Position numbers and translations under genes: made by a program
Part shown: piece by piece, positions 1 through 64,000 of the stretch
How the letters are laid out: every line of letters begins with the position of its first letter
Numbering within the stretch: position 1 is the stretch's first letter
Notes under the pieces: model-generated
Databases searched by the model: none
What the model was told of the DNA's origin: nothing
The model's input: only the letters and a program-made list of their open reading frames with translations
From: Pseudomonadota bacterium
GTDB lineage: Bacteria; Pseudomonadota; Alphaproteobacteria; Rhizobiales; Pleomorphomonadaceae
Length of the DNA stretch: 64,000 bases
Direction of reading: 5' to 3'
Assembly (NCBI GenBank): GCA_018262505.1
Contig: JAGSYV010000011.1
Coordinates: forward strand, 1-64,000

Positions 1-153
1 CTCGTCCTTCAGCACGTCGACCACGCGCGCGATGCCGCGGCGGTCGATGTCGTTCACTTCGGCCGCCATGCGCGCCATGGCCAGATAGACCACCGCCGCG
101 GCGGCCAGCGCCGTCAGCACGGTCGGGACGACCACACCGAAGACGAACTCCAT
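1..153 (-). CDS. N-terminal fragment of a membrane-anchored protein, possibly a sensor
   Basis: Only the first 51 codons lie in the window; the gene runs off the left edge. Reading starts at an ATG at 153 and gives MEFVFGVVVPTVLTALAAAA, continuing to about residue 27 as one hydrophobic helix, followed by a polar stretch (AEVNDIDRRGIARVVDVLKDE, residues 31-51) that should lie on the periplasmic side. A single N-terminal helix followed by a polar helix of this kind is typical of two-TM sensors such as CHASE-domain GGDEF/EAL proteins or histidine kinases, but no diagnostic domain is inside the window, so the identity is a guess. It is divergent from the exporter gene at 329. Confidence 0.45.
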   Translation of the reverse strand, partial: MEFVFGVVVPTVLTALAAAAVVYLAMARMAAEVNDIDRRGIARVVDVLKDE

Positions 154-328
154 CCAGCGGCGGTTGGCAAAAATCAAGGCAATGATCCATTGGTTCTATC
201 TTGCGCAGTCTATCGCGATACCGTTAAAGGCTCGCAAATTCGTCCGCATACTTTCGGAAAAATACAGACCAGCGTGTCGCCGCCGCTCCGGCAGAGCCGC
301 GAGAACGCCAGGAAGGCAACCGAAGCTC

Positions 329-1228
329 ATGTCGAACCGCACTCGCGCCACCCTGATCGGCCTCACCGCCATTCTCATGTGGTCAATGCTTGGTGTCTTC
401 ACCGGCGGTTCGGGGGCCGTACCGCCCTTCCTGCTCAATGCCCTCTGTTTCGGTCTGTCCGGATCGATCGCCACGATCTGGCTGATCGCCCGCGGCCGCG
501 CCGGCGTTCTGAGGCAGCCCCCGCGGGTATGGGCAGTCGGCACGCTGGGCCTGTTCGGCTATCACGCCCTCTATTTCACGGCCTTGCGGACCGCGCCGCT
601 GGTCGAGGCCGGCCTCATCAACTACCTCTGGCCGTTGTTGATCGTGCTGTTCTCCGGCCTCCTGCCCGGCGAGCGCCTGCGCTTTCACCACTTTGTTGGC
701 GTCGTGCTCGGCTTTTCCGGCGCGGCGCTTCTGGTGACGTCCGGCCGGTCGCTGTCGCTCGACAGCGGCTACGCTCTCGGCTATCTGGCCGCCTTCCTCG
801 CCGCCGTCGTCTGGGCCGCCTATTCGGTGATCTCGCGGCGTTTCGCTGGTGTCCCGTCAGAAGCGGTTGCCGGCTTCTGCCTGGCGACGGCGCTTCTCAG
901 CCTTGTCTGCCACCTCGCCTTTGAGCAGACGGTGCTGCCGGCCAGCGCCTTTGAATGGCTGATGGTGCTGCTGCTCGGCGCCTTTCCGGTTGGCCTTGCC
1001 TTCTTCGTCTGGGATCATGGGGTCAAGCACGGCGATATCCAACTCATCGGCACCGCCGCCTATGCGACGCCGGTACTGTCGACCCTGCTGCTCACCCTCA
1101 CCGGCTATGGCACGCTCGACTGGACGGCGGCGCTTGCCTGCGCCCTCGTCACCTTGGGCGCCATCGTCGCCGCCTGGGACGCGCTGCCGTTCCGCCGCAA
1201 AGCGGTGGCGCGCCGAACCGTTACCTGA
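329..1228 (+). CDS. EamA/DMT-family exporter, YddG-like
   Basis: A 299-residue inner-membrane protein with about ten hydrophobic segments, in the drug/metabolite transporter superfamily. It resembles the aromatic amino acid exporter YddG: RATLIGLTAILMWS at the N-terminus, EAGLINYLWPLLIVLFS in the first EamA repeat, and a second repeat with VVWAAYSVISRRFAG. The likely role is efflux of amino acids or related small molecules; the substrate cannot be read from sequence. I chose the ATG at 329 because the conserved N-terminus begins there, although the frame stays open upstream to 164 with unrelated basic residues. A GGAAGG sequence lies about 12 nt upstream. The 3' end overlaps the convergent gloB by 8 bp. 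Confidence 0.85.
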   Translation: MSNRTRATLIGLTAILMWSMLGVFTGGSGAVPPFLLNALCFGLSGSIATIWLIARGRAGVLRQPPRVWAVGTLGLFGYHALYFTALRTAPLVEAGLINYLWPLLIVLFSGLLPGERLRFHHFVGVVLGFSGAALLVTSGRSLSLDSGYALGYLAAFLAAVVWAAYSVISRRFAGVPSEAVAGFCLATALLSLVCHLAFEQTVLPASAFEWLMVLLLGAFPVGLAFFVWDHGVKHGDIQLIGTAAYATPVLSTLLLTLTGYGTLDWTAALACALVTLGAIVAAWDALPFRRKAVARRTVT

Positions 1229-1991
1229 ACGTGTCCTTGCGGCGACGCAGTTCGGCGAACGCCTCGACCGCCGGCCGACCTGCGAGGCCTAATCTGCCGG
1301 CAAGCCTGGGGTCGCCAGCCCTCAGGAACGGATTGGTGAGAAGTTCCCGCTTGAGCGTCACCGGCACCGTCGGTCGGCCCGCGGCACGCAAAGCCTCAAC
1401 CTCGGCAAGCCGCTCGGCGAGCGCCGCATTGTCGGGGTCGACCGACAGCGCGAAACGGCCGTTGGACGCCGTATACTCGTGTCCTGGATAAATGAATGTT
1501 TCCGGCGGCAGCGCCGCGAGACGCAGCAGCGAGTCCCACATATCCTCGGCGCTGCCCTCGAACAGGCGGCCGCAGCCGAGCGAAAACAGCGTATCGCCGG
1601 AAAACAGCGCCCGCGCCGCTGGTGCATAGTAGACGATATGGCCGCGTGTGTGGCCGGGCGTGGCCATGCCCCGGAGCCCAAGCGGACCAACGGCGAAGCT
1701 TTCGCCATCCGTCACCGCCCGACCAAGCGGCGGCAGCCGGTGGGCATCGGCGGCCGCGCCAATGAGTTCGGCCCCGGTGCGCCCGACGATCTCGGCGGCG
1801 CCTTCGATATGGTCGCCATGATGGTGGGTCAGGAGAAGCGCATCGAGCCGCCCCCCGGACGCCGCGACGGCGTCAAGGATCGGTGCCGCCTCCGGCGCGT
1901 CGAAAACCACGGCCGCGCCGCTTTCCTCATCACGAAGCAGATAGGCGTAATTGTCGCTGAGACAAGCGATGACGTCGATCTTTAGGACCAC
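1221..1991 (-). CDS. gloB: Hydroxyacylglutathione hydrolase (glyoxalase II)
   Basis: A 256-residue metallo-beta-lactamase-fold hydrolase that converts S-D-lactoylglutathione to D-lactate and glutathione, the second step of methylglyoxal detoxification in the cytoplasm. The dinuclear metal motif THHHGDH is at about residues 55-61, followed by PGHTRGH, the FSGDTLFSLGCGRLFEG stretch typical of GloB, and the late metal histidine in YPGHEYT. The C-terminal helical region specific to glyoxalase II (NPFLR) is present, and length matches the family. It is divergent from the methyltransferase gene beginning at 2100, a neighbour pairing common in alphaproteobacteria. Confidence 0.95.
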   Translation of the reverse strand: MVLKIDVIACLSDNYAYLLRDEESGAAVVFDAPEAAPILDAVAASGGRLDALLLTHHHGDHIEGAAEIVGRTGAELIGAAADAHRLPPLGRAVTDGESFAVGPLGLRGMATPGHTRGHIVYYAPAARALFSGDTLFSLGCGRLFEGSAEDMWDSLLRLAALPPETFIYPGHEYTASNGRFALSVDPDNAALAERLAEVEALRAAGRPTVPVTLKRELLTNPFLRAGDPRLAGRLGLAGRPAVEAFAELRRRKDTFR

Positions 1992-2099
1992 CGGAAGCCT
2001 CCTTTGCCCGCCTTACGAAAAAAGGCAGTGGCCGCCCATTGCGGTAGAGCGACACTCGATCAATATGGCGGAAAGGGCAAGGGCGCCCCGGAGCTCAGC

Positions 2100-2858
2100 A
2101 TGTTTCTCGACGTCGTCGACCTCAGGGATTTCTATTCGAGCGACCTCGGCCATGTCATCCGGCCCATCCTCACCGATCATTTCAGGAAGATCTGGCCGAG
2201 CGTCGCCGGCGATCGCCTGGCCGGCCTCGGCTTTGCGACGCCGTATCTTGCGCCGTTCCGTGACGAGGCCGACCGTACGCTGGCGCTGATGCCAGCGGCT
2301 CAGGGAGCGGTCAACTGGCCGGCCGGTGGTCCCTCCGCCTCGGCCCTGGTCTGCGACGACATGCTGCCGTTGCCGGATTCCTCGATCGATCGGCTGCTCA
2401 TCGTCCATGCCCTGGAGATGGCCAATGATCCGGCAGAACTCTTGAAGGAGGCCTGGAGAGTGCTATCGCCGGGCGGCCGAATACTGGCGGTCGTACCCAA
2501 CCGGCGCGGCCTCTGGGCGCGCGTCGACACCTCGCCCTTCGGCTATGGCCGGCCCTTCTCGCGCGGCCAGATCACCAAGCTCCTGCGGGAAACCTCCTTC
2601 TCGCCCACAGCCTGGGACGAGGCGCTCTACGTGATGCCGGTGCCGCGCCGCCATTTCATGCACGCCAGTGCCCGCTGGGAGGCGATCGGCGCTCGCCTGT
2701 GGCCGGCCTTTGCCGGCGTCATCCTGGTGGAAGCGGCCAAGCATCTTCATCAGGGCGTACCGGTGATCCGTCGCGTCCGCTCGCCGGCGATCCGTCCGGT
2801 GCTGCTGCCCTCGCCAGCCGGCCTGCCGAGCCCGCACCGCACCGGCCCCAACATCTGA
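2100..2858 (+). CDS. Class I SAM-dependent methyltransferase family protein
   Basis: A 252-residue protein with a methyltransferase_11-like core: the CDDMLPLPDSSIDRLLIVHALE region (about residues 87-108) corresponds to motifs II-III and VLSPGGRILAVVPN to motif IV-V. The N-terminal part lacks a clear GxGxG SAM-binding loop (the equivalent segment reads GLGFATPYLAPF), so activity is not assured. Substrate unknown. The ATG at 2100 is preferred to the upstream in-frame start at 2004 because GGAG lies about 7 nt before it and the upstream translation is unconserved basic sequence. Divergent from gloB, which fits the frequent gloB-methyltransferase pairing in Rhizobiales. Confidence 0.8.
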   Translation: MFLDVVDLRDFYSSDLGHVIRPILTDHFRKIWPSVAGDRLAGLGFATPYLAPFRDEADRTLALMPAAQGAVNWPAGGPSASALVCDDMLPLPDSSIDRLLIVHALEMANDPAELLKEAWRVLSPGGRILAVVPNRRGLWARVDTSPFGYGRPFSRGQITKLLRETSFSPTAWDEALYVMPVPRRHFMHASARWEAIGARLWPAFAGVILVEAAKHLHQGVPVIRRVRSPAIRPVLLPSPAGLPSPHRTGPNI

Positions 2859-2864
2859 CCCGCG

Positions 2865-3500
2865 TCAGTGACCGTCGCGGGACAGCAAAAAGACCGCCTG
2901 CGCGCCCAGCAAGTTCCAGACGATCCACGGCAGGCTGAACGGCAGCCGCTTGCCTGAGGCATCGAGGACGATCGCCTGATCGACATGGGCGCCGACATCT
3001 TTCACCAATTCGACGAAGTCGCGAATGGTACAGAAATGGATGTTGGGCGTGTCGTACCACGAATAGGGCAGACGCTTGCTCACCGGCATGCGGCCGAGGA
3101 ACATCAGGCGGAAGCGAACGTCGAGATGCCCGAAATTGGGCAGCGACACGACGACATGACGACCGATGCGCAGCATCTCGTCGAGCACGCGGCGAGCGTT
3201 GCGCGTCGCCTGGATGGTGTGGCTCAGCACCACGTAATCGAAGGATTGGTCCGGATACTGCACGAGGTCGCTGTCGGCGTCCCCCTGGATCACCGACAGG
3301 CCGCGCCCGACGGCGGCATTGACGCCTTCCTGGCTGATCTCGATCCCGCGCGCGTCGACGCCACGGGTTCGCTCCAGGAGTTCGAGCAGAGCGCCGTCGC
3401 CGCAGCCAATGTCGAGCACCCGCGAGCCGGGTTCGATCAGATCGGCGATCAGCTTGAGGTCGATACGGACGTCGGAGGTGAGATCGGCGAGGTCGGTCAT
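2865..3500 (-). CDS. metW: Methionine biosynthesis protein MetW
   Basis: A 211-residue methyltransferase-like protein with the glycine-rich SAM motif [15 protein letters not shown] near residues 29-42 and the family-typical [26 protein letters not shown] and [18 protein letters not shown] segments. MetW is the partner of MetX and is required for full homoserine acyltransferase activity or its control in proteobacteria; the chemistry of its methyltransferase fold is not settled. Its start overlaps the metX stop in an ATGA arrangement (3497-3500), so the two are translationally coupled. It ends just beyond the convergent methyltransferase gene, 6 bp apart. Confidence 0.93.
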
Positions 3501-4750
3501 CGAATGTCCTCCGCCGCCGGTCCGGCAATGCCGCGCACCCGCGCCGCGCCGCTCAGGAAACCGTGCACGATGCGGAACTGTTCGGGAATGTCGAGGAGGA
3601 AGCTGTCGTGGCCGCGATCGCTGTCGATCTCCACGAAGCTGACCGGCGCGCCGGCAGCATTGAGCGCATGCACCACCGCCCGGCTCTCCGAGGTCGGATA
3701 AAGCCAGTCCGACGTGAACGACAGCACGCAGAAGCGTGTCTTCGTTCCCTTGAAAACATTGGCGAGCACGCCGCCATGGTCGGCGGCAAGATCGAAATAG
3801 TCTGTGGCACGGGTGACGTAGAGATAGGAATTGGCGTCGAACCGGTCGACGAAGGCCATGCCCTGATGACGGAGGTAGCTTTCAATCTGGAAATCCGCAT
3901 CGAAACCGAAAGCGACCGCCTCGCGATCCTGCAGGTTGCGGCCGAACTTCTGATGCAGCGAGCGGTCGGACATATAGGTGATATGAGCAGCCATGCGCGC
4001 CACGGCGAGGCCCTTCTTCGGGTTGCGCCCGGCTTCGAGATAGCGGCCGCCGCACCAGTCGGGATCGGCCATCACCGCCTGCCGCCCCACCTCGTGGAAA
4101 GCGATGTTCTGCGAGGAATGGCGATAGCTGGTGGCGATGGCCACCGTCGAAAAGACGCGGTCTGGATAGCTCGCCGCCCATTGCAGCGCCTGCATGCCGC
4201 CCATCGAGCCGCCGACCACCGCGAACAGTTGGTCGATGCCGAGCGACGTGACCAGCATGGCCTGCGCCCGAACCATATCGGCAATGGTGACCACCGGCAG
4301 GTCGAGGCCATAGGGCTGGCCGGTTTCCGGATTGGTGCTGGCCGGCCCAGTCGTGCCGAGGCAGCCACCCAGCACGTTGGAGCAGATGACGAAGAATCGA
4401 TCGGTGTCGATCGGCTTGCCGGGACCGACCATCAGCGTCCACCAGCCCGGCTTGCCGGTCACCGGATTGGTGCTGGCGACATGCTGGTCGCCAGTCAGCG
4501 CATGGCAGATCAGGATGGCGTTGGAGCGGTCGGCGTTGAGCTCGCCATAGGTCTGGTAGGCAATCTGCCAGGGCGCGATCGCCGGACCGGCGTCGAGGGT
4601 GAGCGGCGCGTCCGTGCCGAAGCGCATGACGAGGCTCGAAGGATTGTCGGCCTCGTTGCGGCGCAGGCTCGCCTGCGCATCGGTCTCGGGAAGGGTCGCG
4701 TCCAACATCGGGGCTTCAGTGTCCGGCAACTTCCAGACGACAAGCGCCAT
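3497..4750 (-). CDS. metX: Homoserine O-acyltransferase MetX
   Basis: A 417-residue alpha/beta-hydrolase-fold enzyme that activates L-homoserine by O-acylation (acetyl-CoA in most MetX, succinyl-CoA in some alphaproteobacteria), the committed step of methionine synthesis. The nucleophile elbow GGSMGG places the catalytic serine near residue 182; the [11 protein letters not shown] oxyanion region and the C-terminal [10 protein letters not shown] (catalytic His) are present. The first ~40 residues are unconserved, and an alternative ATG at 4708 would give a 403-residue protein; the promoter at 4774-4802 allows either start. First gene of a metX-metW operon. Acetyl versus succinyl specificity cannot be called safely here. 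Confidence 0.94.
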
Positions 4751-4773
4751 GCCCGCCGTCGCGAAGGTGGTTA

Positions 4774-4802
4774 GCTATCGGAACGGGAACGCCAAATGTC
4801 AA
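4774..4802 (-). promoter_or_regulatory. Candidate sigma70-type promoter of metXW
   Basis: Reading the minus strand, a perfect TTGACA (4802-4797) is followed after exactly 17 nt by GATAGC (4779-4774). Transcription would start near 4766, 16 nt before the first possible metX ATG and about 58 nt before the second. I looked for a SAM-II type riboswitch here and could not build one. Confidence 0.5.
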
Positions 4803-4845
4803 GAAAATCGGCGCCCCGCCCGTCGAGGTGCCGCAAAGCGCCCGA

Positions 4846-5271
4846 TCAAGGCCTTGCTCGGCGAATAGCGCGGACCACTTCGCGCGCCGTGATCTTGGCA
4901 GTCTGTTGATCTTCGGGACCAAGTGGCCCGCAAGCTTGATCAAAGTTGTCGCGATCAGCCTGCTGCACCGGATCGTTGGCAATCGCCGCGACGACAATGC
5001 GCAAGGCACAGGCTTTCACGGGATCGACCTTGAGTGCGCCATAGCAGCTATCAGAGAGGCAGAAGGCGAAGTTGCGGAGCGACAGGAGATTGCCGGAAAG
5101 CGCCTTTGGCCATTGCGCCGCCAATATGGCCTGCTCGCCGGCACAGGCAGAATCTTTCGCGGCAGCGCAGTCGGCGAGAAGATCGGCGTAGGCGGGTACG
5201 CCATCGACGGCATAGGCCGGCAGATCGCCCGACCAGAGGAGAAAAACAAGAGCCGACAGCAGCGCACGCAT
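4846..5271 (-). CDS. Small secreted hypothetical protein with several cysteines
   Basis: A 141-residue protein with a clear Sec signal peptide (MRALLSALVFLLWSGDLPAYA, cleavage probably after AYA near residue 21). The mature part contains six or more cysteines in spaced pairs (LLADCAAAKDSACAGEQ, FCLSDSCYGA, KACALRI, DQACGPL), suggesting disulfides in a periplasmic helical protein. No family is recognised. It is transcribed toward metX on the same strand but is separated from it by the metX promoter, so it is probably a single-gene unit. Confidence 0.65.
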   Translation of the reverse strand: MRALLSALVFLLWSGDLPAYAVDGVPAYADLLADCAAAKDSACAGEQAILAAQWPKALSGNLLSLRNFAFCLSDSCYGALKVDPVKACALRIVVAAIANDPVQQADRDNFDQACGPLGPEDQQTAKITAREVVRAIRRARP

Positions 5272-5418
5272 GGAAACGCTCCGAAGTGTCGCATCGATCT
5301 CGCAAATAGTTCAACCGAGCAGCACAATTATTCGCCGAACCATGCAGGTTGCACAAGATCGCCCTTCAGCCCGCTTTGTGGCGGAGAACGACCCGCTTCT
5401 CGAAAATTGGCGAACCCG

Positions 5419-6531
5419 TCATGCTGGAGCCACTGCTTCCTCGATATGGACCCCCATATTTCGGATATTGGCCAGGAAGATGTCAGGATCGACATAAAGG
5501 CCTTGCGCCTGAAGTCCTGGGCGACGTTTCTCGCTGGTCATCTCCAGGATGCAAGCAGCGGCCGCGATGGCGGTCAGCTCATAAGGATCGTCGTGACTGA
5601 CCCGAAGCCGGGCGGTAACGGGCATGCCGTCACGGTTTCCTCGGCCTTCACAGACCAACATCGTCCACTCGTCGTGCCGCGTCCAGTGCTGCAGGGCGGC
5701 GAAAAACGCTTTCGCAGCGAGATGGCGGAGCGGCGGAAACGTCATGGCCGCCATGGTGGCCGGCAGCGCCACATAATCAATGGCTGGCCCGAAGCCGCCG
5801 ATGTAGAAGCCGGTGTCGCGCAGATGAGGGAGACGGTCCGGCAGTGACCGAAGCTCTTCGATCCCCATGGCGATCGTCTTCTGTCTTCCATGCGGAGGAC
5901 CAAAATCAAAGTCGCGGGCGTTGCTCCAGGATCGCTGCCAGCGGCCATCGCAAAAAGCGCTCGGATCCATGTTCCAGAGTTCGTCGATGAAGTCTTCGGC
6001 AGCGCCAGGACCAAAGCTCAGGCGCGACCAGTCCACGCTGAGGCTCGCGTAGACCGGCGCATGGGTGAGATCCACGGTCGCCGACAGCCGTCGGATCATC
6101 GCTGCCGGCAATCCCGGGTGAAAGCCGCCGTCGCTGACCATCTGCAGGCCACGCCGGACAATGTCCGGCTCGAGGGCCTTGAGCCCCTGCCATTTGGCCG
6201 TGGAGGATAGGTGAATGTCGAAATAGTCGATGCCGAGCTGTAACGCGACGCTCGCCACCGTCGGCGCGTAACGGGTTGCCGAGGTGGCCGACACCACGAG
6301 ATCGGCACCCGACAGTGCAGCGAGAAGGCCGTCACGATCGGCGCTATCGGCGCCAACACCGACCAACGTCGCACCAGTTTCCTTAGCGATTTCGGCCGCC
6401 GCATCATCCACCGACGCCTTGTTGCGGCCCATCAGGCGGAGTTCGTAGGTTCCAACTCGGGCGAGCAGCCGTGCCAGACGTCGGCCGGTGTTGCCGGCAC
6501 CGCCGAGGATGGCGATGGTCGCCTGTGCCAT
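5419..6531 (-). CDS. Saccharopine dehydrogenase-like NAD(P)-binding protein
   Basis: A 370-residue protein beginning with a Rossmann dinucleotide motif (TIAILGGAGNTGRRLARLLA) and containing the LSGADLVVSATSATRYAPTVASVAL segment typical of the saccharopine dehydrogenase/trans-acting enoyl reductase group. The residues that define true lysine-pathway saccharopine dehydrogenases are not evident, so the substrate is unknown. It sits between gluQRS and the small secreted gene, all on the minus strand but with gaps of 75 and 147 bp, so no operon partner suggests a role. Confidence 0.8.
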   Translation of the reverse strand: MAQATIAILGGAGNTGRRLARLLARVGTYELRLMGRNKASVDDAAAEIAKETGATLVGVGADSADRDGLLAALSGADLVVSATSATRYAPTVASVALQLGIDYFDIHLSSTAKWQGLKALEPDIVRRGLQMVSDGGFHPGLPAAMIRRLSATVDLTHAPVYASLSVDWSRLSFGPGAAEDFIDELWNMDPSAFCDGRWQRSWSNARDFDFGPPHGRQKTIAMGIEELRSLPDRLPHLRDTGFYIGGFGPAIDYVALPATMAAMTFPPLRHLAAKAFFAALQHWTRHDEWTMLVCEGRGNRDGMPVTARLRVSHDDPYELTAIAAAACILEMTSEKRRPGLQAQGLYVDPDIFLANIRNMGVHIEEAVAPA

Positions 6532-6606
6532 GAGGTCCCCCAGGGCGCACTTCCCGTCCCTTTTCAGGACAAGTCTGGGCTCGTTCCGTCCTCTTGACGA
6601 GACGGG

Positions 6607-7503
6607 TTATTGCGTAGAGTTCCGATCGGGTAACCCGACGATGTGGCGGACATCAGCAACCGTGGCGCCAGATTTCCGCAATGCCGCCAGCCCCGCAGAT
6701 CCCCTGGATTTCGAGAGCTTGCGGCCGTCGATATCGACGATCAGCCGGTGATGATGATAGCGCGGCGCCGGCAGCCCCAGCAGCGTTTGCAGCAAGCGGT
6801 GCACGGCGGTCGCAAAATAGAGGTCGCGGCCACGCACCACATCCGTCACCCCCTGCAACGCGTCATCGACGACGACGGCGAGATGGTAGGCGGCCGGCGC
6901 GAACTTGCCGGCGAGCACCACGTCCCCCCAGGCGGCGGGATCGGCGGTCATTGTCTCGCCCGGCCCATCGAGACTGTCGCCGAACTCCTGCCAGGACAGT
7001 GGGCCAACGAGCTGGACCGCCTTCATCATGTCGAGCCGTAGCGCATGAGGTCGGCCGGCCCCGGCAAGAGCGGCCGCTTCCTCATCAGGCCGGTCGCGGT
7101 CGACAGCAGGATAGAGCGGGGCACCGTCCGGATCGCGCGGCCACGGTCCGCCGTTCCGTGCCTCCTCGGCGGCAATGGCGGCGGCGATCTCCGTCCGACT
7201 CAGAAAGGAACGGTAGACGAGCCCCAGGGCGGCGAGGCGATCGAGAGCCGCCGCATAGTCGTCCGCATGTTCCGATTGCCGACGGACGGGCTTCTCGTAC
7301 CTGACGCCGAGCCAGTCGAGATCGTCGAGAATGGACCGCTCATACTCAGGCCGGGCGCGCGTCGCATCGACATCCTCGATACGGACGAGCACGCGGCCAC
7401 CACTCCGAGCGGCCATGTCGGCATTGATCAGTGCCGACAGGGCATGGCCGAGGTGCAACGGCCCGTTGGGCGACGGCGCGAAACGGAAGACGGGAACGGT
7501 CAT
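6607..7503 (-). CDS. gluQRS: Glutamyl-Q tRNA(Asp) synthetase
   Basis: A 298-residue paralogue of the catalytic domain of glutamyl-tRNA synthetase without an anticodon-binding domain. It transfers glutamate to the queuosine base of tRNA(Asp). Class I signatures are present: FAPSPNGPLHLGHALSAL (HIGH-type motif, residues 7-24) and RKLSKSRGS (KMSKS-type motif near residue 262). Length is as expected for GluQRS and much shorter than GltX, which separates the two. Start codon ATG at 7503, divergent from the DNA glycosylase gene at 7606. Confidence 0.92.
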   Translation of the reverse strand: MTVPVFRFAPSPNGPLHLGHALSALINADMAARSGGRVLVRIEDVDATRARPEYERSILDDLDWLGVRYEKPVRRQSEHADDYAAALDRLAALGLVYRSFLSRTEIAAAIAAEEARNGGPWPRDPDGAPLYPAVDRDRPDEEAAALAGAGRPHALRLDMMKAVQLVGPLSWQEFGDSLDGPGETMTADPAAWGDVVLAGKFAPAAYHLAVVVDDALQGVTDVVRGRDLYFATAVHRLLQTLLGLPAPRYHHHRLIVDIDGRKLSKSRGSAGLAALRKSGATVADVRHIVGLPDRNSTQ

Positions 7504-7605
7504 TTCTCAAGCAAGTGGCAGGCCCACCGGCACTGCTGCCGGCTTCTGGCGGACTGGACAGTATACGCTCGGGATGTTGAAGTCTCGTGCTCAAGGAGGA
7601 CTGCG

Positions 7606-8247
7606 ATGCGCCTCATCCTTACCGACGCCGACATGGCCGAAGGTCTCGACTATCTCGAGCGCGTCGACCCGCGCCTCGTGCCGGTCAGAGCCCTGGCTGG
7701 CCCCGTCGACATCCGCTACCGCCCGCCCGGTTTCGAGGGGATCGCCCGCATCATCGTGGCGCAGCAGCTTTCGGTGTCGAGCGCCGACGCCATCTGGGCG
7801 CGTTTCGAGGCGCTCCTCGCCGCGGCGACAGCCGAGAACTATCTCCGCCAGAGCGAGGAGGCCTTGCGCGCCGCCGGACTGTCGCGCGGCAAGGTCAGGA
7901 CGCTCACCGCCCTCGCGGAAGCGGCCTCCGCCGGCCTTGACCTCGAAGGTCTTGCGGCGGAAACGCCGGAGGTGGCAACCGAAAAACTGACGGCGATCCA
8001 CGGCATCGGCCGCTGGACGGCCGAAATCTTCCTGCTGTTCTGCGCCCGCAATGCCGATGTGCTTCCGGCTGGAGATCTGGCTCTGCAAGTGGCCGCCTTC
8101 GAAGCATTAGCGTTGCAGGGGCGCCCCAGCGAAAAGGAATTGCGGGCGATATCAGAGCTTTGGTCCCCTTGGCGCGGCGTTGCGGCGAAACTGCTTTGGG
8201 CCTATTACAAGGCGATGCGGCAGGGCAGAAACGTCCTCCCGGTCTGA
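7606..8247 (+). CDS. DNA-3-methyladenine glycosylase (HhH-GPD, AlkA-like)
   Basis: A 213-residue base-excision repair glycosylase of the helix-hairpin-helix-GPD superfamily, which removes alkylated purines. The hairpin and following helix read LTAIHGIGRWTAEIFLLF (near residues 130-147) and the catalytic aspartate is in PAGDLALQ. It is shorter than E. coli AlkA because the N-terminal TATA-like domain is absent, as in many alphaproteobacterial homologues. The ATG at 7606 has a very strong ribosome binding site, AAGGAGGA, 5 nt upstream, which decides the start. The esterase gene follows 22 bp later and is probably co-transcribed. Confidence 0.9.
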   Translation: MRLILTDADMAEGLDYLERVDPRLVPVRALAGPVDIRYRPPGFEGIARIIVAQQLSVSSADAIWARFEALLAAATAENYLRQSEEALRAAGLSRGKVRTLTALAEAASAGLDLEGLAAETPEVATEKLTAIHGIGRWTAEIFLLFCARNADVLPAGDLALQVAAFEALALQGRPSEKELRAISELWSPWRGVAAKLLWAYYKAMRQGRNVLPV

Positions 8248-8269
8248 ACCGATCCCGGAGGAGCTTCCC

Positions 8270-8938
8270 ATGGCCGATATCGACGGTCCACGCCTCGAAC
8301 CTGCGAGCGGCAACGCCGACGCCCTCGTCGTGCTGTTGCACGGTTATGGGGCGAACGGCGAGGATCTCTACGATATCGCCGAAAGCTGGGCGCCCTTCCT
8401 GCCGGATGTCGCCTTCGTTTCGCCGCACGCTCCCGATGCTTGCCCCATGGCGCCGGGCGGTCGTCAGTGGTTTCCGCTGACCATGCGCGACGAGGCCGAA
8501 CGTTGGACAGGCGTTGTTGCCGCCGGGCCGGCCCTCGATCGCTTTCTGGATGCCGAACTCGAACGCTGGGGCGTCTCACCCGATCGTCTCGTGCTGGTCG
8601 GCTTCAGCCAAGGCACCATGATGGCGCTGCACGTCGGCCTCAGGTGCAAGGTGACGCCGGCGCTGATCGTCGGCTACTCGGGCTATCTCGCCGGCGCCGA
8701 GCATCTCGGCGAAATCTCGGCGAAACCGAAGGTGCTGCTCGTTCACGGCACCGCCGATCAGGTGCTGCCGGTTGAAAGCAGCCGCGTTGCCGCGGCCGCC
8801 CTCACCGCCGCCGGACTGCCGGTGTCGCTGCATCTGTCTCCCGGCCTCGGCCACGGCATCGACCGCATGGGCCTCGTCCTCGGTCTCAGAACCATTGCCG
8901 AGGCACTCGGGGTCGACCTTCCAGGCGGCGCTCGCTAA
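8270..8938 (+). CDS. Phospholipase/carboxylesterase family alpha/beta hydrolase
   Basis: A 222-residue alpha/beta hydrolase of the prokaryotic carboxylesterase/acyl-protein thioesterase-like family. LLHGYGANGEDL (residues 22-33) forms the oxyanion region; the nucleophile elbow is GFSQG; the acid and histidine lie in HGTADQVLP and GLGHGID. Cytoplasmic, with no signal peptide. Natural substrate unknown. The start is supported by GGAGGAG 8 nt upstream (8257-8263). It follows the glycosylase gene by 22 bp, probably in one transcript. Confidence 0.88.
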   Translation: MADIDGPRLEPASGNADALVVLLHGYGANGEDLYDIAESWAPFLPDVAFVSPHAPDACPMAPGGRQWFPLTMRDEAERWTGVVAAGPALDRFLDAELERWGVSPDRLVLVGFSQGTMMALHVGLRCKVTPALIVGYSGYLAGAEHLGEISAKPKVLLVHGTADQVLPVESSRVAAAALTAAGLPVSLHLSPGLGHGIDRMGLVLGLRTIAEALGVDLPGGAR

Positions 8939-9187
8939 CACCACAGCTTGACGGTCGCCGCCCAATGACGGATTGAGCCCCCCGGCTATCTACGCGAATA
9001 TGCGGAGGATAGTTTGCTAGCGCGGTGACGCCAACACTTGATCCAACCTCGTGACAATGAGCGATCGAGTGTCGGCGTCATGAACCGCACTAGAATCAAA
9101 TAATTGATAGTGCCCTCGGCGCACTCGTTCGCAGCGGTCGGTCCAAATCCGATTCGAATGAGCGCCTCCGAGCACCGGGAGTGCAGC

Positions 9188-9769
9188 ATGGTTCGGCTCA
9201 ATCGCATCTATACCCGCACCGGCGACGACGGATCGAGCGGTCTTTCCACCGGCGAGCGTCGGCCGAAGGATGACGCGCGTTTCGAAGCGATCGGCGGCGT
9301 CGACGAGACCAATGCGGCGGTCGGTGTCGCGCGGTTGCACATCTCCGAGTATCCCGACCTCGACCTGATGCTGGGCGCCATCCAAAACGATCTGTTCGAT
9401 CTCGGGGCCGATCTCGCAACACCGGAAGCCTTGGAGCCGCCGGCTTTCGAGCCGCTACGCATCCTGCCCGTCCAGGTCGAGCGGCTGGAGAAGGAGATCG
9501 ACTATCTCAACCGCGGCCTTGCGCCGCTCACCACCTTCGTGCTTCCAGGCGGCAGTGACGCAGCGGCTCATCTGCACATGGCACGCACCATTTGCCGACG
9601 GGCCGAGCGGGCCACGGTGACACTCGCCCGCACGGCGGGCGAGAAGGTCAACCCGGAAGCGGTGCGTTATCTCAACCGTCTGTCCGACTTCCTGTTCGTG
9701 GCCAGCCGCTGGGCCAACGACCTAGGCGGTCGCGATGTGCTGTGGGTGCCCGGTCAGAATCGGGAATGA
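9188..9769 (+). CDS. PduO-type cob(I)alamin adenosyltransferase
   Basis: A 193-residue enzyme that transfers adenosyl from ATP to cob(I)alamin, making adenosylcobalamin. The ATP-binding motif TRTGDDGSSGL is at residues 9-19, and the family motifs CRRAERATV and RYLNRLSDFLFV are present. In Rhizobiales a PduO-type enzyme usually serves methylmalonyl-CoA mutase and related B12 enzymes. The 249 bp upstream hold no ORF of note, and I found no B12-box sequence that would make a cobalamin riboswitch. The ATG at 9188 is chosen because the conserved region starts there. Confidence 0.92.
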   Translation: MVRLNRIYTRTGDDGSSGLSTGERRPKDDARFEAIGGVDETNAAVGVARLHISEYPDLDLMLGAIQNDLFDLGADLATPEALEPPAFEPLRILPVQVERLEKEIDYLNRGLAPLTTFVLPGGSDAAAHLHMARTICRRAERATVTLARTAGEKVNPEAVRYLNRLSDFLFVASRWANDLGGRDVLWVPGQNRE

Positions 9770-9819
9770 ATCCGCCGAGGACGCCAAGATTCAAAAGAAT
9801 TCAGGGCGCACGCTGAGCC

Positions 9820-10209
9820 TCAGGCGATCTTCTCGGTGGTGGCCCGGCCGACGAGCGCCTGCGCCACGGCGACGCGAATCTCGGCGAGCGTGAACGGTTT
9901 GGAAATAACGCCACTCACCAGGCTGTCGAGCCCGAAAGCACGTTCGCGCTGGTCGGCGAAGCCTGTCATCAACAGGATGGCGAGGTTGGGAAAGTCACGG
10001 GCAGCGGCCAGCGCCAGAGCGATGCCGTCCATGACAGGCATCATGATATCGGACAGCAACAGATCGAAGTTGCCTTGCTGTACGTTGAGGATCTCCAGCG
10101 CGATGCCGCCATCTTCGGCCTCGACGATCTCATGGCCATCGAGTTCCAGCGCTCTCTTCACGAAAGCCCGGACCGACTCGTCGTCCTCAGTCAGTAGAAT
10201 GCGCGCCAT
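9820..10209 (-). CDS. cpdR: Single-domain response regulator, CpdR-like
   Basis: A 129-residue stand-alone receiver domain. The acidic pocket is TEDDE (residues 8-12), the phosphoacceptor is Asp54 in LLLSDIMMPVMDG, followed by the conserved Thr in LLMTGF and Lys in ISKPFT. The sequence is close to CpdR, which in Caulobacter and Sinorhizobium is phosphorylated by the CckA-ChpT relay and, when unphosphorylated, directs ClpXP to degrade CtrA-related substrates at the cell pole. Start taken at MARILL (10209) with an AGGGGG-type site upstream; the frame is open 12 codons further. Next to hpt, a neighbour pairing seen in other Rhizobiales. Confidence 0.87.
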   Translation of the reverse strand: MARILLTEDDESVRAFVKRALELDGHEIVEAEDGGIALEILNVQQGNFDLLLSDIMMPVMDGIALALAAARDFPNLAILLMTGFADQRERAFGLDSLVSGVISKPFTLAEIRVAVAQALVGRATTEKIA

Positions 10210-10295
10210 GGCAGCCCCCTGGCACTTCCTTTGGAATCGAAACAAATTCGATATGATTGTTACACAACTGAGCAGCTCACACCAGATGAGAGCCC

Positions 10296-10826
10296 TCAGT
10301 CGGTGACGACGCCAACGAAGGGCAGCTGGCGATAAGCATGAGCGGCGTCCATGCCGTAGCCGACCACGAACACATCGGCGCAGGAGAACCCGACGATGTC
10401 GGCCTCGATCTCCGCCTTGCGCTTGCCCGGCTTGTCGAGCAACACGGCCACCTTGACCTCTTTCGCCCCCCGGTCCTCGGTGAGGCGTCGAGCGAAGGCC
10501 AGCGTCCGACCGGATTCCAGGATATCGTCGATGATCAGCACCGAGCGACCGGCGACGTCGGTATCGATGTCGCGAATGATCTTGACGATGCCGGAAGACG
10601 TGGTGCCCGTGCCATAGCTCGACAGCATCATGAACTCCACCTGCGGCTCCAGGCCCTCACGGTGCAGGGCGCGCAGGAGGTCGGCGGCGAACATGAAGCT
10701 GCCCTTGAGGATGGCGATCACCATGAGATCTTCGGGCTGATCGGCGGCAATCTGTTTGGCCATGGCGTCGACGCGCGCGGCGATCGTCTCTTCCGAAAAC
10801 AGCACGTCGATGGTTCTGCCCTTCAT
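10296..10826 (-). CDS. hpt: Hypoxanthine phosphoribosyltransferase
   Basis: A 176-residue purine salvage enzyme that converts hypoxanthine or guanine and PRPP to IMP or GMP. The PRPP-binding loop reads VLIIDDILESGRTLAF (about residues 95-110), the flexible loop contains SSYG, and the base-contact region DVFVVGYGMD lies near the C-terminus. Length is normal. A candidate promoter lies about 105-135 bp upstream, overlapping the 3' end of the preceding zinc-ribbon gene. Confidence 0.95.
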   Translation of the reverse strand: MKGRTIDVLFSEETIAARVDAMAKQIAADQPEDLMVIAILKGSFMFAADLLRALHREGLEPQVEFMMLSSYGTGTTSSGIVKIIRDIDTDVAGRSVLIIDDILESGRTLAFARRLTEDRGAKEVKVAVLLDKPGKRKAEIEADIVGFSCADVFVVGYGMDAAHAYRQLPFVGVVTD

Positions 10827-10931
10827 CCCGGTCTCCTGAGGTCGCGACGGTCGATGAGCCCCGATCCACCACGGACCGGCAAAGGGCGCGCATCCGGAAC
10901 CGTCGCACAGCCCCGGCCGCTTTCGGGCGGA

Positions 10932-10961
10932 GCTATATTACGGCTAATGCTGGTCTGTAAA
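10932..10961 (-). promoter_or_regulatory. Candidate sigma70-type promoter upstream of hpt
   Basis: On the minus strand TTTACA (10961-10956) is followed after 18 nt by TATAGC (10937-10932). It overlaps the last codons of the zinc-ribbon gene and points at hpt. Short AT-rich element in otherwise GC-rich sequence. Confidence 0.35.
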
Positions 10962-11951
10962 CCGGACTTCCACGGTCACCGACGCTTCTGGGGGCGCGAG
11001 AAGCCGAGTCTTGAAGTGCGCCTTGCCCATCTGGTCGATGTTGAGCTGCGGCAGGGTATAGTTCCAGGCATAGACATCGCGGCCGGTCGACGACTTCAGC
11101 GTGACCCGGACCGCCGGCAAGTTCTTGGATTCGTTTCCGAGGTTGACAATGTCGCCATCCACCACCAGCACCGGCGTCGAGCCATCCATCTCCTGATGGG
11201 CGGCGACGTTCTGGAAATCGAGCCCTCGCAGATTTACCTTGAGGCCAATCAGTTCGTAGATGCCGGCAAAATCGGGGAGAGTCGCGACGATCCGTTCGCG
11301 ACCGATCACCGCGACCACGCAGAACAGCACCAGAAAGCTGATCAAGAGCGCCGAGGCGACCGGCGTCGACAGGTGCCGATCGAGCATGACCATGGTCGAA
11401 GACCCTCGTCGTGCCTTCTTGCCGCGCGTCTTGCGACCACGCCCGAAACCGGCCGGTGGCGCGTCGATGGTCGGAGAAACTTCGGCCTCGACCGGAGGCG
11501 ATACCTCTTCTGCCTCAGTCTTCTCGGTTTCTCCTGCGGTCGGCCCGGTTGCGAACAGGTCGTCGATAGCCGACTGATCATTGCCGTCTTCCGTGGTCTC
11601 GGATGCCGCTTTCTCAGCCGCTTCGTCATCGTCGGGGCCTGACGCGAAAAGATCGTCGATGGCCGACTGGTCGTTGACCCCGCTTTCCTTGGCAGTAGCC
11701 GCCTCGGCATCGAAGCCGCTCTTGGGGCCATCGCCGACAATGGCGTCGCGCCACTCATCTTCACTGGGCTCAGGTCCGCTGCTCGGCGACCGGACAACGG
11801 GAGGAGCAGCGACCGGCGCTTCGGGATAGTCGTTTGGCATCGCGTGCCAGACCGTGCCGCAGCGGGCACAGCGCACCTTGCGGCCGGTGACGCCGAGCGT
11901 GCCGTCGGCTACCTGGTACCCCGTCTCGCAGGCGGGGCAGACAATTCTCAT
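10944..11951 (-). CDS. MJ0042-type zinc-ribbon membrane protein with DUF3426-like C-terminus
   Basis: A 335-residue protein. Residues 1-35 are an MJ0042/zinc-ribbon finger (C5PAC8 and C28ARC31). Residues 40-195 are acidic and low-complexity and contain a duplicated motif, NDQSAIDDLFASGP at 93-106 and NDQSAIDDLFATGP at 124-137. A basic patch (RGRKTRGKKARRG) precedes one transmembrane helix (about 212-232), so the finger and linker should be cytoplasmic and the C-terminal domain, which contains VDGDIVNLGNESKNLPAVRV, periplasmic. Function unknown. Start is at MRIVCPAC because the finger begins there; an in-frame start lies 28 codons upstream. Divergent from ftsEX. Confidence 0.85.
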   Translation of the reverse strand: MRIVCPACETGYQVADGTLGVTGRKVRCARCGTVWHAMPNDYPEAPVAAPPVVRSPSSGPEPSEDEWRDAIVGDGPKSGFDAEAATAKESGVNDQSAIDDLFASGPDDDEAAEKAASETTEDGNDQSAIDDLFATGPTAGETEKTEAEEVSPPVEAEVSPTIDAPPAGFGRGRKTRGKKARRGSSTMVMLDRHLSTPVASALLISFLVLFCVVAVIGRERIVATLPDFAGIYELIGLKVNLRGLDFQNVAAHQEMDGSTPVLVVDGDIVNLGNESKNLPAVRVTLKSSTGRDVYAWNYTLPQLNIDQMGKAHFKTRLLAPPEASVTVEVRFTDQH

Positions 11952-12168
11952 CTTCGGCCCCCGATTGGCCGCCGACCGGCTTGTTTGGGAGAGGTGGGCG
12001 ACGCATCTCCCCCATTGCCACCGTGGCTTTTCCAAGGGATGGCGGCAACATACTTAATGAAACGTTAAGGACAAGGGCCGCAACATCAATTATGAGGTCT
12101 GGGGACAACCACAAGAAGCCTCAAAGCAGGCCCATCGTGGTGGGAACTGCCTGATGGAGGCAGGCAAG
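11952..12168. other. Intergenic region between zinc-ribbon gene and ftsE repeat
   Basis: With the repeat that follows, this makes a 544 bp gap between divergent genes. This part holds no convincing gene. It contains a short AT-richer patch around 12048-12095 that could hold promoters for either direction, but I cannot name a specific element. Confidence 0.4.
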
Positions 12169-12495
12169 GCGGAAGCCAAGGGCCGGAGGCCCGCCGGCGA
12201 TTGAGGCGGAATGAACAACAAGAAGTCGCGAAGCGGCTTCCGGCGCCAAGCGGCGCCGCGCGGAGCGGGGCTTTCGGGACGAAGCCCCGAAAGACGGAAA
12301 GCGGAGCGGAAGCCAAGGGCCGGAGGCCCGCCGGCGACTGAGGCGGAAAAGAATAAACAAGAAGCCGCGTCAGCGGCTTCCGGCGCCAAACGGCGCCGCG
12401 CAGAGCGGGTCTTTCGGGACGAAGCCCCGAAAGACGGAAAGCGGAGCGGAAGCCAAGGGCCGAAGGCCCGCCGGCGACTGAGGCGGAAAAGAAGC
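12169..12495. repeat. Tandem repeat, unit 137-140 bp, 2.3 copies, immediately upstream of ftsE
   Basis: Copy 1 spans about 12171-12307 (137 bp), copy 2 12308-12447 (140 bp) and a partial copy 3 12448-12495 (48 bp). All begin GGAAGCCAAGGGCCG and are nearly identical, differing mainly in the spacer around 12211-12235 and 12348-12372. Each full unit is built of inverted repeats: GGGCC/GGCCC, GAAGCCGC-gtca-GCGGCTTC (12361-12380, perfect in copy 2), GGCGCC/GGCGCC, and CTTTCGGG/CCCGAAAG (12411-12418 with 12426-12433). The ftsE ATG (12496) is the next base after the repeat, so the repeat supplies its ribosome-binding region. Both strands are open in one frame, but the translations are low-complexity and probably not proteins. 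Confidence 0.85.
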
Positions 12496-13155
12496 ATGAT
12501 CAGGTTTGAAAATGTCGGTCTCCGCTATGGAACGGGGCGAGAGGTGCTGAGCGATCTGACCTTCTCGATCGCTCCCCATTCCTTCCAGTTTCTGACCGGC
12601 CCTTCCGGCGCCGGCAAGACGACGTTGATCCGTCTTCTGTTCCTCAACCTCAAGCCGACGCGCGGCCTCATCTCCATCTTCGGCAAGGACACCGCCCTCC
12701 TGAGACGCGCCGACATGCCGGCGTTGCGCCGCCGCATCGGCGTCGTCTTCCAGGACTTCCGCCTGCTCGACCACCTGACCACCTATGAGAATGTGGCGCT
12801 GCCCTACCGCGTGCTCGGCAAGGACGAGGCGAGCTATCGCGCCGACGTCGCCGACCTGCTCGACTGGGTCGGCCTCGGCGACCGCAAGCACGTCTACCCG
12901 CCGGTGCTGTCGGGCGGGGAGAAGCAGCGTGCCGCGATCGCCCGCGCGCTGATCACCAAGCCGGAATTCCTGCTCGCCGATGAACCGACCGGCAACGTCG
13001 ATCCGCCGCTTGCCCGTCGCCTGCTGCGCCTCTTCCTGGAACTCAACCGCCTCGGCACCGCCGTGCTCATCGCCACCCACGACATCGGTCTGATGGACCA
13101 GCTCGACGTGCGACGCATGGTGATCGAAGGCGGCCATCTCGAGATCTACGAATGA
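12496..13155 (+). CDS. ftsE: Cell division ATP-binding protein FtsE
   Basis: A 219-residue ABC ATPase that, with FtsX, controls cell-wall hydrolase activation at the division site. Walker A is TGPSGAGKTT (about residues 34-43), the signature is LSGGEKQRAAIARAL, Walker B is FLLADEPTGNVD, and the switch histidine is in IATHD. The ATG at 12496 matches the usual N-terminus (MIRFENVGLRYG). The frame remains open upstream through the tandem repeat to an ATG at 12211, which would add 95 basic, repetitive residues; I treat that as non-coding. No strong Shine-Dalgarno is visible (AAAAGAAG). Overlaps ftsX by 4 bp (ATGA). Confidence 0.95.
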   Translation: MIRFENVGLRYGTGREVLSDLTFSIAPHSFQFLTGPSGAGKTTLIRLLFLNLKPTRGLISIFGKDTALLRRADMPALRRRIGVVFQDFRLLDHLTTYENVALPYRVLGKDEASYRADVADLLDWVGLGDRKHVYPPVLSGGEKQRAAIARALITKPEFLLADEPTGNVDPPLARRLLRLFLELNRLGTAVLIATHDIGLMDQLDVRRMVIEGGHLEIYE

Positions 13156-14117
13156 AAATGGCGGTCCCCAAACGCACCAGAATCGCCATCAAGGCCAAAG
13201 TCAGGCCGAACTCCGAGGCGGATGGCGCCTCGCCAATCGTGCCGCCGCAGGCCATCGCCGGCCGCACGCTGGTCCTGGTCATCGCCATCATGACCTTCCT
13301 CGCCGGCTTTACCATCGCCGTCGTCTCGGTGATCGATCGGGCCGCCAATGCTTGGGCCTCCGACATCGGCCGCGAGGTGACCATCGAGGTCAGGCCGCTC
13401 GATGGCGTCGCGATCAGTGGCGAAGTCGAGAAGGCGGTGGCATTGGCCCAGGAATTCCCCGGCGTCGGCAGCGCCCATGGCCTGAGCGATGCGGAGACGC
13501 AACGGTTGTTGGAACCCTGGCTCGGACCGGGCACCGACCTTTCCGCTTTGCCGGTGCCTCGCCTGGTCGTCGTTTCGATCGATGACGCCACCGCCTTCGA
13601 CGCCAAGGCACTTGCCGACGCGGTCAGCCGCCAGATCAGGGGCGGCAGCGTCGATGATCATGCGCTCTGGATCGACCGCTTGTCGGCCATGGCGTCCTCC
13701 ATGGTGTTCGCCGGCATCGGCCTGATGATGCTGATGCTGGTCGCCCTTGTCCTCTCGGTCGTGTTCGCCACACGCGCCGCCATGGCGGGAAACCGCGATG
13801 TCATCGAGGTTCTGCACTTCTGTGGGGCCGAGGATCGCTTCATCGCCGGTCAGTTCCAGCGCCGTTTCCTGCTGTTCGGCGTCGAAGGCGGCGCCATCGG
13901 CGGCGCACTGGCGCTTCTTGCCATGGCCATCACCGCCTGGGTGATCGGCGGTTCGACTGGCCGACCCGGCGCCGACCAGCTTGAGGCGCTGTTCGGTCGC
14001 TTCGAGCTGCCGGGAACCGCCTATGGTCTGGTGCTGGCGCTCGTCGTGGCGGTTGCGCTGTTGACGGCGCTGACGTCCCGCCTTGCCGTGCAAAGGTCAC
14101 TTTCGGCACTCGATTGA
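13152..14117 (+). CDS. ftsX: Cell division protein FtsX
   Basis: A 321-residue membrane partner of FtsE. A cytoplasmic N-terminal tail (about 36 residues) leads into TM1 (TLVLVIAIMTFLAGFTIAVV), a periplasmic domain of roughly 110 residues, then three further helices around 190-210, 240-265 and 290-315. This is the four-TM FtsX layout with the periplasmic loop that contacts amidase activators. Translation is coupled to ftsE through the ATGA overlap. A perfect inverted repeat, ATTGACAA/TTGTCAAT (14113-14120 and 14143-14150), spans its stop codon. Confidence 0.93.
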   Translation: MKMAVPKRTRIAIKAKVRPNSEADGASPIVPPQAIAGRTLVLVIAIMTFLAGFTIAVVSVIDRAANAWASDIGREVTIEVRPLDGVAISGEVEKAVALAQEFPGVGSAHGLSDAETQRLLEPWLGPGTDLSALPVPRLVVVSIDDATAFDAKALADAVSRQIRGGSVDDHALWIDRLSAMASSMVFAGIGLMMLMLVALVLSVVFATRAAMAGNRDVIEVLHFCGAEDRFIAGQFQRRFLLFGVEGGAIGGALALLAMAITAWVIGGSTGRPGADQLEALFGRFELPGTAYGLVLALVVAVALLTALTSRLAVQRSLSALD

Positions 14118-14177
14118 CAAGCCGGACGGAAGATCGCGGGATTTGTCAATTGTCGACCGATTTCCTAGAATGCCGTC

Positions 14178-14876
14178 ATGATGGAATCGTCCGCTCCCAC
14201 GAGAGAGACAGCCGACGGGCCCCAGCAAGCCTTCGGTGAGCGCACCCGCGCCCGCCGATCAATAGGCATCATCATCGCGGCCGCCCTGCTGATTGGCAGC
14301 GGCTTCTTCTTCGGCGGCTTCTTCCGTTTCGTCGATACCATCGTCAATTACCAGACACCCTCGCCGCTGGCCGCCGACGGCATCGTCGTGCTCACCGGCG
14401 GTGCCGAGCGCATCACCGGGGCCATTGAACTGATGACCGCCGGCAAGGCACGGCGTCTGCTGATCTCCGGCGTTCATCCCGGCACGTCGGCAACGCGATT
14501 AGGCCGCATGGTCGAAGCAGAGCCGGACATGATGGCCTGTTGCGTCGATCTTGACCGCCGCGCCGCCAACACCATCGGCAATGCCCTCGAGACGGCCAAA
14601 TGGGCGCGGCGCAACGGCTTCCTGTCGCTGATCGTCGTCACATCCGCCTATCACATGCCGCGCTCCATGCTGGAGCTGTCGCATGCCATGCCGGATATCC
14701 GGCTCATTCCCTACCCGGTGACCCGCCCCGGCCTGACGTTGGTCAATTGGTCGGAGGACCGAGGCATGATCCTGCTTCTCCTGCAAGAATACCTGAAGTA
14801 TACGGCAACACGCCTTCGCCTGTCGCTCGTCGGTGTCGACGATCTCGCCGAACTCATCGGCGGAGCTTTTGGCTGA
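14178..14876 (+). CDS. YdcF family protein (DUF218)
   Basis: A 232-residue protein with one N-terminal membrane helix (about residues 30-50, IGIIIAAALLIGSGFFFGGF) and a DUF218/YdcF domain: GIVVLTGGAERI, RLLISGVHPGT, DLDRRAANTIGNALETAKWAR and VVTSAYHMPRSMLEL. Related proteins (SanA, ElyC) act in envelope integrity and in vancomycin or undecaprenyl-phosphate phenotypes; the molecular role is unsettled. Part of the conserved rhizobial order ftsE-ftsX-ydcF-plsC. Confidence 0.88.
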   Translation: MMESSAPTRETADGPQQAFGERTRARRSIGIIIAAALLIGSGFFFGGFFRFVDTIVNYQTPSPLAADGIVVLTGGAERITGAIELMTAGKARRLLISGVHPGTSATRLGRMVEAEPDMMACCVDLDRRAANTIGNALETAKWARRNGFLSLIVVTSAYHMPRSMLELSHAMPDIRLIPYPVTRPGLTLVNWSEDRGMILLLLQEYLKYTATRLRLSLVGVDDLAELIGGAFG

Positions 14877-14922
14877 CGCATCCGCCCGAAAAGTTGCAAG
14901 ACTTTTTGGATAAGCGGATGCG
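14877..14922. repeat. Nested intergenic palindrome, rhizobial-type repeat element
   Basis: Outer arms CGCATCCGC (14877-14885) and GCGGATGCG (14914-14922) are perfect complements. They enclose an inner stem AAAAGT/ACTTTT separated by TGCAAG. The sequence following the right arm (CAAAACGAAA) and the overall design match palindromic elements that recur between genes in Rhizobiales genomes. Lies in the 81 bp gap between ydcF and plsC. A related element is at 50080-50123. Confidence 0.55.
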
Positions 14923-14957
14923 CAAAACGAAAGCCTGCCCACCCCGGAAGACGATCC

Positions 14958-15740
14958 ATGCTGATCCGCTCCTATCTCTACAGCTTCGCCTTCTTCTCGG
15001 TGACCGCCGTCATGGCCATTCTCGGCGCCCCCTTCGCGCTCGGCGGCCACCGTGGCGTGATGATCGTCGTGAAGGCCTGGACCTCCACGCTGATCGGCCT
15101 GCACAGCCTCATCACCGGCACGCGCCACGAATACCGTCATCTCGAGCGCATCCCGCCGGGAGGTTTCATCCTGGCGTCCAAGCATCAGTCCACCTTCGAG
15201 ACATTGGCGCTGGTGCCATTGCTCGCCGATCCCGCCTTCATCCTGAAGCGGGAGCTGACCTGGATTCCGGTCTTCGGCTGGTGGCTGAAGCTTGCCGGTA
15301 ACATAGCGATCGACCGCGGCAGCCCCACCGCGGCCCTCAGAAAGGTGATCGAGGGCACCCGCGTCGCCGTCGCCGCCGGCCGCCAGGTGATCATATTTCC
15401 TGAGGGCACGCGCGCCGAAGCCGGTGCCCGGCCGGACTACAAGCAGGGCATCGCCCAGATCTACAAGTCGCTCGATGTACCCGTGCTTCCCGTCGCCCAC
15501 AACGCCGGTACCGTCTGGCCGCGCAAGGCGCGCTTCCACCGACGCGGCACCATCGTCGTGGAAATTCTCGAGCCGATTCCGCCCGGCCTCAAGCCGCGCG
15601 ACATGTTTCAGAAGCTGGAGAACGAGATCGAGGCGGCCTGCGATCGGTTGCTGGTCGAGGCGGCGGCGCGCGGCGATGATTTGCCGGCAACGGCGCGCGC
15701 GCGCGTCGACGAGCTGACGGCAAGCGATACCTCAGTCTGA
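14958..15740 (+). CDS. plsC: 1-acyl-sn-glycerol-3-phosphate acyltransferase (PlsC family)
   Basis: A 260-residue membrane-bound acyltransferase that makes phosphatidic acid from lysophosphatidic acid. N-terminal hydrophobic segments (about residues 6-30 and 38-52) precede the catalytic block KHQSTFET (His76), in which the usual HX4D reads HX4E (Glu81). Motif III, FPEGTR, is at 147-152. The Asp-to-Glu change is one I believe occurs in other rhizobial PlsC proteins and need not abolish activity. GGAAGA upstream supports the start. The 3' end overlaps convergent chaC by 9 bp. Confidence 0.9.
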   Translation: MLIRSYLYSFAFFSVTAVMAILGAPFALGGHRGVMIVVKAWTSTLIGLHSLITGTRHEYRHLERIPPGGFILASKHQSTFETLALVPLLADPAFILKRELTWIPVFGWWLKLAGNIAIDRGSPTAALRKVIEGTRVAVAAGRQVIIFPEGTRAEAGARPDYKQGIAQIYKSLDVPVLPVAHNAGTVWPRKARFHRRGTIVVEILEPIPPGLKPRDMFQKLENEIEAACDRLLVEAAARGDDLPATARARVDELTASDTSV

Positions 15741-16274
15741 GGGCTCGTTGCCCGCCCCCACAAGCGCCGCGACGATCCTCTCGAGCGCCTGGTCGCGGAT
15801 GCCCATGTCCTGCAAGCGCTTGAGCGTTGCGGTCACATAGTCTATGTTCGGGCCCATCTCGCCGCTGCTCTGCCGAATGATGGCCAGTATTTCCCCGAAA
15901 TCGAGGCCCCCGGCATATTGTTCATGTCCCTGGTTGGCGACGTAGACCAACGCCCCAACCGTCTCGCCGCTGGCAAGCCGCGCCGGCCGGACGACCTCGT
16001 GGTACACCATGGAGATCTGCTCGCGCGCCCTGAGATAGGCGACCACTGCCTCACGATCCGCCTCGGCGACCTCGAAGGCGACGCCATGGCAGGAGCCGCC
16101 ACGATCGAGACCGAACACCAAGCCTGGGTTTTCCGGTGTGCCGCGATAATGCGTTGAGCGAATGCAGAGCGCGCGACGGACGCCGTGCATCCGCGCCTGT
16201 TCTGCCCTGAGATATGGAAAGCCGGGGTTCCACATCAGCGAGCCATAGCCGAACACCCAGATGCTCGCGTCCAT
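15732..16274 (-). CDS. chaC: ChaC-type gamma-glutamylcyclotransferase
   Basis: A 180-residue glutathione-specific gamma-glutamylcyclotransferase-like protein, which would release 5-oxoproline and Cys-Gly from glutathione. The substrate loop FGYGSLMWNPGF is at residues 8-19 and the catalytic glutamate is in LRAREQ (Glu85). The ATG at 16274 puts the conserved VFGYGSLMW near the N-terminus and has GGACGGAG upstream; the frame is open another 42 codons. Convergent with plsC and divergent from the DUF2125 gene. Confidence 0.9.
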   Translation of the reverse strand: MDASIWVFGYGSLMWNPGFPYLRAEQARMHGVRRALCIRSTHYRGTPENPGLVFGLDRGGSCHGVAFEVAEADREAVVAYLRAREQISMVYHEVVRPARLASGETVGALVYVANQGHEQYAGGLDFGEILAIIRQSSGEMGPNIDYVTATLKRLQDMGIRDQALERIVAALVGAGNEPSD

Positions 16275-16429
16275 CCTTCCGCTCCGTCCTGTCGCCGTCA
16301 AAATGCGTAACATCCCGATCGCCGAATGCAACGCCCGGCGAAGACGATTCCATCTTTCGCCACATTGCTCTAGTGGATGGAAGGTGAACAGTGCGTCCAT
16401 GGGGGGCGCCTGTCTTGCGGGGAAGCGTC

Positions 16430-17428
16430 ATGACACGGACGACACGGTGGGCCCTCTGGACGATCGTCGCAGTCGCCATCCTGTGGACCGGCGTATGGTT
16501 CGGCGCCCGCTGGTGGCTCGGCGATACCATTCATAAATCCATCGCCGATCTTTCCGCGCGGAATGGCGTCGTCATCGACTGCACCGGCGAAACGATCAGC
16601 GGCTGGCCTTTCCAGCTGATCGTCAATTGCGACGGCGGCCTGTCTGCCACACTCTCCGACGGCGGCAAATTTACCACCGCCGGCGCGCATGGCGAGGGAT
16701 CCGTCTTCAACCCGCACCGGCTCGATTTTCATTTCGATGGGTCGACCTCCTACGCCGCCCCCGATGGCCGGCGGTTCGACCTCACCGCCAGTGAACTCAC
16801 CGCCAGCATCGGCTTCGCCGACGGCCTCGCCAATCGACTCGCTCTCAGGACAGTGGATCTTTCGGCAACCGGACCACTCGCCGGCAGCACCGAAGGCAAA
16901 CTGACCATGGGGCGCAGCGAACTTCTACTGGCGCGCACCGCCGAACGGCCCGAGGACGCAGACATCGCCGCCACTGCCGACAACCTCGGTATTGCCGTCG
17001 GCGGCACGACGTTGACCCCGCTTCCGGTCCGCCTGACGCTGGCCGCCACCCTGGCTGAAGCCGACATGGCCACGGGCGGCCCCGCGGCGCTCGTTGGCTG
17101 GAAGGCGGCAGGCGGTAAGCTCACCCTGCATCGGCTTGCCGCCGAACTCGGTGGCGCCACGCTGGCGCTGTCGGGCGAAGGGACGGTCTCCGAGACCGGC
17201 CTCGTCGAAGCCGATGGAAAGGTCACCGGCCGGGACCTCAACGCGCTGGCGGTCGCCGCCGCAGCCGGCGGCAGGAGCCTGACGCCGGAGGTTGCCGGCC
17301 TCGTCATGGCCTTCGTGTTCATGGGCACCGCCGCCGACGACGGCGGTCGCTCCATCGGACTCAAGATTGCCGACGGCGTCGTCTCGGCCAATGGCCGCGA
17401 GATTGCGCGTCTCGCGCCGCTATTCTGA
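16430..17428 (+). CDS. DUF2125 domain-containing protein
   Basis: A 332-residue protein anchored by an N-terminal helix (about residues 8-28, ALWTIVAVAILWTGVWFGA) with the rest exported. The DUF2125 signature CTGETISGWPFQLIVNCDG is near residues 50-68. The family is almost restricted to alphaproteobacteria and has no defined function; its repetitive beta-rich sequence is reminiscent of envelope or AsmA-like proteins, but that is inference. The conserved neighbours chaC, tyrC and hisC give no functional hint. The 3' end overlaps tyrC by 9 bp. Confidence 0.85.
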   Translation: MTRTTRWALWTIVAVAILWTGVWFGARWWLGDTIHKSIADLSARNGVVIDCTGETISGWPFQLIVNCDGGLSATLSDGGKFTTAGAHGEGSVFNPHRLDFHFDGSTSYAAPDGRRFDLTASELTASIGFADGLANRLALRTVDLSATGPLAGSTEGKLTMGRSELLLARTAERPEDADIAATADNLGIAVGGTTLTPLPVRLTLAATLAEADMATGGPAALVGWKAAGGKLTLHRLAAELGGATLALSGEGTVSETGLVEADGKVTGRDLNALAVAAAAGGRSLTPEVAGLVMAFVFMGTAADDGGRSIGLKIADGVVSANGREIARLAPLF

Positions 17429-18361
17429 CGGAGATTTCGGCGGCGCCTTGTGCGAACGGCCGAAATCCGCCTCCGGCTCGTCCTGACCGAGTGTCAGGAT
17501 GCCACGACGGATGGCGCGGGTGCGGCTGAACAGCTCATAGAGACGGTCGCCCTCCCCCCAGCGGATCTGCCGCTGCAGCGCGAACAGATCCTCCTGGAAA
17601 CGGCCAAGGACTTCCAGCACCGCGTCCTTGTTATGCAGGAACACGTCGCGCCACATGGTGGGATCGGACGCGGCGATACGCGTGAAGTCGCGGAAACCGC
17701 CGGCCGAGAATTTCATCACCTCGGATTCGGTGACCTTCTCGAGATCGGCGGCGGTGCCGACGATGTTATAGGCGATGAGATGCGGCAGATGGCTGGTGAT
17801 GGCCAGCACCAGATCGTGCCGCTCGGCGCTCATGCACTCGACGTTGGCGCCCATGCCGGCCCAGAAGGCGATGAGCCGGTCGAGCGCCTTGGGATCGGTG
17901 CCCTCATCCGGACAGACGATTGACCAGCGATTGACGAACAGTTCGGCAAAACCGGCGTCGGGGCCGGAGTATTCGGTGCCGGCCACCGGATGGGCCGGGA
18001 TGAAATGGACGTTGTCCGGCAGATGCGGCTTCATCTGACGGACAACCGATCCCTTCACGGACCCGACGTCGGAGACGATGGCGCCGGGCTTGAGGTGCGG
18101 CGCGATCGCCTGGGCCACTGCTTCGGCGGCACCCACCGGCACGCAGGCAATCACCAGATCGGCACCCACCACGGCGTCGCCGGCGGCGACATGGTAGCTG
18201 TCGCCGAGCGACAGCTCTTCGGCCCGCTTCAGGATGACCGGCGACAGGTCTGAGATGGCAATCTCGCCCACCAGACCATTGAGGCGGGCGGCTCGGGCGA
18301 TCGATGAGCCGATCAGGCCGATGCCAATGATGGCGAGGCGGGGAAAGAGTGCGTCGGTCAT
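17420..18361 (-). CDS. Prephenate/arogenate dehydrogenase family protein
   Basis: A 313-residue NAD(P)-dependent enzyme of tyrosine synthesis, oxidatively decarboxylating prephenate or arogenate. The nucleotide-binding motif is [17 protein letters not shown] (residues 9-25); the family segments [34 protein letters not shown] and [15 protein letters not shown] follow. In alphaproteobacteria this group is often the TyrC cyclohexadienyl type. Its start overlaps the hisC stop (18358-18361), so translation is coupled to the aminotransferase that could act in the same pathway. Confidence 0.93.
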
Positions 18362-19464
18362 ACCGTCCCCTTCATGAAATTCGTCAGCACCTCAATAAGG
18401 CGACGGCAGGCCTCTTCCGATCCCACGGTCATCCGGAGAGCGTTGGGCAGGCCATACCCCCCCACCTTGCGCACCACGACGCCCTCGGCGAGCAGCGCCT
18501 TGTCGGCGGCGTCGGCGGTCTTTCCTGTCGGAGGGAAATGCACCAGCAGGAAGTTGGCAACCGACGGGGTCACCGTCAGCCCGAGCTTGCCGAGTTCGGC
18601 CGTGAGCCAAGCGCCCCAGCGGAGATTGTGCTCGACCGCCGCCTCCACGAAGACGCGGTCACGCACGGCAGCGGCACCGGAAGCAATCGCCGCCGCGTTG
18701 AGGTTGAACGGCCCACGCACCCGTTCCAACACATCGACAACGGCCTTCGGCCCGTAGAGCCAGCCGATGCGCAGCGCGGCAAGACCGTGGATCTTCGAGA
18801 AGGTGCGCGTCATCACCACGTTGTCGGCCGAGGCGACCAGTTCGACGCCACTCTCGTAATCGTTGCGGCGGACATATTCGGCGTAGGCGGCGTCGAGCAC
18901 CAGCAGGACGTTGCCCGGCAGTTCCGCATGCAGCCGCCGCACCTCGGCCATCGGGATGTAGGTGCCGGTGGGATTGTTGGGATTGGCGAGGAACACCATG
19001 CGCGTCCGCGGCGTCACGGCAGCAAGGATCGCGTCAACGTCGGTGGTGTAGGCGGACTCTTTCGCCACCACTGGCGTCGCGCCGGCGGCGAGAATGGAGA
19101 TGCGATAGACCAGAAAACCGTGCTCGGAATAGATCGCCTCGTCGCCGGGCGACAGATAGCACTCGGCAAGAAGATGCAGTAGCTCGTCCGAACCATTGCC
19201 GCAGAGGATGCGATCGACGTTGAGGCCATGGGTCTCGGCAATGGCCTGCCGGAGCTCGGTCGACGAACCGTCGGGATAGAGTTCCAGCTTGCTCGCCACG
19301 CGCGCATAGGCCTTCAGCGCCCTTGGGCTCGGCCCGAGCGGCGTCTCGTTGGAAGAGAGCTTGTAGAGCTTCTTGCCTGCCGCGGCCTGCGATCCGCCGG
19401 GAACGTAGAGGTCGATGTCGAGGATGCCGCTGCGAGGAACGGGCACGAGAGATGTATCGGACAT
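18358..19464 (-). CDS. hisC: Histidinol-phosphate / aromatic aminotransferase
   Basis: A 368-residue fold-type I PLP aminotransferase. [15 protein letters not shown] forms the cofactor pocket and the Schiff-base lysine is in [17 protein letters not shown]. HisC-family enzymes transaminate histidinol phosphate, and many also handle aromatic amino acids. Coupling to tyrC (ATGA overlap) suggests an aromatic role here. The start at 19464 ([14 protein letters not shown]) is preferred to an in-frame ATG 13 codons upstream because the family N-terminus begins there. Confidence 0.92.
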
Positions 19465-19567
19465 GGAAACGCCTCGAAAATACCGGCGCCCGTCATACGG
19501 CACGCATCACAGCCACGCAAAGGAAAAGCAGAATCGAAGCCAAGCGGCGACGCCAGCAGAATTTCCA

Positions 19568-20512
19568 CTAGCCGAGCAGCCAGGCCCAGAAAGTCGTAGT
19601 CACCACGCCGACGGCGGTGGTGATGGTGATCGACGACGAGGCAAGACCGTGGCCAACGCCGAAGCGGTTGGCGATCAGCCAGGCATTGATGCCGGTCGGC
19701 ACCGAGGATGTCAGCACCAGCGCCGCCGTCCAGGTGGCATCGAGGCCAAGCAGGCGGCTCGCCGTGTAAACGGAGGCCGGCAGCAGGAACAGCTTGAACG
19801 CCGAGGTGACGAGCGCTGGCCGGATACCATCTGAAATGCCGTATTTCATCAGCGCCATGCCGAGCGAAATCAGCGCCGCCGAGCCAGCGATATCGCCGAT
19901 GTCGTTCACAACCGTGCCAATAACACCGGTCAGCGGCAGATCGGACATGCGCCACAGAGAGCCAAGCACTAGGCCAACCACCAGCGGATTGCGCACGAGG
20001 TTGCGACCGACCTGCCTGAGGACGGCGGTCATCGGTTGGGGGGCTCGGCCGCCGGTTTGCCGTTCGGCTTGTTCCATCAGCACCGTGCCGGCGATCATCA
20101 TTACCGGCAGGTGGGCGCAGAGCAGAATGGACAGCGCCACGACGCCGTCGTCGCCGACAATGCGCTGAACGAGTGGCAGGCCGATGAACAGGTTGTTGGC
20201 GAAGGCGGAGCTGACGCCGGCCAGCACGCCGATGCGGGCATCACGCCCGAAAAGCCGGGTTACCGCGAGATGTCCAGCAGTCCAGGTAACGGCAACGCCG
20301 GAAAAATAAGCCACCCAGATCGTCCAGGGCGAACTGCCCTCGACATGCGCCACCGCCACCGTCTTGAACAGCAGCGTCGGCATGGCGACGGTGAAAACGA
20401 AATCGGAAAGACCGTTACCGACATCCGCCTTCATCACGCCGAAGCGGACAAGGAGATAGCCGATCAGGATCAGTAGAAAGATAGGCAGAACATCGAGGGC
20501 AATGGCGATCAC
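19568..20512 (-). CDS. AEC family transporter (auxin efflux carrier-like)
   Basis: A 314-residue membrane protein with about ten hydrophobic helices and the AEC family pattern: an N-terminal LPIFLLILIGYLLVRFG, a broken helix with NNLFIGLPLVQ, and a C-terminal VPTGINAWLIANRFG. Members export or import small carboxylates such as malonate or auxin-like acids; the substrate is not predictable. Upstream of hisC by 103 bp on the same strand. The 195 bp upstream of its start (20513-20707) hold nothing recognisable. Confidence 0.87.
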   Translation of the reverse strand: MIAIALDVLPIFLLILIGYLLVRFGVMKADVGNGLSDFVFTVAMPTLLFKTVAVAHVEGSSPWTIWVAYFSGVAVTWTAGHLAVTRLFGRDARIGVLAGVSSAFANNLFIGLPLVQRIVGDDGVVALSILLCAHLPVMMIAGTVLMEQAERQTGGRAPQPMTAVLRQVGRNLVRNPLVVGLVLGSLWRMSDLPLTGVIGTVVNDIGDIAGSAALISLGMALMKYGISDGIRPALVTSAFKLFLLPASVYTASRLLGLDATWTAALVLTSSVPTGINAWLIANRFGVGHGLASSSITITTAVGVVTTTFWAWLLG

Positions 20513-20707
20513 GGGCGGAAACCGGCGCTAAAACCGAGAAAGGGCCGGCGGTCCTCGCGGCACGCCGGAGATCGGCAGACGAATTAGACTTTCTGCCTAC
20601 TCTTCCTTGCGCCCCGCCCGCAAGGCCGAAGCAATGCGGATCGGTTCGCCCGCTTGCCTCAAGAGGCCTCCGGTGACAAACTCCAGCCCATGTTCGAGAG
20701 GATTGCC

Positions 20708-21106
20708 ATGCTGAGATACCTCGCCGCTGCCGTCGCACTGGTGGGCTTCTCCCTGCCCGCCGCCGCTTTCGAACTGTCCTTTGCCTGGGGCGCGACGCCG
20801 GCCTGCGACAGCGGCCGTCCGACGGAGGTCGCAAGTCCGGAATTTCGCCTTGCCAACGTGCCGCCCGGTACGCGGACCATCGTCTTTGAAATGACCGATC
20901 TCAACGCACCCGACTTCCACCACGGCGGCGGCACGGTGCCCTATGCCGGCAACGACCTGATCCCAGCCGGTGCCTTCCGCTATCTCGGCCCCTGTCCGCC
21001 AGCCGGCCCGCACCGCTACGCCTGGACGGCCACCGCCAGGGATCGGGGCACCACATTCGGCCGAACGCTCGGCGAGGCGTCGGCTACCCGTTCCTTCCCC
21101 AACTGA
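20708..21106 (+). CDS. Exported YbhB/YbcL (PEBP-like) family protein
   Basis: A 132-residue protein with a signal peptide (MLRYLAAAVALVGFSLPAAA) and a phosphatidylethanolamine-binding-protein fold: SPEFRLANVPPGTRTIVFEMTDLNAPDFHHGGGTV and GPCPPAGPHRYAW are the family's ligand-pocket strands. Periplasmic. Ligand unknown. The ATG at 20708 has GAGAGGA 6 nt upstream and places the signal peptide at the N-terminus; in-frame ATGs at 20690 and 20654 are less likely. Confidence 0.85.
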   Translation: MLRYLAAAVALVGFSLPAAAFELSFAWGATPACDSGRPTEVASPEFRLANVPPGTRTIVFEMTDLNAPDFHHGGGTVPYAGNDLIPAGAFRYLGPCPPAGPHRYAWTATARDRGTTFGRTLGEASATRSFPN

Positions 21107-21119
21107 CCGAGGCGAGACC

Positions 21120-21338
21120 ATGACCGCGCAGACCACGGAAGCGCGCATCGACGCGCTCGAGGAAAAGGTCGCTTATCAGGAACAGGTGATCGACGATCTC
21201 AACACCGCCGTCACCGACCAGTGGAAAGAGATCGACACGCTGAGGCGTCTGGTGACCAGCCTGCTTGACGAGGTCAAGGAAATGGAGCTGGCGGCGAGAG
21301 CGCCGGTCGGCCGAGAGCCGCCGCCGCCCCATTACTGA
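21120..21338 (+). CDS. slyX: SlyX family protein
   Basis: A 72-residue, mostly coiled-coil protein: ARIDALEEKVAYQEQVIDDL and VTDQWKEIDTLRRLV show heptad spacing, and the tail PPPPHY is the SlyX C-terminal signature. Function unknown. It starts 14 bp after the PEBP-like gene (GAGGCGAG upstream), so they probably share a transcript. Convergent with the chemoreceptor gene at 21355. Confidence 0.88.
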   Translation: MTAQTTEARIDALEEKVAYQEQVIDDLNTAVTDQWKEIDTLRRLVTSLLDEVKEMELAARAPVGREPPPPHY

Positions 21339-21354
21339 ATGCAACAGGCCGCGG

Positions 21355-23043
21355 TCAGGCGGCGCGCATCTCGTGCATCAGCCGGTCGACCTCGGCCTGC
21401 AGCGCTTGGCTGTCGCCGAGCATTCGACGAGCCTGCACGGCTACCTCCTGCGACTTGGAGTCAGATGCCTCGGCATTCTCCATCAGCCGCGTCATATCGG
21501 CGGCGAGGCTACCGACGGCGGCCAGCGTCGAGGATATGGCGCGGGTAATCTCGGAAACGGCGGCGTTTTGCTGGTCCAGCGTCGCGGCGATCGATGAGGT
21601 CACCTCGTTGACGCGCTCGATCGAGTGTTCGACGGTGCCGGTGGCCGTCACCGCCTCGCCGGTCGCCGACTGGATGACGGCGATACGCCGGGATATCTCG
21701 TCGGTAGCCTTGGAGGTCTGAGCAGCGAGTTGTTTCACCTCGGACGCCACGACCGCAAACCCTTTGCCGGCCTCGCCGGCCCGCGCGGCCTCGATAGTGG
21801 CGTTGAGGGCGAGAAGGTTGGTCTGGTCGGCGATCTCCTGGATCAGCGCCACCACCTTGCCGATCTCGCCCGACGCCTCGTCGAGGCCGCGGATCACTTC
21901 GGTGGCCCGTGCGGTCTCGCGCACGGCACCACTCGAAATGGCGGCGGTCTTGTTGACCTGGGTGACGATCTCGGCGATCGACGCCGACAGTTCCTCGGCG
22001 GCGCTCGACACCGCCTGTACGTTGTCTTTTGCCTGTCGGCCAGCCTCGGCCGAGGCTTCCGCCTGGCGACGGGTGTGGTCTGACACGGCAAGCAAGTCCG
22101 AGGCGACGCGCTCGAAACCGGTTGCCGTGCTTTCGATACCGGCCGACGTTTCGCGGAACGACCTGTCGAAGCCGTCGGCAAGTCCGGTCAGTGCATCGCG
22201 CCGTGCCTTTTCCATGGCGGCGGCCCGCGCTGCCTCGGCATCCGCTTCGGCGGCGATACGCTCGCGCTGCAGATCGCGGAAGCGGGCAACGGCACGGCCG
22301 ATCAGTCCGATCTCATCTTTGCGTGCCGCGCCGGAGATCTCGGCATCGAGGTCGCCATTCTGTAGACGGTCCATCGAGCGGGTCAGACGGGAGAGCGGCC
22401 CAGAGATACCACGCGCCACGACGAACGACAGCGCACCGAGCATGAGCAGAGACACGAGGGTGATGAGGCCAACCCGGCGCGTACTGGCTGCGAGCGAGGC
22501 TTCGATGTCGGCAACATGGAAGCCGGTGCCGAGCATCCAGTTCCATCCCTCGACGTTGGCGGCGTAGGCAAGCTTCAGCGACGGCTCTTTGTCGCCGGGC
22601 TTGACCCACATGTATTCGTAGTTACCACCGCCGGCCTTGGCGATCGCCAGCATGTCACGGACCAGCGGCTTGCCGTTGGTATCCTTCATGTCGATGAGGC
22701 TCTTGCCCTCCAGCTCCGGCTTGGCCGGCAGGAGAATATTCTGGCCATCAGCAGCGTAGATGAAGAAGTAATTCTTGTCGGGACCGAAGCGAACCGGCCT
22801 CAGCACCGCCTTGGCGGCCTCCTGGGCCTCAGTCACAGTCATCTCGCCCTTCACCGCGCGGTCGCGAAAGCCTTCGATCATCGACCGAGCCGTCTCGACC
22901 TGATCTTGAAGCTCGAGCTTTTTCTGGCCCATCAGCTCGGAGCGGAGATCGGCGTAACCCAGGTAACCGATCGTCCCGAGCCCGACGATCGCCAGCAGAA
23001 CGATGGCGGCAATCTTGGCGGATACAGAGTGGATGCTGAACAT
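21355..23043 (-). CDS. Methyl-accepting chemotaxis protein with periplasmic Cache domain
   Basis: A 562-residue chemoreceptor. TM1 (about residues 10-28), a single-Cache-type ligand domain at roughly 30-185 ([20 protein letters not shown] and [16 protein letters not shown] are typical), TM2 near 190-210, a HAMP domain ([22 protein letters not shown]), then the cytoplasmic signalling coiled coil with the highly conserved hairpin [20 protein letters not shown]. Such Cache receptors often sense small carboxylates; the ligand is unknown. It lies 139 bp downstream of ureG, outside any che operon. Confidence 0.93.
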
Positions 23044-23173
23044 TGTCGCTTGCCCCAGCGGTATTCTCCCGCAGACCGGGATGATTCCGCTTTAGGCGCA
23101 GGCCGTTAACTTTGGCTTACAGAACATGTTCAGCGCGTGAAATCATTGCCAAAAATAACTAAATTCACTTCCA

Positions 23174-23189
23174 CGGCTAAAGTTAGCCG
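23174..23189 (-). terminator. Possible weak terminator at the end of the urease operon
   Basis: CGGCTAA-AG-TTAGCCG is an inverted repeat overlapping the ureG stop codon. As RNA it gives a 5 bp GC-rich stem with a 6 nt loop, and T-rich sequence follows only after a further 15-25 nt, so termination is uncertain. Confidence 0.25.
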
Positions 23190-23803
23190 ACGAGGCCGCC
23201 CTGCTCCTCAATGAACCGGACAACGTCTGTGACGTTGTGCCCGCGCCGCACGTCGGTGAACACGAAGGGCCTTCCCTTGCGCATCAGCTTGGCGTCTCGG
23301 TCCATCACGTCCAACGAAGCGCCGACATACGGAGCAAGATCGATCTTGTTGATCACCAGAAGGTCGGAACGGGTGATGCCCGGCCCACCCTTGCGCGGGA
23401 TCTTGTCGCCGGCCGAGACGTCGATGACGTAGATCGTCAGGTCGGCCAGCTCGGGCGAGAAGGTCGCCGCCAGATTGTCACCGCCCGACTCGATGAGAAT
23501 GAGATCGAGATCGGGAAATTTCTCGTTCATGTCGGCGATGGCGGCGAGGTTGATCGAGGCGTCCTCGCGGATCGCCGTATGCGGACAACCACCTGTTTCA
23601 ACGCCGGCAATGCGCTCCGGCGGCAGGGCGCCGGAGCGCGTGAGGAATTCCGCATCCTCCCGCGTGTAGATGTCATTGGTGATGGCGGCGATCTGGTAGC
23701 GGTCGCGAAGGGCCTTGCAGAGTGCATCCATCAGCGCGGTCTTGCCGGATCCCACCGGCCCACCGACGCCGACACGCAGGGGGCCGTTGGCTGTCTTGGT
23801 CAT
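23183..23803 (-). CDS. ureG: Urease accessory GTPase UreG
   Basis: A 206-residue SIMIBI-class GTPase that drives nickel insertion into urease within the UreDFG complex. The P-loop is [15 protein letters not shown] (about residues 14-28), the metal-binding Cys-Pro-His is in [15 protein letters not shown], and the base-specificity motif is [11 protein letters not shown]. Start at [15 protein letters not shown], overlapping the ureF stop in an ATGA arrangement. Last gene of the urease operon. Confidence 0.96.
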
Positions 23804-24495
23804 GAGCGGAACAACCTCGTGTATTGGGTTTCGTGAGCCATGGAAGCGATGTCGGCCCGCAAGCAAGCTCCCCCGAGATCATCCGGAGAGGCAAGCAGCG
23901 CATCAGCCGCGACGGCGGAAATGACGGGCACCAGATCACGGATCGCCCGCTGCCCTTCGGTCTGACCGAGCGGCACCGCGCGAACCGCCGCCGACACGAG
24001 GTTGGCGGCGAAGGCCGTCAGATAGGCCTCGACCGTCTCGGCAAGCGGCAGTTGGTGGTCGGCGGCGGCCACCGCCACCGCCACGGGATAGGCAACCGGA
24101 TTGGGCGCCAGGCGGCCGGCAAGATCGACGAGCGTCGGCGCCCCCCAGGTGTCTGCGATGGCTGTCACAAAGGCGCGTCCCTGTGCCCCGCTCTCAAGCC
24201 GCCGCTCCTTGGAGGGCTGGAGGGCATAGGCGAACTCAGCAACCTCAAAAAGATCCTTCGTTCGCTCCTCTGAGGCGGCGCGAAAGGCGGTAACCAGCAA
24301 GATGGCGTCACTGCGGCCGGCGCCGTGGCAAAGAATGTCGGACAGCCAGGCGGTGAGCGCCGCCGACGACGTGACGGTGCCGTCCTCCACCGCCCATTCG
24401 AGACCGTGGCTATAGGTGAAGGCGCCAACCGGGAAGGCCGGCGACAACCAGGTCATCAAACGCGACAGCGCCGCCCCGGACGACGGATCATTCAT
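23800..24495 (-). CDS. ureF: Urease accessory protein UreF
   Basis: A 231-residue all-helical accessory protein that bridges UreD and UreG during nickel loading. Family markers are [27 protein letters not shown] near the N-terminus, and [19 protein letters not shown] and the [18 protein letters not shown]-terminal tail. The start ATG at 24495 overlaps the 3' end of ureE by 8 bp; the frame is open further upstream only because it runs antiparallel in register with the His-codon tail of ureE, giving a Met-rich artefact. Confidence 0.95.
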
Positions 24496-25129
24496 GCTTG
24501 TGGCTATGCCCATGGGCATGATCGTGCCTATGGGCATCATCATGGGAATGATCATGGCCACAGCCGCAGTCGTCGCCGTGGGCATGCTCGTGATGGTGAT
24601 GGACGCCCGCCTCGCCGTGTTCGTGGTGATGACGTTCCGGTCCATGCTCATGGGCATACTCATGCTCCCCATGATCATGATCGTGCCCGTGGGTCTCGCC
24701 GTGACCGTAGGCGCCGCCCTCCGGATCGAAGGCGGCCAGGGTTGGCGTCACGGTGGCGCCGAGCCCCTTCAGCATATCCTCGATAACGTGGTCGTAGCGG
24801 ATGCGCAGCCGATCGCCGAGAAACTGGGCCGGCAGATGCCGGTTGCCAAGATGCCAGGCAATGCGGATGAGATCGGCCGGGCTGGCGGCGGTAATCTCGA
24901 GCAGGCGCTCGGGCACCGCCTGCACCAGGATCAGCCGTCCATCCTCGAGCTCGAGGGCGTCGCCATCCTTCATCACGGCCGCTTCCTTGAGGTCGAGCAG
25001 GAATACGGTCTTGTCGACGCAACGCATGACGAGGCGGCGGCGGTGGCGATCGTCGCGCTCAAGAGCGAGCGTATCTGAGGGCGTACCGGACCAAGTGCCG
25101 GCAGGAAGGATGCGAGTGGCGGTGATCAT
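24488..25129 (-). CDS. ureE: Urease accessory metallochaperone UreE with long histidine-rich tail
   Basis: A 213-residue nickel chaperone. Residues 1-about 140 form the peptide-binding and metal-binding UreE domains (LAWHLGNRHLPAQF is the conserved metal-site helix). The C-terminal ~75 residues contain nearly 30 histidines, many alternating with Asp, Glu and Ala, plus a CGC motif, typical of nickel-storing UreE proteins but longer than the E. aerogenes tail. Its start overlaps the stop of the upstream MFS gene by 4 bp and its end overlaps ureF by 8 bp. Confidence 0.95.
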   Translation of the reverse strand: MITATRILPAGTWSGTPSDTLALERDDRHRRRLVMRCVDKTVFLLDLKEAAVMKDGDALELEDGRLILVQAVPERLLEITAASPADLIRIAWHLGNRHLPAQFLGDRLRIRYDHVIEDMLKGLGATVTPTLAAFDPEGGAYGHGETHGHDHDHGEHEYAHEHGPERHHHEHGEAGVHHHHEHAHGDDCGCGHDHSHDDAHRHDHAHGHSHKHE

Positions 25130-26355
25130 GGCGTATCGGCCCTGGCAGACGAGGGAAGTGACGGACGGATGAGCTTAGCCAAAAGCGCCGCCGAGGCAAG
25201 CGCCGCGGCCATCAAGGCAAGACCGAGCAGCGCGGCAGCGGCAACGCCGGCACGGTGAATGACGGCGACGAAGACCACCGGCGCCACGGCATTGGCGATG
25301 TTCTGCGGCAGCGCCAGCCGGCCGGACCGACGGGAGAATTCGTCGGGCGGAAAGAAGGCGAGCGGCAACACCGCCCGCGCCATGGCCGAAAGGCCGGCGC
25401 CGAAGGCATAGATCGCCACGAAGGCAGGCAGCAGCCAAACGCCATCGATACCGGTGAGAAGCAGCGCGAAGGAGGCGCCCATCAACAGCGCCGCGGCGGC
25501 GGTGGTGGCGAGAGGGCCGCCCCGCCCATCAAGAACAAGATCGGCAGCGCGCGCCGCAATGCTGACCACCGGCCTGATGGTGCCGAGCCACAGGGCGTAT
25601 TCCACTGAGGCGCCTGCCCCGCGCAACAGTTCGAGATAGGCGGCGGCAAGGCCAAAGGTGGTGAAGGAAAAGGCGACCGAGATGACGCCAATGTGCAGGA
25701 AGGCGCGCGCCGCGCCGTCACGATCGCGAACGATCGCGCGCCGCTGGGTCGTTTCCAATTCGGCCGGAGGAGCGTCGATCGGTGGCAGAACAAAAAGGTG
25801 CAGCGGCAAACACAAGAGGAGATGCAGTCCTGCCATGGCGAGGAGGGTGACGCGCCATCCGACCACGGCATCGACGGCGTCGAGAATCGGCCAGAAGATG
25901 GTCGAGGAAACACCGGTGAAGATCATCAGCACACCGATGGTCTGCCGACCGGCCGCCCCTTCGCGCTCGACAGCCGCCGCGTAGGCTGGCACGGACAGCG
26001 CCAACGCCCCGGCAGCCCCGATCATCGTCCAGGCCATGAAATAGCCGATCGGCCCTTCGGCGGCGGCGAGCAGGGCAAGGCCGGCCGTCGAGGCCGCCGA
26101 GCCAAGCGCCAGTACCCACTGAGCGCCCATCCGCCGCACCGCCTCGCCCACAGCCGGACCGGTCAGGCCAATGACCAGCATCATCAGCGTCAGCCCGAAA
26201 AAGGTCGTGTCGACGTTGAGGCCAACATCGGCCGCCATCTTCCGCGCCATTACGCCCGGCATGTCGAAGGTTGTACCCCAACCGATCACCTGCGTGACGG
26301 CGAGTACCCCGACGAGGCGGAGACGAACCGGGGAGACACGAAAAAAGAAGAGCAT
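25126..26355 (-). CDS. MFS transporter embedded in the urease operon
   Basis: A 409-residue major facilitator with twelve predicted helices; the first half has LAVTQVIGWGTTFDMPGV and the loop 2-3 region VGEAVRRMGAQWVLALGS resembles MFS motif A. It sits between ureC (76 bp gap) and ureE (ATGA overlap), so it is translationally coupled to a nickel chaperone. That context suggests transport of something linked to urease, such as urea, ammonium-related solutes or a nickel complex, but nothing in the sequence identifies the substrate. Known urease-linked transporters (UreI, HupE/UreJ, Nik/Cbi, Urt) are different families. Alternative start: GTG at 26337. Confidence 0.85.
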   Translation of the reverse strand: MLFFFRVSPVRLRLVGVLAVTQVIGWGTTFDMPGVMARKMAADVGLNVDTTFFGLTLMMLVIGLTGPAVGEAVRRMGAQWVLALGSAASTAGLALLAAAEGPIGYFMAWTMIGAAGALALSVPAYAAAVEREGAAGRQTIGVLMIFTGVSSTIFWPILDAVDAVVGWRVTLLAMAGLHLLLCLPLHLFVLPPIDAPPAELETTQRRAIVRDRDGAARAFLHIGVISVAFSFTTFGLAAAYLELLRGAGASVEYALWLGTIRPVVSIAARAADLVLDGRGGPLATTAAAALLMGASFALLLTGIDGVWLLPAFVAIYAFGAGLSAMARAVLPLAFFPPDEFSRRSGRLALPQNIANAVAPVVFVAVIHRAGVAAAALLGLALMAAALASAALLAKLIRPSLPSSARADTP

Positions 26356-26431
26356 AAAAGACTATTCCCGGGCCGCACTGCGTCCCGTTCTACCTCGAAA
26401 AGGCGCCGACCGTGCGACGTCTCTCACCCGA

Positions 26432-28147
26432 TCAAAATAGGAAATACCGCTGCGCCATCGGCAGAACGTCGGCCGGCTCGCAGGTGAGGAGTTCACCGTC
26501 GGCTCGCACCTCATAGGTCTCCGGGTCGACTTCGATCTTGGGCGTTGCCGAATTATGGATCAGCGACGCCTTGGAGATGCCGCTACGCGTGTTCTCGACC
26601 GGCAGCACCACGCGATCGAGACCAAGTCGCTCTTTGATGCCATTCTCATAGGCATAGCGCGACACGAAGGTGACCGACGAGCGAGTCATCGCCTTGCCGA
26701 AAGCGCCGAACATCGGCCGGTAGTGCACCGGTTGCGGCGTCGGAATCGAGGCGTTGGGGTCGCCCATGGCGGCGGCGGCGATGGTGCCCATCTTCAGCAC
26801 CAGATCCGGCTTCACGCCAAAGAAGGCCGGCGTCCACAGCACGAGATCGGCGAGCTTGCCGACTTCCACCGAGCCAACATGCTTGGACAGACCCTGCGCG
26901 ATGGCCGGGTTGATGGTCACCTTGGCGATGTAGCGCTTGACGCGGAAATTGTCGGCGTCGGTACCGACGTCCTCGGCCAAGGCGCCGCGCTGCACCTTCA
27001 TCTTGTGCGCCGTCTGGAAGGTGCGGATGATCACCTCGCCGATGCGGCCCATGGCCTGACTGTCGGAGGAGATGATCGAGAAGGCGCCCATATCGTGCAG
27101 GATGTCTTCGGCCGCAATGGTCTCCTTGCGGATGCGGCTCTCGGCGAAGGCGACATCCTCGGGGATGGAGCCATCGAGGTGATGGCAGACCATCAGCATG
27201 TCCAAGTGCTCGTCGAGCGTATTGCGCGTGTAAGGGCGCGTCGGGTTGGTCGACGACGGCAGCACGTTGGGCAGGCCGGCCACCTTGATGATGTCGGGCG
27301 CGTGGCCGCCGCCGGCGCCCTCAGTGTGGTAGGCGTGGATGGTGCGGCCCTTGAAGGCGGCGATGGTGTCCTCGACGAAACCGCTCTCGTTGAGCGTGTC
27401 GGTATGGATCATGACCTGCACGTCGTAATCGTCGGCGACCGACAGGCAGTTGTCGATGGCGGCCGGCGTCGTGCCCCAGTCCTCGTGCAGCTTCAGGCCA
27501 CAAGCGCCGGCCTTCACCTGTTCAATCAGCGCCGCCGGCAGCGAGGCGTTGCCCTTGCCGGAGAAGGCCAGATTCATCGGCAGGCCCTCGGCCGCCTCGA
27601 TCATCCGCTCAAGATGCCAGGGGCCGGGCGTGCAGGTGGTGGCCGCCGTGCCGGTGGCCGGCCCCGTACCGCCACCCAGCATGGTGGTGATGCCGGCATA
27701 GAGCGCCTCATCGACCTGCTGCGGGCAGATGAAGTGGATGTGGGTATCGAGCGCGCCGGCCGTCAGGATCTTGCCTTCACCGGCAATCGCCTCGGTGCCG
27801 GGACCGACGATGATGGTGACGCCGGGCTGAACGTCCGGATTGCCGGCCTTGCCGATGCCGGAGATGCGACCATCGGTGATGCCGATATCGGCCTTGTAGA
27901 TGCCCGAATGATCGATGATCAGCGCGTTGGTGATGACGGTATCGACCGCCCCCTCGGCCCGGCTCGCCTGACTCTGGCCCATGCCGTCGCGGATGACCTT
28001 GCCACCGCCGAACTTCACCTCCTCGCCGTAGATGGTGAAATCCTTCTCCACCTTGACGAACAGCTCGGTATCGGCGAGGCGCACCTTGTCGCCAACAGTC
28101 GGACCGAACATGTCGGCATAGGCGGCACGGGACATGCGGTAGGGCAT
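26432..28147 (-). CDS. ureC: Urease subunit alpha (catalytic)
   Basis: A 571-residue nickel amidohydrolase that hydrolyses urea to ammonia and carbamate. Active-site residues are visible: His136 and His138 in DTHIHF, the carbamylated Lys219 in GLKLHEDWG, His248 in MIHTDTLNE, His274 in HAYHTEG, and the mobile-flap region MVCHHLD (Cys321, His322, His323). Length matches the bacterial alpha subunit. The start at [16 protein letters not shown] has AGGAGA about 7 nt upstream. Operon order here is ureD-ureA-DUF1272-ureB-ureC-MFS-ureE-ureF-ureG. Confidence 0.97.
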
Positions 28148-28218
28148 TGTCAGTCTCCTGAAGAGAACAGCTTGAAACTTGGTGTCTGGCCGCGTCGCGA
28201 CCGAATGAGGCACGATTT

Positions 28219-28524
28219 TTAGAGCTTGCCCATCACCGCCTGCCGGAAGCCGTAGACCTCACGCTTTCCGGCATAGGGGACCAACGTCACCGATCGGCTC
28301 TGCCCGGGCTCGAAGCGCACGGCGGTACCGGCGGGAATGTCGAGCCTATAGCCACGCGCCTTGTCGCGATCGAACATCAGGGCGGGGTTGGTTTCAGCGA
28401 AATGATAGTGGCTGCCGACCTGCACCGGCCGGTCGCCGGAATTGGCCACTTCGAGCACCAGCATCGGCCTGCCGGCGTTGAGTTCGATGTCGCCGGCTTC
28501 AGCGATGACTTCACCTGGAATCAT
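28219..28524 (-). CDS. ureB: Urease subunit beta
   Basis: A 101-residue structural subunit. It begins [19 protein letters not shown] and contains the family-typical [18 protein letters not shown] and [25 protein letters not shown]. It packs with alpha and gamma in the (abc)3 urease. The start is supported by AAGGAACG 4 nt upstream. Separated from ureC by 71 bp and preceded by a DUF1272 gene rather than directly by ureA. Confidence 0.96.
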
Positions 28525-28535
28525 GATCGTTCCTT

Positions 28536-28787
28536 TCAGGCGGCGCGCGGCGCGCAAGGCTCGCCTTTGAAGACGCGGAGAGTGGACGCAGGATTGGCGG
28601 CGAGCTTGCCCGCCGGACGCACCGGCCGTCGCACCAATTCGCCACCGCAGTTGGGACAGACACCGTTCAACACGCCCGTTGCGCAGTCGGGGCACCATGT
28701 GCACTCGAAGGAGCAGATGTAGGCCTCGGCCGATGGCGGCAGGTCGCGATCGCAGCATTCGCAATTGGGACGGAGTTCAAGAGCCAT
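28536..28787 (-). CDS. DUF1272 cysteine-rich small protein
   Basis: An 83-residue protein with four CxxC-type pairs: [27 protein letters not shown] and [14 protein letters not shown], presumably binding zinc or another metal. This is the DUF1272 family, common in proteobacteria and of unknown function. The gene is 4 bp from the end of ureA and 11 bp before ureB, so it is co-transcribed with the urease structural genes. Whether it has a role in metal supply or is a passenger cannot be told. The ATG at 28787 begins the conserved MALELRPNC. Confidence 0.88.
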
Positions 28788-28791
28788 AGCC

Positions 28792-29094
28792 TCACCTGAT
28801 CGGTTCATGCACGGTGACGAGCTTGGTGCCGTCGGGGAAGGTTGCCTCGACTTGCACGTCGTGAATCATCTCGGCGATGCCTTCCATCACCTGTTCGCGG
28901 CACAGCACGGTGGCACCGCCGGCCATCAGCTCGGCCACCGTCCGGCCATCGCGGGCGCCTTCCACCACATAGTCGGTGATGAGTGCCACCGCCTCGGGAT
29001 GGTTGAGCTTGACGCCCCGTTCGAGGCGGTTGCGGGCCACCATGGCGGCGAGGCTGACGAGCAGCTTGTCCTTTTCGCGCGGCGTCAGATTCAT
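28792..29094 (-). CDS. ureA: Urease subunit gamma
   Basis: A 100-residue structural subunit: [20 protein letters not shown] at the N-terminus, [28 protein letters not shown] in the middle, and [19 protein letters not shown]-like C-terminus. Length is exactly that of bacterial UreA. Lies 14 bp after ureD. Confidence 0.97.
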
Positions 29095-29108
29095 CGGCTT
29101 TCCTCGTC

Positions 29109-29978
29109 TCAGATCGACCAGGCGCGCGGCAGCGGCCAGCCGGTGAGGGTTTCGATCAGGGGTTCAACAATGGCGCGCAGGCGGCGGCCGTCAAGGGCAA
29201 GACAACGTATGGACAGGAGACCATCGAACGCGGAAGCGCCAGCTTCGATCCCGTCCCCAACGAGCCTGGCAATCAGCTCCCGCACGCGATCAAGCTGAGA
29301 TACCGCCTCCGGCGCTGCCACCAGCACACTGGCAAAGGCACGGGCGCCGCGACCAGTGGCGCCACTCGACAGAATCGCTCGGCTGTCGCCGGAAAGACGC
29401 AAGGCGTCGGCATAGACGAGCCGTCCGTCACGCCGGATGCGCCAATGGTCGGCAAGATCGACGGAGGTCACTTCCTCGCCCATGGCGGTGCGGCCCAGCA
29501 CGATGCTTTCGACGGCCACAAGACGAGCATCGCCGATCAGATCGACGTCGAGACGGCGACGAAGACCGGCGCCATCGAAGATGATCGTCTCCTGCGGCAG
29601 CCAGCGAGCATTCGCCCCGGCCTCGACGACCAGACGGTTGTCGATTCGGCCGACACCCTCCGAGCGGCGGTAGATGCGCTCGGCGGCTTGGGTGGTGACG
29701 GTGGCCGTCGTCCCCACCCTGAGATGCGCCTCGAAGGTGAGATGATCGCCGCCGGTGACGCCGCCGGCACTGTTGAGGAAAACGGCGGCCGGCCCCGAGC
29801 CGTCGTACACTTTGGGCAGCCGCACCTTGGCTGAACCGTCCTGAAAGAGATCGGCAAGCCGGGTTTCTTCCCGTCCGCCAATGTGCCGCAGCGCGAAAGC
29901 AACGCGCGCGGCGCCCTCAGCCCGTTCAAGGCGAAGTTTTTCCTTCTGAAGCGACACGGCGATCGAAACGTCGGCCAA
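29109..29978 (-). CDS. ureD: Urease accessory protein UreD
   Basis: An accessory protein (about 289 residues from this start) that binds apo-urease and channels nickel from UreG/UreF. Family blocks include [34 protein letters not shown] and [18 protein letters not shown]. There is no ATG in the correct region. I chose TTG at 29978 because GGGGG lies about 6 nt upstream; TTG at 30044 and GTG at 29957 are also possible. The N-terminus lies just beyond the intended stop of lysA, so the two genes probably share a transcript. Confidence 0.9.
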
Positions 29979-30077
29979 GCTTGCCCCCAATGCCACCCCA
30001 CCCGGCGCAGCAACTGCCCGGCAATGTGGCAAAAGGCCCGCCAACCGGCGAGCCCAAAACTTGGGCAGACGGAGCCG

Positions 30078-31342
30078 CTAAATAAGCCAGTCCGGCGGTC
30101 GAGGCCGATCAGATCGTCGTAGGAGGGACGCGGCCGCACCACCGCCCAGCGATCGCCATCCACCAGCACCTCCGGCACCAGAAGACGGGAATTGTAGGTC
30201 CCCGCTTGAACCGCGCCATAAGCACCGGCCGAGAAGACCGCCAGCAGTTCACCCTGCTGGACCACCGGCAGATTACGGCCGCGCGCCAAGTAGTCACCGC
30301 TTTCGCAGACCGGACCGACCACGTCGACCTTCTCCTGCTCGGCACCGACCGGTCGCTCATCGACCGGACGGATGTCGTGATAGGCGTCGTAAAGAGTCGG
30401 CCGCACGAGATCGTTCATCGCCGCGTCGACGATGACGAAAGTCTTCGCCTTGCCTCGCTTCACATACTGCACCTCGGTGACGAGGATGCCGGCATTGCCG
30501 ACGATGAAGCGACCCGGTTCGATCAGCACCTCGCAGTCGAGCGAGCGGGTATGCTTGCGCACCACCTCGACATAAGCAGCCGGATGCGGCGGCGGCGTAT
30601 TGTCGGCCTTGTAGGGAATGCCGAGGCCGCCACCGAGATCGACATGGCGGATGGTGTGGCCGGCGGCACGCAAGCTCGCCACCAGCTCACCGAGCCGGCC
30701 GAAGGCGGCATCGAACGGTTCGAGGTCGGTGATCTGCGAGCCGATATGCATGTCGATGCCGGCAACATCGAGGCCCGGCAACGACGCGGCGCGGGCATAG
30801 ACGCGCACCGCTTCCTTCCAGGGAATGCCGAACTTGTCCTCGGCCTTGCCGGTGGAAATCTTGGCGTGGGTACGGGCATCGACATCCGGGTTGATGCGCA
30901 GCGACACCGGCGCCGTGCGACCGAGGCGGGTGGCCACCGCCGACAGGCGCTCGAGTTCCGGCTCGCTCTCGACGTTGAAGCACTTGATGCCCTCGGCGAG
31001 CGCATATTCGATCTCGCGCACCGTCTTGGCGACACCGGAGAAGACGATTCGATCGGCCGGGATGCCGGCGGCGCGTGCCCGGCGCAACTCGCCTTCCGAG
31101 ACCACATCGGCACCGGCGCCGAGGCGGGCCAGGGTGCCGATCACCGCCTGATTGGAGTTTGCCTTCAGCGCGTAGCAGACGAGCGAGCGCTCGTCGCCCA
31201 GTGCCTCGCGGAAAATCCGAAAATGGCGCGCGATGGTGGCCGAGGAATAGATGTAGACGGGCGTTCCGACCGCAGCGGCAATGGCGGGCACCGCGACGTC
31301 CTCGGCGTGGAGTACGCCGCCGCGATAGCTGAAATGGTGCAA
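30078..31342 (-). CDS. lysA: Diaminopimelate decarboxylase, frameshifted at its extreme C-terminus
   Basis: A PLP fold-type III decarboxylase that makes L-lysine from meso-diaminopimelate. The cofactor lysine is in CYALKANSNQ (near residue 60); HVDLGGGLGIPY, EPGRFIVGNAG and the CESGDYLARGR active-site block are intact. The usual C-terminus LIGLD-x-x-PDWL and stop is broken: after LIGLDR the frame shifts, and the expected CCG GAC TGG CTT ATT TAG is found in the other frame, ending at 30078. Read literally, the frame stays open to 29537 (601 residues), with 178 residues of out-of-frame ureD translation. A 1-nt or 4-nt loss near 30100 explains it. The catalytic part is unaffected. Confidence 0.88.
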
Positions 31343-31352
31343 CCGGACCCCC

Positions 31353-31550
31353 TCAGATAAGACCGTCGAGGATGAAAGGCTTGTGAGGCTTTGCCGGCTC
31401 TTCGACAGGCTTCACCGCGCCCGGATCGTTGGTCGCGGGGGTCGCCGCCTCGGTCGTCGATTTGGGCGTTTCGAGCGATCCCTTCCGGCCGCAACCGGTC
31501 ACCGCGAGGCCAACCATCAGCATTATCATCCCGAGACGCAGCACCATCAT
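31353..31550 (-). CDS. lptM: Small lipoprotein, LptM (YifL)-like
   Basis: A 65-residue lipoprotein: a hydrophobic N-terminus (MMVLRLGMIMLMVGLAVTG) ends in the lipobox LAVTGC with GRKGSL after the acylated cysteine (Cys20), the pattern of the LptM/YifL family, which assists oxidative maturation of the LptD LPS translocon in E. coli. A short proline- and threonine-rich tail follows. Placed between argH and lysA, the usual location in alphaproteobacteria. Confidence 0.85.
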   Translation of the reverse strand: MMVLRLGMIMLMVGLAVTGCGRKGSLETPKSTTEAATPATNDPGAVKPVEEPAKPHKPFILDGLI

Positions 31551-31583
31551 GTCCTCGATCCGTTTGCTTCGAAGAGGTTATCC

Positions 31584-32963
31584 TCAGCCGAGGAGCGCCG
31601 TCCAGCGTTTCGCCTCCGCCCGCACATTATCGGGCGCGGTACCGCCATGCGACGTACGGCTGCGGACGGAATTCTCGACGGTCAGCACATCGTAGACCGC
31701 TTCGGTAATGCCGTCATGCACCGTTTTCATGTCGGCAAGCGGGATATCCGACAGCTCTATGCCGCGTTCGGCGGCAATCGCCACCAGGCGTCCCGTGACA
31801 TGATGGGCGTCGCGGAACGGCAGCCCGAGCACCCGCACCAGCCAGTCGGCGAGATCGGTGGCGGTCGCAAAACCCGAACCGGCGGCGGCGGCCATGCGAG
31901 CGACGTTGGGCACGAGGTCGTCGACCATGCCGGTCATGGCGGCGAGCACCAGGGAAAGGCTCTCGAAACAATCGAAGACCTGTTCCTTGTCCTCCTGCAT
32001 GTCCTTCTGGTAGGCGAGCGGCAGGCCCTTCATGATGATCAACAGGGCGTTCATGTCGCCGATGATGCGGCCTGCCTTGGCGCGCACCAGTTCGGCAGCG
32101 TCCGGATTGCGCTTCTGCGGCATGATCGACGATCCCGTCGAAAAGGCATCCGACAGACACACGAAGCCGAACTGCGCCGACGACCAGATGACGATCTCTT
32201 CGGCAAGGCGCGACAGATGCACCGCAATGATCGCCGCCGCCGCCATCGCCTCCAGCGCGAAGTCACGGTCGGAAACGCTATCGAGCGAGTTGGCTGTGGG
32301 CCGGTCGAAGCCGAGGCTGGCCGCCGTCATGTGACGGTCGATCGGGAACGAGGTACCGGCCAGCGCCGCCGCACCGAGCGGACATTCGTTGAGACGGCGC
32401 CGCGCGTCCTGTACCCGGCCGCGATCGCGCGCGAGCATCTCGACATAGGCCATCAGGTGATGGCCGAAGGTGACGGGCTGGGCCGACTGAAGATGGGTGA
32501 ACCCGGGCATCACCGTGTCGGCGTGCTCGCCGGCCCGTTTGACCAGCGCGCCCATCAGCTCGGCGAGCTGGCCGTCGACGTGATCGAGCGTATCGCGTAC
32601 CCAGAGGCGGAAGTCGGTCGCCACCTGGTCGTTGCGCGAGCGAGCGGTGTGGAGGCGCCCAGCCGCTGCGCCGATCAGCTCCTTGAGACGGGATTCCACG
32701 TTCATGTGGATGTCTTCGAGGGCTCGCGAGAAGGTGAAACTGCCGCCGTCGATTTCCGCCTTGATCGCGTCGAGGCCTTCGGCGATCTTGCCGGCGTCAT
32801 CCGTGGAAATGATGCCACGGGCGGCGAGCATTTCGGCATGCGCCTTGGAGCCGGCAATATCCTGGGCGTAGAGCTTCCGGTCGAAGTCGATGGAGGCGTT
32901 AATCTCCTCCATGATCGCAGACGGCCCAGCCGAAAACCGGCCGCCCCACATGCGGTTGCTCAT
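31584..32963 (-). CDS. argH: Argininosuccinate lyase
   Basis: A 459-residue enzyme of the fumarase/aspartase superfamily that splits argininosuccinate to arginine and fumarate. Start at [10 protein letters not shown], the conserved N-terminus. The signature loop [23 protein letters not shown] (catalytic Ser) is at about 273-295, and [16 protein letters not shown] and [16 protein letters not shown] are intact. Upstream of lptM-lysA on the same strand and divergent from the TlpA gene, with 30 bp between start codons. Confidence 0.96.
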
Positions 32964-32993
32964 TGGGTCCACTCCAGGAACGAGGATCGGTCG

Positions 32994-33629
32994 ATGCCGT
33001 TCAAACCTTCCCGCCACGTCTTCGCCGCGATTGCGATCGTTGCGGTGGCCGCCGGCCTTGCTGCGGTATACGTGACGGAGAGGGGCGCTGTCGAGAGCGG
33101 CGGTCGTTGCGCCAGTGCAGTGCCCCTGGCGGCAGCGTTGAGGACGTTCGCCACCGGCGATTTTTCGGCCCTGTTGCCTGCCGATGCGCCGGCCGATTTC
33201 TCCAGCCTCGTCCTCCATACGCCCGATGGCGGTGAGCGCCGTGTCTCGGACCTCGCCGGCCAGACGCTTGTGGTCAACATGTGGGCGACCTGGTGCGTGC
33301 CCTGCCGCACCGAAATGCCGCATCTGCAAGCGCTGCAGGAAAAGCGCGGACGCGCCGACTTTTCAGTGGTGGCGCTCAACGTCGACGTCGGTGGCCGGGA
33401 CAAGCCGACCCGCTTCCTCAGCGACATCGGCGCCACGTCGCTCGTCGACCTGCGCGATCCGGAGATGCGCGCTTTCAATGAACTGAAATCCAAGGGACTG
33501 GTTTTAGGCTTGCCCACCACTTTCATCGTCAACCGCGATGGCTGTGCGCTCGCCTCGCTGGCGGGACCTGCCAAGTGGGATTCACCCGATGCGCTGGCGC
33601 TGATCGAGGCCGCCATCAAGCTCGATTGA
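32994..33629 (+). CDS. TlpA-like thiol:disulfide oxidoreductase
   Basis: A 211-residue thioredoxin-fold protein tethered by an N-terminal helix (about residues 8-27) with the catalytic domain in the periplasm. The redox motif is WCVPC (Cys101, Cys104) in [17 protein letters not shown], followed by the cis-Pro loop [10 protein letters not shown]. In rhizobia TlpA reduces cofactors for cytochrome oxidase assembly; this one stands beside argH as in other Rhizobiales and is not linked to the ccm genes in this window. Divergent from argH. Confidence 0.9.
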
Positions 33630-33637
33630 GAAGACCG

Positions 33638-33937
33638 TCAGGCGTGACTGCGGCCGGCAAAGCCGAAGCGTGGCAGAAAACGCTCGAACCATTCGCCGAA
33701 GCGCTCGAGATGGTCGACGTCATGCCCTTCCAGGCGGCTGACAGTCGCCCGGCGACGTTCGGTTGTGCTCATCGCCCGGAAGCGAGCCACCGCTCGTTGA
33801 TGCGAAACTTCGACGATGCGGACGACCACGGCATGGTCTCCGTCCATCCAGGAAAACAGGAACGATTCCGGCTTTGTGAGTGTGGTGAGCACGTTTTCAA
33901 TCCCGCCTTGGTCGGGAGTTCGTAGCGCGCCCCACAT
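33638..33937 (-). CDS. Small hypothetical protein
   Basis: A 99-residue reading frame (from ATG at 33937) with no recognised family: an acidic/aromatic segment (PESFLFSWMDGDHAVVVRIVEV) followed by an Arg- and Glu-rich half (RAMSTTERRRATVSRLEGHDVDHLERFGEWFERFLPRF, described here in parts). No obvious ribosome binding site; the frame is open upstream to 34078 through AT-rich sequence that looks non-coding. It is convergent with the TlpA gene, 8 bp apart. Could be a real small gene or chance. Confidence 0.45.
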   Translation of the reverse strand: MWGALRTPDQGGIENVLTTLTKPESFLFSWMDGDHAVVVRIVEVSHQRAVARFRAMSTTERRRATVSRLEGHDVDHLERFGEWFERFLPRFGFAGRSHA

Positions 33938-34122
33938 TCTTGCACAGGGAAAAGGATAATGAAAAAAGGAAGATACGCCAGCATCATAGTTAATTTTAAC
34001 AGGACTGCGGCCCCATAAAAACTGTGGATAAATTGTTAACCACCTGCTCGCCGCCTTGAAAAGCGAAACCCCGAGCATTCCGGCAGCTTCGCCACCTATA
34101 GGGAACTACGCACACCACCGCG
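33938..34122. promoter_or_regulatory. AT-rich intergenic island with a perfect DnaA box
   Basis: This 185 bp gap is markedly AT-rich compared with its surroundings. It contains TTATCCACA on the minus strand (34023-34031), a perfect match to the DnaA box, next to GTTAACCAC (half of a CtrA-like TTAACCAT element) and a near-palindrome GTTAATTTTAAC (33989-34000). One DnaA box is not an origin, and hemE, the usual neighbour of the alphaproteobacterial oriC, is not here. It may simply be the promoter region of the minus-strand gene at 33638. Confidence 0.35.
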
Positions 34123-35322
34123 CTACAATCCGCGACGCAACGAGGGGGGCGTGAAGCCCGACAGCGCCAACGGATTATCCGTCATGGCCCGCCGGTCCGG
34201 TGTGTCGGGGGCGAGCACGCCGGCAAAGGCGTCGAAGAGGCGTTTCACCTCGTCCTCGGCAAGATCATGCGTAATGAAGACGAGACGCGTTCGCCGGTCG
34301 GCATCCGGCCAAGCCGGAAGGCGGACCGGCGGATGGAACAGTTCCTGGACGGCGTGGACGACCAAGGGACGATCGGGGTCCTCGGCGAGCCGCACCACAC
34401 CCTTGAGGCGGAGAAGCTTGGGGCCGTGAGCTGCCCGCAGCAGTTCGAGAAACATCTCGAGCGCACCAGCCGGCAGCGCCTCGTCGGAGACCAGCGAAAA
34501 AGCGCTGATACCGTCGTGGCGGCTTTCTTCGTTATCGTGATGGTGCCCGTCATGCTCGTGATGATGGCTCGAATGGTCACAGCTTGCATCCGTGCAGTCG
34601 TGATCATGATGGTACGCGTGCGCATCGGCAAAGGCCTCGGCGTTGAGCCAACGCCGGACATCGGCCGCCTTGGTGGCCGGATCAAACAGGCCGCAGCCGA
34701 GGAGATCGGCTGGCGCGGCCATGGCGGCGTCAACGAGAGGTGCGCCCGGATTGAGCGTTGCGAGCCGCCGACGCAGGGCGGGGAGCCGCTTGCCACCTTC
34801 GGGAAGGTCGGCTTTGGCGATCACCAGTCGGTCCGCCACCGCCACCTGTTTCACCGCTTCCGGATGCTCATCGAGCGTCCGGTTGCCGTTGACGGCATCG
34901 ACGACGGTGATCACCCCGTCGATGGCATAGCGCAGCGACAGGTAGGGATGGGCGATGAGTGTGGCGAGCACCGGGACCGGATCGGCAAGCCCGGTGGTTT
35001 CGATGACAATGCGGCTCAGCGTATCGATGCGGCCGTTATCGAGTCCGCGCAGGAAATTCTCCAGCGTCGTCACCAGTTCGCCGCGCACCGTGCAGCAGAG
35101 GCAGCCCGAAGACAGCTCGACGATACCGTCGTCAGCCGCCTCGACCAAAAGATGGTCGATGCCGATCTCGCCGAATTCATTGATGATGAAGCCGGTTCCG
35201 GCAAGCGCCGGGTCGCGCACCAGCCGGTTGAGCAACGAGGTCTTGCCGGCGCCGAGAAAGCCGGTGACGACGGTAACGGGAATGGCGGGCTTCGGTCCGC
35301 GTGCGCGATCGGCTTCCGGCAA
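34123..35322 (-). CDS. CobW/COG0523 family GTPase metallochaperone
   Basis: A 399-residue G3E-family GTPase. The P-loop GFLGAGKTSLL is at residues 21-31, the metal-binding CLCC (Cys74, Cys76, Cys77) follows NEFGEIGIDHLLV, Walker B-like ETTGLADP and the base motif IAKADLPEGG come next. A His-rich insert (about residues 235-270, with HAYHHDHDCTDASCDHSSHH and more) separates the GTPase from the CobW C-terminal domain. Family members deliver zinc or, in CobW itself, cobalt; no cobalamin operon is nearby, so a zinc role is more likely. Divergence from or regulation by Zur is not visible. Confidence 0.9.
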   Translation of the reverse strand: MPEADRARGPKPAIPVTVVTGFLGAGKTSLLNRLVRDPALAGTGFIINEFGEIGIDHLLVEAADDGIVELSSGCLCCTVRGELVTTLENFLRGLDNGRIDTLSRIVIETTGLADPVPVLATLIAHPYLSLRYAIDGVITVVDAVNGNRTLDEHPEAVKQVAVADRLVIAKADLPEGGKRLPALRRRLATLNPGAPLVDAAMAAPADLLGCGLFDPATKAADVRRWLNAEAFADAHAYHHDHDCTDASCDHSSHHHEHDGHHHDNEESRHDGISAFSLVSDEALPAGALEMFLELLRAAHGPKLLRLKGVVRLAEDPDRPLVVHAVQELFHPPVRLPAWPDADRRTRLVFITHDLAEDEVKRLFDAFAGVLAPDTPDRRAMTDNPLALSGFTPPSLRRGL

Positions 35323-35348
35323 GACTTGAGATCCTCTTCTCTGGACCC

Positions 35349-36494
35349 TTAGCGAACGGGCTTGGGTCGCGGCACCGGCGCCGCCGCGCCGACCGTCTTT
35401 CCGGCGGGTGCTTTTCCGGCTTGGGCCTCCACAACAGGCGGCTCCACCGGGTCGGGCATGTCGCTGGCACCACCGAGGCTGATGGGAACAGGGTCCATCA
35501 CCTTGAAACGCGGCACCAGATAACTCGTCGGCTGGTTGTCATCGCCATCTCCAAGGTCTTCGCCGACGGGCGCCTTGGCCCCCTTCTTGCGCTTGGGACA
35601 GGCGAGATCGCGCACATCGGTAACGGTACTGGCCACCGGTCCACGCGGCGCAAGCCGGTCGAGCGTCACCGACGCCGCCGTGGCGGGCGTTCGGAACGAC
35701 GCCTCGAGAAGGCTGGCCGCCAACTCGTCGCGCTCCTTCGCCGTCTTGCCGCCGAGCACAATGGTCAGGATCTGGCGACCGTTGCGCGTCGCCGTCGCCG
35801 CCACGTTGAAGCCGGACGAGCAGATAAAGCCTGTCTTCATGCCGTCGGCGCCGGGATAGCGTTCCAGCAGGTTGTTATGGTTCTGAATGATCTTGCCACC
35901 CAGCGACAGCGCCGTCGTCCGGTAGAGATCCCGATAGCCGGGAAAATCCTTGAGGAGAGCACGGGCGAGCAGCGCATAGTCGCGAGCGGTTATCCACTGG
36001 TCTGGGACCGGCAGGCCGTTGGCGTTGGAGAAGCGCGTGTTGATCATGCCGAGCGATCGTGTCTCGCCGTTCATACGAGCCACGAAGCCCTGGAGACTGC
36101 CGCCGACCCGTTCGGCCAGCGCATAGGCGACATCGTTGGCCGACTTCACCATGATGATCCGCAGCGCCGTATCGATCGTGAGCACCGTTCCCGGCTTGAA
36201 GCCCATCTTCGAAGGCTGCTCGCGCGTCGCCTCCGGCGTCATCAACACCCCCGAATCGCCCCTGATCTCGCCAGCCTTGATGGCGGAGAGCGTCACGTAG
36301 ACGGTCATCAGTTTGGTGAGCGAAGCCGGATACCAGGGATCGAAGCTCTGGTTCTCGGCCAGCACCGCGCCGGTGGCGAGGTCGATGGAAAGATAAGGAG
36401 CGGCGACCGCGCCACCGACAAGGTTCAGGAACAGCGGCAGCGTCGCAGCAAGGCGGAAAAGACGGCGGGCGCGGCCACGCGGGCCGGAAATCAT
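35349..36494 (-). CDS. D-alanyl-D-alanine carboxypeptidase (peptidase S11)
   Basis: A 381-residue periplasmic penicillin-binding protein that trims pentapeptide stems of peptidoglycan. A signal peptide (about residues 1-32, ending in VGGAVAA) precedes the three catalytic motifs: SxxK as SLTK (Ser58, Lys61), SxN as SAN in VKSANDVAYAL, and KTG in DGMKTGFICSSG. After the catalytic domain come about 100 proline- and lysine-rich residues ending in PVPRPKPVR, a long tail whose role is unknown. Start at MISGPRGRARRLFRL; the frame is open further upstream. Divergent from the TIGR02302 gene. Confidence 0.92.
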   Translation of the reverse strand: MISGPRGRARRLFRLAATLPLFLNLVGGAVAAPYLSIDLATGAVLAENQSFDPWYPASLTKLMTVYVTLSAIKAGEIRGDSGVLMTPEATREQPSKMGFKPGTVLTIDTALRIIMVKSANDVAYALAERVGGSLQGFVARMNGETRSLGMINTRFSNANGLPVPDQWITARDYALLARALLKDFPGYRDLYRTTALSLGGKIIQNHNNLLERYPGADGMKTGFICSSGFNVAATATRNGRQILTIVLGGKTAKERDELAASLLEASFRTPATAASVTLDRLAPRGPVASTVTDVRDLACPKRKKGAKAPVGEDLGDGDDNQPTSYLVPRFKVMDPVPISLGGASDMPDPVEPPVVEAQAGKAPAGKTVGAAAPVPRPKPVR

Positions 36495-36702
36495 CGGCAA
36501 GGCTTTCTTCCCGGAAAACAATCGTCCACAGACGGATGATCTTAGCCGAAGGTCGTGTTCTCCGCAAAGGCGCGAGACGACCGGCGCCTCCCGAATGTCT
36601 TCCGAAGGCGGCCAGAATGCGGCGACACTCTTATCTTCGACCCATTTCCCCCCTAAAGTGGCCGCAACGACACAAGTGCCGATAGGCCAAGGGAAAGGCT
36701 CG

Positions 36703-39114
36703 ATGACAGAAGGACCGCACCGGCCCGAGGACCGGGAAAGCGATTTGCCGACCGCCACCGCGCGCGCCGTGGCGCTTTCCGGCCTTTCGCTCGCCTGGGA
36801 GCGGCTATGGCCGCGCCTTGCACTGGTGCTTTCAATGCTCGGTGCGTTTCTGGCACTTGCCTGGCTCGGCGCCTTCGAGCGCTTGCCCGCAGTCCTTCGC
36901 CTTGCCGCTGCCGGTGTTTTCGCGACGGGCCTGCTGGTGGCGATCATCCACCTTTTGCGGACACCCTGGCCCGATCGGCGGCAGGCAGCCGATCGACTCG
37001 AACGAGGCGTTCCCCACCGCCCCCTCAGCGCCTTTCTCGATCAGCCGGCGACAGCCGGCGACGGCCTTGCCGACGCACTCTGGCGGGCTCATCGCCATCG
37101 CCTTGCGGCGAGTCTGGAAACCCTTAAGCCGCGCCTGCCATCACCACGCCTTGACCGCGCCGACCCTCATGCTCTGCGGGCCGTCGTGTTCTTGCTGGTC
37201 ATCGTCGGCTTCTTTGCCACATCCGACCATGTCGGCCCGGTTAAGACCGTCTTCCGGTTACCGGCCGTCGCACCAGCGGATATTCGCGTCGATGTCTGGG
37301 CCAATCCGCCCACCTACACCGGCCTCACGCCGCGCGCTCTGATAACGACAACGAACGGCGCGATCAATGGGAACGCCCAGGCGATCACCCTGCCGGCGGG
37401 AACCACACTCGCCGTGCGACTCGCCGGCGTCGGTTCTCCAGCGGTTGCTTTCGCCGCTGAGGGCAAGCCGTCGGTCGCGCTCGATGGACAGGTGCCTGCC
37501 CCGGGGCAAACCGCCTACGACCATCGCCTGACGACCTCCGGCCGGCTGACACTGACGGGCGACGGTCTGTCGACCATGGAGGTGCCGATTACCGTTCGTG
37601 CCGATGCGCCGCCGGAGATCCACCTCGTCGAACAGCCGGCTGCCACCGCGCGCGGCGCGCTTCGCCTTGCCTATGCCGTCTCCGACGACTACCGGGTCGC
37701 CGCCGCGCGCGCCGTTCTGTCGGCTGACGTGACTGAGGGAGCCCGGCCGCTCGTCGCCCTGCCCGACGTGACGTTGTCCATGCCTCGCCGGGGCGAAGAT
37801 CACGCCGTCACGACTTCCGACCTCACCACCCACCCGCTGGCCGGCAGCCGCGTCCGCCTTGTCCTCGAGGCGCGCGACGATGCCGGGCACGTCGCCGAGA
37901 CGCCACCGCTCCTGATCGACCTGCCGGCCCGCCCGTTCCGTAACCCGCTGGCCGCTGCCATCGTCGAGCAGCGACGGTTGCTGGCGTCCGACGCCAGCCG
38001 GGCAAAGACGGTGGCAGCCACCTTCGAGACCCTGGGCGACCTCGGCGCCGCCTTCATCGACAAGCCCGGCCAGATCATCGGCCTGCGCGTCGCTCGCAAC
38101 AGCATCCTCGCCGCGCGAAACGATGCCGAGCTCAAACCGGTGCTCGACTATCTCTGGCAGATGGCCGTTGCCATCGAGGCCGGGGATCTCGCGCCGGCGG
38201 CGGAGCGGCTCGCTGCCGCGCGCGAGGCATTGAAGAAGGCGCTGGCCGACGGCGCCTCGCCCCAGGAGATCGCCCGCCTCAGCGAAGACCTCAAAGCCGC
38301 TCTCGACGAGTATCTGAAATCGATGGCCGAAGCGGCGGCCAGCAATCCCTCCCGCCTTGGCGATCTCAACCAGCAAGGCGGCCAACGTGTTACCAGCGAC
38401 GACCTCAAGAAGCTTATCGACCGCATGCGACAGCTCGGTGAGCTCGGTGAGCGCGACGCAGCCTCCGAGTTGCTGTCGCAGCTCGACGACATCCTGTCCG
38501 GCCTGCAGTTCGCCCAGCCCCAGGCCGGCGGCAGCGCCAACGATCCAACACTGGACGCCCTTGCCGACATCATCCGCCGGCAGCAGGAATTGCAGAACCG
38601 GACCCACAAGCTGACACCAGATGGCGATACCGGCGACCAGAGTAACGAGCAGCAGGCGCTCGACGACCTCCAACGCCAACAATCCGAGCTATCCCGCCGT
38701 CTTGAGGATCTGATGTCCGGCCTATCCAAACAGGGCGGCGGAGACCAGGGCAAAGACGGACTCGAAGGCGCTGGCCGCGCCATGCGCGAAGCCGGACGCG
38801 ACCTTGGCGCCGGCAACGCCGAATCCGCTGTCGGCAACCAGGGCACCGCCCTCGATGCCCTAAGGCGCGGTGCTCGTGAAATGATGCGCAGCCAGGAACA
38901 AGGCACTGCCGGCGTTCGCGAGGGCGGAACCGATCCGCTCGGCCGGCCGACCCGCCGACGCGGCCCCGACTTCGGCGGCGATACCAAAGTACCCGGCGAA
39001 ATCGAGGTGCAGCGGGCGCGCCGGCTGCTCGAAGAACTGCGCCGCCGCTACGCCGATCCCGGCCGGCCGGCGCTGGAACTCGACTATCTCCGCCGGCTGA
39101 TCGCCCCCTTCTGA
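36703..39114 (+). CDS. TIGR02302/DUF4175 family membrane protein
   Basis: An 803-residue protein of a family confined to alphaproteobacteria. Three hydrophobic helices lie near residues 37-57, 65-85 and 165-183 (LRAVVFLLVIVGFFATSD), then a large exported region of beta-type sequence (about 190-430) and a long charged, Gln/Asp/Gly-rich coiled-coil half (LADIIRRQQELQNRTHKL, LSRRLEDLMSGLSKQGGGDQ) ending in RRLLEELRRRYADPGRPALELDYL. Function unknown; an envelope role is likely from topology and from its place beside a DD-carboxypeptidase. Start at the ATG at 36703, 208 bp from the divergent gene. Confidence 0.88.
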   Translation: MTEGPHRPEDRESDLPTATARAVALSGLSLAWERLWPRLALVLSMLGAFLALAWLGAFERLPAVLRLAAAGVFATGLLVAIIHLLRTPWPDRRQAADRLERGVPHRPLSAFLDQPATAGDGLADALWRAHRHRLAASLETLKPRLPSPRLDRADPHALRAVVFLLVIVGFFATSDHVGPVKTVFRLPAVAPADIRVDVWANPPTYTGLTPRALITTTNGAINGNAQAITLPAGTTLAVRLAGVGSPAVAFAAEGKPSVALDGQVPAPGQTAYDHRLTTSGRLTLTGDGLSTMEVPITVRADAPPEIHLVEQPAATARGALRLAYAVSDDYRVAAARAVLSADVTEGARPLVALPDVTLSMPRRGEDHAVTTSDLTTHPLAGSRVRLVLEARDDAGHVAETPPLLIDLPARPFRNPLAAAIVEQRRLLASDASRAKTVAATFETLGDLGAAFIDKPGQIIGLRVARNSILAARNDAELKPVLDYLWQMAVAIEAGDLAPAAERLAAAREALKKALADGASPQEIARLSEDLKAALDEYLKSMAEAAASNPSRLGDLNQQGGQRVTSDDLKKLIDRMRQLGELGERDAASELLSQLDDILSGLQFAQPQAGGSANDPTLDALADIIRRQQELQNRTHKLTPDGDTGDQSNEQQALDDLQRQQSELSRRLEDLMSGLSKQGGGDQGKDGLEGAGRAMREAGRDLGAGNAESAVGNQGTALDALRRGAREMMRSQEQGTAGVREGGTDPLGRPTRRRGPDFGGDTKVPGEIEVQRARRLLEELRRRYADPGRPALELDYLRRLIAPF

Positions 39115-39142
39115 TCTCCTCCGGAACAGAGCTGACCTGCCG

Positions 39143-39171
39143 TTGACGACGGCTCGGACGGTCGCTACGGT
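39143..39171 (+). promoter_or_regulatory. Candidate sigma70-type promoter of etfBA
   Basis: TTGACG (39143-39148) and TACGGT (39166-39171) are separated by 17 nt and lie about 75 nt before the etfB start. The -35 matches 5 of 6 consensus bases; the -10 is poor. Confidence 0.35.
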
Positions 39172-39246
39172 CACGCCTCGCGCTCGAAATTGTCCCATTA
39201 CAGGCCGTTTCGGCCGTCGTCCCATTGGTCCGGAGAGATGGTCCCG

Positions 39247-39996
39247 ATGAAGATTCTCGTGCCCGTGAAACGGGTGGTCGACTACAACGTCAACATCCGC
39301 GTCAAGGCCGACGGTTCCGGCGTCGATCTGGCCAACGTCAAGATGTCGATGAACCCCTTCGACGAGATCGCCGTCGAGGAAGCCTTGCGCCTGCGCGAGG
39401 CCGGAGCCGCCAGCGAAGTAGTCGCCGTCTCGATCGGCCCGAAGGAAGCTCAGGAAACGGTGCGCACCGCGCTCGCCATGGGCGCCGACCGCGGTATCGT
39501 TCTCGAGGCGGAGGGCACCGTCGAGCCGCTCGCCGTCGCCAAGCTTCTGAAGGCGATCGTCGTCGAGGAAGCACCCGGCCTCGTCATCCTCGGCAAGCAG
39601 GCCATCGACGACGACAGCAACCAGACCGGTCAGATGCTGGCCGCCCTGCTCGGCTGGCCCCAGGGTACGTTCGCCTCCAAACTGGTTCTCGACGAAGGCG
39701 GCATCGAAGTGACGCGTGAGGTCGACGGCGGCCTGCAGACGGTGCGCCTCGCGCTGCCGGCGGTCGTCACCGCCGATCTCCGTCTCAACGAGCCGCGCTA
39801 CGCCTCGCTGCCGAACATCATGAAAGCCAAGAAGAAGCCGATCGATCTCAGGTCCGCTCTTCAATATGGTATTGATCTTACCCCTCGTCTGACGGTGCTG
39901 AAGACCGCCGAGCCGCCGAGCCGGCCGGCCGGCCGCCGCCTCGCCTCGGTCGCCGAATTGGTCGACCATCTGAAGACCGAAGCCGGCGTGCTCTGA
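39247..39996 (+). CDS. etfB: Electron transfer flavoprotein subunit beta
   Basis: A 249-residue subunit that, with EtfA, accepts electrons from acyl-CoA and other dehydrogenases and passes them to ETF-ubiquinone oxidoreductase. Begins [20 protein letters not shown]; the AMP-binding region [26 protein letters not shown] and the EtfB signature [27 protein letters not shown] are present. The ATG at 39247 gives the conserved N-terminus (GGAGAG upstream). etfA follows 18 bp later. Confidence 0.96.
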
Positions 39997-40014
39997 GAAA
40001 GGCAAGCGAACAGA

Positions 40015-40953
40015 ATGACCACCCTTCTCCTCGCGGCCCACGACGGCACCACCATCAAAGACGCCACGCTGAAGGCGCTGACCGCGGCGCTGGCCATCGG
40101 CGACGACATCCACGTGCTGGTGGCCGGCGATGACGTCGCCGGCGCTGCCCCCGAAGCCGGCAAGCTCAAGGGCGTCAGCCGCGTACTGACCGCCGAAGCC
40201 CCGGCGCTCGGCCATGGCCTTGCCGAGCCGCTTGCCGCCCTCATCGTGTCGCTGGCTCCGACCTACTCAGCCGTCCTGGCCCCGTCGACATCGACCTTCA
40301 AGAACGCCCTGCCGCGCGCCGCCGCCCTGCTCGACGTGATGCAGGTCTCCGACATCACCGCCGTGCTGGCGCCCGACACGTTCGAGCGGCCGACCTATGC
40401 CGGCAATGCCTTGCTCACCGTACGCTCCGCCGATCCGATCCGGCTCATCACCGTTCGTACCGCCTCCTTCCGGGCGACACCTTTGGAAGACCGAGCGCCG
40501 GCGCCGATCGAGGCGGTCGCCACGCCGGCCGATCCCGGCCTTTCGTCTTTTGTCCGCGACGCCTTCTCCACCGCCGACCGCCCCGAGCTGACCGCGGCGC
40601 GGGTGGTGGTATCCGGCGGGCGGGCGCTCGGCTCGGAAGAACAGTTCAGGTCCGTGTTGCTGCCGCTGGCCGATCGACTGGGTGCGGCGGTCGGTGCCAG
40701 CCGCGCCGCCGTCGACGCCGGCTACGCCCCAAATGACTGGCAGGTCGGCCAGACCGGCAAGGCGGTATCGCCGGATCTTTATATCGCCATCGGCATTTCC
40801 GGCGCCATCCAGCACCTCGCCGGCATGAAGGACTCCAAGGTCATTGTCGCCATCAACAAGGACGCGGAGGCGCCGATCTTCCAGGTTGCCGACTACGGCC
40901 TCGTTGGCGATCTGTTCGAACTCGTGCCGGAGCTGACGAAAGCTCTCGGTTAA
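40015..40953 (+). CDS. etfA: Electron transfer flavoprotein subunit alpha
   Basis: A 312-residue FAD-binding subunit of ETF. The C-terminal FAD domain carries [63 protein letters not shown] (in parts) and ends in [15 protein letters not shown], all typical. The N-terminal domain pairs with EtfB. AGGCAAG upstream of the ATG. Followed 73 bp later by the hydroxyacyl-CoA dehydrogenase, a frequent rhizobial gene order. Confidence 0.96.
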
Positions 40954-41026
40954 GCTAGAATGCCCTGATACTTGTCACAGGGGCGCGCCGCGGTCCGGTG
41001 CCGCCCCGAAAGGCTCGAGGACTTCA

Positions 41027-41863
41027 ATGGTTGAAATCAGGTCGATCGGCGTCATGGGCGCGGGTCAGATGGGCTCCGGCATTGCGCATGTCTGTGCTCT
41101 CGCAGGTCTCGACGTCGGGCTCTACGACATCGCGCGCGATCGGCTGGAGGCTTGCCTCAACGTCGTTTCGGCCAACCTCGGCCGTCAGGTCGCTTCCAAG
41201 AAGATCACCGAGGAGCAGCGCCGGGAGGCTCTGTCCCGCATCAAGCTCTTGACCGACCTCGAAGGCTTCTCCGATACCGATTTGGTCATCGAGGCGGTGA
41301 CCGAGAACGAAACCATCAAGCGCAAGGCGCTCTCCCAACTCTGTCCCGAGCTGAAGCCCGGAGCGATGATCGGTACCAACACCTCGTCGGTGTCGATTAC
41401 CCGCCTCGCCGCCTCGACCGACCGGCCCGAGCGATTCATCGGCATCCATTTCATGAACCCAGTGCCGGTGATGCAGCTCGTCGAACTGGTGCGCGGCATC
41501 GCCACCGAGGACGAGACCTTCGAGGCAGCGCGCAATTTCCCCGCTTTCATGGTCAACCGCATCTTGCTGCCGATGATCAACGAGGCGATCTACGTGCTCT
41601 ATGAGGGCGTCGGCACGGTGGATTCCATCGACACCGCCATGCGGCTCGGTGCCAACCATCCGATGGGACCGCTGCAGCTCGCCGACTTCATCGGCCTCGA
41701 CACCTGCCTCTCCATCATGCAGGTGCTGCACGACGGCCTCGCCGACAGCAAGTATCGCCCCTGCCCTTTGCTGGTGAAGTACGTCGAGGCCGGCTGGCTC
41801 GGTCGCAAGACGCAGCGCGGCTTCTACGATTACCGCGGCGCGACGCCGATACCGACGCGCTGA
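41027..41863 (+). CDS. 3-hydroxybutyryl-CoA dehydrogenase with apparent 14-residue deletion
   Basis: An NAD(P)-dependent enzyme (278 residues; family members about 282-293) that interconverts 3-hydroxybutyryl-CoA and acetoacetyl-CoA. The cofactor motif GVMGAGQMGSGIAHVCA (8-24), catalytic Ser in TNTSSVSIT, catalytic His in GIHFMNPVPVMQ and Asn in MINEAIYVLYEG are all intact. Between DETFEAA and FPAFMVNR, however, only RN remains where relatives have about 16 residues including the LGKT...V stretch. About 14 residues (42 bp, in frame) seem lost, removing the last strand of the Rossmann domain. The enzyme may be inactive or misfolded. The third gene of the etfB-etfA group, ending before a strong terminator. 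Confidence 0.88.
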   Translation: MVEIRSIGVMGAGQMGSGIAHVCALAGLDVGLYDIARDRLEACLNVVSANLGRQVASKKITEEQRREALSRIKLLTDLEGFSDTDLVIEAVTENETIKRKALSQLCPELKPGAMIGTNTSSVSITRLAASTDRPERFIGIHFMNPVPVMQLVELVRGIATEDETFEAARNFPAFMVNRILLPMINEAIYVLYEGVGTVDSIDTAMRLGANHPMGPLQLADFIGLDTCLSIMQVLHDGLADSKYRPCPLLVKYVEAGWLGRKTQRGFYDYRGATPIPTR

Positions 41864-41883
41864 GCCCGACCGATATCAAATCG

Positions 41884-41923
41884 AAGCCCCCGTCCCTTTC
41901 AGCGAAGGGCCGGGGGCTTTTTT
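41884..41923. terminator. Rho-independent terminator between convergent genes
   Basis: AAGCCCCC (41884-41891) pairs with GGGGGCTT (41912-41919), with an inner CCCTT/AAGGG stem, followed by a run of T to 41923. It ends the etf-hydroxyacyl-CoA dehydrogenase transcript; A residues on the other side let it work for the opposing beta-mannosidase gene as well. Confidence 0.85.
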
Positions 41924-41940
41924 GTCGCACTGGTCTTGGA

Positions 41941-44424
41941 TCACGCCCTGCGAATGACGATCTCGGTCGGCCGGTAGCTCGAACGCAGATCATGCACCAC
42001 GAGACTATCGACCGGATCGACATCTCCCGAACGCGATGTCCAGGTGATCGTCGCCGGCCTCTCCGGCGTCACGAGGATCGCGTTATCGGAGAAGACCCCA
42101 TAGGGATCCGTCTCCAGCGACACGTAGAAGGCGGGCGAGGTGACGCTGATGGTAAAGCCCCACTCACCCACGCCGCGCTTTGCCGCCTCGACGACGAGGC
42201 CCGGGTCGCGGAGGCGCAACGCCTTGTATGGCGACACTGCGTGATGATCGAAATGCTCTCCGGTGGGGTCGCTCCAGTTGAAGACCAGCACTTCGTCGGG
42301 CGTACCGTTGGCCGGAACGCTCAACAGCGGGATCGCCCGATCGATCGGCACCGTCTTCATGAATTCGCCAGCCGGCCGGCGCGAGCCATCGACCGAAAGC
42401 CAGAAGGCATTGCCGGCCACCACCACCTCGGACGGCGTGTCGTTGACGGCGAACAGTCCCACCGTGGCGAGGTCCGCCGACGGGATCGCCACCACGTTGA
42501 TCGGGGCGAAGAAATGCTTCGCCATCGAATGCAGCAGCTTCCAGCGGCCGCCATACTCGATCGATGACCAGGAAGCTACCGGATAGGTATCGTTGAGCTG
42601 CCAGTAGAGCGCGCCCATGCACTCCGGCTTGATCGACCGCCAGAAATCGATGGCGGTCTTCATGGCGAGGCCCTGTTGCACCTGGCTGAGGTAGACGACA
42701 TTCTCGAAGTTCTTCGGGAAGCGGAAGTAGCGCGAAATGGTCTCGACGATGCGCGCGTTGCCGCCGGCATTCTTCTGGTGCAGCTCCATGGCCGGCGAGG
42801 CGATGTCGAGGTCCTCCTCGTCAATGTAGCGCCGGAGCGTCGACAACGACACGAAGGACTGGAAGCCGAATTCCGAGGCAAAGCGCGGCCGCACGCCGCG
42901 ATAGGCGGCAAACGACTTGCCGGCGTGCCAGACGTCCCACATGTGCTGGTCGCCGGAGCCTTCCGCCTTCCAGGCATCGCCAAAGTCCATCGGCCCCTTC
43001 GACGGCGACGACGGCCAGAACAGCCGATCGGGATCGGCGCGGTTGGCAGCCAGTTCGATGGTCCGGCTCAACCGGTCGTAGGCGACGAGATAGCGGTCGC
43101 GATTGGCCCGCGCGATCTCGAACCAGGTCAGGGCGCCAATCACCTCGTTGTCGCCGCAATAGAGGGCGATCGAGGCATGGTGTGACAGCCTGCGTATCTG
43201 ATGTTCAATCTCCCGGTCGACTTCGGCGAGGAAGACGTTGTCGGCCGGGTAGAGGGCGCAGGCGAACATCATGTCCTGCCAGATCAGGATACCGAGCTCG
43301 TCGCAGATGTCGTAAAACCAGTCGGGCTCATATTGGCCACCGCCCCAGATGCGCAGCATGTTCATGCCGACGGCGACAGCATCCTCGAGAAGCGGCCGCA
43401 CCGCTTCCGGCGTGATGCGCGAGGGCAGGGCATCGCCGGGAATCCAGTTGGCACCGCGGCAGAACAGATCGAGGCCGTTGATACGCACCGTCAGCGGCAC
43501 GCCGATCTCGTCACGCTTGATCACCACCTCGAGGCGGCGAAGGCCGATCCTCTGATGGTGGGCGACGCCGCCAAGGGTAACGGTCAGATCGTAGAGCGAT
43601 TGCCCCCCCGAGCCGACCGGCCACCACAGGCGGGGATTTTCGACATGCAGCGTCGCCTGAGCGACGGTGGTGCCAGCCGAATACGTGATCTGGAGGCTGA
43701 CCTTTTCCTCGCCCAGCTCCACGGTCAGCAGTTCCTCGCCAGCCAGCTTTGCCGCGATCCGGACTTCGACGTCGACATCGACGGCACCGGTTGTCGCATC
43801 GTGGCGCTGCCGATGCTGAACGTAGGTGACAACAGGCAGGTCGGCGCGCTCGAGACGAATGTCGCCATAGAGGCCAAAGGGCATCATGGCGATGTTCCAG
43901 TCCCAGCCCGCGTGACACTGCACCTTCCTCAGAAGGTTGATATGCGGCATCGATTGCATCTGCGCGCTATAGGGCTGCTCGTACGGCTGCCGGGCGGCCG
44001 CCTCGGCCGCGGCGACGACGTTGGAGCGGAAGACGATCTCGATCTCGTTGTCACCCTCCCGAAGCGCATCGCCGACCTCGGCCCGATGCGGGCGAAACAT
44101 GTTGGCGGCGGCGAGCACCGGCTGACCGTTGATCCGCACCTCGGCAACGGTATCGAGACCGTCGACGTAGACCGCCCAGGGATAGGCGAGCTCCTCCGCA
44201 TCCATGGAGAAGGTCCGGCGGGCGACCCAGTCGCGCTCGGCCGGCCAGCGCACCAGAAGTTCGTTCTCGCCGACGTAAGGGTCGGGCAGGACCCCCGCGG
44301 CGATGAGCGCCGAGAGCGCATCGCCCGGCAAGGGAAACGGCACGGAAATCGATTCATCCGCCGCGTGAAGCGTCCAGTTTCCTGCGAGGTCCTTCGCGGA
44401 CGCGCGATTGACGAGGTCAGCCAT
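41941..44424 (-). CDS. Beta-mannosidase, glycoside hydrolase family 2
   Basis: An 827-residue enzyme that releases terminal beta-mannose. The GH2 sugar-binding domain covers about residues 15-190 (CHAGWDWNIAMMPFGLYGDI), the immunoglobulin-like domain follows, and the TIM barrel starts near 315 (NGLDLFCRGANWIPGDALPSRI). The acid/base is Glu427 in LYCGDNE and the nucleophile Glu518 in ASEFGFQS; WQLNDTYPVASW is the late barrel signature. No signal peptide, so it is cytoplasmic and would act on imported oligosaccharides. Lies downstream of a LacI-type regulator gene on the same strand. Confidence 0.93.
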   Translation of the reverse strand: MADLVNRASAKDLAGNWTLHAADESISVPFPLPGDALSALIAAGVLPDPYVGENELLVRWPAERDWVARRTFSMDAEELAYPWAVYVDGLDTVAEVRINGQPVLAAANMFRPHRAEVGDALREGDNEIEIVFRSNVVAAAEAAARQPYEQPYSAQMQSMPHINLLRKVQCHAGWDWNIAMMPFGLYGDIRLERADLPVVTYVQHRQRHDATTGAVDVDVEVRIAAKLAGEELLTVELGEEKVSLQITYSAGTTVAQATLHVENPRLWWPVGSGGQSLYDLTVTLGGVAHHQRIGLRRLEVVIKRDEIGVPLTVRINGLDLFCRGANWIPGDALPSRITPEAVRPLLEDAVAVGMNMLRIWGGGQYEPDWFYDICDELGILIWQDMMFACALYPADNVFLAEVDREIEHQIRRLSHHASIALYCGDNEVIGALTWFEIARANRDRYLVAYDRLSRTIELAANRADPDRLFWPSSPSKGPMDFGDAWKAEGSGDQHMWDVWHAGKSFAAYRGVRPRFASEFGFQSFVSLSTLRRYIDEEDLDIASPAMELHQKNAGGNARIVETISRYFRFPKNFENVVYLSQVQQGLAMKTAIDFWRSIKPECMGALYWQLNDTYPVASWSSIEYGGRWKLLHSMAKHFFAPINVVAIPSADLATVGLFAVNDTPSEVVVAGNAFWLSVDGSRRPAGEFMKTVPIDRAIPLLSVPANGTPDEVLVFNWSDPTGEHFDHHAVSPYKALRLRDPGLVVEAAKRGVGEWGFTISVTSPAFYVSLETDPYGVFSDNAILVTPERPATITWTSRSGDVDPVDSLVVHDLRSSYRPTEIVIRRA

Positions 44425-44610
44425 GAGTATCTCGAAGATTTGGAAGCCGCTGCTCCTCAGGGACGGACGCCCCTTCCCCCGCGGAGCGACACACGCCGGG
44501 GAACCGCGATACCATAACCCGACCGATCTGACCGGGCAAACGAAACGATTGCGGAAACGAGAAGTTACCCGACCTGGTAGCTGGAATGTCCACTACCGAT
44601 CGGCCGAAGG

Positions 44611-45633
44611 TCAGCGCCGCGTCGGCACATGCATCTCGGCGACAGCCAGTTCCTGCAACTGCGTCATGTCCGTCTCGCCCTCCAGGAGGCGGAGCATCAG
44701 CCGCGTCAGCCGGCGCCCGGCTTCCTGCAGCGGGAAATAGAAGCTTACCGGCGTCGGTTCGACATATTCGATCAGCCGCGTGGTGGTCGAGGCGCAGAAG
44801 CCGAAATCGGCCGGATCAAGGCCAATGTCACGGAGACCGGTCATCATGCCGAGCGAGGTAATGTCGTTGACGCAAATGAAGGCATCGGGCGGGCTTTCCT
44901 GCACCATCAGGTCCTTCACCGCAGCGCGCGTGCGCCGAGCTGTCAAGTCGAGGTCGAGAATGAGGCGGGGGTCGACCTCGATGCCTGCCTCGGCCAGCGC
45001 CTTGCGGTAACCGCGTAGCCGATATTGCGAGAACATGTATTCGATCGGCGGGTTGATCAGGCAGATGCGACGAAAGCCATTCGCCAAGAGATGTCGCACC
45101 GCACGATAGGTGGCGTCCTCGTCGTCGATATCGAACCAGGCATGCGGCGTGAACAGCTCGGTACGCCCGAAGGTGACGAAAGGAAAATCGCGTTCCAGCA
45201 GGAAACGGACACGCGGGTCCATTGGCAGGGTATGATCGAAGATCAAACCATCGGCGCGCCGGCCGTCGATGATGGTCTTCAGCGCGTCGATCGGGTCGGC
45301 GCCCGGGGCAAGCGGCACGGCGGTGACGGCATAACCCGCCGCGTGGGCCACCTCATGCACGCCTTGCAGCAGGCCAACCGAGCCGGTGTCGGCAATGTCA
45401 TCCGGCGGCACCGCCGACATCAGCACACAAATCGAATAGGAAAGGCCGGTCCTCAGCGTCAATCCGCCGACGTCTCGGACGTAACCAAGCTCGGCCGCTG
45501 CCTTCTGAACGCGCTCGATGGTCTCTTTGCGGACTTCCGGCCCATTGCGCAGAGCTCGACTGACGGTTGTGATCGACAGGTCAAGGTGGCGGGCCAGACT
45601 TTTCAGATTGAGCCGAGCACGATCATCGCCCAC
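44611..45633 (-). CDS. LacI family transcriptional regulator
   Basis: A 340-residue repressor. The N-terminal helix-turn-helix and hinge are clear (NLKSLARHLDLSITTVSRALRNGPEVRKETIERVQKAAAELGY, about residues 8-50, cited in part as LSITTVSRALRNG). The remainder is a periplasmic-binding-protein-like sensor domain (ICLINPPIEYMFSQYRLRGY, DAFICVNDITSLGMM). It probably controls the adjacent beta-mannosidase and SMP-30 genes in response to a sugar. Two related palindromes lie just upstream of its start and may be its own operators. Confidence 0.93.
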   Translation of the reverse strand: MGDDRARLNLKSLARHLDLSITTVSRALRNGPEVRKETIERVQKAAAELGYVRDVGGLTLRTGLSYSICVLMSAVPPDDIADTGSVGLLQGVHEVAHAAGYAVTAVPLAPGADPIDALKTIIDGRRADGLIFDHTLPMDPRVRFLLERDFPFVTFGRTELFTPHAWFDIDDEDATYRAVRHLLANGFRRICLINPPIEYMFSQYRLRGYRKALAEAGIEVDPRLILDLDLTARRTRAAVKDLMVQESPPDAFICVNDITSLGMMTGLRDIGLDPADFGFCASTTTRLIEYVEPTPVSFYFPLQEAGRRLTRLMLRLLEGETDMTQLQELAVAEMHVPTRR

Positions 45634-45652
45634 GTTGGATCAACTCCGGAGA

Positions 45653-45700
45653 CTGTCAACAGCGTCCGATCAATATCAATTTTAATGGACCTGTCGACAG
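45653..45700. promoter_or_regulatory. Paired operator-like palindromes upstream of the LacI gene
   Basis: CTGTCGACAG (45691-45700) is a perfect 10 bp palindrome with the central CpG usual in LacI-family operators. CTGTCAACAG (45653-45662) is the same sequence with one change, 38 nt away and 20-30 nt before the regulator's start codon. The pair suggests autoregulation. I did not find further copies upstream of the beta-mannosidase or SMP-30 genes. Confidence 0.4.
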
Positions 45701-45821
45701 TTTTGTTGGTTCGAAATACCGCTTGGCGACTTCCCTGCCATCTGAAAATCGCTTTCTGGCTTCGCGGCTTACGTGATAATTCTTACAAATGCTCCGCCTT
45801 CGGTCCGAGCGGTATCGCGCC

Positions 45822-46733
45822 TCACGGCGACGGCAACGGCCGGTCAGCCGACGTTGCATAGACATAGACGGCATAAAGCGACGACGTCGCGGTGATGTAA
45901 AGCCGGTTGCGTTTGGGCCCACCGAAGCAAAGGTTGGACACCGTCTCGGGGATATTGATCCGGCCGAGCAGCGTACCGTCCACCGCATAGACGCGCACCC
46001 CATCGCCGCTGGAAGTCCAGAGATTACCGGCGCGATCGAGGCGGAAACCGTCGAAGAATCCGGCGTCGGAAACCGCGAACACCCGATCTTCGCCGACCGT
46101 GCGCCCGTCCTTCGCGACGGTGAAGGCATGAATTGCCGGCGTGTCTGACAGCGACGTGTCGGAGACATAGAGGATGCGCTCATCCGACGAAAAGGCGAGA
46201 CCGTTAGGGCGATCGAGGCCCGTCACCACGGCCGCCGTCTCGCCGGTTCGCGGATCGTGGCGATAGACATTGCAGCGACCGATCTCGCTTTTTGCCGCAT
46301 GGCCCTCGTAGTCGGTGTCGATGCCATAGCTCGGGTCGGAGAACCAAATGCTGCCGTCCGACTTCACAACCACGTCGTTGGGCGAATTAAGACGTTTGCC
46401 TTCGAACCGGTCGACGACCGTTTCCCAGCGACCGTCGAAGCCAAGGCGGGAAATGCGACGACCACCGTGCTCGCAGGCAACGATGCGCCCGAAGGCATCG
46501 AGTGTGTGGCCATTGTGATAGCCGCAAGGATGCTCGAACACCGAGACGGTGCCGCTCGTCTCGTCGTAGCGCATGATGCGGTCCTCAGGAATATCCGACC
46601 AGACGACAGTTTTGGCGGCGGGTACGTAAACAGGACCCTCGGTCCAGCGGCCGCCACTCCACAGCTGTTCGATGGTGGCGCTGCCAATGACCAGCGCCCC
46701 GAACCGGCCGTCGAACGTGTCGTAGCTGCTCAT
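45822..46733 (-). CDS. SMP-30/gluconolactonase family protein
   Basis: A 303-residue six-bladed beta-propeller lactonase, probably hydrolysing a sugar lactone (gluconolactone, galactonolactone or similar). Family motifs are WTEGPVYVP (metal Glu), GRIVACEHGGRRISRL, LNSPNDVVVKSDGSIWFSDPSYG and DRPNGLAFSSDERILYVSDTS (metal Asn and Asp). Start ATG at 46733 has an excellent AGGAGGAAAG site. It is upstream of the LacI gene on the same strand with a 188 bp gap, so it is probably a separate unit in the same sugar locus. Confidence 0.92.
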   Translation of the reverse strand: MSSYDTFDGRFGALVIGSATIEQLWSGGRWTEGPVYVPAAKTVVWSDIPEDRIMRYDETSGTVSVFEHPCGYHNGHTLDAFGRIVACEHGGRRISRLGFDGRWETVVDRFEGKRLNSPNDVVVKSDGSIWFSDPSYGIDTDYEGHAAKSEIGRCNVYRHDPRTGETAAVVTGLDRPNGLAFSSDERILYVSDTSLSDTPAIHAFTVAKDGRTVGEDRVFAVSDAGFFDGFRLDRAGNLWTSSGDGVRVYAVDGTLLGRINIPETVSNLCFGGPKRNRLYITATSSLYAVYVYATSADRPLPSP

Positions 46734-46876
46734 TCTTTCCTCCTGCGCGTCGTCGCCTCGCGGCTTCCGCCATTTCCCGACTTGCGGGACGGCACTATCG
46801 TCATCCAAATGAAGAGCGTCAAGGATGCGCCATTGCGTCCGGCGGTTGTTCCCTTGCCTCCAAACGGAGTCCGTCC

Positions 46877-47836
46877 ATGCCTGCCGCTTCGCCGTCTCGC
46901 CCCAAGGTCCTGATGGTCTCGTCCATGCCCGAATGGGACCTTGCGCCAATGCGGGAGCTCTATGATCTCATCGAGCTTCCGGCTGGCGGACCGGAGGAGC
47001 TTACATCGACGGCCGATATCATGGCCCTCGTGACCTCAGGCGGCCGAGGCGCCGACGCGGCGCTGATCGAGGCGTTGCCGGCCTTGGAGTTGATCGCCGT
47101 CTATGGCGTCGGCTACGACAAGGTCGACCTCGAAGCGGCCTCGCGGCGCAGCGTCGCCGTGACCAACACGCCGGACGTACTCACCGCCGACGTCGCCGAC
47201 ATGGCCCTGGCGCTGACACTGGCGCTCGCCCGTCGCATCGTCGACGGCGACGCTTTCGTGCGTTCGGGCGCTTGGTCTCACAAGACCATGCCGCTGACCG
47301 GCAGCGTTTCGGGCCGCAAGATCGGCATTGTCGGGCTCGGCCGCATCGGCGAGGCGATCGCCCACCGCTTTGCCGGCTTCGACACGGAAATCGGCTATTG
47401 GAACCGCTCGCCGAAGCCCCTTTCGTCTTGGCAGGCATTCCCGACCCCGTCAGCTCTTGCCGCTTGGGCCGATATTCTGGTGGTGGCAGTAGCCGGTGGC
47501 GGCGACACCATCGGCATTGTCGACGCCGAAACGATCGCCGCGCTCGGCCGCGACGGCCTTTTGATCAACATTTCGCGCGGCACAACCATCGACGAGGCCG
47601 CGCTGCTCATCTCCCTTGAGAACGGCGGCATCGCCGGCGCCGGCCTCGACGTGTTCCACGGCGAGCCGGCGATCGATCCGCGTTTTCTCAGCCTCGGCAA
47701 CGTCGTGCTGTCACCGCATCAGGGCAGCGCGACCATGGTAACGCGACGGGCGATGGGAGCCGTCGTGCGCGCCAACCTTGCCGCCTATTTCACAGGCGAG
47801 GCACTGCCGAGTGCCGTTGTTCGTCGTCATAGCTGA
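46877..47836 (+). CDS. D-isomer-specific 2-hydroxyacid dehydrogenase
   Basis: A 319-residue NAD(P)-dependent enzyme, most like glyoxylate/hydroxypyruvate reductases. The cofactor motif is GIVGLGRIGEAIAHRF (about residues 148-163); the catalytic triad is Arg in INISRGTTIDE, Glu in DVFHGEP and His in LSPHQGSAT. It would reduce glyoxylate, hydroxypyruvate or a sugar-derived 2-keto acid. Divergent from the SMP-30 gene with 143 bp between them, which suggests membership of the sugar locus. Confidence 0.92.
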   Translation: MPAASPSRPKVLMVSSMPEWDLAPMRELYDLIELPAGGPEELTSTADIMALVTSGGRGADAALIEALPALELIAVYGVGYDKVDLEAASRRSVAVTNTPDVLTADVADMALALTLALARRIVDGDAFVRSGAWSHKTMPLTGSVSGRKIGIVGLGRIGEAIAHRFAGFDTEIGYWNRSPKPLSSWQAFPTPSALAAWADILVVAVAGGGDTIGIVDAETIAALGRDGLLINISRGTTIDEAALLISLENGGIAGAGLDVFHGEPAIDPRFLSLGNVVLSPHQGSATMVTRRAMGAVVRANLAAYFTGEALPSAVVRRHS

Positions 47837-48055
47837 GATCAGCCGGGATTCTTTGTCCTTGCTATAGCTTTACCTATTGTCATTTTTTACAGGGAAAAAG
47901 CGAGGACAACTACACCGTTGTTTGGAAAACTTTAATAGCGCGCTGTTATCCTCACTCGATACGCAAGGCTGTGTGCGGAGCTGAGGCCAATTGTCGTGGT
48001 TTCTAGTCAGCGAAAGCTTAAAAATGAAGTTTCCGAGCACTCGGAGGAAGAAGCG

Positions 48056-50074
48056 ATGGCGCGCCTGTTCAATAATCTGTCCATCGGCTCCAAAGTATTC
48101 GTGGCCTTCGCGCTGGTCATTGCGTTGCTCATTACCTGCGCCGGCCTGTCGCTCTTCTCGATCAGCTCCTTCGAGCGCTCCTTCGGTCAACACCGGAATC
48201 GTGTCAACGAGGTGGAGCTGACGCGCGACATCGACTATGCTTTCCTCGATCTCACCGCCAAGGTTGACGCCTATCTGGTCGCCGGCAACGAAACGGCCCT
48301 GTCAGAGGCCAAGGCCGCCGCCGAAACCGCGCGCGCCTCGATCGCCAACGCCATCGGCAAGTTCGAGCAAGGCCCCCGCAAGGACAATATGGCGGCCATC
48401 GCCACTTTGTTTGATAACTACGGCACGGTGTTCACCAAGCTTATCGATCTCAAGACCAGCCAGCAAAAAATCATCCACGACAGCGTCGAGCCGCTCGGCG
48501 ACAAGTTGAAGAACGACATGCTGTTCTTCTCTTCCAAGGTCGACAAGCTGGGTAAACCTGAAATCATCCCGATCGCCACCAAGGCTACGGAACAATACAA
48601 CGCCGGCCGTCTCGCCGTGTACAAGCTCTTGAACAACGGAACGGCAGATGACCTCAAGGCGGCGGACGCCGGCTTCAACGGCCTTGTCCAGCGTCTCAAC
48701 CTGGTGATCAAGGCAGTCGGCGAAGGACAGGAAGCCTCTCAGCTCGGCAAAGTGCTGAAATCGGCGACCACATATCAGGACGCCTACACTCAGGCCAACC
48801 AGATCTCCGCCGATCTCCGGACGCTGACATCCAAGGATCTGCTCAACGCCTCGACGGCACTTGCCGACAAGGTGGCCAACGTCCGCTCCGCCGCCTCGGT
48901 CGAATCGACGTCGATCGGCGTTGCCACCACCAGCCTTCTCGACACCATCCGTCGCATGCTGCTGATCGTGGCCGGCTTGTCGGTGGTCGGCGCCGTGGTG
49001 CTGGCCTTCGTGATCGGTCGCTCGATCTCGCGGCCGGTCGTGGCGATCTCGCATGCCATGGGCAAGGTGTCGGACGGTGACCTTCGGACGGTCGTCCCCG
49101 GTCTTGGCCGCAAGGACGAGGTCGGCGTCATGGCCGAGGCGCTCGAGGTGTTCAAGACGAGCCTGGCCCAGGCGGCCGAGGCGCGCGCCGCTCGCGAGGC
49201 CGATGCGGCGGCGCAGGCTGAGCTGAGGCGCAGCGAAGTGCATCAGCTCGCCGACATGTTCGAACAGACCGTCGGCGGCATCGCCTCCTCGCTGGCCGCT
49301 GCCGCAGGTCAACTCAACGGCTCAGCCCAGACGCTTTCCCAATCCTCCGCCGACGTGACGCAGAAGGCTTCGACCGTGACCACGGCGTCCGAGGCGGCAT
49401 CCGCCGGCGTCGGCACCGTCGCCGCCGCCGCCGAAGAACTTGCGTCGTCGATCGCCGAAATCGGCCGTCAGGTGAACGAATCGACCGAAGTGGCCTCGAA
49501 GGCGGTCAATGACGCCTCGGAGACCGCGGCCAAGGTGCGCGAGCTGTCGGAGGCCGCGCGGAAGATTGGCGCGGTGGTCGACCTCATCAATACCATCGCC
49601 GGTCAGACCAACCTTCTGGCGCTCAATGCGACCATCGAAGCGGCGCGGGCCGGCGAGGCGGGCAAGGGCTTTGCCGTCGTGGCGGCCGAGGTGAAACAGC
49701 TTGCCGACCAGACCGCCAGGGCGACCAGCGAGATCGGCGCTCAGGTGGCGGCGATCCAGGCCTCGACGGCCGATTCCAGCGACGCCATCATGCGCATCAC
49801 CGAGACCATTGGCCATATCTCCAAGGTATCCAACACGGTGGCCGGCTCGGTGCGCGATCAGGGCATGGCGACCCAGGAAATCGCCGACTCGGTGCAAAAG
49901 GCAGCCGAAGGAACCAGCACGGTGGCGAGCAACATCGTCAAGGTCGGCGAGGCCGCCAGCGATTCGGCCGCGGCCGCTCAGGAAGTGCTGCACGCCTCCG
50001 ACGCGCTGTCGGCCCAGGCCGAGCGGCTGCAGAGCGAACTGCAGCGTTTCCTCACCACCATCCGGGCGGCCTGA
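48056..50074 (+). CDS. Methyl-accepting chemotaxis protein with HAMP domain
   Basis: A 672-residue chemoreceptor: TM1 (about residues 13-33), a periplasmic helical sensor of some 250 residues without a Cache or PAS signature (four-helix-bundle-like), TM2 near 305-325 ([20 protein letters not shown]), HAMP ([20 protein letters not shown]) and the cytoplasmic signalling domain with [28 protein letters not shown] 5 nt before the ATG at 48056 decides the start over one 20 codons upstream. The 219 bp upstream are AT-richer and probably contain its promoter. Confidence 0.93.
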
Positions 50075-50079
50075 CCAAA

Positions 50080-50123
50080 GCAATTCCAGCAAAAGTGGAA
50101 ACAGGTTTTGCGGCGAGAATTGC
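50080..50123. repeat. Rhizobial-type intergenic palindromic element
   Basis: Outer arms GCAATTC (50080-50086) and GAATTGC (50117-50123) enclose an inner GCAAAA/TTTTGC stem. The continuation GTGAAACAAGGAAATAGAGC resembles a repeat that is very common between genes in Rhizobiales. It is in the gap between the convergent chemoreceptor and ccmB genes. Confidence 0.6.
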
Positions 50124-50139
50124 GTGAAACAAGGAAATA

Positions 50140-50175
50140 GAGCACGCTGGCGAACCTGAGTTCGCTGGCGTGCTC
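50140..50175. terminator. Strong hairpin between convergent chemoreceptor and ccmB genes
   Basis: GAGCACGC/GCGTGCTC (8 bp, 50140-50147 with 50168-50175) with an inner GCGAAC/GTTCGC stem and loop CTGA. There is no T tract on either side, so its role as a terminator is inferred only from the convergent setting. A second palindrome, GCTCGACT-c-AGTCGAGC (50172-50188), overlaps its right arm and the ccmB stop codon. Confidence 0.5.
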
Positions 50176-50178
50176 GAC

Positions 50179-50847
50179 TCAGTCGAGCCCATTTCTAAGC
50201 GCGGCGGCGGTGGCGATCGGCGAGATCGCCGTCGCCGTCAGCGTCAGGGCAACGGTCAGAAGGAAAGGCGTGCGGAAGGCGGCGGGGTCATAGGCGACGG
50301 CGGTCGCCGCGGCGACGCCGAAGATCAGCACCGGCACGGCGAACGGCAGTACCAGGATCGGCAACAGCAGGCCACCACGCCGCAGCGACACCGTCAGGCC
50401 GGCGCCGATGGCCCCGAGCAAGGTCAACGCCGGCGTGCCAACGAGAAGTGTCGCCACGGTAGCCAGCGTGACGTCAACCGGCATGGCCAGCAGCAGCGAC
50501 AAAAAGGGGGCAGCAATGACCAACGGCAGGCCCGTCGCCGTCCAGTGTGCTGCCACCTTGACGATCACCAGGAGTTCCAGCGATCGCCCCGAAGCGACCA
50601 TCAGGTCAAGCGCCCCATCGTCGCGATCGGCTTCGAACAGCCGGTCGAGGCCGAGCAAGGTGGCCAGCAGCGCGCCGATCCATAGGATGGCCGGCCCGAG
50701 ACGCGAAAGAAGATTGAGATCGGGGCCGATGGCGAAGGGGAAAGCTGTCACCACGATCAGGTAGAACAGCACGCCCATCATCGCACCGCCGCCGATGCGG
50801 ACGGCCAGACGCAGTTCCCGGACATAGAGGGCGGCAAGCGGCGACAT
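50179..50847 (-). CDS. ccmB: Heme exporter protein CcmB
   Basis: A 222-residue inner-membrane component with six hydrophobic helices, part of the CcmABCD complex that releases holo-CcmE for cytochrome c maturation. The family segment GALDLMVASGRSLELLVIVKVAAHW and LFEADRDDGAL are present. Start codon overlaps the ccmA stop by one base (TGATG). In most Rhizobiales ccmC, ccmD and ccmG follow; here the next gene is convergent, so those genes must lie elsewhere. Confidence 0.93.
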   Translation of the reverse strand: MSPLAALYVRELRLAVRIGGGAMMGVLFYLIVVTAFPFAIGPDLNLLSRLGPAILWIGALLATLLGLDRLFEADRDDGALDLMVASGRSLELLVIVKVAAHWTATGLPLVIAAPFLSLLLAMPVDVTLATVATLLVGTPALTLLGAIGAGLTVSLRRGGLLLPILVLPFAVPVLIFGVAAATAVAYDPAAFRTPFLLTVALTLTATAISPIATAAALRNGLD

Positions 50848-51488
50848 CAGGCCATCTCCCCGGCGACGAGGCGAAGCGAGCGGGCGCCGGCAAGGCCAAT
50901 GGCAAGGTGCGTCGCCGCGACAATGGCACCGCCGGTCTGGAGATGAGCGGCCATGAGATCGACGAGGCTCGCTTCCGATGCGGCGTCAAGGGCGGCGGTC
51001 GGTTCGTCGAGCAACCAGAGCGGTCGGCGGACCGCGATGAAGCGGGCAATGGCAAGGCGCCGCCTTTGTCCGGCCGAGAGATAGGCTGCCGGCAGGGCAG
51101 CAAGATCAAGAAGCCCGACGCTATCGAGAGCCGCTTCCACCGACGCGCCGCCGTCGCCCCCTAGGAAATCTCGCCAGAACATAAGGTTCTCGCTGACCGT
51201 CAGGGCCGGTTTCACCGCGTCGCGGTGGCCGAGATAATGGATATGGCGACCGACTTCGTCAGCATCGGCGACGCCATCGGCCAGAAATCGCACCGAGCCG
51301 ATGGCCGGCCGGCTGAGACCGGCGAGCGCCCTGAGAAGCGTCGATTTGCCGACCCCGTTGGGGCCGGTGACCAGCACGGCTTCGCCGCCTGCGATTGCCA
51401 AATCGATGCCCTCGATGACTCGCCGGCCGCCACGGTCGACACCGAGCGCCTCTACGAGGAGACGAAAGGGCTGAAACGGCAGGCTCAC
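50847..51488 (-). CDS. ccmA: Heme exporter ATP-binding protein CcmA
   Basis: An ABC ATPase (213 residues from this start) of the cytochrome c maturation system. Walker A is VTGPNGVGKSTLLRALAGL, the signature region is YLSAGQRRRLAIARF (LSAGQ, the usual CcmA form), Walker B is LWLLDEPTAALD, and the switch His is in AATHLA. I prefer the GTG at 51488, preceded by GGAG 6 nt upstream; an ATG at 51530 adds 14 residues and has no clear ribosome site. Coupled to ccmB by a TGATG overlap; divergent from acnA. Confidence 0.93.
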   Translation of the reverse strand: MSLPFQPFRLLVEALGVDRGGRRVIEGIDLAIAGGEAVLVTGPNGVGKSTLLRALAGLSRPAIGSVRFLADGVADADEVGRHIHYLGHRDAVKPALTVSENLMFWRDFLGGDGGASVEAALDSVGLLDLAALPAAYLSAGQRRRLAIARFIAVRRPLWLLDEPTAALDAASEASLVDLMAAHLQTGGAIVAATHLAIGLAGARSLRLVAGEMA

Positions 51489-51639
51489 GAGGATCTCCGG
51501 CTTGGGCGTTCTCTTTTCCCAATAGAGCATCGCGGCGGGAGGCGTAAGCTGCTTTCGCTTGCCGACCGGTCGAACGGGCGCCGACCACGGAATGAAGCGC
51601 CATGTGGTAGAATTTCGTACACAAGGTCTGGTGAGCCGC

Positions 51640-51772
51640 CGCCTTATTCTCTATAAGGCGCAAGGAAGTCTCCGGTCGTCATCTGACCATTACGTAAACG
51701 TCAAACAGCTCGCCGGTGGCGAGGCCTTGCCCGAGCGGATGCCGGCGCTGCCGCCGTCTCCCCTGGCAAGGC
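51640..51772 (+). promoter_or_regulatory. Inverted repeats in the acnA upstream region
   Basis: Two perfect 8 bp inverted repeats lie in the acnA leader: CGCCTTAT-tctct-ATAAGGCG (51640-51660) and GCCTTGCC/GGCAAGGC (51724-51731 with 51765-51772), the second ending about 12 nt before the ribosome binding site (AAAGGGG, 51786-51792). They could be operator or mRNA structures. They do not match the Irr (ICE) or RirA box patterns I know. Confidence 0.35.
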
Positions 51773-51799
51773 GCCCCCGGCTTCGAAAGGGGCCTACGC

Positions 51800-54496
<2,697 letters not shown>

Positions 54497-54527
54497 GCCG
54501 CCTGACGGAAAAGTCTGTACGCAACGC

Positions 54528-54558
54528 AAAAAGGCCCACCCTCGCGGATGGGCCTTTT
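54528..54558. terminator. Bidirectional Rho-independent terminator after acnA
   Basis: AAAAAGGCCCA and TGGGCCTTTT form a GC-rich stem with loop CCCTCGCGGA, flanked by A and T runs so it can serve acnA on the plus strand and the chemoreceptor gene on the minus strand. Confidence 0.85.
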
Positions 54559-54579
54559 CTCTTGATGCCAGCGTATTGT

Positions 54580-55860
54580 TTACGCCCGCTTCACGCCTTG
54601 CAGGAAGCGATCGACGGTGGAGCGTAGGCCGCAGGCTTCGCCGGACAGGGCCTTCGCCGAGGTCAGCACCGCTTCGGCCGCCTTGCGCGTTTCCACCGAG
54701 GCGTGGGCGACGCCACCCGTGTTGACCGAGACTTTCTGGCTCGCCACCGAGGCCTGCTGGATATTGGTCGCTATGGCGGCGGTCGCCCGCGACTGCTGCT
54801 CCACCGCCGCGGCAATGGCGCCAGCAATCTCGTTGATCTCGCCGATTCGCGAGGCAATGCCGCCGATGGCGCCCACCGCCTGGGTGGTCGCTGCCTGCAC
54901 GGCGCCAATCTGCGCGCCGATTTCGTCGGTAGCCCGCGTCGTTTGATTGGCCAGCGCCTTCACTTCCTGAGCAACCACCGCGAAGCCCCGCCCGGCCTCG
55001 CCGGCCCGCGCCGCCTCGATCGTGGCATTGAGCGCAAGCAGGTTGGTCTGGCTGGCGATGCCGTTGATCAGACTGATCACCTCACCGATCTTGGCAGAGC
55101 TCTCGGTCAGCCCCTTAACGATCTCGTTGGTGTGGCGCGCTTCCTCGTTGGCGGCGCTGGAAATGCGACTCGACTGGTGAACCTGATGGCCAATCTCGGC
55201 GATCGATGCCGACAGTTCCCCAGCCGATTCGGAGACGACCCCGACAGCCGCCGAGACCTGTTCGGATGCGGCGGCGAGCTCGGTGAGCTGGCGGTTGGTC
55301 TGGTCGGCCGAGCCCGACATCGCTTGCGACGACGATTCCAGCTGGTCGGCCACCTGTCCCACCGTCCCGAGCGCTGTCGAGACGTTGCGATCGAAGTCGG
55401 CGGTGAGCTGCTGCAGTGTTGAAGCCTTGGCGCTCCGCGCCTCCTCCTCGCGCCGCGCCTCGCGCTCGCGCCAGGCCTCCGTAAGGTCGGCAAGATTGGT
55501 GAGCACAACCGGACGACCATCGACCTTGGAGAGGATGAGCGTCACCAGAACGGGAAACTCCACGCCGTCGGTCCGGCGATGAATCCACTCGAAACGCTTG
55601 TAGCCCGTTGCCATCGCCTCCCCGATCAGAGCCTCGGCTTTGGCGCCTGATGGCTGGCCATCCGGCTGTGTTGGCGGCGACAGCGCGCCCGGCGTCATGG
55701 CGGTCAAGGCGCTCTTTGACGGCGAGCCGAACATTTTGACCGCCGCGGCGTTGCACTCGATGAACTTGCCGTCGGCGATGACCATGACCGCGTCGGGGGT
55801 GCTGTCGAAGAAGTTGATCTTGATTTTGTCGGAAGAAGTTCTGCGTCCGAACAGTGGCAT
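54580..55860 (-). CDS. Soluble PAS-domain methyl-accepting chemotaxis protein
   Basis: A 426-residue cytoplasmic chemoreceptor with no membrane helix. A PAS domain covers about residues 15-130 ([43 protein letters not shown]), followed by a coiled-coil signalling domain with [20 protein letters not shown] and paired methylation-type helices. It likely senses an internal signal such as redox or energy state, but a bound cofactor is not evident. Start [13 protein letters not shown] with GAGG upstream. Its upstream region contains a 16 bp palindrome. Confidence 0.92.
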
Positions 55861-55884
55861 ATTCGCCTCGCCCTGAATTTGCAT

Positions 55885-55969
55885 TTCCCGCGCGCGGGAA
55901 TTACCGAGAGGTCTACAACCTACCGGTAAAGGATTGCTTGTTCCGCCGGTAACTCAGAGCGCAATCCTT
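55885..55969. promoter_or_regulatory. Palindromes upstream of the PAS chemoreceptor gene
   Basis: TTCCCGCGCGCGGGAA (55885-55900) is a perfect 16 bp palindrome 25 nt from the chemoreceptor ATG. AAGGATTGC (55929-55937) and GCAATCCTT (55961-55969) form a 9 bp inverted repeat with a 23 nt spacer, and TACCGGTA (55921-55928) is an 8 bp palindrome beside it. Candidate operator or terminator elements; no assigned factor. Confidence 0.4.
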
Positions 55970-56080
55970 CTAGGCATTAATGCGCATACACTCCGGTGGG
56001 CTTGGAGAAAATCGTAAAGCAATCGAACCGCGATCAGCGGCGGGGAAGCAGGCAACTCCGGCGTATCCGCCCAATTCGTC

Positions 56081-56109
56081 TTGACCCGCTCTGCCCTTTC
56101 GGCCATAAA
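56081..56109 (+). promoter_or_regulatory. Candidate sigma70-type promoter of the asd leader transcript
   Basis: TTGACC (56081-56086, 5 of 6) and CATAAA (56104-56109, 4 of 6) are separated by exactly 17 nt. Transcription would begin near 56116, about 20 nt before the leader ORF start and about 285 nt before asd. Confidence 0.5.
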
Positions 56110-56136
56110 GCCCACCATTCGAGAGAGGAATGGTCC

Positions 56137-56241
56137 ATGCCGTTCGCGAATGGTTCCCGTCAGGCTGTCTTTGCGCTGGGTGTCGTCCCGGCGGGGCTTG
56201 CCATGACGAAAACGGCGACGACGAAAACGACCACGACGTGA
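56137..56241 (+). CDS. Threonine-rich leader peptide upstream of asd (putative attenuator)
   Basis: A 34-codon ORF with a good ribosome binding site (GAGAGAGG, 56121-56128) 8 nt before its ATG and a TGA at 56239. Its last 12 codons read MTKTATTKTTTT, eight of them threonine (ACG/ACC), immediately before the stop. An internal ATG at 56203 would make just those 12 residues. A short ORF ending in a run of codons for the end product, placed between a promoter and a gene of the aspartate family pathway, is the hallmark of attenuation as in E. coli thrL. Not recognised as any known protein; translation is inferred. Confidence 0.6.
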   Translation: MPFANGSRQAVFALGVVPAGLAMTKTATTKTTTT

Positions 56242-56255
56242 TCGACGCTTCCTCG

Positions 56256-56365
56256 CCCCGCACCGTCCTCCTCGGGGTCAGAGGAGGCGGATGGTGGCCT
56301 CCTCGAACGTCTCCCTGACAGACTGAAGAGCGACCGGCCGCCAGACAAGGCGGGGGACGGCTTTT
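56256..56365 (+). promoter_or_regulatory. Alternative hairpins in the asd leader (putative attenuator)
   Basis: Segment 1 CCTCCTC (56267-56273), segment 2 GAGGAGGC (56281-56288) and segment 3 GCCTCCTC (56297-56304) allow two mutually exclusive stems, 1:2 (7 bp, 7 nt loop) and 2:3 (8 bp, 8 nt loop). Downstream CCGCC (56338-56342) can pair with GGCGG at 56349-56353 in a GC-rich, terminator-like stem before TTTT (56362-56365), or with GGCGG of segment 2 (56286-56290). This fits a leader with competing structures; folding energies were not computed. Confidence 0.45.
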
Positions 56366-56401
56366 ACGGCGCAAGCCACACTTTCAGAAGGTCAGTCCAA
56401 C

Positions 56402-57433
56402 ATGGGTTACAAGGTCGCTGTGGTCGGTGCCACCGGAAACGTGGGCCGCGAAATGCTTTCGATCCTTGCCGAACGCGGCTTTCCCGCCGACGAGGTGATC
56501 GCCGTCGCTTCGCGACGGAGCCAGGGCACCGAGGTCTCGTTCGGCGACAAGACGCTGAAGGTGCAGGCGCTGGAGCACGTCGACTTCTCCGATATCGACA
56601 TCTGCGTCATGTCGGCCGGTGGATCGATCTCCAAGGAATGGTCGCCGAAGATCGGCGCCCAGAAGTGCGTCGTCATCGATAATTCCTCGGCTTGGCGTTA
56701 TGACGAGGACGTGCCGCTGGTCGTGCCGGAAGTGAATGCCGACGCCGTGGCCGGCTTCACCAAGAAATACATCATCGCCAATCCCAACTGCTCCACCGCC
56801 CAACTGGTCGTGGCGCTGAAGCCGCTGCACGACAAGGCCCACATCAAGCGCGTAGTCGTCTCGACCTACCAGTCGGTGTCGGGTGCCGGCAAGGACGCGA
56901 TGGACGAGCTGTTCACCCAGACCCGCGCCATCTTCGTGTCCGATCCGGTCGAAGCGAAGAAGTTCCCCAAGCGCATCGCCTTCAACCTCATTCCGCAGAT
57001 CGACGTCTTCATGGAGGACGGCTACACCAAGGAAGAGTGGAAGATGGTGGCGGAGACCAAGAAGATCCTCGATCCGAAGATCAAGCTGACCGCCACCTGC
57101 GTGCGCGTGCCGGTGTTCGTTTCCCATTCGGAAGTGGTCAACATCGAGTTCGACAAGCCGATCAGCGCCGACGAGGCCCGCTCGATCCTGCGCGAGGCGC
57201 CCGGCTGCCTCGTCATCGACAAGCACGAGCCCGGCGGCTACATCACCCCCTACGAGGCGGCCGGTGAAGACGCCACCTATATCTCCCGCATTCGCGAGGA
57301 CATCACGGTGGAGAACGGCTTGACCATGTGGGTGGTCTCCGACAATCTCCGCAAGGGCGCCGCGCTCAACGCCGTGCAGATCGCCGAGGTGCTGATCAAC
57401 CGTGGCCTGCTGAAGCCCAAGAAGGCCGCTTGA
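56402..57433 (+). CDS. asd: Aspartate-semialdehyde dehydrogenase
   Basis: A 343-residue NADPH enzyme that reduces L-aspartyl-4-phosphate to aspartate semialdehyde, the branch intermediate for lysine, diaminopimelate, methionine and threonine. The nucleotide motif VVGATGNVGREMLSIL is at residues 6-21, the catalytic Cys is in ANPNCSTAQLV, and TYQSVSGAGKDAMDEL and TCVRVPVFVSHSE (catalytic His) are present. Preceded by a threonine-rich leader ORF and competing hairpins, followed by a strong terminator, so it appears to be a single-gene unit with its own control. Confidence 0.97.
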   Translation: MGYKVAVVGATGNVGREMLSILAERGFPADEVIAVASRRSQGTEVSFGDKTLKVQALEHVDFSDIDICVMSAGGSISKEWSPKIGAQKCVVIDNSSAWRYDEDVPLVVPEVNADAVAGFTKKYIIANPNCSTAQLVVALKPLHDKAHIKRVVVSTYQSVSGAGKDAMDELFTQTRAIFVSDPVEAKKFPKRIAFNLIPQIDVFMEDGYTKEEWKMVAETKKILDPKIKLTATCVRVPVFVSHSEVVNIEFDKPISADEARSILREAPGCLVIDKHEPGGYITPYEAAGEDATYISRIREDITVENGLTMWVVSDNLRKGAALNAVQIAEVLINRGLLKPKKAA

Positions 57434-57457
57434 GCCAAACCGACTGAACGCTTTTCG

Positions 57458-57492
57458 GCCGCCGCGATCCCCTCGCGGCGGCTTTGTTTTTC
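57458..57492 (+). terminator. Rho-independent terminator of asd
   Basis: GCCGCCGCGA (57458-57467) pairs perfectly with TCGCGGCGGC (57473-57482), loop TCCCC, followed by TTTGTTTTT. Confidence 0.88.
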
Positions 57493-57497
57493 TGTAG

Positions 57498-58034
57498 TCA
57501 GGTGCGCGAAAGTTCGCCGGGCGCCGAATGTTCGCCGTCGCCGATCGCCCGCTGCATCAAGACCTGATCGAGCCAACGATCGAACTTGTAGCCAAGCGCC
57601 GGCGCGACGCCGATCAGCGTGAAGCCGAGGGCGGCGTGCAGCTTGCGCGAGCCAAGGTTGCCGCTGTCACCGATCACCGCCACCATCTGCCGGAAGCCGC
57701 GCCGCGCGCAGTCGTCGATCAGCGCCAGCAGAAGGCGCTTGCCGATGCCCTGCCCCTGACGGGCCGGATCGATATAGATCGAATTCTCCACCGTGTAGCG
57801 ATAGGCGAGGCGTGGCCGATAGGCACTGGCATAGGCATAGCCGGCCAGCGTACCGCCCATTTCGGCGATGAGATAGGGATAGCCGCCGCCGGTGATGGTC
57901 TCGAAGCGCTTCAGCATTTCTGCCTCGGTGGGCGGCTCGAGCTCCCAGGAGGCGGTACCGGTGCGAACCGCCTCCTGATAGATGGCAGCAATGGCGGGAA
58001 TATCGCCGGGGCGGGCGGGACGAATGGTCAGCAT
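57498..58034 (-). CDS. GNAT family N-acetyltransferase, phosphinothricin-type
   Basis: A 178-residue acetyltransferase. IRPARPGDIPAIAAIYQEAVRTGTASWELEPPT at the N-terminus and the acetyl-CoA loop RQGQGIGKRLLLALIDDC are characteristic of the PAT/MddA group that acetylates phosphinothricin or methionine sulfoximine and related compounds. In most bacteria the physiological substrate is unknown. Start at MLTIRPARP (58034); the frame is open 21 codons upstream. Convergent with asd. Confidence 0.9.
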   Translation of the reverse strand: MLTIRPARPGDIPAIAAIYQEAVRTGTASWELEPPTEAEMLKRFETITGGGYPYLIAEMGGTLAGYAYASAYRPRLAYRYTVENSIYIDPARQGQGIGKRLLLALIDDCARRGFRQMVAVIGDSGNLGSRKLHAALGFTLIGVAPALGYKFDRWLDQVLMQRAIGDGEHSAPGELSRT

Positions 58035-58107
58035 GATCGGATCCGCAAGACAAAGGGCGCGGCAGTGCGTCCCTGTCCTAGATCGCATGCTGGGCAATCC
58101 GCCTCAA

Positions 58108-58139
58108 ATAAAAACGGCGCCGGAAGAACCCGACGCCGT
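58108..58139 (-). terminator. Rho-independent terminator of the Bax-inhibitor-1 gene
   Basis: On the minus strand ACGGCG-TCGG-GTTCTT-CCGG-CGCCGT folds into a GC-rich stem followed by TTTTTA (58114-58109). It lies about 30 nt past the stop codon of the gene at 58169. Confidence 0.8.
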
Positions 58140-58168
58140 GTCTTTATTCAGGACATTATCGACTGTTG

Positions 58169-58957
58169 TCAGCGACGATCGCCCATCAGGCGCAGCAGCA
58201 TGATGAACAGGTTGATGAAGTCCATGTAGAGGTTGAGGGCGCCCATGATGGCCTTGCGGCCAGCGGTCGTTCTATCGTCGCCCTCGTAATACATTTCCTT
58301 GATGGTCTGCGTGTCGTAGGCGGTCAGACCGGCGAAGATACCGACGCCGATGATCGAGATCGCGAACTCCATCGCCGATGACTGCATGAACAGGTTGACC
58401 AACGAGGCGATGATCAGGCCGAACAGCCCCATGATCAGGAACGACCCCATGGCGCTGAGACTGCGCTTGGTCGTGTAACCATAAAGGCTGAGGCCGGCGA
58501 AGGCAGCAGAGGAAATGAAGAACACCTGCGTGATTGACTGCTGGGTGTAGACCAGGAAGATCGATGACAGCGACAGGCCCATCAGCGCCGCGAAGGCCCA
58601 GAACAGGCCTTGCGCCACCGGCATGGAAAGCCGCTGGATGCCGAAGGAGAACACCAGCACCAAGCCGACGGGAGCCAGCATCACCAGCCACCGCAGCGGG
58701 CTCGTATAGAGCGCAACGCCGAAGGAGCTGAGGGTAATCGGATCCCAGCTCGCAACCGCGGCATTGGCGGCAAGCGCGGCGACGCCACCGGTCACCGCGA
58801 GGCCGATCGCCATGTAGTTGTAGACCGACAGCATGTAGCTGCGGAGACCCTGATCGATCTCCGCGGAATAGGCCCGGGAACCGTAGCCCGAGGGGATGTT
58901 GATATGGGCGCGTAACAGAGAAAGCTCAAGGGCAAGCCCAAAACCGCCCCCGAACAT
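58169..58957 (-). CDS. Bax inhibitor-1/YccA family membrane protein
   Basis: A 262-residue protein with seven predicted helices (first near residues 48-68, YMAIGLAVTGGVAALAANAA). Family markers are the C-terminal AGLTAYDTQTIKEMYY and ALNLYMDFINLFIMLLRLMG. Homologues are pH-dependent calcium leak channels or FtsH-associated proteins. The ATG at 58957 gives a longer, odd N-terminus (MFGGGFGLALELSLL) than relatives, which begin close to the DQGLRSYM block; no better in-frame start codon exists. It begins 10 nt after the ABC permease stop, so it may be co-transcribed. Confidence 0.88.
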   Translation of the reverse strand: MFGGGFGLALELSLLRAHINIPSGYGSRAYSAEIDQGLRSYMLSVYNYMAIGLAVTGGVAALAANAAVASWDPITLSSFGVALYTSPLRWLVMLAPVGLVLVFSFGIQRLSMPVAQGLFWAFAALMGLSLSSIFLVYTQQSITQVFFISSAAFAGLSLYGYTTKRSLSAMGSFLIMGLFGLIIASLVNLFMQSSAMEFAISIIGVGIFAGLTAYDTQTIKEMYYEGDDRTTAGRKAIMGALNLYMDFINLFIMLLRLMGDRR

Positions 58958-58966
58958 GACGAAGAT

Positions 58967-61525
58967 TTAAAGATTCCTGAGAATGGGCGCCGCCTTGGCC
59001 GACAGCGCTCGGAAGGTACCGAGCAGGCCGAGGCCGATGGTCAAGAGAAGCGCCACCGCCACGGCGCCAAGCGCCACCCACGGATCGAGATCGAGCGGCA
59101 CATCCATGATACCGGTGAGCACGCCCCAGGCGGCCGCCGCGCCGGCGGCAAGCGCAAAAACAGCGGTGAGAAGGCCGAGCGCCGCGTATTCCAGGGCAAA
59201 GGCGAGAAGAACGCGGGCACGCGTTGCCCCGAACGTCTTGAGAAGAACCGCATCGTAGACGCGCTGGCGATGACCGGACGCCAGTGCGCCGGCCAGCACC
59301 AGAACGGAGGCCGCGAGCGCGATCGACGCGGCGGCGCGGATGGCCAGCGTCAACGACGAAACGAGATCGTTGACCGTGGCGAGCATATCCTTGACGCGCA
59401 CGATGGTTGCCGTCGGGAAGGCGGCGACCACGGCCTTGATCAGCCGCCCCTCGGTTTGACGATCGCCACCGCCCGGCAAGGCCGCCGTCGACAACACTGA
59501 ATAGGGCGCCCCGGCAAAGGTATTGGGCGAAAATACCATCACGAAATTGATGGAAAGCGATTGCCACTCGACCTTGCGCGTACTGGCGACCTTGGCGGTG
59601 ATCTCGCGACCGAGCACGCTGACGGTCACGGTGTCGCCGATCGACAGACCGAAATCACGCGCCAGTTGATCCTCGAAGGAAACCAGCGGCTCGCCCTTAT
59701 AGTCCTTTGGCCACCAAGCACCGGAGGCGAGCGTCGAATTGGCCGGCGGTTCGGCCGACAGCGTGATGCCGCGATCGCCCGAAAGCGCCCATCGAGCGCT
59801 CTCGGGCGCATCGATCTTGTCGACCGGCACTCCCTTCAGGGCGGTGATGCGGCCGCGCAGCATCGGCACGGTCTCAAGTGTTGTGCCGGGGACGGTCGTT
59901 TCCACCAGATGGGAGAAAGCTTCGATCTCATTTGAGCGGATGTCGAGCATGAAGAAGGTCGGCGCCTTCGCTGGCAGGGTCGAGGTGAGCTGTCGTCTCA
60001 GGCCGGTATCAATCAGCGCCAGCGCCACCATCAATGTCAGCCCCAGACCGAGCGACAGCACCACCGACAGCGTCAGGCCGCCACGCCGATGAATGTTGCG
60101 CAGAGCGAGCCGGAACTCGGCAGAGCCAACCGCCGGCACGCGGCCGGCGAGACGACGGATCAGGCCGGCGACGCCTGTCAGCACCGCGAAAATGACCGCC
60201 ATCGACACGACGAAGATCATCGCCACGAAACGATCGGACGCCGCAACAATGGCCAGGGTCGCCAGCAGCAGAACGGCGACCGCCGTCGCCACGACATAAA
60301 CCCGGCGCGGCTGGCGCCGTTCAGGAGCCACCTTGTCACGGAACAGGGCGCTCACCGGCATGTCGTGCGCCCGGCCGAGCGACCAGATGGCAAAAGCGAA
60401 AGCCGTGAGGAAGCCATAGGCGGCGGCAAGCAGCAGTTCGCCGGGATAGACAGCAATCTGGATGGGGAGATCGAGCGCCGTGGCGATCAAACCACCGGCA
60501 AAGAAGGGTGGCAGCAGCCCCAGGCTGAGACCAAGCGCCACGCCGATGGTACCAATGACGCCGATCTCGATCAGATAGACGGCCACAACGAAGCCACCCG
60601 GCGCCCCCACCGCCTTCAATGTGGCGATGGTGTCGCGCTTGCGATCGATGAAGCCCTTGACCGCGTTGGTCACGCCGACGCCGCCGACGATCAGAGCCGT
60701 GAGACCGACGAGCGTCAGGAATTCCGAGAAGCGTTCGACATTGCGTTCGAGGCCCGGCGCCGCGTCGAGCCGGCTGGAAACGCGCCGACCGCTGTCGGAT
60801 TGAGCCGCCTTGATCTCGGCGACCGTTGAAGCGACAGCAGCGTCGCTCGTGCCGTCGGGCAGAGCCAGGCGGACGGTCGTTTCGACCAGACTGCCCGGTT
60901 GAACGATGTCGGTGGCGGTAAGAGCCGCCCGGCTCATCATGACGCGCGGCCCATAGGCAATGCCTGTACCGACTTGGTCGGATTCCTTTTCGATCAGCCC
61001 GCGCACTTCGGCGGTCGCCCGGCCGATGGCGATGCGGTCGCCAACCTTCACGCCGAGGCGGTCGGCGAGGATCGGTTCAATGACGACGCCAATCGCTCCG
61101 TCCGCAGTTGGCGCCAAGGCTTCGGCCAGCCGGCCACCGCCGTCGAGGCGCAGCTCTCCGGTCAGCGGGTAGGCCTCATCCACCGCCTTGATGCGGACGA
61201 GCGCCTGTGCCTCGCCGTCGACACGCCGCGCCATGGAGTTGACCAGCGTCACCGTCGATAGCCGGCCACGCGCCCCGAGCGCCGCGAGCACGTCCGCCGG
61301 AGGGACCTCGCCGCCAAAGCGAACGGCGATATCCCCACCAAGAATATCCCGACCCTGCAAGGCGATGCCTTCGGTAATCGCCCGGCTGGTCGACCCGACG
61401 GCGGCGATGGCGGCGACACCGAGCGCGATGGCGGCAATGAAAATGCGAAACCCCGAGAGACCGCCACGCGCCTCGCGGGCAGCGAGACGGAAGGCGACAG
61501 GCCAACCCGGCGACCGGCCGTTCAC
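58967..61525 (-). CDS. ABC transporter permease, YbbP-like (FtsX/MacB domains)
   Basis: An 852-residue membrane protein with an N-terminal helix ([20 protein letters not shown]), a large extracytoplasmic MacB-type domain, and two FtsX-type four-helix groups (about residues 260-400 and 720-850) with further helices around 420-460. This is the YbbP architecture found beside ybbA and tesA in proteobacteria; it is thought to act in export or extraction of lipid-linked substrates and not in solute uptake. It overlaps the ATPase gene by 4 bp (ATGA). Confidence 0.9.
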
Positions 61526-62271
61526 GACATCCCTCCCGCGCGGACATCCTCGACGATTTCACCCGAGCGCATGACGATGCGACGATCGCAGGCGTCGGCC
61601 AGCGCCCGGTCGTGGGTGACCAGTACCAGCGTCGCACCGCGCCGCGCCCGTGCTTCGAACATCAGACGGATGATCTCGCGGCCGGTATCGGCATCGAGAT
61701 TGCCGGTCGGCTCGTCGGCGATCAGGATCGACGGCTCCGGAGCGAGCGCCCGGGCAATGGCGACGCGCTGCTGCTCGCCACCGGACAGCTCTGCCGGATG
61801 ATGACCGAGCCGGTCGGCCAGACCGACCGCCTCGAGCTCGATGCGCGCTCGCTCGAAAGCGTCGCGCCGGCCGCTCAATTCCAGCGGTACCGCGACGTTC
61901 TCCAGCGCCGTCATGGTCGGCATCAGATGGAAGGACTGAAAGACGATGCCAACGGAGCGGCCACGAAAACGGGCGAGCGCATCCTCACCCATGCGGTCGA
62001 GACGCTCGCCACCAACCGTGACGGCGCCGCCATCGACCCGCTCAAGGCCGGCCAGCACCATCAGGAGCGTCGACTTGCCCGACCCGGAAGGGCCGACGAT
62101 GCCGACACTCATGCCCGCCTCGATGGAAAAAGAAAGGCTTTTCAGAATATGGACGCGAGCGGCGCCGCTGCCGAGGCTGAGATCGACTTGGGAGAGAGTA
62201 ATGGCGGGGGAAAGAGCAACGGCGGGATCTGGCAAGGACGAGCTTTCAGGTTCTGATGGGTTCAGGCACAC
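61522..62271 (-). CDS. ABC transporter ATP-binding protein, YbbA/LolD-like
   Basis: A 249-residue MacB/LolD-type ATPase. Walker [13 protein letters not shown], signature [15 protein letters not shown], Walker [13 protein letters not shown] and switch [10 protein letters not shown] are intact. It starts at a GTG (62271). Translationally coupled to the YbbP-like permease and divergent from the GDSL esterase gene, the same arrangement as ybbA-ybbP/tesA of E. coli, which suggests a shared role in lipid or lysophospholipid handling. Confidence 0.92.
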
Positions 62272-62355
62272 GTGAAGTCGGCAGGGCTTGCCGAGGAAAG
62301 CCCGAGCCTGTCATATGGGCGGCTCGGAAACCATTGCAAGCCAGGTCAAAAGGCC

Positions 62356-62985
62356 GTGAGACATCGGATATTTACGTTCGTTCTCGCCCTCGTCGCCGGC
62401 ATTGTCAGCGCGGAGGCCAAGCCCATGCGTATCGTCGCGCTCGGCGACAGTCTCACCGCCGGTTATGGCGTCCTCAGCCAGGAAGCCTTTCCGGATCGGC
62501 TGGAGGCGGCGCTGAAAAAGCACGGCCATGATGTGGACATCGTCAACGCCGGCGTCTCCGGCGACACCGTTGCCGACGGTCTCGCCCGCCTGGACTGGGC
62601 GCTGGCCGACGGTGCCGATGGCGTCATCGTCGAACTCGGCGCCAATGACATGCTGCGTGGCCATGACCCGGCACTTGTCCGCGAAAGTCTCGACGAACTG
62701 ATGTCGCGCCTCGGTGAGACGGGCGTGCCGGTCCTGCTCGCCGGCATGCGAGCAGCGCCAAACCTCGGTGCCGACTATGCCGCCCGCTTCGATCCGATCT
62801 TCCCGGAGCTCGCCAAGAAACACGGCGCCCTGCTCTATCCCTTCTTTCTCGACGGCGTCGCCGGCGATGCTAGCCTCAACCAGGCCGATGGCATGCATCC
62901 CAATGCCGCCGGTGTGGAAATCATCGTCGAGCGCATCCTGCCCTCGGTCGAAGCGTTGAACGAACGGATCAGGATCAAGGGCTAG
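62356..62985 (+). CDS. GDSL esterase/lysophospholipase (TesA-like arylesterase)
   Basis: A 209-residue SGNH hydrolase with a signal peptide (MRHRIFTFVLALVAGIVSAEA). Catalytic blocks: GDSLTAGYG (Ser32), NAGVSGDTVADG, GANDMLRG, and DGMHPNAAG (Asp and His). Periplasmic thioesterase, lysophospholipase and arylesterase activities are known in the family. The GTG at 62356 with AAAGG upstream puts the signal peptide at the N-terminus; the frame is open upstream to 62272 without sense. Divergent from ybbA/ybbP-like genes. Confidence 0.9.
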   Translation: MRHRIFTFVLALVAGIVSAEAKPMRIVALGDSLTAGYGVLSQEAFPDRLEAALKKHGHDVDIVNAGVSGDTVADGLARLDWALADGADGVIVELGANDMLRGHDPALVRESLDELMSRLGETGVPVLLAGMRAAPNLGADYAARFDPIFPELAKKHGALLYPFFLDGVAGDASLNQADGMHPNAAGVEIIVERILPSVEALNERIRIKG

Positions 62986-63024
62986 GTTTCAGGACGATCC
63001 CGGCAATAACAATGGGGGAGATAC

Positions 63025-63558
63025 GTGAGCAGCCTCGATCACTTTCGCCTTATGGCGCCCTACAATGCCTGGATGAACGCCAAGGTCTACGACGCGGCGA
63101 AACGTCTGACCGCCCAAGAACTCGCCCGTGATCGCGGCGCTTTTTTCGGTTCGATCCTCGGCACGCTCAACCACCTCGCCGCCTGCGACCTCCTCTGGTT
63201 CGGCCGGCTCGCCGCCCATCCACCTTTCGCCGGCCGAATCGACCTGGCGGACCTACCGCGACCGACCAGCGTTCGCTTCGTGGTTTCCGACGACCTGTCC
63301 CAGCTCCGACTCGTCAGAGAGCGCATCGATCGGCTGATAATTGGCTTCATAGATGGTCTGAGCGAAGCCGATGTCAGCGGTATCTTCGCGTACCGCCGTG
63401 TCGATGGCACGCCGAATCGCAAGGTGCTGTCGTCGGTCCTGTCGCATATCTTCAACCACCAGACCCATCATCGCGGCCAGGTCACCACGCTGCTCACTCA
63501 GGCCGGCATCGACGTCGGCGTCACAGACTTGGTGGCGCTCGTCCCGGACATCGACTGA
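63025..63558 (+). CDS. DinB family protein
   Basis: A 177-residue four-helix-bundle protein of the DinB/YfiT-like metal-binding superfamily. The metal histidines are probably His50 (GTLNHLAA), His145 and His149 (HIFNHQTHHRGQ). Members include damage-induced proteins and thiol-S-transferases; function here is unknown. Start GTG at 63025 with GGGGGAG upstream. The aldo/keto reductase gene follows 20 bp later, so they may be co-transcribed. Confidence 0.9.
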   Translation: MSSLDHFRLMAPYNAWMNAKVYDAAKRLTAQELARDRGAFFGSILGTLNHLAACDLLWFGRLAAHPPFAGRIDLADLPRPTSVRFVVSDDLSQLRLVRERIDRLIIGFIDGLSEADVSGIFAYRRVDGTPNRKVLSSVLSHIFNHQTHHRGQVTTLLTQAGIDVGVTDLVALVPDID

Positions 63559-63578
63559 TTTTCTGAAAAGGCTGTTCC

Positions 63579-64000
63579 ATGCAGAAACGTCGCCTCGGTC
63601 GTTCCGAGCTTCTTGTCACACCCCTTTGCCTCGGCACCATGACCTACGGCGAGCAGACCGGCAGGGAAGAGGCGTTCGCCATTCTCGACCGTGCCGTCGG
63701 CTTCGGCATCGACTTCATCGACGTCGCCGAAATGTATCCGGTGCCGCCAAAGCGTGAGACGCAAGGCGCGACCGAGACGATTCTGGGCGACTGGTTCGCC
63801 GCACGCGGTGGGCGCGGTGATGTCGTCTTGGCGACGAAGGTCTGTGGCCGCAGCACCAATGATTGGTTCCGCGACGATGGCGCGCCGACCCGCCTCACCC
63901 GGTCGCAGATCTTCGAAGCCGTCGAGAAATCGCTTCGCCGCCTGAGAACCGACTACATCGATCTCTATCAGATCCATTGGCCCGACCGCGTCGTCTCCGA
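63579..64000 (+). CDS. Aldo/keto reductase, Tas-like (C-terminus outside window)
   Basis: The first 140 codons of an NADPH-dependent aldo/keto reductase. MQKRRLGRSELLVTPLCLGTMTYGEQTG is the start of the Tas/YghZ-like group; the catalytic Asp and Tyr are in DFIDVAEMYPVPP and the Lys in VLATKVCG. RLRTDYIDLYQIHWPDR is the conserved barrel strand. The gene continues past the right edge of the window. Confidence 0.9.
   Translation, partial: MQKRRLGRSELLVTPLCLGTMTYGEQTGREEAFAILDRAVGFGIDFIDVAEMYPVPPKRETQGATETILGDWFAARGGRGDVVLATKVCGRSTNDWFRDDGAPTRLTRSQIFEAVEKSLRRLRTDYIDLYQIHWPDRVVS

Follow-up and report, generated by a model that had tools for sequence, protein, structure and literature searches.

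Why should a short reading frame that ends in a run of threonine codons stand in front of asd, the gene for aspartate-semialdehyde dehydrogenase, in a member of the Rhizobiales? The product of this enzyme is the intermediate common to lysine and to homoserine-derived threonine and methionine, and an initial annotation of the DNA had read the region as a threonine attenuator that acts through transcription termination. In this work we follow up that reading in the window, by which we mean the whole 64,000-nucleotide stretch of contig JAGSYV010000011.1 that was analysed, and in related genomes. The earlier reading is partly supported. The leader is real, widespread and functional-looking, and its role as a ribosome-read leader is well supported, while the amino acids that it reads and the step that it controls look different from those first proposed.

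Anatomy of the locus

The features around asd are collected in Table 1. The promoter-like pair TTGACC-17-CATAAA, the leader ribosome-binding site, the 34-codon frame with eight threonines among its last 12 codons (C-terminal end MTKTATTKTTTT) and the overlapping repeats at 56267-56304 (CCTCCTC, GAGGAGG and GCCTCCTC), which allow two exclusive stems, had all been described before and were found where they had been placed. The leader frame is nested in a longer ORF (55996-56241). Among 14 members of the genus, five of six columns are invariant in the -35 hexamer and again in the -10 hexamer, against two of 17 in the spacer; a sigma-70 promoter scan listed nothing at this pair. An inverted repeat, ACCATTC / GAATGGT, lies at 56114-56134 and holds the leader Shine–Dalgarno sequence in its loop. 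Thirteen of the 14 genus members, all but L015, retain its CATTC/GAATG core, and the repeat may serve to expose the leader's start or to gate it.

The assignment of a solitary asd behind a conserved leader frame also stood. Downstream of asd the nearest long ORF runs on the opposite strand, and asd seems to stand alone. The window Asd shares 99% identity with the Asd of Pleomorphomonas oryzae DSM 16300 (L032), and named loci whose sequence is identical or similar point to the genus Pleomorphomonas, near P. oryzae.

Elsewhere in the window, the Rfam family 5_ureB_sRNA matches positions 27706-27995 (+) with 112 bits. This family was reportedly described as an antisense RNA of Helicobacter, and the match may merely reflect a urease coding sequence.

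Table 1. Features of the asd leader region, in window coordinates
Feature	Position	Strand	Sequence, partner or basis
Promoter-like pair TTGACC-17-CATAAA	56081-56109	+	TTGACC 56081-56086, 17-nt spacer, CATAAA 56104-56109; sequence reading
Leader Shine–Dalgarno, purine-rich	about 56121-56129		Sequence reading
Leader ORF	56137-56241	+	34 codons, MPFANGSRQAVFALGVVPAGLAMTKTATTKTTTT; ATG 56137, TGA stop 56239-56241
Thr/Lys codon run TKTATTKTTTT	56206-56238	+	11 codons, 8 Thr and 2 Lys; adjoins the stop
Element a, CTTCCTC	56248-56254	+	Complementary to c
Element b, CCGTCCTCCTC	56263-56273	+	Partner c or d; includes CCTCCTC 56267-56273
Element c, GAGGAGGC	56281-56288	+	Partner common to a, b and c'; includes GAGGAGG 56281-56287
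Element c', GCCTCCTC	56297-56304	+	Alternative partner of c; pairing counted within the genus
Element e, CGTCTCCC	56308-56315	+	Possible alternative partner of d
Element d, GGGGGACGG	56352-56360	+	Pairs with b
TTTT, possible weak or vestigial terminator tract	56362-56365	+	Follows d
asd Shine–Dalgarno AGAAGG	56386-56391	+	Sequence; in the genus, 56386-56392 has 5 of 7 invariant columns
asd, aspartate-semialdehyde dehydrogenase	56402-57433	+	TIGR01296 (asd_B equivalog) 474 bits; NF011456 527 bits
Terminator-like site after asd, strong	about 57457-57493		11-pair stem, TTGTTTTT

Conservation and range of the leader

We called a leader present where at least five of the last 14 codons of a short ORF were threonine codons and its stop lay 20-330 nt upstream of asd, and both presence and absence depend on this threshold. 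By this definition 99 of 224 non-duplicate asd loci carry a leader, against 0.7 expected from dinucleotide shuffles of up to 420 nt of upstream sequence, which rules out a chance origin of the threonine run. This set leaves out six loci with no confirmed asd start (L079, L121, L127, L139, L200 and L232), six duplicate contigs and any locus with less than 200 nt upstream.

Conservation of the threonine cluster in close relatives was one of the points on which the initial annotation had staked its reading, and every one of the 20 genomes read in the window's family carries the leader. Across the order it was found in 83 of 153 genomes and in 22 of 46 family groups. The genomes come from 158 loci (five unread), most of them chosen from the top of the Asd ranking and not from all matches, and 83 of 153 should therefore not be read as an unbiased frequency; a single genome stands for many of the family groups. 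Leader-bearing named taxa include Chthonobacter, Stappia, Mesorhizobium, Phyllobacterium, Aminobacter, Chelativorans, Pinisolibacter and the former Ochrobactrum. No Bradyrhizobium locus is among the 95 distinct leaders. At the threshold used, several family groups had none, among them f17 (0/7), f34 (0/7), f35 (0/6), f42 (0/5) and f48 (0/5).

A covariance model built from 15 Rhizobiaceae-type leaders has a match, one per genome, in 97 of the 151 genomes that belong to a second family, f23. By comparison with named loci of identical or similar sequence, f23 is probably Rhizobiaceae. We read 90 of the 97 matched loci; 88 have a recognised asd start (L299 and L324 do not), and 86 of these 88 have a leader with at least four threonines, the other two having fewer. 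Outside the order but within the same class, 28 loci were taken, five of which had no recognised start, and two of the 23 asd loci read carry a leader. These two, L364 and L369, belong to other orders or families and have Thr/Lys leaders (...TITTPTTKTKTGITV and MAAPTTTKKTKTVA) before asd, which suggests either an older origin or transfer. To judge from these genomes, the leader would be widespread in Hyphomicrobiales and sporadic in other Alphaproteobacteria.

Within the genus, a threonine-rich ORF with the same end is found in 14/14 members. The codon run and its stop (56206-56241) have 32 of 36 columns invariant and the 14 nt after the stop are all invariant. The first 23 codons are variable (21 of 69 columns invariant), and the two indels in the ORF, in L013 and L015, are each of 3 nt and keep the frame.

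The leader was sought at other genes of the pathway as well. There was no threonine leader within about 1.5 kb of the hom loci of 20 genomes, nor within about 1.5 kb of lysC and thrC in the window's own genome. Two threonine-rich ORFs, at L354 and L360, were rejected as pathway-gene leaders, being sited at weak family matches and not at hom, lysC or thrC.

An alternative-pairing network downstream of the leader

The elements after the leader stop can pair in several ways. Over the 14 genus members, the paired cells number 98/98 for a:c, 97/98 for b:c, 112/112 for c:c', 117/126 for b:d and 107/112 for e:d. Two b:d pairs have C-G swapped for T-A on both sides within the genus, and one b:c pair has T-A swapped for C-G. 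In six of the 14 members the outermost b:d pair is mismatched (C-A).

For comparisons across families we used a composition-controlled rank test, in which one partner is shuffled within each sequence. Representatives were chosen so that their pairwise alignment score was below 0.7 per base, which left 57 of 180 leader loci. In these the complementarity of a:c (p 2e-5), b:c (p 2e-5) and b:d (p 6e-9) exceeds that of the shuffles, and a set of 32 representatives gives the same pairs (a:c p 0.023, b:c p 0.004, b:d p 3e-6). There is also a weak excess for c:d (p 0.001 with 57 representatives, p 0.025 with 32), and a:b and a:d have no excess in leader representatives. Among leaderless asd loci (69, or 59, representatives of 107 loci) none of the six pairs is significant; one earlier run had given a:d at p 0.043, which was not significant in the later six-pair test. 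Furthermore, in 82 of 94 leaders the best long-range helix exceeds that of shuffled sequence, versus 31 of 69 leaderless loci.

Element c can pair with only one of a and b at a time, and b with only one of c and d, so these pairings are mutually exclusive. Leader loci share a network of alternative pairings, a:c, b:c and b:d, that leaderless asd loci lack, with complementarity, not structure in the cell, as the measure. In 78 loci with a strong b:d helix, b starts a median of 21 nt after the leader stop and d ends a median of 21 nt before the asd ATG; in the window d sits 41 nt from that ATG.

Several other pairings were considered. Across families e:d has no excess complementarity in a rough segment test (p 0.89), the codon run pairs with none of the elements beyond chance (lowest p 0.085), and pairing of a or b with the asd Shine–Dalgarno sequence is null. 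Element d shows lower complementarity to the asd start than shuffled versions of d do (p 0.0009). Swap (permutation) tests, with 15 and then 32, 57 and 100 representatives, had at first favoured a:c, b:c and a pseudoknot between a and a loop, but were discounted as the leaderless control scored too; the b:d signal survived that control. The a:loop pseudoknot also failed the rank test (p 0.19).

The global folding energy of the leader region is unremarkable (z -1.4 and -1.5), duplex-energy tests on crude segments gave mixed results, and ensemble pairing, computed with the ribosome site masked or unmasked, did not clearly favour one state. The initial annotation had pointed to an alignment of relatives for both the threonine run and covarying stems. 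The run is conserved. Tree-aware column covariation over 96 Rhizobiaceae-type sequences found no significant pair (best E 0.3).

What the leader reads

Leaders were selected on threonine alone and only then scored for lysine in the last 14 codons. In the 95 distinct leaders, threonine makes up 637 of the 1290 residues in this stretch, and every one of the 95 also has lysine. Among the 653 non-threonine residues 206 are lysine (31.5%), versus 3.8% in ORFs of shuffled sequence. Asparagine and glutamine are nearly absent, with one and two residues, respectively, among the 1290, and A-richness therefore does not explain the lysine; together with the lysine excess, this scarcity rules out a low-complexity origin of the run. 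Lysine is likewise found in 86/86 of the f23 leaders. Since Asd supplies both branches of the pathway, the leader looks like a dual sensor of threonine and lysine. The threonine leader first proposed is kept as regards the run itself, but not as a leader of threonine alone.

How firmly should the lysine codons be taken as a signal? They are mostly AAA (165 of 206) and placed between ACN codons, as would be expected if the leader read threonine only and lysine were a by-product of an A-rich, unstructured run. With the equally A-rich asparagine and glutamine codons so scarce and lysine in every leader of both sets, we consider this account improbable. Far less credible still is a peptide that acts in trans, as does peTrpL of S. 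meliloti (PMC7298713, in the text available). The product of a similar S. meliloti frame, SEP5, is detectable as a tagged protein according to the available text of PMC10117765, which would suit such a role. However, it is the Thr/Lys end of the leader that is conserved, while the first 23 codons vary and the length varies widely.

A possible mechanism

The locus has two properties of the attenuator class: a short ORF rich in a product of the pathway before a biosynthetic gene, and mutually exclusive RNA pairings downstream, as judged by complementarity. We put at about an even chance that it is a cis-acting, ribosome-read attenuator of asd, in which a stall frees d, and the a:c/b:d state lowers expression. 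In this model, a ribosome would translate the leader and, where charged Thr-tRNA or Lys-tRNA is scarce, would pause in the Thr/Lys run. The paused ribosome would cover the pyrimidine element a after the stop, so that a could not take c. Then b:c would form, d, which lies upstream of the asd ribosome-binding region, would stay free, and asd would be expressed. With threonine and lysine plentiful, the ribosome would finish and leave, a:c would form, b would pair with d, and asd expression would fall.

The last threonine is 0-2 codons from the stop in 171 of 181 leader records (from two partly overlapping sets), hence a pause where the run ends would be expected to place the ribosome over a. If a is covered under starvation, then starvation should favour asd expression, the sense expected for a biosynthetic gene. 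The stalling, this direction, which is reasoned from anatomy, and an output at translation initiation rather than transcription are all inferred. The opposite assignment, in which early stalls would leave a free, is possible. Several points count against the model or constrain it, among them the distance of d from the ATG in the window, the lack of significant column covariation and the weak c:d excess. Element b begins farther downstream than a ribosome at the stop codon is expected to reach, and a:c together with b:d would make a crossing (pseudoknotted) fold. With no ribosome present, stability favours b:c in 37 of 50 cases, so the OFF state would depend on a:c or on kinetics.

Which step is controlled

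The GC-rich hairpin and TTTT of the initial annotation are both present in the window, but 8 nt separate the hairpin (CCGCC/GGCGG) from the T's, and the genus has TTTT in only nine of 14 members, the others having TGTT (2), TCTT (1), TAGC (1) and TCCA (1). In classical transcription attenuation, stalling would prevent an intrinsic terminator and RNA polymerase would enter asd. The terminator candidates for it are e:d or b:d followed by CTTTT in the window and, in part of f23, a hairpin that lies between c and d and has T's after it. A terminator-like hairpin with a T-run (five of seven T) occurs in 10/95 leaders versus 1.75 in shuffled sequence and in 15/86 f23 leaders versus 2.8, and a relaxed test with four of seven T finds 28/86 versus 11.7 in f23 and 18/95 versus 12.0 in the leaders. 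These enrichments, the retention of TTTT after d in most of the genus and the nearly complete e:d pairing there speak for termination. However, 85 of 95 leaders have no terminator by the stricter test, one f23 subgroup, with AAAGAGAG before asd, has none (0/27), the T-tract is lost in the genus members L013 and L015, and e:d has no excess across families. Furthermore, the convincing terminator after asd in the same genome (Table 1) is quite different. Classical attenuation thus seems to us an unlikely general account. We reject an intrinsic terminator as the conserved output; termination may nevertheless operate in some lineages. More doubtful than this is Rho-dependent attenuation, in which the C-rich, G-poor segment 56248-56273 would be a Rho loading site covered by the stalled ribosome. 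The segment is pyrimidine-rich and the leader is conserved with no conserved intrinsic terminator, and the same idea was raised for terminator-less leaders of Actinobacteria (PMC1262725, in the text available), but Rho alone does not explain the b:d complementarity.

In L048, L053, L061, L110, L186 and similar loci, a hairpin of the form CCCGC...GCGGG with T's after it occupies the space between c and d. Its presence or absence by lineage is possibly a lineage-specific switch of the regulatory level.

We favour control at the initiation of asd translation as the probable output, with termination or Rho as its rivals. Across loci, the b:d state makes the ribosome-binding site slightly harder to open than the b:c state does (27 of 43, p 0.016). 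In the window it is cheaper in the b:d state (4.8 vs 7.7 kcal/mol). Sequestration of the Shine–Dalgarno sequence by a post-stop element is strong at the single loci L041, L170 and L173, but was set aside as a general mechanism, the native opening energy being above that of shuffled sequence in only 31 of 95 leaders.

Taken as a whole, we tentatively propose a two-input attenuator at a branch point, in which the charging of Thr-tRNA and Lys-tRNA would set asd translation through a refolding RNA that needs no terminator and matches no Rfam family in the loci scanned; this fuller version falls somewhat short of an even chance. If it is true, the leader would sense the end products of both branches at the gene where they part and so form a compact logic gate.

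Comparison with known systems

In ermC-type translational attenuation, a ribosome stalled in the leader frees the downstream initiation region in response to a drug. The asd leader would be alike in that a stalled ribosome would free an initiation region. It differs in that amino-acid supply, not a drug, would be read, and in that Shine–Dalgarno sequestration is not general.

The leader of the E. coli thr operon, thrL (Rfam RF00506, Thr_leader), is also a short ORF with a threonine-rich run before a gene of the same pathway, and it too reads two amino acids, threonine and isoleucine. Here the gene is asd and not thrA, the second amino acid is lysine and not isoleucine, the run ends at the stop and there is no conserved terminator. 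RF00506 had no match at its gathering threshold in the window or in 10 relatives, nor any in a permissive scan of 56050-56450, where a mir-598 line was dismissed as far below its family threshold. No Rfam family matched the leader in the window or in the 10 relatives; if the two-input reading is right, the Thr/Lys leader would give an annotation rule for many genomes. Pfam and NCBIfam each gave no family for three leader peptides, although such short peptides can escape profiles.

The nearest terminator-less design in the literature searched, to go by the text available, is the LEU element before leuA in Actinobacteria (Seliverstov 2005, PMC1262725). It shares with the asd leader an ORF of cognate codons and alternative folds, and the available text mentions no terminator. 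There the codon run pairs with the leuA Shine–Dalgarno sequence and a pseudoknot is proposed, as far as that text goes; at asd leaders pairings of this type are unsupported, both for the run with the Shine–Dalgarno sequence (p 0.4) and for the a:loop pseudoknot. The name asd does not occur in the main text, as available, of PMC4833913, PMC1273637, PMC2881028, PMC3766115, PMC2965389, PMC9373788 or PMC3616915. Two points were not found in the literature searched and are new in that sense, which does not establish their absence from print: the reading of threonine and lysine together as a conserved rule, and a three-way RNA competition that is specific to leader loci and has no conserved terminator.

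The leader itself is partly anticipated in print. The initial annotation knew of no threonine leader on a solitary asd gene in Rhizobiales, but SEP5 of S. meliloti had already been called 'possibly a leader peptide' in the available text of Hadjeras 2023 (PMC10117765). According to that text, SEP5 is a translated sORF, seen by Ribo-seq and Western blot, with six threonine and three lysine codons near its 3' end; it lies in the 5'-UTR of an 'aspartate dehydrogenase' gene and is 'conserved only in Sinorhizobium'. A common end of f23 leaders, SKTTAKTTTKTV, has exactly six threonines and three lysines. Since this composition equals that of SEP5, SEP5 is very probably the same element as the asd Thr/Lys leader, with a range far wider than stated; the S. 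meliloti locus itself is not among the named loci compared. The likeness lies in the Thr/Lys end and in the placing in the 5'-UTR of the gene. The differences are of range and structure: the paper, in the available text, limits conservation to Sinorhizobium and gives no RNA structure, whereas here the leader extends over nearly half of the family groups of the order and is joined to a pairing network. If the two-input reading is true, SEP5, a translated small protein of S. meliloti whose function is unproven, would become a regulatory leader of broad phylogenetic range.
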